A DNA stretch of 31,847 nt from Promethearchaeota archaeon. Its GTDB lineage: Archaea > Asgardarchaeota > Lokiarchaeia > Sigynarchaeales > SOKP01. The translations under genes were made by a program, and so were the position numbers. Positions 1 through 31,847 of the stretch are shown here, piece by piece. Each line of letters begins with the position of its first letter. Positions within the stretch are counted from its first letter, which is position 1. The notes below the pieces were generated by a model. That model ran no database searches. It saw only the letters and a program-made list of their open reading frames with translations, and was not told the origin of the DNA. The stretch lies in assembly GCA_030620005.1 (NCBI GenBank), contig JAUXAJ010000023.1, positions 1-31,847 of the forward strand. The letters are read 5' to 3'.

Positions 1-2
1 GT

Positions 3-413
3 TCGATTTGGGAACCATTCGATTATGTCAAAATTACACCTGCGATAATAATTGCTGGATTAATTTTTTACTTTTCTTCGTTAAGTAGTCCACTCCCTCC
101 AGCCCCTCCAAGCTCTCCCGGACTTTTTGACTTGAGCGTGGTAATCTCAATATCTTTACATCTAGCCGAATTTGGAGCACTATCGTTTTTTTTAGTTTAT
201 GGGTTTGGAGATAAAGTTGATAAACAATACTTATTGATTTTTTCAGTTATTTACGCCATTTTGGACGAATTTCATCAATTTTTCGTCCCTAACCGATATT
301 TCGACATCATTGATATTATCGTAGATATCATTGGAATCTTATTTGGAGTTTTATTTTTCAAGTTATCAAATCATTTATTATATTTTTTTAAACATAAAAA
401 ACAAAGTATTTAA
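3..413 (+). CDS. VanZ-like membrane protein, 5' end outside the window
   Basis: The reading frame is open from the first bases of the window, so the start lies upstream; the TTG at 132 is internal. The visible part has a hydrophobic segment ending in a Phe-Tyr-Phe-Ser-Ser stretch, a proline-rich loop, then His-Leu-Ala-Glu-Phe-Gly in a second segment. A third segment leads into Leu-Asp-Glu-Phe-His-Gln-Phe-Phe-Val-Pro and Asp-Ile-Ile-Asp, followed by a last membrane span. The DE(F/W)HQ-FVP and D-x-x-D pattern is the VanZ-family signature. VanZ-like proteins are small four-helix membrane proteins of largely unknown function, some linked to glycopeptide resistance. Only nine bases separate it from the next gene, so co-transcription is likely. 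Family assignment is fairly secure; function is not. Confidence 0.72.
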   Translation, partial: SIWEPFDYVKITPAIIIAGLIFYFSSLSSPLPPAPPSSPGLFDLSVVISISLHLAEFGALSFFLVYGFGDKVDKQYLLIFSVIYAILDEFHQFFVPNRYFDIIDIIVDIIGILFGVLFFKLSNHLLYFFKHKKQSI

Positions 414-422
414 TGATCTTAT

Positions 423-1466
423 ATGAATTCTTTAGAATTAACTTTGTCAGCAATAGAAGGCATTCCTGAAAAAATACCATTTAATCCTTTTATAATGCAT
501 CTAACAGCTTCTCTGTCAAATGTAGATTATAATCACGATTACTGTCAAGATCCTGAGGTCTTAGCGGACTCAATGATTAATTGCTCAGAGTTTTTTGGAA
601 TAGACCATGTAAACATTTCTACCGACGCTTATAGAGAAGCAAGCGCGTGGGGCGTTGAGATTGATTGGAATAGCCACACGCCCGTTGCTAAAAAGCATTT
701 AAAAGTAGATGTCTTTGAATCCATTGAAACTCCAGATATATTAGAAAGCATTAGAATTCAAAACAGGGTCAACGCTGTAAAAATTCTTTCCGAAAAGGTT
801 GGAGGAGAACAATGCATAGTAGGATGGATTGAAGCGCCATTTGCAGAGATTTGTTGCTTATTTGATTTAGTAAATGTGCTTTTATTGTGTAGAAATAAAG
901 ACTGGGACAAAAGAATAAAGAATCTCATCTATAGAATACTCCCAATACAAAAAGAATTTGCTAAATTGCAAATTGAAGCAGGAGCAGACATAATTGGTGC
1001 TGGTGATTCTGCTATTTCACAAATAGGTCCAATGAGATATGAAAAATGTTGTTTAGAAGCAACAAAAGAATTATTCAATTATATTCAAAAAAATGTTCCT
1101 GTTCTCTATCATATTTGCGGCGATAACTCAGTTGTTGATAAAGAAGGTAGGGACATGCTCAATTTAGTTTCAAATACGAATGCTGCGATTTTAGATTTGG
1201 ATTATCAAGTTGATTTGAAACTAGCAAAAGAGAAAATTGGGAAAAAAAATTGTGTTAGAGGGAATACTAACACTCAAATATTAGGTAGTTCTACATATTC
1301 CGTTTCAGATGTCATGAACGAAGTTTCAAAAACAATAGATGCTGGAAAACCTGAGGGAAGATACATGTATGCAGCAGGTTGTGAGTGGCCATGGGAACCA
1401 ATATCAATGGCAAGTAGAAATTTAGGCATGGCAAAAGCGTTAACAGAAAAAATGGGAAGCTATTAA
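423..1466 (+). CDS. UroD/MtaA-type zinc methyltransferase-like protein
   Basis: A 347-residue protein of the uroporphyrinogen decarboxylase superfamily. His230-x-Cys232 (in Tyr-His-Ile-Cys-Gly-Asp) and Cys320 (in Ala-Gly-Cys-Glu) form the HxC...C zinc site of the MtaA/MtbA branch, which moves methyl groups between corrinoid proteins and a thiol such as coenzyme M. True UroD lacks this site. Residues 186-200 (Ala-Gly-Ala-Asp ... Gly-Asp) fit the conserved beta-barrel strand of the family. I infer a cobalamin-dependent methyl transfer or a related reaction; the substrate cannot be told, and no corrinoid protein or MtaB-like partner is in the window. The length is usual for the family. It sits between a VanZ-like gene and a sulfatase on the same strand. 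The ATG has no clear ribosome binding site. Confidence 0.72.
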   Translation: MNSLELTLSAIEGIPEKIPFNPFIMHLTASLSNVDYNHDYCQDPEVLADSMINCSEFFGIDHVNISTDAYREASAWGVEIDWNSHTPVAKKHLKVDVFESIETPDILESIRIQNRVNAVKILSEKVGGEQCIVGWIEAPFAEICCLFDLVNVLLLCRNKDWDKRIKNLIYRILPIQKEFAKLQIEAGADIIGAGDSAISQIGPMRYEKCCLEATKELFNYIQKNVPVLYHICGDNSVVDKEGRDMLNLVSNTNAAILDLDYQVDLKLAKEKIGKKNCVRGNTNTQILGSSTYSVSDVMNEVSKTIDAGKPEGRYMYAAGCEWPWEPISMASRNLGMAKALTEKMGSY

Positions 1467-1516
1467 TTTTTTAAATCTTTCATTTTAATACTTGCATTGA
1501 TTTGAAAGTGATGTTC

Positions 1517-2815
1517 ATGAAAAGTAAACCGAATATCTTATTTTTTATTACACACGACCAAGGCCAGCTTCTTGGATGTTATGACTCCCCTCAAATGCCC
1601 AATATGCTCAATACTCCAAACATTAATTATCTTGCAGAAAACGGTGTAAAATTTACAAATAATTTTTGTACAGCACCTCAATGTAGCCCTAGCCGTGGGA
1701 GCATTCTAACTTCATTATATCCTCATCAACATGGTCTAATGGGTCTCGTAAATCGCGGTTGGACGTTACCAGAATCAAACAAAACATTTCCAATGTACTT
1801 AAAGGAAAATGGTTATAGCACGTATTTACTTGGACTTCAGCACGAGAGCCAAGACGCCTCAACTTTAGGTTATGATAGCATCATAAAAGAAAATTTGGAT
1901 TTCAGATATACGTGTAAAATCATGGAGGACGACATACTAAAGTTTTTATCTGACCATGACCACGACGAATCTCCTTTTTATATTTGTATTGGGACGTTTG
2001 AAGTCCATATACCATTCAAACCTTGGGGGATTCCTGTAGATCATGAAGAAGTTAAAGTTCCTCCATTCTTGCCAGACCACATTCAAGTCAGGAGAGATTT
2101 AGCTGAGTTATACGGTGCTATTCACGCTGTTGATGGTCTGATTGGAAAAATAATAAAAAGTTTAGAAAAGAATGGATTGAAAGACAATACTCTCATGATA
2201 TATACAACAGACCATGGAATCGCATTTCCTCGAGCAAAATGTACCTTATACGATCCAGGCATAAAAACTTCGCTTGTAATGTCTTTACCCAATTCAGATT
2301 TATTGAATGAAGGGCGTGTGATAAATGGCATGATAAGCAACATTGATTTGCTTCCCACGATCCTTGACTTTATTGGAGCTGACCCCCCTAAAGATGTTGA
2401 AGGAAGGAGTTTTCTACCAATTTTGAAAAGAGAAAAAGAAATAATACGAAGTGAAGTTTTTGCGGAAAAAACATACCATGAAATATACGATCCTATTCGA
2501 TGCGTTCGAACGGATAAATACAAACATATTCGAAATTTTGAAAAATCAGAAACATTATATGAAATACCAGCGTTCATGAATTACCAACGTTCAACAAAAT
2601 TAATTCGAAAGTATATGAAAGAACGATACGAGAAACCAAGAATGGAAGAAGAACTTTACGATTTAGAAAAAGATCCTAATGAAGAAAATAACCTGATTAA
2701 GGATCCATTGTACAAAGCAATCAAAATAGAATTAAGCAATAAACTTCATGATTGGATGGAACAGACGAACGATCCAATTCTTAAAGAAAAAGTAGAAAAA
2801 CCAAGAAATGAATAA
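1517..2815 (+). CDS. Sulfatase of the formylglycine type (alkaline phosphatase superfamily)
   Basis: The protein opens with Lys-Pro-Asn-Ile-Leu and Thr-His-Asp (Asp14, a metal ligand). Cys56-Ser-Pro-Ser-Arg-Gly matches the C-x-P-S-R signature in which the cysteine is oxidised to formylglycine, the catalytic residue of type I sulfatases. Thr-Thr-Asp-His-Gly further on supplies the second metal-binding Asp/His. The C-terminus has the usual Glu-Leu-Tyr-Asp-Leu-Glu-x-Asp-Pro-x-Glu-x-x-Asn-Leu motif. There is no signal peptide, so the enzyme should be cytoplasmic. I chose the ATG at 1517 because an AAGTGA ribosome site lies about five bases upstream and the next residues match the family start; ATG 1511 and TTG 1502 are alternatives. 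Substrate unknown; related phosphonate or phosphate monoesterases share the fold. A maturase (anSME or FGE) is not in the window. Confidence 0.85.
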   Translation: MKSKPNILFFITHDQGQLLGCYDSPQMPNMLNTPNINYLAENGVKFTNNFCTAPQCSPSRGSILTSLYPHQHGLMGLVNRGWTLPESNKTFPMYLKENGYSTYLLGLQHESQDASTLGYDSIIKENLDFRYTCKIMEDDILKFLSDHDHDESPFYICIGTFEVHIPFKPWGIPVDHEEVKVPPFLPDHIQVRRDLAELYGAIHAVDGLIGKIIKSLEKNGLKDNTLMIYTTDHGIAFPRAKCTLYDPGIKTSLVMSLPNSDLLNEGRVINGMISNIDLLPTILDFIGADPPKDVEGRSFLPILKREKEIIRSEVFAEKTYHEIYDPIRCVRTDKYKHIRNFEKSETLYEIPAFMNYQRSTKLIRKYMKERYEKPRMEEELYDLEKDPNEENNLIKDPLYKAIKIELSNKLHDWMEQTNDPILKEKVEKPRNE

Positions 2816-2827
2816 AATTGTTTTTTC

Positions 2828-4711
2828 TTAAGATTTATAAACATCTCTAAAGAAATTCAAATTCCTTTTCACGTCAGAGATGATTATTTGACGCTCTTCA
2901 TTGGTAATGGAATAAAGAGAGAAAATCTTAGCGTCGATTTCTTTAATTAATTTAAATATCCTTTCATTTGAGACACCCTTATTATTTTCAAATTGAGTAA
3001 TTATTTCTTCCACTATTGTCGCGATTCCTGCTTTGATATGCTCATCAGCCTTTATTACAGGAAGATGTCTTATCATGTATTGGTTTAAATTAATCGTTGT
3101 ATTTTTTTGGTTGTTAATTCCGTAGGTACAATAAAATTGAATTAATATGGAGTTAAGAATACCACATAAGTACTTTAATTCTTTAACATCGTCTGATAAT
3201 AGCGAGTATATAGAGGACGTAAAACAAGCAAACTCTTCGGTATATATTGCTTCAGGAATTATATTGTTATGCTTTATTAATAATCTTGGACCGCGATAAT
3301 ATTCATAATTATCCCCTTTAAGAATATTTGGATTAATAAGTTCAATATTAAGCGATTTAGAGCGTTTTAAATAATAGTACTTAAAATCAGTTTTTGCATT
3401 TAAAAAAAGGCAGGACTCTTTCACGTCATTTTTTAAGAGTTTCTTCACGTTCTTTAGTCCCTGATCTTCTTCCCCACGAATCATTTTAGGAAAATCTATT
3501 GGATTTAAATAATTTAAATTGGCAATCCTTTCGATTTTATTAATAATTTGAAATTTAATAATATCGGGTTTAATTCTTATTCTATTAATTTTTAACGTTT
3601 TTTTTTGGCAATAGGGACATTTGCTTTTAAAAGTATATACATGCATTTTTTTTGAATTATTACAAAGAGGACAATCTTTATTAAAACATATACGAAGATT
3701 ATCTACATTTTGGTTATTATAACTAATTATTTTTTTATCAGGATAATCATATATCATTAAATTGTTGTTTTTAGTACCTTTTTTTTCATATATTACAATT
3801 TGAACTTCATTCGTGGCAGTTTTAAATAGATTAGGGCCTAGATTGTAAATTTTCAACAAATTAGCTTTTGAAAGAAACAATTCACGAAATTTAATATATC
3901 CTTGCCTTAATAAGAAACTTTTTGGCACTAAAAAACTAATAACCCCTTTTCCCCAGTTTAACGCCCTAATTAGAAAAGCACAATAAATATCATTGTAAAA
4001 AGTGCCTTGTTCTTTTAATATCTCTTTATCTGCTTTACTTAAAATATTGCCATAAGGAGGATTCCCAATTACGACGTCAAAATCCTTGTAATAAGGATTA
4101 ATTATACTATTTTCTTGTTTTAGGTTTAAATTCAATATAGAAATTACTTCCGAATAATCGATAGTTTTTTCTTCGAAACACCAATTAAAGAGCTTTAATT
4201 TAGATAACATTAATGCGTGTTCATTGATATCAAAACCCACTATATTTTTCAATATTTGAGTTTTAATTGTCATGGGCCGACAATTCGGTTTGATATTGCT
4301 GACTAAATTGTAAATTTTATCTGCAACGCTTAATATAAAGACTCCCGAGCCACAGGCAGGATCTAATATGCTCGCATTCAATAAAATATTAGAGATTTTT
4401 TCCTTGGTTTTCAAATAAAGGCGAGAGAAATCCTCAATATAAGAAATCTCTTGATTAATATCATATTGTTTCTTTAATCTTTTATTAAGTAAAAGGAGGA
4501 GTGTTTCATTGGTCATGAAATTTGAAATTTCTTTACTTGTATAATAAACGCCCTCCTTTTTCCTATCCTTATAATCTTTTAAAAATGAATCTTTTACAAT
4601 ATCTATTGATTTAAGCACTTGCCTTATTTTTTTAAAATCGTTCTCTTCAATAGATTTAGTTAAGTTATCATATAGTTCTTGTACTTTTTGGTAATTGTTC
4701 GATTCATTCAT
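2828..4711 (-). CDS. N6-adenine DNA methylase, Eco57I/TaqI-like
   Basis: A 627-residue DNA methyltransferase. Residues 117-123 (Asp-Pro-Ala-Cys-Gly-Ser-Gly) are the AdoMet-binding motif I, Val-Gly-Phe-Asp-Ile-Asn near 158 is motif II, and Asn217-Pro-Pro-Tyr220 is the catalytic motif IV of adenine-N6 enzymes. Near residue 55, Gly-Val-Tyr-Tyr-Thr is the usual lead-in of Eco57I-type methylases. Residues about 345-375 contain paired Cys-x-x-Cys knuckles that look like a zinc ribbon inserted before the C-terminal, TaqI-like target-recognition part. I see no PD-(D/E)xK nuclease motif at the N-terminus and no separate restriction gene beside it. It may therefore be an orphan methylase, or a type II system whose nuclease is elsewhere. 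It is transcribed away from the small gene at 4842, and its 3' end meets the sulfatase tail to tail. Confidence 0.85.
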   Translation of the reverse strand: MNESNNYQKVQELYDNLTKSIEENDFKKIRQVLKSIDIVKDSFLKDYKDRKKEGVYYTSKEISNFMTNETLLLLLNKRLKKQYDINQEISYIEDFSRLYLKTKEKISNILLNASILDPACGSGVFILSVADKIYNLVSNIKPNCRPMTIKTQILKNIVGFDINEHALMLSKLKLFNWCFEEKTIDYSEVISILNLNLKQENSIINPYYKDFDVVIGNPPYGNILSKADKEILKEQGTFYNDIYCAFLIRALNWGKGVISFLVPKSFLLRQGYIKFRELFLSKANLLKIYNLGPNLFKTATNEVQIVIYEKKGTKNNNLMIYDYPDKKIISYNNQNVDNLRICFNKDCPLCNNSKKMHVYTFKSKCPYCQKKTLKINRIRIKPDIIKFQIINKIERIANLNYLNPIDFPKMIRGEEDQGLKNVKKLLKNDVKESCLFLNAKTDFKYYYLKRSKSLNIELINPNILKGDNYEYYRGPRLLIKHNNIIPEAIYTEEFACFTSSIYSLLSDDVKELKYLCGILNSILIQFYCTYGINNQKNTTINLNQYMIRHLPVIKADEHIKAGIATIVEEIITQFENNKGVSNERIFKLIKEIDAKIFSLYSITNEERQIIISDVKRNLNFFRDVYKS

Positions 4712-4841
4712 TTTTTAACGATTAGCATGTTTTTTTTAGTAGTTTAGATAACATTCAAATCCAAGATTTTAAAAGAAATAATTGAAAATATCAATACTCT
4801 TTATATTTTTATAGTTAATATAACTATATAATATAGGTATC

Positions 4842-5342
4842 ATGACGGAAAAAGAAGAGAAAAAAAAAAAAGTTGATTATTACGGAGTAGCACCTGTTTC
4901 TAAAATTGTAAAAAAAATGAAAAAGGAATACGACCGCGATCCAAAAGATTGGAGGGTAATTGGTTCAAAAGACGAACACGGAAATTTAGATACTTTTATT
5001 AACAGGAAACCAAATTCATACTGGCTTAAATCAAAACAATTGTCGCCATTTTCTTCTCTATCCATGGGAACGATAATAAGAAACATTGATAGAGATATCG
5101 ACGAAAAAATTGGAAAAGAGATGTCACCTGATGATATGCTAAGATTTTTTGGCATGGTTGTTCCTATCAAAAAAGATCAGAGTATTGTCGCCGCTGGTGT
5201 TGAAAAGTACTCCCAAAAACATGGTAATTATTTAAAGAAAATAATTAAGGAACGCGATTCAAATATAGGATCTCAACTGGTAAGACGCATTGACGAGGAG
5301 TTCACTAGAAAATTTCCTCAAAGAAAGAATTTGTATATATAA
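4842..5342 (+). CDS. Unrecognised 166-residue charged protein
   Basis: I do not recognise a family. The N-terminus is strongly charged (a run of Glu and Lys), followed by an apparently folded region with Tyr-Tyr-Gly-Val-Ala-Pro, Trp-Arg-Val-Ile-Gly, two serine-rich turns and a probable helical C-terminal half ending in basic and aromatic residues. No membrane segment or cysteine motif is present. The ATG follows an AGGT ribosome site. Very AT-rich TATA-like DNA lies just upstream (about 4796-4835), within the 130-base gap shared with the divergent methylase gene. Codon use resembles the neighbours, so it is probably a real, perhaps lineage-specific gene. Confidence 0.65.
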   Translation: MTEKEEKKKKVDYYGVAPVSKIVKKMKKEYDRDPKDWRVIGSKDEHGNLDTFINRKPNSYWLKSKQLSPFSSLSMGTIIRNIDRDIDEKIGKEMSPDDMLRFFGMVVPIKKDQSIVAAGVEKYSQKHGNYLKKIIKERDSNIGSQLVRRIDEEFTRKFPQRKNLYI

Positions 5343-5347
5343 AAAAA

Positions 5348-5419
5348 TTATAACTTTTCCTTTAATTTTCCTAACTCGTCCTTAATTTTAATACCGAGTA
5401 AATTTACCGCATAAAAACC
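5348..5419 (-). pseudogene. Decayed 3' end of a paralogue of the gene at 5489-5899
   Basis: Read on the minus strand, these bases encode 23 residues and a stop codon that align without gaps to the C-terminus of the neighbour at 5489-5899. The remnant ends Lys-Asp-Glu-Leu-Gly-Lys-Leu-Lys-Glu-Lys-Leu-stop and the intact gene Lys-Asp-Glu-Leu-Val-Lys-Leu-Lys-Asp-Lys-Leu-stop; similarity continues up to Gly-(Phe/Thr)-Tyr. A TAG stop lies immediately before the similarity and nothing further upstream matches. It looks like what is left of a tandem duplicate. Confidence 0.7.
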
Positions 5420-5488
5420 CTAGAGTATAATAACAAAATCGAACTATTACAAGATGATATTATAGAGAAAGAAAAAATGAAAAAGAAA

Positions 5489-5899
5489 TTATAGTTTATC
5501 CTTTAATTTTACTAATTCGTCTTTACTTTTAATGATGGGTAAATTTGCTGAATAAGTTCCAGAATTATTAATTAATTCTGCGATTACAGCTTTCATTTTC
5601 TCAGGACCAGGTTTTGATTCAAGATTTTTGGCAAATTCTTTTAAGGCGACTACTTTAAAATCTTCAACGTAATAATTTATACCTTTGCCTAATTCTTCAA
5701 AAAGGAATTGATAAGACAAATCAGCAGCTCTTTCTTTTTTTTCAAAAGCGGGAGGTTCAAAAATGTAAGAAACTTCAATCCAACGGTCACCGTTTGGATC
5801 AGCCGGGACCATTCCATATATATAATCTTTTACATAAATAAAAAACGGTGTTCCATTATCGAAAGAGGAATCCAAAATACTCTTAAATTCTTCACTCAT
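5489..5899 (-). CDS. Unrecognised 136-residue soluble protein
   Basis: The family is not recognised. The first 50 residues look like alternating strands (Pro-Phe-Phe-Ile-Tyr-Val, Trp-Ile-Glu-Val-Ser-Tyr-Ile-Phe), followed by helices and a lysine-rich C-terminal tail. There are no cysteines and no membrane segments, so I expect a small cytoplasmic protein. A short remnant of a second copy lies just downstream at 5348-5419, which suggests the gene has been duplicated and one copy lost. Similarity between the two ends at the protein level supports this frame as truly coding. Confidence 0.65.
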   Translation of the reverse strand: MSEEFKSILDSSFDNGTPFFIYVKDYIYGMVPADPNGDRWIEVSYIFEPPAFEKKERAADLSYQFLFEELGKGINYYVEDFKVVALKEFAKNLESKPGPEKMKAVIAELINNSGTYSANLPIIKSKDELVKLKDKL

Positions 5900-6238
5900 A
5901 GAGCGTCAACATTTTTTTTTTAGATTCTATATTTTTAATTATATTAAAATTAACTTTTATTTTTATTTCTATATTGATGTTTTTTCTAATTAAATAATTT
6001 TTGAGATATTATTTGAATGTTTACTTTTTATACTTTATACTTTATTTAAATGATTATACAAAAAATTCAAATTCAGAAATATTTATTAATAGTTTTGACT
6101 AAATAAACTATTATTCAATTTATATTAAGAAGTGATAATTTAGGGAACGAAAAATTTTCCATTTTTTTTTTTATATTCGATATATTTGTTGAATTATTTT
6201 AAAACGAATTTTAAAAGATAGTGTAAATTAGTTTTAAC
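5900..6238. other. AT-rich intergenic region, 339 bases
   Basis: This gap separates two divergent genes (unknown protein to the left, nadE to the right). It is very AT-rich, with several T and A runs and TATA-like stretches near 6030-6060 and 6171-6190 that could serve nadE. I see no open frame, hairpin or repeat of note. Confidence 0.5.
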
Positions 6239-7024
6239 ATGCGAAAATTAAATTACGAAAAATTAACAAATGATATTACAAACTGGATAAAGAATTACTT
6301 AATTTCTGCGAATTTGAAAGGATTTATTGTAGGTCTTAGCGGAGGAATTGATTCTGCTGTTACAGCGGGACTTTGTGTTAAGGCAGTTGGTAAAGAAAAC
6401 GTGATCGGCGTTGGACTACCTTGCGAATCGATTTCCTTAGATTTAGAAGATGCTACATTAGTTTCCGAAAATTTAGGGGTTTCTTTTCACATAATTGACC
6501 TGACTTCTACATATAGAGAATTAACGAAAGCTTTACCGCCTGAGATTAAATCAAATGAAATGGCATTGGCAAATATAAAGCCTCGATTAAGAATGACTGC
6601 GCTATATTGCATGGGACAATCATTGGGCTATTTAGTTGGAGGAACGGGAAACAGAACGGAAATTGCAATTGGATACTTCACAAAATATGGTGATTTAGGA
6701 ATTAATATATAGTTCCTACGCTAAGGTGGAGTGGACATTGAACCTTTAGGAGAACTCTATAAATGTGAAGTACGCGCAATTGCAAGAGTGTTAGAGATTC
6801 CAGAAAAAATTATTGTAAAAGCTCCAAGTGCTGGACTTTGGAACGGACAAACTGATGAAGGGGAAATTGGTTTAACATACGATATATTAGATGAAATTAT
6901 TTATAGGGTAGATTACGACTTAGATTTAAAAAGTCTCGTGATTGAAGACATTGAAAAGGTTAAAGAAATGATGAAATCGACACGACATAAAACAAAAATG
7001 CCTCCCGCTTTCCCATTAATTTAA
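6239..7024 (+). pseudogene. nadE: NAD synthetase gene interrupted in frame by 30 bases with two stops
   Basis: NadE adenylates nicotinic acid adenine dinucleotide and amidates it to NAD+. The first part has the PP-loop Ser34-Gly-Gly-Ile-Asp-Ser39, the Gly-Thr-Gly-Asn-Arg-Thr-Glu motif and Gly-Tyr-Phe-Thr-Lys-Tyr-Gly-Asp. Here family members continue directly with Gly-Gly-Val-Asp-Ile. Instead 30 extra bases (6695-6724) intervene, with an in-frame TAG (6710) and TAA (6722), after which the frame resumes as Gly-Gly-Val-Asp-Ile-Glu-Pro-Leu and runs to a normal C-terminus (Lys-Ala-Pro-Ser-Ala-Gly-Leu-Trp, Ser-Thr-Arg-His-Lys). Everything outside the insert looks intact, so either the break is very recent or the RNA is read in an unusual way. 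A GTG at 6731 could also let the second half be made separately. The gene type is 'pseudogene' only for want of a better term. Confidence 0.85.
6695..6724 (+). other. 30-base in-frame insert in nadE with inverted repeats
   Basis: The insert begins TTAGGAA and ends CTAA. It contains the perfect inverted repeat TAGGAA (6696-6701) and TTCCTA (6713-6718) around an 11-base AT loop, and its ends TTAG/CTAA are also complementary. A GGA codon occurs at 6698-6700 and again at 6728-6730, exactly 30 bases apart. Skipping from one to the other would give Tyr-Gly-Asp-Leu-Gly-Val-Asp-Ile, the same length as the family motif Tyr-Gly-Asp-Gly-Gly-Val-Asp-Ile. Confidence 0.8.
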
Positions 7025-7038
7025 AATAATTTTCTTTT

Positions 7039-8886
7039 TTATAAACTAGATATAAGCTTTCTAATTTCATTTATTTTTAAAGAAATCTCCACTAATCTAC
7101 CTTTTAACTTATTGGAACGACTTTTATACTCCTGATCGTTTATTGTTCCTTCTTGATAACTCGTTTCTAACGCTTTAAAACTCCTTTCGAGAGAATATCT
7201 TTTTCCTTCGAGAGCAATTAATTCTTGGTACAAGGAATCCTTATCTCTCGGTAAATCTTCAATATTGATTGAAGATATGTCGTCGTCGGATGGCTCAGTA
7301 GTATTAAATCCAAAAGGTGTAAAGGTTATCTTCTGGTCAAAGTCAACTCCTCGCTTTTTGCTTTTTTCTTTTCGCATTTTTGTGCTTTTTGCAATTATCA
7401 TGTCTAAAGATTCGTGTGTTTCGGCAGGTTGTTGGACTGCTTTATCTCCAACCGAAGAAAAAACATTAAACAAGTCCGTAGCGCTTGATTTAATTGATCC
7501 TATTTCAGACTTTTCAACATTTATTGCCGTTATTTTTGGTTTTTCAGCAATGAAAGGAACTTCTTTGGATTCCTTGGACGGAACGGGCTTCTTAAAAGGC
7601 TCTTCAGTAACAACGGGCATGATTTTTGGTTTTTCAAATAGGTCAGATACTCGCGAAGGCTCTTCAGTAACAACGGGAATGATCCTTGGTTTTTCAAGTA
7701 GGTCAGATACTCGCGAAGGTGATTCTGTAACAACGGGCATGATTCTTGGTTTTTCAGGTAGGTCAGATAATATATTTTCTGATTTTTCAAGTTGCTCGAT
7801 CTCTATTGGCGGTTCTTCTGTAATAATTTGATCGGTTACTGGTTCATTAGAAACTCTTGAATCTTTTGTTGACACTTCGCTTGTTTCTACGGAATCATCA
7901 CCTGCCCCTTCTTGGAACGACGTAGCACCAGCAGGTGGGGGTGATACTTCAGCAAGTTTTTGTGTTGGATGTGTTTCTATATTTTTATTTATTAACTCTT
8001 GTTTGTCTTGAATTGAATCATCACCAATATTTTCCGGAGTAGCAGGAATTGACGGAGGTGAGGGTGCCGGTGAGCCCTCAATATTGATTTGAGGCTCATT
8101 AATATCGATTTTTGTATAAAATTGGTCATCGGGTTCTAAAGATGTAAATGAACTTGGCTTACCTTCTAATTTTGATTTTTTAATTGTCTCTAAAGAGTGT
8201 TTCAATTTTTCTATTTCTTTTTTAACACTATAAGAGTCAGATTTCTTAACATCTAGTCTTTTGTCTTCACTTCTTGCTTTAATTTTAAGCTGGGGAATTT
8301 TTTGGGGTTTTTTTAAAACGGGTATTTTTATTTTTGGAGTTGGTAATTTTGAGCCCTTAATAGGAGTTATTTTTTGAATTTTCCCTTTATTTGACAAATT
8401 TTCAAGCGTTTTATCCTTATTTTTAAGTTTTTTTTGAAGAGACTCAATTTTTTCTTTTAAAGAACCTATTTCACCTTCAAATTTTTCAGTAACCTGAGCA
8501 ACGATCTGTGAAATATCAATTTTAACAGATTCCGTTTTCGTCTCAATTTCCTTAGGTTCAATTTTCTCCACGATTTCTTCAAAAATCTCTTCTTGATCTG
8601 TTTCAGTTTCGATAATATTTATGAATTTTTGAATGTTTTGCGATAGATCCTTCACTTCCTTGAACCATAAGTCTAAGGTATCCCAATTTTCTAAATTGTC
8701 GATAATTATATCCATTAGACCACTTAATTTGATGTTTTTTCCCGAAGATTTTAAATTTTTGAAACTTTCAATCAATTTCTCCCTTGCTTCCATTTCGTCA
8801 TCCGGCGTTGGTAAATTTTCTTTTTGCTCAGTGAGGAATAGAAAAAGCTCCTGAATTTCCTTAAAAGAATTTTCTACATCGTTCAT
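7039..8886 (-). CDS. Long disordered/coiled-coil protein with three 20-residue repeats
   Basis: A 615-residue protein that I cannot assign to a named family. Residues 1-100 are predicted helical, and about 130-165 form a heptad-like coiled coil. The centre (about 165-520) is rich in Pro, Glu, Lys and Ser and is probably disordered. It contains three near-identical 20-residue units (core Glu-Lys-Pro-(R/K)-Ile-(M/I)-Pro-Val-Val-Thr-Glu). The last 70 residues form a helical hairpin resembling a short domain common in archaeal proteins (Leu-Glu-x-Lys ... Tyr-x-Glu-Gly-x-Ile-x-x-x-Glu-Tyr). There is no signal peptide or membrane segment. The architecture suggests a scaffold or adaptor. It converges on nadE and its promoter lies in the 628-base gap to the right. 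Confidence 0.7.
   Translation of the reverse strand: MNDVENSFKEIQELFLFLTEQKENLPTPDDEMEAREKLIESFKNLKSSGKNIKLSGLMDIIIDNLENWDTLDLWFKEVKDLSQNIQKFINIIETETDQEEIFEEIVEKIEPKEIETKTESVKIDISQIVAQVTEKFEGEIGSLKEKIESLQKKLKNKDKTLENLSNKGKIQKITPIKGSKLPTPKIKIPVLKKPQKIPQLKIKARSEDKRLDVKKSDSYSVKKEIEKLKHSLETIKKSKLEGKPSSFTSLEPDDQFYTKIDINEPQINIEGSPAPSPPSIPATPENIGDDSIQDKQELINKNIETHPTQKLAEVSPPPAGATSFQEGAGDDSVETSEVSTKDSRVSNEPVTDQIITEEPPIEIEQLEKSENILSDLPEKPRIMPVVTESPSRVSDLLEKPRIIPVVTEEPSRVSDLFEKPKIMPVVTEEPFKKPVPSKESKEVPFIAEKPKITAINVEKSEIGSIKSSATDLFNVFSSVGDKAVQQPAETHESLDMIIAKSTKMRKEKSKKRGVDFDQKITFTPFGFNTTEPSDDDISSINIEDLPRDKDSLYQELIALEGKRYSLERSFKALETSYQEGTINDQEYKSRSNKLKGRLVEISLKINEIRKLISSL
7607..7786 (-). repeat. Three 60-base tandem repeats inside the coiled-coil gene
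   Basis: Three head-to-tail units of 60 bases (about 7607-7666, 7667-7726, 7727-7786), each encoding 20 residues of the disordered region. The first two are nearly identical in DNA, including the CAGATACTCGCGAAGG segment; the third diverges at its end. The unit length keeps the frame. Confidence 0.85.
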
Positions 8887-9514
8887 ATCTTAACAATTAA
8901 AAAAATTATTAATACAATTTGCTTAATATTCTCTTTAAGTATTAAAAAAGCAATTCATGAATTTATTTTTTTGCGATTAGGAATTGTCGTAATAACGAAA
9001 AACTCTAGCTTAATTCATGTCTTGTATGACATTTTAGTGAAAGGTTTCAAAAAAAAGTGTAAAAATCTTTTTTGCTGTCAGTTTTAAGATCATAGTTTTA
9101 GTATATATAAAAAACTTTTTTGTGTTGTTTTGGGGTCTTCCTGATAAAATCTAATTTTTCAATTTAGAAATTTTATCTTTTTAATTAATGCTTGCTTTAA
9201 ATATAGTATAGAACTATCTCAAAAAGTGCTTTATAAAGACAATTTTCAATAAAAAATCACAATTAAAGCCTTTAAAGATTTTTGAAATGTGAATCTGAGG
9301 TTATATAAAAGCGTTTTTAAAAAATAGGCTTAAGAAATCCTTGCATGTTTTATGAGTGGAGGAGAAAAAAATCATTTTTTTTGTAAATTATTTTCGTTGG
9401 TTTCTGTCGGGAAACCACCTGTTGTTTATATTTAAATAAATAAACTTAAATTATGTTGATTTTATATTACTATTAAAAAATTTTATACAAAAAAATGAAT
9501 TTTATTTTAAAAAA
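8887..9514. other. 628-base intergenic region with promoter-like and hairpin elements
   Basis: There is no convincing protein gene. TATA-like boxes occur at 9102-9114 and 9301-9310 on the plus strand. About 30 bases after the first, GATAAAATCTAA (9143-9154) pairs with TTAG..ATTTTATC (9164-9177) and is followed by a T run, as in a short RNA with a terminator. After the second box come a GTGGAGGAG ribosome-site-like sequence (9355-9363), a 27-codon open frame (9352-9435) and a 7-bp hairpin TGGTTTC/GAAACCA (9398-9417). A seven-codon frame (ATG 9495) overlaps the start codon of the next gene as ATGA. TATA-like DNA near 9455-9465 may be that gene's own promoter. Confidence 0.4.
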
Positions 9515-12500
9515 ATGATATATTTTAATTTGAAAAAGAAACATAAGGGAATAATATTAATCTTGCTGTTCGGGTTAACCACATTAATTTTCGGTTTTCT
9601 TCCCATGAATGATGGCAACACATTGGATAACAATTCATTCAACATCGACACCGATCAATCTAAAGCTATTGAACTTCCAGTACAAGACGATAGAAGTCCT
9701 GAGTCAAGCGAAATTACCAGTGACGAATGGTGGGATAGTTCTTTTAGCTATAGACGATTAATCAATGTTACCAATCCATACGGAATTGATTTCGTAAATT
9801 ACGGCGTAAACGTAACTTTTAATTATGACGAGTTGGTTTCAGAAGGCAAACTAAGAAGCGATTTATACGATATTAGGGTCGTGGAAAACGGTATTCCAAG
9901 AAAATACATTTTCAAAATAGATTACCCTTCTGAAAACTACGTAACAGTTTTCTTTAACGTGAATATTACAGTGTCAACGACCGATAAAGACACGTACGTG
10001 TATTTTGGAAATAGTGGTGCTTCTGATAATCGAGCTAGTGGTGCAACAGCTTCAGATAGTTTTGGATGGATTAAGAATGGCGATTTCGAATTAGATTATA
10101 GCACTGATACGACATATAATCCATTTGGATGGACTTTTACCCACGATCCGGTTGATTACATCGACGGAACTCTAATTGAAACAGCTACAGACGCAACTGA
10201 TTCTTCTGCGGGAAGCATTGCTTTGTTTGAAAATAAAGTAGTTAGTGGTCCATCTGGAGGCGAACGAGTTGCAAGCGGCAGTTATTCCTATAAGTGGGGT
10301 TCAAATCTTAATACTTTAACAACTGGCATCATGGGATGCCATGATTATGCGGGAGTACTATATTCCAATGTTTTTACGGTTCCAAATGTTACGGGAGGTG
10401 GCCTGGAACTAAACATTTTCCGCAACATTAGAACGTACAGGTTCGAACATAATGACGTAGCAAGACCGATTGATACTGATGGATATTTCATAAGACTAAG
10501 CAAAGCATCGTCTTATGGATCCGATCCTGACGATCATGTAGTAGTCGATGGTGGCAACGGATACAAGGAAATATATGGGGGATACGCGACCGCTGAATTA
10601 GTAGAACAAGGGCAAAGTGGCAAATTTAAACTTACATGGTATAATGACGAATTATTAGAAAAACATTATCATGATATTGTCACTAAAGATACTGATTCTA
10701 CCTCAATAAATGATGGGCAATTAACTGGATATATCGATGGTTATAGTTTAACCGAGTTCATGGGACAAGAGGTATTCCTTGAAATAGGAGTATGGGGCGA
10801 TGAGAGGGCGGACTATAACGTACAAGATGATGGCAAGTATAACAAGGCAGCATTTTTCAACATTGACGACATCAGATTTAACTATTGGCTGGAAACAGAT
10901 ATAAATGAAGTCCAACGACAGCAATCTGAAGTCACCATTGTAACGACGGATGTGGATGGTCGACTCGTTCCAAATGCAGAAGTATTCTTTGTCAATGACA
11001 CTTCGGGAGAAGTCAAAAAAACAGGATTCACCGGCCCACTAAACGCGTCAAAAACCTTTTCATTAAGCAACGGCGTTTATAACATAACGGTTAATTATTC
11101 TTTAAGCAGCAACTTGAAAGAAGTTGTATACAATAGTAGTACATTTAACGAAATAACTTATTATTTTATTGGTGGGGCATATTCGTACGTATTAAGACTT
11201 AATTTAACGACTATAGATTTTGAAATAGCAGACACGGACGGAAATCCGTTAACACTTGGATATGTTAACGTGAGTTATTATAAAGGAAGCGACGTCTTAA
11301 AGAAATTAAATCTTGATTCCTCTTACGGAACCGCTTCATTTTGCTGGTTAAATCGGTCTAGTTATTATTACGAGGTGTATTACGACAACGACGATTATGC
11401 TAAATACAAGAATCCGACTTCTTTAGTAAACGGAACTTATACTCATACATCGATTTTTGATAAAACTCAAAGGTCTTATAGCAATATTCTTTGGGTAAAT
11501 CAAACCAATACTTATAACCCAGCACTTAATCAATACCATGTTGATGAGGAATCGTATGCCAATGGGTCTTTATTAGGCCCATGTAACAAGAAAATAATTA
11601 ACGCCACGATTTCGCTTACCGATATGGGTGTTTCGCTCAACTACGTAAAAGTCTATTATATTGACAGGGATGGTAATTATGGAATAGATAATTTGATTTA
11701 TTCAAAAACCGATTATTCAAGTCAAAACTCAGACACGGTTGTTATCGATGTGAAAAACCCGCAAACGCCATGCGATAATCTAGAAAGCGATGGATGCGAA
11801 GTTTACGGGTTCTGGATTGACATTGAGGGAACTAACCAGACGGGTGTACGGTGTGACGGTATCATCGAAATAAATACTACAGAAACAATTAACATCTATA
11901 ATAGAACGGCGTTAGCTAAATTAAATATAAGATTCGTAAGAAATTTGACGAACGAAATACAACCCGTGCTTTTACAATATATTTACGTGAATTATACAGA
12001 TGAATATGACTATATCGCCAAACTCTATACAAAGGCAGATAAAGACGGTTACGCTACTGGTGTTGTAAATACTGAAATACCATTCTGGTACTTGAAAGAC
12101 AAGGATTACAACTTTACAATAAGATATTATAATGAACAAAAGGACTTCAACATTTCCACTTCAACAGAATCTGATTATTGGAATTATTGGGGACTGGCGG
12201 AACAAGAACAAATAATAAGGCTCAATAATAGCGCTACAATTTATTTTAACCTTCACCTTGCGGCAGACGATCCATTAGAAAATGCAACATCTAGATTAGA
12301 GACAATATACTCGGTTAGTTCTGTAGTATGGGGTCAAAGCATTAGGTTAGAAGTTAATTATTCGTATTCCATAGATAACGGTGAAACATGGATCCCTTTA
12401 GATGATCCTGAAGAGATTACTTGTTCTGTAATAAGATTGAGTGATCAGCAAGATATGTTCACAGAAGACATGATAGAAGGAAATGGAGATGGAAATTTTA

Positions 12501-14020
12501 CAGTAACCATTAATTCAGGCAGATTATTTGCTGGAAGTGATGGAGTGTATTATTATCTTGATATAAATGTCGTTCACGGATATGGAGTTCCAGAATTTTC
12601 CCAAGTATCTGTATTTGTGGATTCCGTATCAACCGCCATAAGCTCACACACATATAGCCCTACAAGCATTTCTGCCACATCGAAAACAGCATTTTCACAG
12701 TATTATGACGAGTTAATCAATATAACCATTAAATATTGCAGATCCGATACAGATGCTTTATTAGGAGATGCTTCTCTCAATCATACGTGGCTTTCTAGCG
12801 AAAAAGTAATAAACGAAGATCCAATTAACGACGATTATTTCACCTTTACAATCAATACATCGCAAGTTGCAAGTATTGGTATAGAGATAATTCAAATTAC
12901 CGCTGAACTTGACAATTATTCGTCAAAAAGTCTTACAATTACTCTCGAAATCCTTGTAAGACCCACGTCCATTAATGGAACAGCAATTTTATTGCATAAC
13001 TCAACGAGTATATGGGTTAACGATTCTTTTGTATATATATATCGATATGTTGATACATTAATACCTTCAAAAATAGGAGAAGCTGTTGAAGCAAAGTTCT
13101 ATTGGTATAAACTGGATAACCAGGGAAATCCTATTGGCGATCCAAGTCCCGAAACTGACATGGTTAAGACGTCAAAAGACGATTATAGACTAGACTTTAA
13201 AACTGAAGATAAGCAAGTTGGAGATTACGCGATTTTTATTACCCTGCAAAAAAGTAATTTTGAGGCTAGAAATGCTTTTATTGATCTAAGAATTAGGTTA
13301 AGACAGTTTACATTAAGCTTAGACTCAAAGAATAATCAGACCACGAAAATAAGTGTCATTAAAGGTTATGCCATCGTAATGGAACTCACTTTAAATCGTG
13401 TCTTAGACCCGACTAGTTCTTCTTCTGATAAATCAATTACAACACAAGCATCTGCTCCTTTAACTGGCGCCAAAGTAACATTAACTATAAATGAATTCGC
13501 AAATAAAACCTTTAAATTTACTGAAATTGGAAGCGGACTCTACAGATTAATACTAAATACCTCAGATCCATCTTATGAAGCGTTTTTTGCATCTCAAACT
13601 CTTACTGGAATCATTACGATAGAAAAGGAAAATTACGTTACTCAAACAATAGATATCACGATCGTCGTCGGAATGGACGAATTAATACCAGGATTTCCAA
13701 CATTTTATTTGCTCCTACTTATAATCGCAATCGGCACAATTGTGGGAAGTTTGACAACATATAGGTATGTTCAAATAAGGTCCGTTCCAAAATTTGTCAG
13801 GAGAGTTAAACACATGAAGGAAGCCGTCAAAAAGAAGCACGTCATTCCTGGATCTCTAATATATCCTTCTAAAGATGTTTTTTACGTGAAACAGTTTAGA
13901 AATAAATGGAACATGTTAGGTTTGTCTTTGGATAAAATAATGGGCGTCGGATTAAAAAAAGAGAGTAAATTAAAAGAGCTCAAGCAGAAATTAAAAACGC
14001 TTGATAAGGGTGATGCGTAA
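9515..14020 (+). CDS. Giant surface protein: DUF2341-like head, C-terminal membrane anchor and basic tail
   Basis: A 1501-residue exported protein. Residues 7-30 are a basic-then-hydrophobic signal or anchor. From about 71, Trp-Trp-x-x-x-Phe-x-Tyr-Arg-Arg-Leu-Ile-Asn-Val opens a DUF2341-like domain ending in Val-Tyr-Phe-Gly-Asn-Ser. Next comes a beta-rich, possibly carbohydrate-binding-like part, then several segments that look like Cna-B/Ig-type modules (for example Asp-Gly-Arg-Leu-Val-Pro-Asn-Ala-Glu-Val). Many Asn-x-Ser/Thr sites suggest heavy N-glycosylation. A single span near residues 1390-1415 (Phe-Pro-Thr-Phe-Tyr-Leu-Leu...) is followed by about 85 mostly basic residues that should lie in the cytoplasm. 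It is likely a cell-surface or S-layer-like receptor or adhesin. Its stop codon overlaps the start of the next gene (TAATG), pointing to one transcript and a shared role. Individual module names are uncertain. Confidence 0.8.
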   Translation: MIYFNLKKKHKGIILILLFGLTTLIFGFLPMNDGNTLDNNSFNIDTDQSKAIELPVQDDRSPESSEITSDEWWDSSFSYRRLINVTNPYGIDFVNYGVNVTFNYDELVSEGKLRSDLYDIRVVENGIPRKYIFKIDYPSENYVTVFFNVNITVSTTDKDTYVYFGNSGASDNRASGATASDSFGWIKNGDFELDYSTDTTYNPFGWTFTHDPVDYIDGTLIETATDATDSSAGSIALFENKVVSGPSGGERVASGSYSYKWGSNLNTLTTGIMGCHDYAGVLYSNVFTVPNVTGGGLELNIFRNIRTYRFEHNDVARPIDTDGYFIRLSKASSYGSDPDDHVVVDGGNGYKEIYGGYATAELVEQGQSGKFKLTWYNDELLEKHYHDIVTKDTDSTSINDGQLTGYIDGYSLTEFMGQEVFLEIGVWGDERADYNVQDDGKYNKAAFFNIDDIRFNYWLETDINEVQRQQSEVTIVTTDVDGRLVPNAEVFFVNDTSGEVKKTGFTGPLNASKTFSLSNGVYNITVNYSLSSNLKEVVYNSSTFNEITYYFIGGAYSYVLRLNLTTIDFEIADTDGNPLTLGYVNVSYYKGSDVLKKLNLDSSYGTASFCWLNRSSYYYEVYYDNDDYAKYKNPTSLVNGTYTHTSIFDKTQRSYSNILWVNQTNTYNPALNQYHVDEESYANGSLLGPCNKKIINATISLTDMGVSLNYVKVYYIDRDGNYGIDNLIYSKTDYSSQNSDTVVIDVKNPQTPCDNLESDGCEVYGFWIDIEGTNQTGVRCDGIIEINTTETINIYNRTALAKLNIRFVRNLTNEIQPVLLQYIYVNYTDEYDYIAKLYTKADKDGYATGVVNTEIPFWYLKDKDYNFTIRYYNEQKDFNISTSTESDYWNYWGLAEQEQIIRLNNSATIYFNLHLAADDPLENATSRLETIYSVSSVVWGQSIRLEVNYSYSIDNGETWIPLDDPEEITCSVIRLSDQQDMFTEDMIEGNGDGNFTVTINSGRLFAGSDGVYYYLDINVVHGYGVPEFSQVSVFVDSVSTAISSHTYSPTSISATSKTAFSQYYDELINITIKYCRSDTDALLGDASLNHTWLSSEKVINEDPINDDYFTFTINTSQVASIGIEIIQITAELDNYSSKSLTITLEILVRPTSINGTAILLHNSTSIWVNDSFVYIYRYVDTLIPSKIGEAVEAKFYWYKLDNQGNPIGDPSPETDMVKTSKDDYRLDFKTEDKQVGDYAIFITLQKSNFEARNAFIDLRIRLRQFTLSLDSKNNQTTKISVIKGYAIVMELTLNRVLDPTSSSSDKSITTQASAPLTGAKVTLTINEFANKTFKFTEIGSGLYRLILNTSDPSYEAFFASQTLTGIITIEKENYVTQTIDITIVVGMDELIPGFPTFYLLLLIIAIGTIVGSLTTYRYVQIRSVPKFVRRVKHMKEAVKKKHVIPGSLIYPSKDVFYVKQFRNKWNMLGLSLDKIMGVGLKKESKLKELKQKLKTLDKGDA

Positions 14021-15981
14021 TGCCAGTAGGAATTGTTATCATGAAATGGGATGAAAGAGTGGGCACAGAAATAGTAGCCAAATATCCGCGCGAAATTGTT
14101 ATTACGGATAAAACATTGATGCAAGTTTATAGCACGCATGAATACAGTGGCGATACGGGGATGATCAGTATGATGGTTGGAGCCTTAAATATTGCCTCCT
14201 ATTATACTGGGGAAGAACAAGGCCTATACATGATCTTACTCTTAAATTTAGACGATGATCCCGATTCATACGAAGGAGGTTTGGCAGATTTCGCTCAAAT
14301 AATTCTACAAAACCTTGATGATAGAAACTACGTAAACATGATTCCTTCGCTCTTCCAAAGATTATCCGTGTATCCAACATTTAACGACGAACAACTACTC
14401 ATGATAACTTACGAAGATGAAATTAAAAGGATGATAATTAACCGTCTTAGAGAAGAAGGAGTAGTTTCTAAATCGGAATTGATGGTTTGGTTGAAAGATA
14501 AATATCAAGAAGGATTCGTGGATACAGAAGGTGTGGTAACAGATCTTATTAAACGTGAAATAATAAAAGGAGCATCAATAAAAGGAATGGTTTCAGAATC
14601 CGTTTTTCTCACTTACGATATTTTAATAACAAGAATACCACCCACCAAGATTTTAAAGAATCCCGCTGAACGAGGTCTACCCGCAGAATTAGTGGAGGAT
14701 TATAAAGCGGAAGTAAAAAAGTTTTTTCAGACTTATCGCCCATCGGAAGATGATAATCTCAGTATTATTAAAAGCCTAATTAATCCACAAGTTTATGAGA
14801 CGATACGCTTACTAAGAATGTCAATTGTTACTAGAAATGAACTTGAAAAATTGAAAAAAAAGGGTGTCGATGATATTGATGACGTGTTAAAAGAACTTTG
14901 GGATAATGAAATGATTCAAGTGCTACGTGATGACCGAGATAACGAATATTTTGCCTTACTATCAAATTTCTTTATAGGACTGACTTTTCCAAAGTATATT
15001 TTAAGTGTTCTTAAAGAGGAGTACGAGCAAAAATCCAAGTCTAACCCGGTTTTGTTGGAATATTTCAATGTGCTTGAAGACACCTATCTTGACATGAAAG
15101 CAAGAGAAAAAGAAGAGAAGGCTGCTAGAGAAGGAGCTGCTGTAAAAATAGCCGAAGGTGTAAGATCAAAATTAAAAACTTCAATGTTAAAAAGAAGTAA
15201 AATGGCTGAAGAAAAAGCAGTTGAAAGAATAGAAAAAGCAAAAGAAAATGCTGTTAAGGCTGAAGAAAATGCTAAGGAAAAAGCTGCCTGGGCGCTGGAA
15301 AGATCAAAGAAAAAAGCGGCTAAAGCCGAAGAGAAGGCAAGAATAGTTGCGACAAAAGCAAAAATAAAAGCTAAATTAATAGCAGTAAAAGCAGAACAAA
15401 AAGCAAAGAAAAAAACCGAAATGATAAAGAAAGCTCAAGAGAAAGCATACATGGCAAAAGTAAGAGTTCAGACGCAAAAAGAAAAAATGAAAGCAGAAGA
15501 AATAAAATCAAGTGAAACGGCCGAAAAAAGAGCGGAAGCAAGAGAAGATAAAGCTGAATTAGATGAAGAAAACGCAAGAGCTAAAGCAGCAAGAGCAGAA
15601 GAACAAGCAATCGAAAAAGAAAAAATGAAAGCGGAAAAAGCAGAAGAAAAAGCAAGAGGAAAGGCAGCAAGAGCGGAAGAAAAAGCCAAGGAAAAGGTTG
15701 AAAAAGAAAAAGCGACAATAATTGCAGCAGAAACAAGAGCAAAGGAAAAAGCAGCAAGAGCGGAAGAAAAAGCAAGAAAAAAGGTTGAAGAAGAAAAAGC
15801 TAATAAAATTGCAGCAGAAGAAAAAGCAAGAGAAAAGGCAGCAAGAGCGGAAGCAAGAGCCAAGGAAAATGCTGAAAAAGAAAAAGCTAAAAAGATTGCA
15901 GCAGAAGAACAAGCAAGAGAAAAGGCAGCAAGAGCGGAAGAAAAAGCCAAGGAGAAGGCTGAAAGAGAAAAAGAATCATGA
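14020..15981 (+). CDS. Longin/roadblock-like and winged-helix protein with a very long Lys/Ala/Glu helix
   Basis: A 653-residue cytosolic protein translated from an ATG that shares a base with the previous stop codon. Residues 1-125 (Gly-Ile-Val-Ile-Met-Lys-Trp-Asp, then Lys-Tyr-Pro) resemble the profilin-like longin/roadblock domains that are frequent in Asgard archaea and regulate small GTPases. This is pattern recognition only. Residues about 130-205 and 250-325 look like winged-helix units. From about 365 to the end there is almost nothing but Ala, Lys, Glu and Arg, predicted to be one continuous helix or coiled coil, with three 29-residue repeats and a partial fourth. I infer an adaptor that contacts the basic tail of the surface protein and reaches far into the cytoplasm. 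There is no membrane segment. Confidence 0.72.
   Translation: MPVGIVIMKWDERVGTEIVAKYPREIVITDKTLMQVYSTHEYSGDTGMISMMVGALNIASYYTGEEQGLYMILLLNLDDDPDSYEGGLADFAQIILQNLDDRNYVNMIPSLFQRLSVYPTFNDEQLLMITYEDEIKRMIINRLREEGVVSKSELMVWLKDKYQEGFVDTEGVVTDLIKREIIKGASIKGMVSESVFLTYDILITRIPPTKILKNPAERGLPAELVEDYKAEVKKFFQTYRPSEDDNLSIIKSLINPQVYETIRLLRMSIVTRNELEKLKKKGVDDIDDVLKELWDNEMIQVLRDDRDNEYFALLSNFFIGLTFPKYILSVLKEEYEQKSKSNPVLLEYFNVLEDTYLDMKAREKEEKAAREGAAVKIAEGVRSKLKTSMLKRSKMAEEKAVERIEKAKENAVKAEENAKEKAAWALERSKKKAAKAEEKARIVATKAKIKAKLIAVKAEQKAKKKTEMIKKAQEKAYMAKVRVQTQKEKMKAEEIKSSETAEKRAEAREDKAELDEENARAKAARAEEQAIEKEKMKAEKAEEKARGKAARAEEKAKEKVEKEKATIIAAETRAKEKAARAEEKARKKVEEEKANKIAAEEKAREKAARAEARAKENAEKEKAKKIAAEEQAREKAARAEEKAKEKAEREKES
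15661..15978 (+). repeat. 87-base tandem repeats coding the Lys/Ala helix
   Basis: Units start at 15661, 15748 and 15835, with a partial one at 15922. Each full unit is 87 bases (29 codons) and opens Lys-Ala-Ala-Arg-Ala-Glu. The A-rich purine bias of this stretch creates long spurious open frames on the other strand. Confidence 0.85.
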
Positions 15982-16233
15982 AGAATTAATAACTTCTTTT
16001 TATAATACTTTTTTTTAATAATTAATAATTTTTTTTTTAATATTATGTTCATGGATTAACATGCTTTATTACGGATTATTTAGGTAAAAAAAAAGAAGTA
16101 AAATAAACTCCTTACAACTCCTTAATAGTTTAATGTGATTATCCTATTTTGAAAATCTTAATTTAATATTTGATTTGATTTGATTTGTTTAGAAAAATTG
16201 TTTTGATAATAAATCAATATAAAGGTAAAAAAC

Positions 16234-16525
16234 ATGAAGCTTTCTTTAAACAATATTTCATCTATTTAACCCATTCAGACTTGTCGTAGTAATTCACAAT
16301 AAAATCAAAGCTTTTAACGATCTTGCCCTTGCAAGATTATTTAATAGCGTTGGAATTATAAGAAGTCATGTTTTAGAAATTAGCCATAATAGTAATAGAA
16401 ATGTGGACAAATTTGAAGAGCTTATCTTCATTGCTTACAGAATTCAAAGATTAACACGATCTCTATATACTAATTTATACTCTACGTCCACGATGCCCGC
16501 CCTTTCGCCGACAATGGTCATGTGA
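16234..16525 (+). pseudogene. Possible small gene broken by a frameshift
   Basis: An AGGT ribosome-like site (16223-16226) precedes ATG 16234, which reads only 11 codons before TAA. In the frame beginning after a TAA at 16247, 91 codons are open to TGA at 16523, with protein-like composition (for example His-Asn-Lys-Ile-Lys-Ala-Phe-Asn-Asp-Leu-Ala-Leu-Ala-Arg-Leu-Phe) but no usable start. A single-base shift near 16265-16270 would join the two. The last 51 bases run antisense to the end of rps11. I do not recognise the protein. Chance open frames of this length are uncommon but possible in such AT-rich DNA. Confidence 0.3.
16320..16337. terminator. Hairpin downstream of rps11
   Basis: A perfect 7-bp stem, ATCTTGC paired with GCAAGAT, around a CCTT loop. 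It lies about 140 bases past the stop of rps11 in the minus direction. It could end that transcript or belong to the possible broken gene; no T run follows closely on the minus strand, so the role is unclear. Confidence 0.25.
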
Positions 16526-16876
16526 CTTAGGTGTGACTTCTTCTATCCTTCCTACATTCAATCCTGACCTAGCTAATGCTCTTATGCAAGCTTGAGCGCC
16601 GGGACCGGGAGTTTGTGATTTATTCCCCCCGGGGGCTCTTACCTTGATGTGAATTCCTTTAATACCCTTGTCTTTAAGATCGTTCGCAACCCTGAAGCCG
16701 CATTGCATGGCTGCATACGGGCTGTTTTCATCTCGACTAGCCCTTACAACCATCCCTGCGGTGCATTTAGCTAATGTTTCTGCACCTGATAGGTCTGTGG
16801 CAGTTACTAGAGTATTATTATAAGAGCTGAAAATATGAACAATTGCCCAATGATTAGGTCCACTTTTTGTGCTCAT
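16475..16876 (-). CDS. rps11: Small-subunit ribosomal protein S11 (uS11)
   Basis: At 133 residues this is the archaeal length. Diagnostic stretches are [32 protein letters not shown] and the basic tail with Thr-Pro-x-[12 protein letters not shown]. S11 sits on the 30S platform next to the 3' end of 16S rRNA. A GGTGG ribosome site precedes the ATG. It is the last gene of the S13-S4-S11 set; the RNA polymerase subunit gene (rpoD) that often follows in archaea is absent here, so the operon ends or is rearranged. Confidence 0.97.
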
Positions 16877-16964
16877 TTATTTTCCACCATTTCAATAATT
16901 TTTTTTTTTTTTTAGATTAATAATCATTTAAAAGATTTTAATTAGCTATCCCCTATGAGAATTT

Positions 16965-17459
16965 TTATTTTTTTCCTGCTAAAGGACTATTCGCTGCAAA
17001 GACAATTATATCTTCTTCTGCCCTTTTTACGAGATAGGATGGGGCGTTAATTTTTTTTTCACCTATCGCTATATGTCCATGTGTAATAAATTGTCTTGCT
17101 TGATGTATGGTACTTGCAAGTCCTTTTTCGTATACTAATGTCTGTAATCTCCTATTTAAAACATCGTCCACCGTTAAAAGTAGTACATCTTCAAACTCTG
17201 CTCCTGAACCAATAATTCCTAATCTATTCAATTTCCGTATTAAAGTTTGTTGAACATCAACGGCCTTTTCCTTAGTTAATGTTCTGGAAAATCGAGCGAT
17301 TCTCCTCCAATTTCTTAGAAGCGTGCGTGATTTCCAGAATTCTCGTTTATTTCTTAAACCGTACTTGCCTAAGAATTCGAGTTCCTCCAAAATTCTTTCT
17401 TTTTGGAAAGGATGTTTAGGTTTTTTGTATTTCTTTTTCAGTCTTCTTGGATCTCCCAT
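16965..17459 (-). CDS. rps4: Small-subunit ribosomal protein S4 (uS4)
   Basis: A 164-residue archaeal/eukaryotic-type S4. It starts Met-Gly-Asp-Pro-Arg-Arg-Leu-Lys-Lys-Lys-Tyr, with the S4 RNA-binding motif at about 100-150 (Arg-Arg-Leu-Gln-Thr ... Ala-Arg-Gln-Phe-Ile-Thr-His-Gly-His-Ile). The ATG at 17459 is chosen over an upstream in-frame start because it gives the family N-terminus, begins one base after the S13 stop, and has a GAGGTG ribosome site inside the end of S13. S4 is a primary 16S rRNA binder. Tight spacing shows it is co-transcribed with S13. Confidence 0.97.
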   Translation of the reverse strand: MGDPRRLKKKYKKPKHPFQKERILEELEFLGKYGLRNKREFWKSRTLLRNWRRIARFSRTLTKEKAVDVQQTLIRKLNRLGIIGSGAEFEDVLLLTVDDVLNRRLQTLVYEKGLASTIHQARQFITHGHIAIGEKKINAPSYLVKRAEEDIIVFAANSPLAGKK

Positions 17460-17460
17460 T

Positions 17461-17949
17461 TTAAGCACCTCTTTCACTAGTTCTTCTACGACGCATGACA
17501 CCAACGACTAATCCGTGTCGTCCAGTGCTCTTAGTTCTTTGACCTCTTACTTTTAATTTCAAGTGGTGTCTGATTCCTTTATAACTCTTAATTTTTTTCA
17601 TCCTATCAATGTCCCTTTTAACCGAAATTTCGAGGTGATTACCGATTAAATGAAGGTCTTCACCAGTTCGAATGTCCTTAGGTCTATTAACCATCCAACG
17701 AGGGATTCCATTATCAATGGGATTTAATATGATTTCTTCTATTCTATTTAAATTTTTCTCGGAAATTGCACCAATTCTCAAATTAGGATCAATCCCAGCT
17801 AACTTGACGATGGCTTGAGAAAGTCTTTTTCCTATGCCCTTAATTTGAGTTAATCCGTATTCGCACTTTGAATTTCCATCAATTTGACTTCTAAGTTTTC
17901 TAAAAAATATTTTTTCTCGGAAATTTTTTGGTCTTACAGCAGAACTCAT
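17461..17949 (-). CDS. rps13: Small-subunit ribosomal protein S13 (uS13)
   Basis: 162 residues, the archaeal length. The helix-two-turns-helix (Leu-Thr-Gln-Ile-Lys-Gly-Ile-Gly-Lys-Arg) and the C-terminal Tyr-Lys-Gly-Ile-Arg-His-His-Leu-Lys-Leu-Lys-Val-Arg-Gly-Gln-Arg-Thr are diagnostic. S13 lies at the top of the 30S head and contacts P-site tRNA. It leads the three-gene ribosomal set. The TTTATAATA sequence about 30 bases before the ATG (17970-17980, minus strand) is a good TATA-box candidate, with a short or absent leader. Confidence 0.97.
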   Translation of the reverse strand: MSSAVRPKNFREKIFFRKLRSQIDGNSKCEYGLTQIKGIGKRLSQAIVKLAGIDPNLRIGAISEKNLNRIEEIILNPIDNGIPRWMVNRPKDIRTGEDLHLIGNHLEISVKRDIDRMKKIKSYKGIRHHLKLKVRGQRTKSTGRHGLVVGVMRRRRTSERGA

Positions 17950-18090
17950 TTAAACACTATCAAAATTGTGTATTATAAATTAGATAAAATTAATCTAAAA
18001 AATAATGTAGATTTTAATAATTTTTTGGTTTTGACGGAGAAATGGAAATAAGGCAAGATAAAATTACAAATAAATTACAAATAACAAAAC

Positions 18091-19584
18091 TCAATAAAAG
18101 GGAACTCTCTTATTTTTTTTTATTTTTTCAGAAATGTATTTTTTACAATTATTTCTTTTTGATGTTGCAATTTTTTGGAGCATTGATAAGCCAGGTTTTA
18201 CATCGCTAATTCGTTTTGACTCAATTAAATCGCTTGAGATTAAGTCTTCGTAAATTTTTTTACCTTTTTCCGTTCTGATAATTACTGTATTCCAACCTGC
18301 TGGTGACCCAATAGAACCAATCGAAATATCAGCAGATTCAGATGTAAGATCGTAACACATTTCACAATCTTCTCTTGCCAAGTTACTAATTTCTTTAATA
18401 GATATATTTAATTCTCCGTCATCATTGGTATGAATGAAAAATTTACCTTTATTTATGTCCATTTTTTTAACATTTTTAACATCCACATTCAATTTCTTGC
18501 ATATTTCCAATAGACCCATGTATGGAAAAGATTCCATGCAAAAAATTCCAATTCTAAGTTCGATGTTTATCAACGAAGGAACATTGATGGCGTATATTTC
18601 AGATTTTAATAACGCTTGCATCATGCATGGCACACCAACTATCGCCAATCTTTTCCCATAAAGCTCTTTTTGGTTTAAAAGTTTAAGAGTAGGATTATTG
18701 ACGTATTTAGTCCCTGTAGTCAAGAGGATGTCCTCTTTATTTTTAATTAATAACGGTTCTGGACGCCATCGAGTAGTGCTCATTTTAGCACCTAAAGCGT
18801 AATCTATTTTATTTTTTTCGAAAAGATAATGAAGACAAGTACTTGACATGCCTCCATCTTGGCACTGGCTTGAAATTTCATCAATTTTTGTTCTAGCGGA
18901 ATATATTTCCAAATAATGCCCAATATTAGAATATTCCTTTAGTTCAGAAGTGTTTTCTTGAGTCATATTTAATAGTTTTTCGGGCAGGAATGTCCTGGGG
19001 CAGACGAAATAGCACATTCCACAGCGAATACACTTTTCTTCATCAATTTTCCCAAATCCATTGTAAACATTAAGACAATTAACAGGGCAAACACCAGCAC
19101 ATAAACCGCAACCCGAACAATTTTTTGAATCGTAAATAACTTTAACTGGCTCAAAAATACTTTTTTGAGTAGACGAATCTTGATTAGTAATAGTTATTTT
19201 GATGTCATTTAAAATTGAACCATGAATGTTTTCATCATGACCTTCATTATTATTACATGAATCTTCTATTTCAATAAGTTTTTCAGCCTTTAACAATTCT
19301 AATAAGCTTAAAGCCTTACTAACTTTAATTGAGTTCTTTTCTGAAAATTTTCTAACAATATCAAGATTATTCAATTGATTCAGCTTTAAATATTCGTAGA
19401 AAGACACTTTTAACCGTTCTTCTTTAAAAACTTTAAAGAAAATTTCATGATATTGAGATTCATCGTATACGCCCGCTTCTAATATTTCCTTTTTAGCGTC
19501 AATTAAAACTCTAATCCTATATGAATCTAAAGTTGTTGCTACATTTTTTAAAAAATCTCTCGAAAACTTTCCTTCAAAACTCAT
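18091..19584 (-). CDS. FrhB/FdhB-like iron-sulfur flavoprotein with N-terminal ferredoxin domain
   Basis: A 497-residue protein. Residues 1-120 are an extension of unclear nature with a possible winged-helix part. Two [4Fe-4S] motifs follow (Cys-x2-Cys-x2-Cys-x3-Cys-Pro, twice, about residues 155-195). The F420 hydrogenase/dehydrogenase beta-subunit domain comes next, with Cys-Gln-Asp-Gly-Gly, Val-Gly-Val-Pro-Cys, Gly-Ile-Phe-Cys-Met-Glu-Ser-Phe, Cys-x-x-Cys-Tyr-Asp-Leu-Thr and Gly-Ser-Ile-Gly-Ser-Pro-x-Gly-Trp-Asn-Thr. Family members use FAD to move electrons to or from F420, ferredoxin or similar carriers. Lying downstream of hdrA and mvhD on the same strand, it is probably the input/output subunit of that complex. 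cofC at 25125 supports the presence of F420 in this cell. No UGA interrupts this gene. Confidence 0.85.
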   Translation of the reverse strand: MSFEGKFSRDFLKNVATTLDSYRIRVLIDAKKEILEAGVYDESQYHEIFFKVFKEERLKVSFYEYLKLNQLNNLDIVRKFSEKNSIKVSKALSLLELLKAEKLIEIEDSCNNNEGHDENIHGSILNDIKITITNQDSSTQKSIFEPVKVIYDSKNCSGCGLCAGVCPVNCLNVYNGFGKIDEEKCIRCGMCYFVCPRTFLPEKLLNMTQENTSELKEYSNIGHYLEIYSARTKIDEISSQCQDGGMSSTCLHYLFEKNKIDYALGAKMSTTRWRPEPLLIKNKEDILLTTGTKYVNNPTLKLLNQKELYGKRLAIVGVPCMMQALLKSEIYAINVPSLINIELRIGIFCMESFPYMGLLEICKKLNVDVKNVKKMDINKGKFFIHTNDDGELNISIKEISNLAREDCEMCYDLTSESADISIGSIGSPAGWNTVIIRTEKGKKIYEDLISSDLIESKRISDVKPGLSMLQKIATSKRNNCKKYISEKIKKNKRVPFY

Positions 19585-19617
19585 ATCAATTTAGTTTATT
19601 AAATTATTTTTAAATTT

Positions 19618-19654
19618 TGTGTAATCCCGAAAACTCTCACAAGAGTTTGTCACA
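19618..19654 (-). promoter_or_regulatory. Candidate SECIS hairpin after mvhD
   Basis: On the minus strand, 43 bases past the mvhD stop, UGUG pairs with CACA as an outer stem and AAACUC pairs with GAGUUU as an inner stem with a UUGUGA loop. Between them lie UGAC on the 5' side and GGAU on the 3' side, which can form U.U, G.A, A.G and C-G pairs, the kink-turn quartet of eukaryotic SECIS elements. Lokiarchaeal SECIS elements are reported to resemble the eukaryotic type. The inner stem is short, so this is a candidate only. Confidence 0.42.
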
Positions 19655-19696
19655 TTTCCAACTAATATTTACTTGAAAAGATCATTCAATTTCGGA

Positions 19697-20125
19697 TTAA
19701 ATTTTTGGTAGAGGAGGGAGTGCTTTGATTTTTTTTGTAATATCTTTTATAGAAGCCAAAAATTTTTCTACTTCTGCTGCGCTACAAAAGTATTGTTGAA
19801 TTCTATCTTCTGAAATTCCTAAATGGTTGAATATCTTCTTTAAGAACAATACATGCTCGTACGTATTCATGTTACCCATGCCAAACTCACATTCTCCTTC
19901 TTTTCACGAAATAATTGCCACGCCATCGGCCCCGTTTAAGAAGCATTCCATGATTAAATGAATCCCTATCCTGCCCGTGCATCGAACTCTTATAAGATGA
20001 AAACCCGTAGAGTAAGATTTTCTAGTAGTTCCTGTTAAATCAGCTACGGAATATCCTCATTTTTCACATCCAAAAGCAATTATTTTTCTTTGTTTTTCAA
20101 TATTTATCTCGCTCGTTAATTTCAC
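19697..20125 (-). CDS. mvhD: MvhD-type iron-sulfur subunit, selenoprotein with two in-frame UGA codons
   Basis: Read through two UGA codons, this is a complete 142-residue MvhD (delta subunit of F420-non-reducing hydrogenase, VhuD in its selenium form). Residues 15-23 read Ile-Ile-Ala-Phe-Gly-Cys-Glu-Lys-Sec, matching the F-x-C-x-x-C motif with selenocysteine at the last cysteine. Then come Gly-Tyr-Ser-Val-Ala-Asp-Leu-Thr-Gly, Ile-Arg-Val-Arg-Cys-Thr-Gly-Arg, Asn-Gly-Ala-Asp-Gly-Val-Ala-Ile-Ile-Ser, then Sec74-Lys-Glu-Gly-Glu-Cys in place of the Gly-Cys-His-Pro-Gly-Asp-Cys cluster motif, and the usual helical C-terminus. MvhD carries a [2Fe-2S] cluster and passes electrons to HdrA. Start: GTG at 20125, 11 bases after the hdrA stop, with GAGGTG overlapping it; no ATG is possible. 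Automated calling would keep only the last 60 residues. Confidence 0.9.
19904..19906 (-). other. In-frame UGA in mvhD, codon 74 (predicted selenocysteine)
   Basis: This UGA sits between Ile-Ile-Ser and Lys-Glu-Gly-Glu-Cys. It corresponds to the first cysteine of the C-terminal cluster motif (Gly-Cys-His-Pro-Gly-Asp-Cys) of ordinary MvhD. Confidence 0.88.
20057..20059 (-). other. In-frame UGA in mvhD, codon 23 (predicted selenocysteine)
   Basis: This UGA follows Phe-Gly-Cys-Glu-Lys and precedes Gly-Tyr-Ser. It aligns with the last cysteine of the F-C-C-x-x-C motif of MvhD. Confidence 0.88.
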
Positions 20126-20136
20126 CTCTAGTTTTT

Positions 20137-22131
20137 TTATTCGTTAACAATTTTTTGCGCTTGCTGAATGAATAAATCTTCAAATTTCCCAATTCCTTTA
20201 ATTTCTTCAACAATTTGCTTGTTTCTGTAATATTTTAAATCAATTGCTCTTGCTGGACAAGAAGTAATGCACGCCCCACATCCTTTGCATTTCAATTCGA
20301 CTACAACGGCAATTTCGACGTCGTTTACTTTTATGGCTTCATAATTACAAATTTTTTCGCATCTCCGACAACCCACACATTGATATTCATTTACTTCTGC
20401 TATGATTAACTCTTGATATATTGTATCATTAGATAATAATATTGACGCTTTACTAGCCGCCGCTAGAGCTGTTGATACAGAATAGGGAATATTTTTGGGT
20501 CCTGCAGCATATCCACAAATATAAATCCCCATATTTTTTGTTTCTTGAGGCTTTAAACATCCATGAATTTCAGAGAGAAAACCATTCGGGTCTTTTTCAA
20601 GACCAATTATATCGATTATTTCTTCAGTCCCCTTAGATGGCGTTATCCCCGTTGATAATACAATTAAATCAAAATCACTATAAGTTATTTCGTCTAACAT
20701 CGTATTATCGTAATATAATCGCATCACGCCGTCTTTATTCATTTTAATATCTCCTGGCTTTCCTTTTACGAACATTATATTGGTTTCTCTAATTTTTCTG
20801 TAATATTCTTCACTATTCTTATCTGTAGTTCGAATGTCAATGTAAAAAATAACTATATCCATTTCATGATACTCTTGTTTTAGTAATTGCGCATTTTTTA
20901 ATGCCACACTACAGCATACTCCAGAACAGTACGGAATACCTCTCAAAGATCTCGAACCAACACATTGTATCATGGCCACCCTTTTAGGTCTTTTTCCGTC
21001 TGAGATTCTGTAAGCATGTCCCTCAGTTGGACCAATCGGACTTAACATTCTTTCTAGTTCTATTTGAGTTATTACATCTGGATACAAACCGTACTTATAT
21101 TCATTGCTGTTAATGATAGGATACTCGTCCCAACCAGTTGCTACAATTACAGAACCAACTTTTATATTGATATATTCAGGTTCTTGTTCAAAATTAACAG
21201 CTTCAGCTGGACAACTTCTTTGACAATTCTTGCAATCTATGCAGACACTTCTATCTATTATCGCCAACTTAGGTACTGCTTGAGGGAATGGTATGTAAAT
21301 TGCTTTTCTTTCACCCAACCCCCTGTCGAACTCATTTGGCACGTTTATTGGACATTTAAGAGTACATAATCCACATCCCGTGCATTTACTTTCATCAATA
21401 TAACGCGGATTTTTTTTAATATTGACATCGTAATTTCCAGTAATCCCACTAAATTTTATGACTTCGCTATTCGCAAGTAAAGTTATATTAGGGTGTTTAG
21501 AAGCATTTACCATTATAGGGGCTAAAACTCATATACCACAATCGTCGGTTGGAAATATTCTATCAAGCTGAGCCATTTTTCCGCCAATTGTTGCTTGTTT
21601 TTCGACAAGATACACGCGGATTCCTTGGTTAGCCAAATCCAACGCAGCGTTCATTCCAGCTATTCCAGCACCTATAACCAAAGCCGCTTTTGTTATTGAA
21701 ATTTCTTTACGGGGGATAGATTCTAGTTCACGCGCCCGGTTTACTCCACCATTTATTAATCTCATTCCCTTCTCCGTGGCCCGCTGTTTCTCTCCAGAAT
21801 GAACAAAAGAGCAATGTTCTCGTAAATTAACCATTTGAAAATAGTAGGGGTTCAATCCTGCTTCAGCTAAAACTGCTCTATAAGTGGGCTCGTGAATTTT
21901 TGGAGTACACGCTGCAACTACAATTCGATTTAAATCTAATTCTAGAATGTCCTTTTTGATAATTTCCTGTCCTGGATCGCTACAAGTAAAGTTATTACAT
22001 CTTGCTATGATAACATTTGGTAAGGTTTCAGCAAATTCTTTTAAAGCGTCGCAATCAACAGTAGCACCAATATTTACACCTCATCTACATATATAAACGC
22101 CTATTCTAACATTGGTCTGATTATCAGACAT
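20137..22131 (-). CDS. hdrA: Heterodisulfide reductase subunit A, selenoprotein with two in-frame UGA codons
   Basis: Read through two UGA codons this is a full 664-residue HdrA, the FAD subunit that bifurcates electrons. The N-terminal cluster domain begins Arg-Ile-Gly-Val-Tyr-Ile-Cys15-Arg-Sec17-Gly-Val-Asn-Ile, where the family has Cys-His-Cys-Gly. The FAD-binding Val-Ile-Gly-Ala-Gly-Ile-Ala-Gly is near 159. Phe-Pro-Thr-Asp-Asp-Cys-Gly-Ile-Sec201-Val-Leu-Ala-Pro follows, with selenocysteine at a conserved cysteine. Two ferredoxin motifs come next, then the thioredoxin-reductase-like core and a C-terminal pair of [4Fe-4S] motifs (Cys-x2-Cys-x2-Cys-x3-Cys, twice). The ATG has an AAGGA ribosome site. 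The 162-base gap to the divergent gene should hold the promoter. HdrB and HdrC are not nearby, as is common for Asgard HdrA-MvhD units. Confidence 0.93.
21529..21531 (-). other. In-frame UGA in hdrA, codon 201 (predicted selenocysteine)
   Basis: This UGA lies between Asp-Asp-Cys-Gly-Ile and Val-Leu-Ala-Pro, where HdrA proteins have Cys (Asp-Asp-Cys-x-x-Cys). Both flanks stay in one frame. Confidence 0.9.
22081..22083 (-). other. In-frame UGA in hdrA, codon 17 (predicted selenocysteine)
   Basis: This UGA follows Tyr-Ile-Cys-Arg and precedes Gly-Val-Asn-Ile. It replaces the second cysteine of the N-terminal Cys-x-Cys-Gly motif of HdrA. Confidence 0.88.
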
Positions 22132-22293
22132 TTTACTTTTCCTTCTTGGTCCACTCCGTAAATATATTTTAATTTTAATAATTATTTTTGTTTCTTAATT
22201 ATTCTTTAAAATTCTATTTGGTTTAAGAAATAAAAGACAAAATTTTAATTTTATTTAAATAAAATTAAATTTTTAATTTCATTAGATTTTTTT

Positions 22294-22476
22294 GTGCCAG
22301 AGTTAGAAGAGAAGAAAATAGAATTCGCTAACATCTTCATGAAAGAAGAAGGTTTAAAGGGAAAAGCCACGAGAATTAAAATCGTAAAAATATTAGAAAC
22401 CGTTGGGTTTTCAAAAGAAAAAATAAAAACAGCTTTATTACGTTCGACAATTAATAACAGAATTCAGCATGATTAA
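22294..22476 (+). CDS. Unrecognised 60-residue protein
   Basis: A small, charged, probably all-helical protein starting at GTG; a TAA lies upstream in the same frame. The part from residue 21 (Lys-Gly-Lys-Ala-Thr-Arg-Ile-Lys-Ile-Val-Lys-Ile-Leu-Glu) and its C-terminal helix could be nucleic-acid binding, but no named family is evident. It lies divergent to hdrA and 80-100 bases ahead of serS. There is no ribosome site, so a leaderless transcript is possible. Confidence that it is a gene is moderate. Confidence 0.45.
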   Translation: MPELEEKKIEFANIFMKEEGLKGKATRIKIVKILETVGFSKEKIKTALLRSTINNRIQHD

Positions 22477-22574
22477 ATTAATTAAATTAAAGTACTATTT
22501 TTAATTATTTTCTAAAAAAAATTTTAATAAATAATAAGAAAAAAAAGTTCAATTAATTGGAGAGAAAATTTAAA

Positions 22575-23867
22575 TTGCTTGATATAGAACTTTTTCGAAC
22601 GAATGTAGATGAGATAATTAAATCAGAAAGAAATAGGTTTAAAGATACAACGAACGTTGAAAAAGTATTAGAATACGATAAAAAATGGCGTGATGCATTA
22701 GGAAAATTACAGGAATTGCAACGAAAGCGAAACGAAATATCAACTCAAATTGGTAAATTTAAAAAGGCAAAACTGGAAGCCAAAGCGAAAGAAGCTATAA
22801 AAGCTTCAAAGGAGATCAAGGCTCAAATTGAGGAATTTGATGAAAAGAAATCAGAGTTCTTTGAAAAAAGAGAAAAATACAGATATATTGTGGGAAATAT
22901 ATTACATGAATCAGTTCCCACGGCAGAAAATGAAGAAGGTAACGAAATTGTAAGAGAAGTAGGAAAATTGCCAACGTTTAATTTCAAGCCTTCATCCCAC
23001 GTCGAGTTAATTGAAACAATTGGTGGCGCAGACACTAAAAAAGCTTCAGAAGTAGTAGGATCAAGGTTCTATTACCTTAAAGGAGATCTTGTAATACTCA
23101 ACTTGGCTCTATTGAGATTTGCTTTAGATAAACTAATTATTAAGAATTTTATCCCAATATGGACCCCTTTTTTTGTTAAGCACGAGATTATTAAAGCAGC
23201 CGCAGAACTAGCAGATTTTGAGGACATGCTCTATAAAATTAAGGACGAAGATTTATACATGATAGCTACTTCCGAACAGAGCATTGCAGCATATCACTAC
23301 AACGAAATAATTGAATCAGAAAGATTACCCTTGAAATACGCAGGTGTTTCATCGTGCTTCAGGAGAGAAGCCGGATCACATGGCAAGGATACTCTAGGTA
23401 TTTTTCGAATACACCAATTTGAAAAGGTAGAACAATTTATTTTTTGTAATCCTGAGGATTCGTGGAAATTTCACGAAGAACTGATTTTAAATGCAGAAGA
23501 GCTCTATCAAGAATTAGAACTGCCGTATAGAATCGTCAGTATAGCTTCAGGAGAGCTTAATGATAACGCCGCAAAAAAATACGACTTGGAAGCTTGGTTT
23601 CCTGCGTCTAAAACTTATCGTGAATTAGTATCGTGTAGTAACTGCTTGGATTATCAAGCGAGAAAATTAAAAATTAGAATGGGAAAAGTAGGGTCAAATC
23701 AAGCAAAAGAGATTCTACACACCCTAAATTCTACAGCAATCGCCACAGAACGTACGATAACTTGTATACTAGAGAATTATCAAAACGAAGACGGTTCAAT
23801 AACAATTCCCAAGGCTCTTCATAAATATTTTCCAGGAAGGAAAAAAATAATCATGTCCATTAAATAA
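22575..23867 (+). CDS. serS: Seryl-tRNA synthetase
   Basis: A class II synthetase of the common SerRS type. It has an N-terminal long antiparallel coiled coil (about residues 25-110, Lys/Glu/Ala-rich), motif 2 (Ser-Cys-Phe-Arg-Arg-Glu-Ala-Gly-Ser-His-Gly) and motif 3 (Asn-Ser-Thr-Ala-Ile-Ala-Thr-Glu-Arg-Thr), with an active-site Ala-Thr-Ser-Glu-Gln that recognises ATP and serine. It charges tRNA-Ser and, in cells with selenocysteine, tRNA-Sec, so it is a required first step for the hdrA and mvhD products next to it. I prefer the TTG at 22575, which yields the canonical Leu-Asp-Ile-Glu-Leu-Phe-Arg start and has GGAGAG 10 bases upstream. A TTG at 22557 would add six residues. Confidence 0.95.
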   Translation: MLDIELFRTNVDEIIKSERNRFKDTTNVEKVLEYDKKWRDALGKLQELQRKRNEISTQIGKFKKAKLEAKAKEAIKASKEIKAQIEEFDEKKSEFFEKREKYRYIVGNILHESVPTAENEEGNEIVREVGKLPTFNFKPSSHVELIETIGGADTKKASEVVGSRFYYLKGDLVILNLALLRFALDKLIIKNFIPIWTPFFVKHEIIKAAAELADFEDMLYKIKDEDLYMIATSEQSIAAYHYNEIIESERLPLKYAGVSSCFRREAGSHGKDTLGIFRIHQFEKVEQFIFCNPEDSWKFHEELILNAEELYQELELPYRIVSIASGELNDNAAKKYDLEAWFPASKTYRELVSCSNCLDYQARKLKIRMGKVGSNQAKEILHTLNSTAIATERTITCILENYQNEDGSITIPKALHKYFPGRKKIIMSIK

Positions 23868-23892
23868 AATTAATTAAATAACGAGGAAAACG

Positions 23893-25122
23893 ATGGTAGA
23901 GGTAGAATTAGAAAATATCGAAGATTTTATAAGAAAAAGAATTGACGAGCAATTTTCTAAAATAAAAAAACTCACTAAAAAACTAATAGCCAACATTAGA
24001 AATAATTTAATTTCAATTAAAGTATGCGTGGATCATTTTCAAGAAGCAAAAGAAAAAATAGACCAAAAGTCTGTAAGGTCCTTGCAACTTTTTTCGGATC
24101 GTATCAAAAAAGATATTGATGAAATTAATATACCAGAAGAGGTGTTTCTATATAGTAATCTGAATGATTTAATAAATTCAATCAAAAAATTATTCACATC
24201 CATAAACGAAATTGCGAGAAAATCTTTACCCAAATTTCAAAAAGAAGTGCAAAGCGAAATTAAGGAGTTAAATTACCTCACGCGCAAACTCGGAAAAAAA
24301 CAGGTGATTTTAGATCAATTCATGAGAAAAAAATATTCTGAAGTTAAAACTGCTGAAGATCTGTTAAAAAAAATTCCCAAATTCTTCACTCTTAAAGAAA
24401 ACATCGAAAATGTTAAAGTAGAGTTAGACAAATTCGAAGACGAATACGATAAAAGAAATGAAACTTTAGACGATTTAAAACAAAAATTAATAGAACTTGA
24501 AAATCACGAACTGTTTAAAAAAATTGAAGTAGAACGAGATAGATTATTTAAATTAAGGTTAAAAATAAGTGACCAATTAGGTTTTAAAAAAGCCCTAAAA
24601 AAATTGAAGGTCGATCTTGAGAAAGGAACAATTCACATTTCTAATTTTGATCAAAATTATTTAAAAGATTTTCTGAAAAATCCAATTGGAATACTTTCAA
24701 AAGAAAGAAAGGATTTACCTGATTTTTCAAGTCTTTTAATCAAATTAAGGAGAACCTTAGAGGAAAACAAGTTAAATCTAAAAAAAGATAAAAAAGATAA
24801 AACAATTGAGCAGATTAATCTTATTTTCGACGAAAAAGAATTACATGAAGATATTGAAAAATTAAAAATAAATGATACGAGCATTAAAGAATTTGAAGAT
24901 AAAATTAAGGAAGCAGGTTTGGCAAAAAAACTCGAAGATATCAAAAACAAAATTTCCTTAAATACCATTAAATTCGAAAATGTTCGAAATGACCTTGAGA
25001 GGAAAAATAAAATTTTTACGCAATATTTGAACGCATTAAAAAAAGACCGAGAAAACTTTCAAAACCAAATACTAGACGTCCTCTTAAAAGTAGTTAAAAT
25101 TAACATCTCATTTTCTTTTTGA
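23893..25122 (+). CDS. Long coiled-coil protein of unknown function
   Basis: A 409-residue protein, almost wholly helical, rich in Lys, Glu, Leu and Ile with heptad-like spacing through most of its length. A non-coil break falls near residues 250-285 (Asp-Gln-Asn-Tyr, Asn-Pro-Ile-Gly-Ile). No cysteine motif, signal peptide or membrane span is present. It follows serS by 25 bases with a GAGGAAAACG ribosome site, so it is probably in the same transcript, but nothing links it to tRNA charging. Coiled-coil proteins of this kind are common in Asgard genomes. Its 3' end meets cofC tail to tail with two bases between. Confidence 0.7.
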   Translation: MVEVELENIEDFIRKRIDEQFSKIKKLTKKLIANIRNNLISIKVCVDHFQEAKEKIDQKSVRSLQLFSDRIKKDIDEINIPEEVFLYSNLNDLINSIKKLFTSINEIARKSLPKFQKEVQSEIKELNYLTRKLGKKQVILDQFMRKKYSEVKTAEDLLKKIPKFFTLKENIENVKVELDKFEDEYDKRNETLDDLKQKLIELENHELFKKIEVERDRLFKLRLKISDQLGFKKALKKLKVDLEKGTIHISNFDQNYLKDFLKNPIGILSKERKDLPDFSSLLIKLRRTLEENKLNLKKDKKDKTIEQINLIFDEKELHEDIEKLKINDTSIKEFEDKIKEAGLAKKLEDIKNKISLNTIKFENVRNDLERKNKIFTQYLNALKKDRENFQNQILDVLLKVVKINISFSF

Positions 25123-25124
25123 AT

Positions 25125-25883
25125 TTAATCAATTATTTTCTTTATTACAAATTCCCTGTTGTTTGTTGGGGTTCTTTTCTGTAAAGAAAATTTCAAATTT
25201 TTTTTTAAAAAATTAAAAGTATTAGTATGCGTCAGATTGAATATCTTTAAGTATTCATGCGCCAAAATTATATCTTGTCTAATGTCTACATCAAAACCTG
25301 CTTTAAAAGAATCGTAAATTGAAATTTTTATTCCATTTTTTTTTGCGTTATTATAGAGGGCGATAAAAGAAGGCACATTCGGGTCTGAAAAACTAGAAGG
25401 AATGATTTCTGGCGGTTTCCGACCAAGTATAGAGATACCCCCAGACCGCATGGCAGGACAAACAACTACTTGGCTTTTTTTCATTAACGAATCTATATCG
25501 TAAAAATTCTTTGCCGTAATTAATATTAAATCTAAAAATGCCACGACCGTTTCTCGAGCGTTAAATTTTTCTATTGCTATGTGATTAAGATCTTTTATAA
25601 CATCATCAAAAGGACCTTGAGGTCGTGTAATTTCTTCCTTAATTCCGATTAAACCGTAGTCACCTGCAAGTTCTAAGATCTCTGAGCTATTACAGTAAAC
25701 AATTTTCTCTTTAAAACATTTGACCTCTGTTAATGTTCTTGCTAAATCTTTAAACATCGCTATGGTCAAATCTTTAAGCTGTTCCTTTGAAAAACAATCG
25801 CTTAAACGAGATTTTGATCTAGATAACGGTGCTATGGGCAATATGAGAATTTTTCCCTCGTTGAGGGAATTAATTGATGACAT
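25125..25883 (-). CDS. cofC: 2-phospho-L-lactate guanylyltransferase (F420 biosynthesis)
   Basis: A 252-residue member of the CofC/FbiD nucleotidyltransferase family, which activates 2-phospholactate or a related acid with GTP for coenzyme F420 synthesis. The start Leu-Pro-Ile-Ala-Pro-Leu, Lys-Ser-Arg-Leu (24-27) is the nucleotide-binding signature. Further along are Gln-Gly-Pro-Phe-Asp-Asp, a Phe-Leu-Asp segment where the metal-binding Asp is expected, and Ala-Met-Arg-Ser-Gly-Gly. Normal CofC reads Ala-Asp-x-Pro in the middle; here it is Phe-Leu-Asp-Leu, a divergent detail. Presence of CofC implies F420 in the cell, matching the FrhB-like subunit at 18091. The ATG at 25883 is unambiguous. 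Confidence 0.82.
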   Translation of the reverse strand: MSSINSLNEGKILILPIAPLSRSKSRLSDCFSKEQLKDLTIAMFKDLARTLTEVKCFKEKIVYCNSSEILELAGDYGLIGIKEEITRPQGPFDDVIKDLNHIAIEKFNARETVVAFLDLILITAKNFYDIDSLMKKSQVVVCPAMRSGGISILGRKPPEIIPSSFSDPNVPSFIALYNNAKKNGIKISIYDSFKAGFDVDIRQDIILAHEYLKIFNLTHTNTFNFLKKNLKFSLQKRTPTNNREFVIKKIID

Positions 25884-26227
25884 TTTTTATCGTGCCTTCT
25901 TCATTCAATAAATCATTTTTTAAAAATTAAATTGTAAAAGGAGCATGAATCTTACTTTTAACTAATTAACAATATTTTAAAAATATTTAAAAAAATTATG
26001 TAAATTTCTTTTATAAAATACAAGGTTTTTTATATAACATTGATAAAGATTTAACATTTTCATGATGATTTATAATGACCACAGAAAAAAAATGGCAATG
26101 CCTTAAATGTGGTAGATCTTTCTCCAAGAAAAATCAATGGCATTATGGACGTTCCCGAATCAAATCGAGCAGTTTTCTGTGAATTAGGAATCCACTTGCT
26201 TTAGTTAGTGGTAGTTTAACATGGATC
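25884..26227. other. Intergenic region with a TATA box and zinc-knuckle remnant
   Basis: Apart from the short zinc-knuckle frame, this 344-base gap holds T-rich stretches and a TATA-like box at 26026-26037 (TTTTTATATAAC) about 40-50 bases ahead of that frame. Nothing else stands out. Confidence 0.45.
26075..26182 (+). pseudogene. 35-codon zinc-knuckle fragment resembling the start of DUF5655 proteins
   Basis: The frame reads Trp-Gln-Cys-Leu-Lys-Cys-Gly-Arg-Ser-Phe-Ser-Lys-Lys-Asn-Gln-Trp-His, the typical opening of DUF5655-type proteins (W-x-C-P-x-C-G-R-x-F-x4-N-Q-x-H-S-C). The fourth zinc ligand (Cys after His) is Tyr here and the frame stops 18 codons later, so it is either a tiny expressed peptide or the head of a lost gene. 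A TATA box precedes it. Confidence 0.45.
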
Positions 26228-26791
26228 TTAAGTGATATTATTTAGTATTTTTATTGCTAACATTTCAAACGCTTCTACCACGTTTTCGTTAAGTTTCGCA
26301 GATGTTTCAATGTATTCTACTCCAAACTCAGCTGCTTTTTCTTTCGCTTCCTTGGTTGACACTTCTTTTTTATTTATTTCATCGCTTTTATTACCTACAA
26401 TTATAAAAGGCACATCTCCGCTTAATTCTTTTAATTTAGAAATCCAAAAATCCAAATCTTCAAAAGACTTTCTATTTACTATGTCAAAAACAATAATGGC
26501 ACCATAAGCTTGATCGAAATAATACTCATTGGCAAATAATTTATCTTTTTGGCCCCCCAAATCCCAGAAATAAAGCTTAAACTCTTTATTCTTGAGTTTT
26601 TCGATGAGTTCCGGGTTTTTATTGTCCAACTTGTTGAGGATTCTATGTAGATCAATTTCCTTAATAAGGAAGTTTGCGCCTATCGTTTGCTGGTATTTCT
26701 CATGAAATTCATTATTTACATAAACGCTAAGGATGCTGGTCTTCCCAGAATTCGCATTACCTAATAATATGCCCTTTGCTCGGTAACTCAT
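26228..26791 (-). CDS. Ras/Rab-like small GTPase
   Basis: A 187-residue Ras-superfamily GTPase, a hallmark of Asgard genomes. G1 is Gly11-Asn-Ala-Asn-Ser-Gly-Lys-Thr18, the G2 threonine is Thr36, G3 is Asp77-Leu-Gly-Gly-Gln81 (with Trp before it, as in Rab and Arf), G4 is Asn134-Lys-Ser-Asp137 and G5 is Thr163-Ser-Ala-Lys166. The catalytic Gln is kept, so hydrolysis should work. There is no C-terminal cysteine, so no prenylation; membrane attachment, if any, must be by other means. Between G2 and G3 it has a Lys/Asn-rich loop longer than in Ras. The first two residues follow no clear ribosome site. The partner is unknown; the longin/roadblock-like protein at 14020 is the sort of protein that could bind such a GTPase. 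Confidence 0.93.
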   Translation of the reverse strand: MSYRAKGILLGNANSGKTSILSVYVNNEFHEKYQQTIGANFLIKEIDLHRILNKLDNKNPELIEKLKNKEFKLYFWDLGGQKDKLFANEYYFDQAYGAIIVFDIVNRKSFEDLDFWISKLKELSGDVPFIIVGNKSDEINKKEVSTKEAKEKAAEFGVEYIETSAKLNENVVEAFEMLAIKILNNIT

Positions 26792-26889
26792 TAATTATAC
26801 CCTTAGGAATTTTTATTAAATAAATATATTAATCACAAGAATTTAAACTTATTTTATACTATTTAGTATCTAGATTACTTTTTAATTAA

Positions 26890-27759
26890 TTAAACGGGTT
26901 TTGATTGAATGGGGTGTTTCTTTGTAGTTAAAGCAATTTGCTTGCATTCGCTCGAAATAAAGTGCCTAAACAAGTGTTGATAACCGATTATTTGTTTTGG
27001 CCTTCCATTTTCAAGCCATAACCCTGAAGTATATTCTGGAGCTTCTTTTACTTGATCTAAAGTAGTTAATAGAAAATCGTTGTCAGATATCAACAAACCG
27101 AACGGAATGACGCTATCACCTTCAATTGAATGAACATTGACTTCCACTTTTAATAATCTTTTAATGTCTTCTCTTAATTTTTCAAAAAATTTTAGCGCAA
27201 TTATTACTTGTAATGTATTTGACGCAAATTTCTTGTTCCAAAGCTCTTTGAATATCCATTCGTGTGAGCCAAGTTCTTCCATTAAAAGATCAGGAGTAAT
27301 GATGAAAAAAATTCTTTTATCTGCCGAACTAATCAATTCCTTAATCTTTTTCCGAATTTTTTCCCTCCGATGGATGCTCCAGACTCTTGGTTCTGTTTCT
27401 TCTTTATTAATTTCCAATTCTCGTATTGATTTTTCAATTATTAAGGTCTCTTCTATTTTTTCTTTATATGATTCGCGAATTGTTTTAAAGATTTTCTCAA
27501 TTGGAATGACTTGATAATTTGCGCCTCGTTTTACGGGTTCCTTTTGAATAAAGGCTTTTTCAATTAATCTGTTTAATGAATCGTAGACTCTTGCGCGATC
27601 CACATTTGAATATCTTGCTATATTAGCGGGACTTAGAATTTTATATTTGCATAGCGTTAATAATACTTTTGAGTCGTTCTTCGTAAAACCTAAGCCTCGT
27701 AGAGCCTTTTCAATTTCAAATTCTGATAGTATCTTATCGTTTGTTCTTAAAATTAAGAA
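26890..27759 (-). CDS. TrmB-like transcription regulator without an ordinary start codon
   Basis: TrmB-family regulators bind DNA through an N-terminal winged helix and sense sugars or other ligands through the C-terminal domain. Here family-like sequence starts well upstream of the first in-frame GTG (27603): Glu-Lys-Ala-Leu-Arg-Gly-Leu-Gly-Phe-Thr-Lys-Asn-Asp-Ser-Lys-Val-Leu-Leu, then Ser-Pro-Ala-Asn-Ile-Ala-Arg, then Asp-Arg-Ala-Arg-Val-Tyr-Asp-Ser-Leu-Asn-Arg-Leu. Between an in-frame TGA (27760-27762) and this region there is no ATG, GTG or TTG. Possible explanations are an ATT or ATA start, a one-base loss after an out-of-frame ATG (27769-27771), or a dead promoter-proximal end. The rest, including the ligand-binding part with Leu-Gly-Ser-His-Glu-Trp, looks intact. 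The start position given is the first codon after the TGA, not a proven start. Confidence 0.75.
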   Translation of the reverse strand, partial: FLILRTNDKILSEFEIEKALRGLGFTKNDSKVLLTLCKYKILSPANIARYSNVDRARVYDSLNRLIEKAFIQKEPVKRGANYQVIPIEKIFKTIRESYKEKIEETLIIEKSIRELEINKEETEPRVWSIHRREKIRKKIKELISSADKRIFFIITPDLLMEELGSHEWIFKELWNKKFASNTLQVIIALKFFEKLREDIKRLLKVEVNVHSIEGDSVIPFGLLISDNDFLLTTLDQVKEAPEYTSGLWLENGRPKQIIGYQHLFRHFISSECKQIALTTKKHPIQSKPV

Positions 27760-27762
27760 TCA

Positions 27763-28501
27763 AATCCCATTTTTTCTAATATTAATAAATAGATCTTTAA
27801 TGTTGTATTTTAATTTTTATTTTTGCTAAAAAAAAGATTGGTTTTAATGATCATCATGATAACTTGATTCATTTCACCATTTAAAAGTAAATAGGTCGTT
27901 TTGCATTGAAAATTGTTAAGAATCTCAGATATGTGGTGTTAATTTTCCCTCAAAACTTCACGACATTGATCTTTCAAACTTAATTCAATAAGGAAAGAAT
28001 GATTTTCAAATGAATAGTTGAAAATTGAGTATATTTTAGGAACATCAAAAATTAGAAATGAATCGCATTATTAGCATTTATATTCGAAAAAAAGTAATGA
28101 AAAGCATGGTACTGTAAAACATTTTATTTCAAAAATTTATTCAACTAATTTAATAAACCTTTAAAAATTAAATTTTTAGGGTTTTGGCTTGGTTTTACCT
28201 AAATTCTTGATTCAACATGAATTCTTTAAAATTCTTTATTTAATTGTTAATAAAGGAAAAAATTAATCACGTAAAAAATTCTTAATCTTACCAATTAAAA
28301 CTTAAAATTTTGTTTTGTCGGAGATTCAAAATGAATAATTGACAATTGAAACTAGTCTCGATTACGGTAAAAAAAATTTACTTGCATTCCTAAAAGTACT
28401 AAACCGAAACATAACATTTATATAAAAGAAATGTGTAGTTATACTTAGAAACAAATTTAAAAACAAAATATTTTAAAATAATTTAGTGGAGGAAAATAAT
28501 T
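27763..28501. other. Long intergenic region between TrmB-like gene and histone
   Basis: 739 bases without a convincing gene. Next to the TrmB-like gene lies the near-palindrome ATGATCATCATGAT (27847-27860), a possible operator. The middle is AT-rich with scattered short repeats of the type GAAAATTG/AATTGACAATTG. The final part contains the histone promoter. I see no tRNA or stable RNA fold. Confidence 0.45.
28405..28427 (+). promoter_or_regulatory. Histone promoter: BRE and TATA box
   Basis: CGAAAC (28405-28410) followed by TTTATATAAAA (about 28418-28427) is a strong archaeal BRE/TATA arrangement. It predicts transcription starting near 28450 and a leader of about 50 bases carrying the GTGGAGG ribosome site before the histone ATG. 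Confidence 0.6.
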
Positions 28502-28735
28502 ATGGCTAAAAAGAAAGCACCCGCGAAAAAAAGTGAAAGTTATATTGCTAAAGCTCCAATTAGAAGATTAATGAAAAAGGAAGGCGCTGACCTCATAGCT
28601 GCCGAAGCTCTTGATAAGTTGATCGGATTTCTCGAGTCTAGCGCAGCGAAAGCAACCTCAGAAGCAATAAAGATATGCAAAGCGGATAAGCGCAAGCGTG
28701 TAACGGCTGTGGATATTCGAAACGCTACTAGGTAA
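28502..28735 (+). CDS. Archaeal histone with a lysine-rich N-terminal tail
   Basis: A 77-residue histone-fold protein. Residues 17-77 form the fold: Ala-Pro-Ile-Arg-Arg-Leu-Met-Lys-Lys-Glu-Gly-Ala, a long central helix, and Arg-Val-Thr-Ala-Val-Asp-Ile-Arg-Asn-Ala-Thr. Ahead of it is a short basic tail (Ala-Lys-Lys-Lys-Ala-Pro-Ala-Lys-Lys) that most euryarchaeal histones lack but several Asgard ones have. It packages DNA and should oligomerise as dimers. A strong GGAGG ribosome site and TATA box suggest high expression. The gene ends 6 bases before the repeat at 28742, whose T-rich start may act as its terminator. Confidence 0.95.
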   Translation: MAKKKAPAKKSESYIAKAPIRRLMKKEGADLIAAEALDKLIGFLESSAAKATSEAIKICKADKRKRVTAVDIRNATR

Positions 28736-28832
28736 ATTGGGAAGCGATTATCTTAACAAATCTTTATTTTTTTTTATTTTAAAAATTTTTCTTTTAATTT
28801 CTTAATATTATTATATTAATGCTTTTTATTAC
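28734..28832 (+). repeat. Direct repeat, copy 1 (after the histone gene)
   Basis: Starting within the histone stop codon, these bases match 31749-31847 with a single mismatch (G 28741 against T 31756); the last 91 are identical. The sequence is AT-rich with a nine-T run and an ending TTTTTATTAC. It probably provides the histone terminator. Confidence 0.9.
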
Positions 28833-28878
28833 ACCAAGTAGAAAAATATTTTTGGTTTCCTAATTGGACTTCAAAATC

Positions 28879-29499
28879 TTAAAACAGGAGAAGGTTTAAA
28901 AATTTAAAGAATCTTATTATTGGAGCGTGATAGTCTATGGTAGTATCCTTATTTTTAAATTTAAACCCATAATATTTCTTTGAGTATTTTCTCATCTCGT
29001 TCAATATCTTGTTAATATTCTCTTGATTTATATCAAATTTCTTACCTAAAACCTGAATAGTAGCTCCACCTACAATATATTTATCTACAATATATATAGT
29101 CGGTATTTTTAGTTCTGTTTTTAAATCTACCTCAAGTCTCGTCTCTCTACTTGTGCTTTTTGAAACGATATATCCTTTAATTTTTTCATCTGTTGTATGC
29201 CCCATAACTACTCCAATTTTTATTAAATGTTTTTTTTGAGTTGACAAAAATGGAAGATGAGCTTCGAAAAATGGTTTATCTACCTTATCTCTTTTATCAG
29301 GAAGGAAATTTTCTAACATCCTTCTTATTCGTATAAAAAGAGCTTTTAATCTGGCTTTCTCTTTAGATTTATCTAATTTCTTGTATATCCAATATATTAA
29401 TATTGGAGATATTATTGCTGTGATAAGTGGAAAAAAGTCTACAAGTCTAACATCCCAAAAATTCTCTGAAAATATCATTATATTTATATAAATAAACAT
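28879..29499 (-). CDS. Unrecognised membrane-anchored protein
   Basis: A 206-residue protein with a single hydrophobic span at about residues 18-39 (Val-Asp-Phe-Phe-Pro-Leu-Ile-Thr-Ala-Ile-Ile-Ser-Pro-Ile-Leu-Ile) and a basic stretch right after it, so the larger C-terminal part should be cytoplasmic. That part has alternating strands and helices with no motif I can name. It lies inside the segment bounded by the two direct repeats. The family is unknown. Confidence 0.6.
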   Translation of the reverse strand: MFIYINIMIFSENFWDVRLVDFFPLITAIISPILIYWIYKKLDKSKEKARLKALFIRIRRMLENFLPDKRDKVDKPFFEAHLPFLSTQKKHLIKIGVVMGHTTDEKIKGYIVSKSTSRETRLEVDLKTELKIPTIYIVDKYIVGGATIQVLGKKFDINQENINKILNEMRKYSKKYYGFKFKNKDTTIDYHAPIIRFFKFLNLLLF

Positions 29500-29792
29500 A
29501 CTTTAAAATAAAATTTGTTAATTAACTGACATCTTTTAAAAAATATCGATATTATAATAAGGAATAATCTCTTGATGTTCTCGTTGGAATTAATAGAAAA
29601 CATAAAAAAAGATAAAATGTTTATTTGCATGACCTATTTGGTGAAATTATTATGTATTATAATGACAAATAAAATTGGAATTCTTATCTGAAACTTTCAA
29701 AAAATTCTCTACTCAAATAATTATCAATCAAGCGTTCAATTTTCTGTTTAACAATACTTAGAGTTTCTGGAAGTACCCTAGTATTCCCGATA

Positions 29793-30332
29793 ATGTCTAT
29801 GTACCCTAATTCAGAAGAATACCTTGGATCTGTAAAGATCGTTCCACTCATCAATACAAAGTTAGAGGACATCGGGTATCAGTATTTTAAACCTAATACT
29901 CGATTTGATTTAGCATCCGAAAGTCAAGCCTACAGATATTTACCGATTCCGAAAGGGTATTTCGAAATCGACACCACGAATGTGGCTGAGACTCAAAAAA
30001 TACTTGACCACATCATTCACTTAATGCTGACAGAAAACATCGCATTTGTCGTGAAAGAGGAGACTAGTACTTTGACCGACGGCAAAATGATTTGTGCTTT
30101 TAGTTATAGAGGGTTTCTAACCGAGAAAGAAATTTTTTCTGGCGTGGATACTGCTGTTCTAAAACATCCACGATATAGAGGGTTCGATCATCAACAATTC
30201 ATTCTTTCCACGAGATCTTCCAGCTTCGACATTAAAAAGAATAACGAAAGGTGGGTGAAAAATTGGGAGAGAACCATACATTGGCCTGTTTCTAAGTTCA
30301 ACGAACACATTAACATCTATTTAAACCCTTAA
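29793..30332 (+). CDS. Unrecognised 179-residue soluble protein
   Basis: The composition looks like a folded enzyme or binding domain (Pro-Ile-Pro-Lys-Gly-Tyr-Phe-Glu-Ile-Asp, Ala-Phe-Ser-Tyr-Arg-Gly-Phe, two tryptophans near the end), without cysteine motifs or membrane segments. I cannot place it in a family. The last 23 bases overlap the end of the LRR gene tail to tail. The ATG at 29793 lacks a clear ribosome site and the frame is open about 72 bases further upstream, so a different start (for example ATG 29799) is possible. Confidence 0.6.
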   Translation: MSMYPNSEEYLGSVKIVPLINTKLEDIGYQYFKPNTRFDLASESQAYRYLPIPKGYFEIDTTNVAETQKILDHIIHLMLTENIAFVVKEETSTLTDGKMICAFSYRGFLTEKEIFSGVDTAVLKHPRYRGFDHQQFILSTRSSSFDIKKNNERWVKNWERTIHWPVSKFNEHINIYLNP

Positions 30333-31668
30333 GTTGTTCACTTGTCATGACCAGCACTTTATTGATAAACTTTTTCGTGAAAGAACTCGGTAAAGAATGT
30401 AAGGGATTCTCAACTATGTCAATTGACTGAATACTTTTTAAGGAACCTATCGTCTCAGGGAGAGATTCTATTTTATTGTTTCCTAGATATAATGTTTTTA
30501 ACGATTCTAGCTTATAAATATTATCTGGAAGCTTGTCAAGTTTGTTCACACTTAAGTCTAAAAACTCGAGAAAACTTAACTTACTTAGAGAACTTGGAAT
30601 GATTTTAATATTATTATTAATTGCATACAATACTTTAACATTTTTTAAATGATTTCCTATTGATTCTGGCAATTCCATTAAATTGTTGTTGCCAACCAAT
30701 AAACGAGTTAAAGAGGAAATATATAGTATTGATTTTGGAATCTCTTTCAGTTTGTTTTCATTCAAATTTAAAAGGTCTAACGATTTTAAATATTTCATAA
30801 ATATTGGAACTTTTTCTAGTTTATTACCACTTAAGTCCAGGATCTGCAAACTTACCAAATTACCAATGGATTCTGAAATTTCTTCGATATTATTATGGGT
30901 CAATCTTAATTCTTTTAGCAATATTAAACTTCCGATAACATCAGAGACTTGTTCAATTTTATTCCATGAAAGGTCTAATTTTTCTAAGGTTTTCAACTTT
31001 CCTATTATAGGCGGAACTCGTTCTAATCCACATTCATATAGAACAAGACCTACAACCTTCCTTTTTCTTAATATAAATCCCGGCACTTCATTTATTAATA
31101 CTTTAAATTCATTTAAAAGAACAAGTCTTCGATTTATCTTTTTTTCTAATTCCTGAAGCATTAATTTTTGTTCTTCTTCTACATCTAAATTTATTGTGGT
31201 CCAGAACATTTCCTTACTTAGATAAGATAAATAACTTTCGTTTATAAGAAAGTTTCTTACCGTAGGGTTCCCGCTTTCGTATTTTTTTGCTATATGTTCT
31301 TTGAACACTCGTCCGGCAGTCTGATCTCCCGCTTCAAATAATTCCCTTAACAACGGAAATGATAAATTATAATGAATTAGGTCTGGTTCATAGTGGTTGT
31401 CATACCAAGTCTGTAAATTGCTACAATGTGCCCAAAACTCTTGTTTTGGTGTTACTTCGAAATTCGAAGTATTACTTTGATCTTTATCCTTTGAATATTC
31501 GATTAGGTTTTCAAATTTATCCATTTTATTTATTTTTTTTAAATCTTCAATTTTAAAATTAAAAAGCAGTTTTTTACAATGAATAAATCTTTTTCCATTA
31601 ATATGAATTATTGTTCTACGGTTCTCTAATTTTAGCGTTAAATAACTATTTATTGTAAACGATTCCAT
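30310..31668 (-). CDS. Leucine-rich-repeat protein with Lokiarchaeal-type N-terminal domain
   Basis: A 452-residue intracellular LRR protein. Residues 1-50 (Leu-Thr-Leu-Lys-Leu-Glu-Asn-Arg-Arg-Thr-Ile-Ile-His) and 70-145 (Glu-Phe-Trp-Ala-His-Cys-Ser-Asn-Leu-Gln-Thr-Trp-Tyr, then Ser-Phe-Pro-Leu-Leu-Arg-Glu-Leu, then Ala-Gly-Asp) form a conserved lead domain seen in many LRR proteins of Lokiarchaeia. Residues about 201-432 hold ten 23-residue repeats of the type L-x-x-L-x-L-x-x-N-x-[IL]-x-x-[LIV]-P. Such repeats bind proteins; the ligand is unknown. A signal peptide is absent. A TATA-like AAAATATAAAAG lies about 60 bases upstream (near 31730, minus strand). It lies in the segment between the two direct repeats. 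Confidence 0.85.
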   Translation of the reverse strand: MESFTINSYLTLKLENRRTIIHINGKRFIHCKKLLFNFKIEDLKKINKMDKFENLIEYSKDKDQSNTSNFEVTPKQEFWAHCSNLQTWYDNHYEPDLIHYNLSFPLLRELFEAGDQTAGRVFKEHIAKKYESGNPTVRNFLINESYLSYLSKEMFWTTINLDVEEEQKLMLQELEKKINRRLVLLNEFKVLINEVPGFILRKRKVVGLVLYECGLERVPPIIGKLKTLEKLDLSWNKIEQVSDVIGSLILLKELRLTHNNIEEISESIGNLVSLQILDLSGNKLEKVPIFMKYLKSLDLLNLNENKLKEIPKSILYISSLTRLLVGNNNLMELPESIGNHLKNVKVLYAINNNIKIIPSSLSKLSFLEFLDLSVNKLDKLPDNIYKLESLKTLYLGNNKIESLPETIGSLKSIQSIDIVENPLHSLPSSFTKKFINKVLVMTSEQLKGLNRC

Positions 31669-31748
31669 TTTGTCTAAAGAGATAAATTTGATTTTTTTTA
31701 ACTTCTATTTAATAATAGATTTTCATACTTTTATATTTTATATCTTTT

Positions 31749-31847
31749 AAATTGGTAAGCGATTATCTTAACAAATCTTTATTTTTTTTTATTTTAAAAA
31801 TTTTTCTTTTAATTTCTTAATATTATTATATTAATGCTTTTTATTAC
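31749..31847 (+). repeat. Direct repeat, copy 2 (at the window end)
   Basis: Same sequence as 28734-28832 with one mismatch, running to the last base of the window. No histone gene precedes it, so it was not copied together with the histone coding region. It lies on the 5' side of the LRR gene. Confidence 0.9.

Follow-up and report, generated by a model that had tools for sequence, protein, structure and literature searches.

A SECIS element behind mvhD that probably serves four UGA codons in two genes of an Asgard archaeon

The window analyzed here, a 31,847-nt stretch of DNA from a Promethearchaeota archaeon, carries on its minus strand an hdrA gene and an mvhD gene, each interrupted by two in-frame UGA codons (Table 1). 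An earlier note, made from the letters alone, predicted selenocysteine (Sec) at all four codons and saw a single candidate signal for them, a hairpin after mvhD. The question raised by this locus is whether one SECIS element could serve four codons in two cistrons or whether each gene has a signal of its own.

Table 1. Features of the hdrA-mvhD locus, with positions counted from the first letter of the window
Feature	Position	Strand	Basis
hdrA, 664 codons, 2 in-frame UGA	20137-22131	-	TGA read as residue; Fer4 and FAD Pfam domains, PDB homologues
hdrA UGA codon 17, predicted Sec	22081-22083	-	conservation; Cys in solved 9sfi and 5odc
hdrA UGA codon 201, predicted Sec	21529-21531	-	conservation; non-standard residue X opposite in 9sfi_A
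hdrA/mvhD spacer, 11 nt, no room for a SECIS element	20126-20136	-	sequence
mvhD (frhD/vhuD family), 142 codons, 2 in-frame UGA	19697-20125	-	PF02662
mvhD UGA codon 23, predicted Sec	20057-20059	-	conservation; X opposite in 9sfi_K
mvhD UGA codon 74, predicted Sec	19904-19906	-	conservation; X opposite in 9sfi_K
Whole SECIS element, starting at the mvhD stop codon	19624-19699	-	covariance model R1: 65.4 bits, E 7.9e-14
P1 basal stem, 5' strand CCGAA, pairs with 19631-19627	19691-19695	-	R1 match, covariation
AUGA of SECIS core; partner GA 19651-19650	19682-19685	-	sequence
P2 arm: UUUUCAA (19679-19673), 11-nt loop GUAAAUAUUAG (19672-19662), UUGGAAA (19661-19655)	19655-19679	-	R1 match, covariation
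P3 second arm: AACUCU (19647-19642), loop UGUG (19641-19638), AGAGUU (19637-19632)	19632-19647	-	R1 alignment, covariation
P1 basal stem, 3' strand UUCGG	19627-19631	-	R1 match
frhB-like gene 3' of the element, presumed third cistron	18091-19584	-	PF04432 E 2.3e-41, PF04422 E 4.1e-17

In-frame UGA codons at cysteine positions

The family assignment of both products is clear from sequence comparison. HdrA aligns with solved HdrA chains (9sfi_A, E 6.9e-215; 5odc_A, E 1.6e-209), and MvhD with the FlpD family PF02662 of Pfam (E 1.8e-36), in a reading frame that runs from GTG at 20125 to TAA at 19697; UAA is the stop codon of both genes. The spacer between them, which the earlier note had put at 11 bases, is confirmed at that length, and across loci the distance from the hdrA stop to the first aligned mvhD codon is 0-48 nt. 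A frhB-like gene stands behind the element described below in 51 of 55 loci with an hdrA-mvhD pair.

Our archaeal comparison set comprised 69 loci (68 of 77 fetched, plus the window), alongside nine bacterial homologues. Codon 17 of hdrA is an in-frame stop in all 66 aligned archaeal loci and codon 201 in 68 of 68; among the 56 adjacent archaeal mvhD genes, codon 23 is a stop in every one and codon 74 in 53, the other three (L002, L009, and L013) having Cys. In the bacterial homologues, both HdrA sites are Cys (9/9), as are both MvhD sites in the adjacent mvhD genes (7/7), which bears out the earlier placement of all four UGAs at family cysteine positions and answers the check for Cys in homologues that had been proposed along with it. 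Nearly all HdrA UGAs fall on Cys positions 17, 50, 75, 201, and 303 (with four single exceptions), and the in-frame stops tallied in best matches are TGA in 287 of 288 cases and TAA in one. Conservation of the four sites excludes chance or sequencing error as their source. Homology combined with UGA at Cys sites is what marks selenoprotein members of the HdrA and MvhD families; both genes show this combination, and on these comparisons the four UGAs are probably read as Sec.

The element and its three-way junction

A covariance model (R1), from whose construction the window sequence was left out, finds, at E values up to 10, exactly one match in the window, directly 3' of mvhD; it finds no second element near hdrA, and another SECIS in or after that gene, which the earlier note had named as a refutation of its reading, thus did not turn up with R1. 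Over 78 sources, R1 gives 62 matches up to E 1, and in none of these sources does it find an element between hdrA and mvhD. Counting the window, 61 loci could be evaluated: the element follows mvhD in 55 and directly follows a lone hdrA in six; one locus (L022) has a weak extra match (E 0.072). None of the nine bacterial Cys loci has an R1 element. The AUGA starts 12 nt past the mvhD stop codon (19697 to 19685) and about 450 nt past that of hdrA; at L013, AUGC replaces AUGA and the hdrA UGAs are nonetheless kept. Rfam, searched with its gathering cut-offs and with relaxed ones, gave neither a SECIS nor any other family match in the element region, and folding of the one sequence from the window was not significant (z -0.60; 53 of 200 shuffles as good), so that the structural evidence is comparative.

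This comparison shows a predicted three-way junction, made up of a basal stem (P1), an arm with the AUGA...GA core (P2), and a second covarying hairpin (P3). Unguided RNAalifold recovers all three helices, and 14 of the 15 pairs show changes on both sides; in the group A covariation test, two of the five measures do not exceed shuffles. Loci were anchored by stem scoring, apart from L013, which was anchored by hand, and L159, L162, and L164, whose anchors were set by eye while P3 was visible. The same shape is found behind selD (10 loci examined), behind frhA (7 loci), and in distant Asgard genomes, the last being a non-random sample of 20 loci from 13 genomes, hand-picked among TGA-bearing HdrA rows (19 come from genomes in which R1 matched nothing, and the remaining one from G112, in which R1 did match). 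Of the single SECIS-like hairpin first seen after mvhD, the single element stands by R1, but its basal stem bears two arms. Downstream of mvhD, the hairpin with the most perfect pairing (19647-19632), considered as the SECIS core, proved to be the accessory arm P3, with the core just upstream (AUGA 19685-19682).

Could P3 be a separate structure, for example a transcription terminator or a processing site, that follows the SECIS without being part of it? Its position at the end of the element would fit this, as would the occurrence of a P3-like hairpin alone in 1272 of 1900 shuffled flanks. P3 is, however, enclosed by the covarying basal stem P1, and it lies within an apparent operon, ahead of frhB in 51 of the 55 pairs. 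In addition, its loop contains GC (GU in the window), and a P3 loop with GC or GU is present in 95 of 95 elements, those of selD and frhA included, versus 509 of 1900 shuffles; this count leaves out two selD loci (L174 and L176) and one frhA locus (L178) with no confident AUGA arm, and in at least nine of the 95 elements (L050, L051, L052, L054, L056, L057, L060, L065, and L180) the scripted best hairpin is off the consensus P3 register. We consider an independent P3 unlikely.

One element for two cistrons

We propose, with considerable confidence, that hdrA and mvhD are cotranscribed and that one three-way-junction SECIS behind mvhD directs Sec insertion at all four UGAs in both cistrons. The transcript would probably include the frhB-like gene, and the element would act on codons up to 2.4 kb upstream, each of the four being a predicted site of insertion. 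Within the element, P2 would form a kink-turn-like arm that combines the AUGA...GA core with an A-rich loop, and P3 may orient P2 or recruit a separate factor. The encoded proteins would belong, as subunits, to an HdrA-MvhD-FrhB electron-transfer complex, with Sec in place of Cys. The reach of about 2.5 kb across a gene boundary that the earlier note anticipated agrees with the single R1 match, from which the first hdrA UGA is 2398 nt away. Conservation alone shows that such a distance and a cistron boundary are compatible with recoding, beyond the range of 70-1500 nt cited for archaeal SECIS elements in the text of PMC9499178.

Six hdrA copies that lack an mvhD partner keep two or three UGAs, and in each the element sits at the gene's own stop codon. 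In the tree these copies are a single clade (support 100) nested within the paired hdrA genes (enclosing clade 96), and their gene context differs from that of the pairs. Such copies show that hdrA requires an element; by elimination, the paired hdrA would use the one behind mvhD.

Alternatively, each gene could have its own signal: hdrA would rely on a divergent SECIS within its coding sequence or its leader, and mvhD alone would depend on the element that follows it. A leader position has a precedent in Methanocaldococcus fdhA, whose SECIS is described in the 5' UTR (text of PMC9499178), and neighboring genes need not share, as tandem copies of a family with adjacent UGA-UGA codons have an element each. 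In the mvhD-less copies, however, hdrA has a standard element behind the gene and not in its leader, and R1 gives no further match either elsewhere in the window or between the genes in the 78 sources; separate signals are, in our judgment, very improbable.

It can hardly be that the hdrA UGAs are instead read as another residue without SECIS recoding, as a sense codon throughout or by leaky termination: several in-frame UGAs per operon (up to seven in relatives) would suit such a scheme, but HdrA UGAs fall, with few exceptions, on Cys positions; UGA serves as a genuine stop for mvhD in 18 of the 55 pair loci, as it does for the window's frhB-like gene; and Sec synthase is found in all seven relatives. 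This enzyme (SecS) scores above cut-off in 7/7 relatives versus 1/14 control genomes. A PSTK-like gene is present in all seven relatives, each time below the model cut-off, and the SelB model is above cut-off in one of the seven, with a match near E 1e-70 in six of seven. SelD with an in-frame TGA occurs in seven of eight genomes, a set partly different from the seven relatives. tRNA-Sec is above the Rfam cut-off in one of the seven, and weaker matches occur also in all 14 control genomes.

Relation to known SECIS elements

An element common to hdrA and mvhD is already published: according to the text of Huang, Xiao, and Zhang 2024 (PMC11227280), the hdrA and frhD genes of Asgard archaea have, in almost every case, a single eSECIS-like structure between them. 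The earlier idea of one element for two cistrons is supported, but such sharing is in that text a stated Asgard rule and not a peculiarity of this locus. The present element resembles the eSECIS-like type I described there in its AUGA...GA core, its upper stem, its A-rich apical loop (8-20 nt in type I), and its site 3' of frhD, common to hdrA and frhD. Specifically, the type I core (5'-GA...[G/A]A-3' after AU) is found in AUGA 19685-19682 and GA 19651-19650; the upper stem of 7 bp and loop of 11 nt lie within the type I limits (7-15 bp with at most two mismatches, 8-20 nt); and the position falls within the type I range, which extends from 30 nt before to 600 nt past the 3' end of the gene. 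The published model has a core, upper stem, apical loop, internal loop, and lower stem, with P3, which would lie inside the lower stem, unnamed in the text. The P3 arm goes unmentioned in the text of PMC11227280 and in those of papers citing the 2016 Lokiarchaeota study, and we found no three-way-junction shape in the literature as covered by these texts.

The Lokiarchaeota SECIS of Mariotti et al. 2016, as presented in citing papers, is lokiarchaeal with a eukaryote-like core, as here; the text of the review PMC9499178 gives the lokiarchaeal element one apical loop only, whereas two arms and two loops are supported in our alignments. A lokiarchaeal SECIS is described as non-functional in M. 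maripaludis (text of PMC11881835). The methanogen SECIS, compared by its description in the texts of PMC13188914, PMC9622424, and PMC11881835, is alike in its 3' site and in that one element can serve two UGAs per gene, and distances of 520-679 nt revealed no strict limit; unlike the Asgard element, it is a single hairpin with a GAA_A bulge, defined as lying below consecutive S-S pairs. Eukaryotic SECIS elements share the AUGA/GA quartet, unpaired apical As, and action at a distance (text of PMC13188914), and differ in their dependence on SBP2, their two helices, and their lack of a P3 arm (texts of PMC13188914 and PMC9499178), again compared by description and not by sequence. By the account of PMC11881835 and PMC9499178, no archaeal SBP2 is known and no archaeal SECIS-binding protein has been found so far.

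It is a speculative and, taken as a whole, doubtful proposition that the two-armed junction of the Asgard SECIS is the ancestral form, and that its kink-turn arm P2 gave rise to the eukaryotic SECIS, with P3 lost there; the GC loop of P3 would be recognized by an archaeal factor, the methanogen element might be P1-P3 after shrinkage of P2, and one element would handle up to seven UGAs and two cistrons.

R1 also offers a route to further candidate selenoprotein genes. Those that it turns up include the protein family with adjacent UGA-UGA codons, apparently undescribed so far, whose tandem copies carry one element each.

UGA codons of the hdrA–mvhD pair and the element behind it

Reading TGA as a residue keeps both genes open to their UAA codons, with two in-frame UGAs in each gene (see the table below), as an earlier note had proposed from the sequence alone. 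We fetched 77 loci (68 Lokiarchaeal and 9 bacterial; 69 archaeal loci with the window). With the window included, the 66 archaeal loci that align at HdrA codon 17 all have an in-frame stop there, as do 68 of 68 at codon 201, and the 56 adjacent archaeal mvhD genes have a stop at codon 23 in 56 cases and at codon 74 in 53; TGA makes up 287 of the 288 in-frame stops tallied over the best matches. Bacterial homologues carry Cys at both HdrA sites (9/9) and at both MvhD sites (7/7), confirming the proposal that the UGAs occupy family cysteine positions. The solved chains 9sfi_A and 9sfi_K print X (a non-standard residue, putatively Sec) opposite HdrA 201, MvhD 23, and MvhD 74, and Cys stands opposite HdrA 17 in that structure. 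Across loci, UGA in HdrA is confined to positions 17, 50, 75, 201, and 303 apart from four single exceptions, and the window has UGA or Cys at each of the five. A second hdrA–mvhD paralogue (L047–L063, L065) has three to five UGAs in hdrA, where Cys positions 50 and 75 are Sec codons too, and two more in mvhD, up to a maximum of seven per element.

Features of the window, with protein lengths counted with TGA read as a residue
Feature	Coordinates	Strand	Remarks
hdrA	22131-20137	minus	664 aa; UGA codons 17, 201; ends UAA
mvhD	20125-19697	minus	142 aa; UGA codons 23, 74; ends UAA
SECIS element (R1 match)	19699-19624	minus	65.4 bits, E 7.9e-14
P3 hairpin	19647-19632		most perfect hairpin after mvhD
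serS (seryl-tRNA synthetase)	22557-23867	plus	upstream of hdrA, divergent
Long frame	9515-14020	plus	1501 aa; no Pfam match at E 1e-5
Adjacent long frame	14020-15981	plus	653 aa; no Pfam match at E 1e-5

A covariance model of the SECIS element (R1) was built from 33 aligned elements at the 3' ends of relatives, excluding the window. Up to E 10, R1 matches the window once, adjoining mvhD, in agreement with the single SECIS-like hairpin noted there before. Over 78 sources it gives 62 matches up to E 1, of which 61 directly follow mvhD (55) or an hdrA that has no adjacent mvhD (6); 33 of these 61 are the model-building set, and 28, the window among them, fall outside it. The remaining match, in L022, is weak (E 0.072). 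R1 has no match in the nine bacterial loci, nor in eight archaeal loci (L018, L020, L030, L045, L053, L069, L075, L076) whose sequence ends before the element is readable.

In pairs, the sole copy of the element found for hdrA is the one beyond mvhD. This supports the earlier suggestion of one element for two cistrons, but the sharing is not new: one element common to hdrA/frhD is already in print, in the accessible text of Huang et al. 2024 (PMC11227280). The two genes are 11 nt apart in the window, and the gap from the hdrA stop to the first aligned mvhD codon is 0–48 nt across loci. Among 52 full-length pairs, the UGAs per element number three in 3 loci, four in 24, five in 13, six in 11, and seven in 1, with the first UGA 2336–2411 nt upstream of the AUGA (2398 nt in the window). 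The archaeal UGA–SECIS distance is cited as 70–1500 nt in the accessible part of one review (PMC9499178), and Peiter and Rother, in the section available, describe no strict distance limit at 520–679 nt in M. maripaludis (PMC9622424). At L013 8465-8468 the SECIS core is AUGC instead of AUGA, with both UGAs retained in hdrA and one in mvhD; either an assembly error or a decaying element would account for it.

Solitary hdrA copies and the probable operon

Six loci (L011, L012, L014, L016, L039, L040) hold an hdrA with two or three UGAs and no mvhD beside it. Here the element starts at hdrA's own stop codon, with the first UGA 2000 nt upstream of the AUGA, and these copies show that hdrA uses such an element. 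In our HdrA tree (quick method, midpoint root) the six form one clade (SH-aLRT 100) nested in a clade with paired genes (96). They are without the serS and frhB neighbours typical of pairs, so the solitary hdrA appears to be derived, having left its mvhD behind or lost it while retaining the element.

Since the gene 3' of the element is frhB-like in 51 of the 55 pairs, and serS sits upstream of hdrA in divergent orientation in 38 loci (the window and 37 related ones), hdrA, mvhD, and frhB are probably transcribed together, the element separating the second gene from the third. Being outside both reading frames, the element could serve the UGAs of both cistrons, and every UGA of either would fall within its action. 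SerRS also charges tRNA-Sec in this Sec pathway.

A second hairpin in the element

When 61 elements are aligned by MAFFT and folded by RNAalifold without guidance, three helices emerge: a basal stem (P1) encloses two arms (P2 and P3), and 14 of the 15 pairs show changes on both sides. P2 holds the features known from the published Asgard model, its AUGA...GA core and its A-rich loop; P3 is a second hairpin. Pair counts were made on structures that we supplied, each against 500 shuffles. Group A has 33 rows, of which 32 are distinct; its share of paired cells (96.2%) and its covariation score (0.316) were each reached by 0/500 shuffles, while further pair types were reached by 469/500 and pairs with a both-sided change by 53/500. 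All five measures were reached by 0/500 shuffles for group B (17 rows), and likewise for the 62 model matches, which were aligned by fitting to the model, with the weak L022 row among them; in that model-fitted alignment P3 has both-sided changes in 5/5 pairs and 90% of cells paired. As P3 is the most perfect hairpin after mvhD in the window, it may be the one first noticed there.

R1 matches 32 of the phylum's 148 genomes (E up to 1e-3, stricter filters), and HdrA matches 141. A distant sample of 20 HdrA loci with TGA was chosen, spread over 13 genomes, of which 12 lack an R1 match: stops stand at HdrA 17 in 18, HdrA 201 in 20, mvhD 23 in 20, and mvhD 74 in 17. The AUGA arm was found behind mvhD by script in 17 and by eye in 3 (one being AGGA), and a P3 hairpin follows it in 20/20. 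The same pattern recurs behind selD, where 8 of 10 loci could be anchored, and behind frhA, where 6 of 7 could. A hairpin with a GC/GU loop follows in 95/95 elements examined versus 509/1900 shuffled flanks, the script's hairpin differing from consensus P3 in at least 9 of the 95; when a P1 of 5 bp or more is required as well, the counts are 73/95 versus 165/1900. A hairpin irrespective of loop occurs in 1272/1900 shuffled flanks. The evidence for P3 is covariation and the loop; a hairpin's presence alone is not telling. P3 may set P2 geometry or bind a factor.

The models in the accessible text of Huang et al. 2024 and of a 2026 review (PMC13188914, likewise in part) both have a core, upper and lower stems, loops, and a ministem in type II; neither text names a second hairpin. 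The accessible part of PMC9499178 gives the lokiarchaeal element one apical loop, whereas the comparison here supports two arms. Our literature search found, among the best matches (texts without figures or supplements), no paper on a three-way-junction, multibranch, Y-shaped, or bifurcated archaeal SECIS; P3 may be drawn in earlier literature, for example in figures or in Mariotti et al. 2016. When a lokiarchaeal SECIS was tried in M. maripaludis, it did not function (PMC11881835).

Sec machinery and other candidate selenoprotein genes

Sec machinery was searched in seven relatives and 14 control genomes. Sec synthase (TIGR03531) exceeds its cut-off in 7/7 relatives versus 1/14 controls. A PSTK-like gene is present in 7/7 relatives (E 6e-40 or better, under cut-off), with weaker matches in 9/14 controls. 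A SelB-like gene scores near E 1e-70 in 6/7 relatives and over cut-off in one; matches in 14/14 controls are expected of elongation factors. tRNA-Sec is over cut-off in 1/7 relatives, adjoining Sec synthase, with weaker matches in five more and also in 14/14 controls. A selD with in-frame TGA occurs in 7/8 genomes, three common to the seven-relative set.

In seven genomes R1 has 37 matches (E up to 1e-3). Upstream frames, read for 23, comprise nine genes of mvhD type (one of them identified from its tail alone, the remainder of that gene being masked), one hdrA, three of a UGA-UGA family, seven small membrane-protein-like frames with UGA, and three cases with no frame. The UGA-UGA family (L108, L109, L194–L213) has adjacent in-frame UGAs in the pattern GC-UU-EK and no match in Pfam, and is absent from the seven families named in the accessible text of Huang et al. 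(PMC11227280). It has 41 matches in 29/148 Asgard genomes, 38 with at least two TGA and three ending before the site; both UGAs appear in 24/24 alignments (loci L194–L213). AUGA-type P2/P3 elements lie behind these genes, one per copy in tandem copies.

Small frames in L100, L101, L114, L115, and L118, possibly new small selenoproteins, have a single predicted hydrophobic segment and a stretch rich in Gly and Asp, with a UGA close to the C-terminus (context GGU in L100, L101, and L118), and are followed by SECIS elements at 1501 onward. In L112 and L119 the frames upstream of SECIS elements are small and multi-hydrophobic and hold one UGA or several, and in L106/L112 two elements lie 0.5 kb apart.
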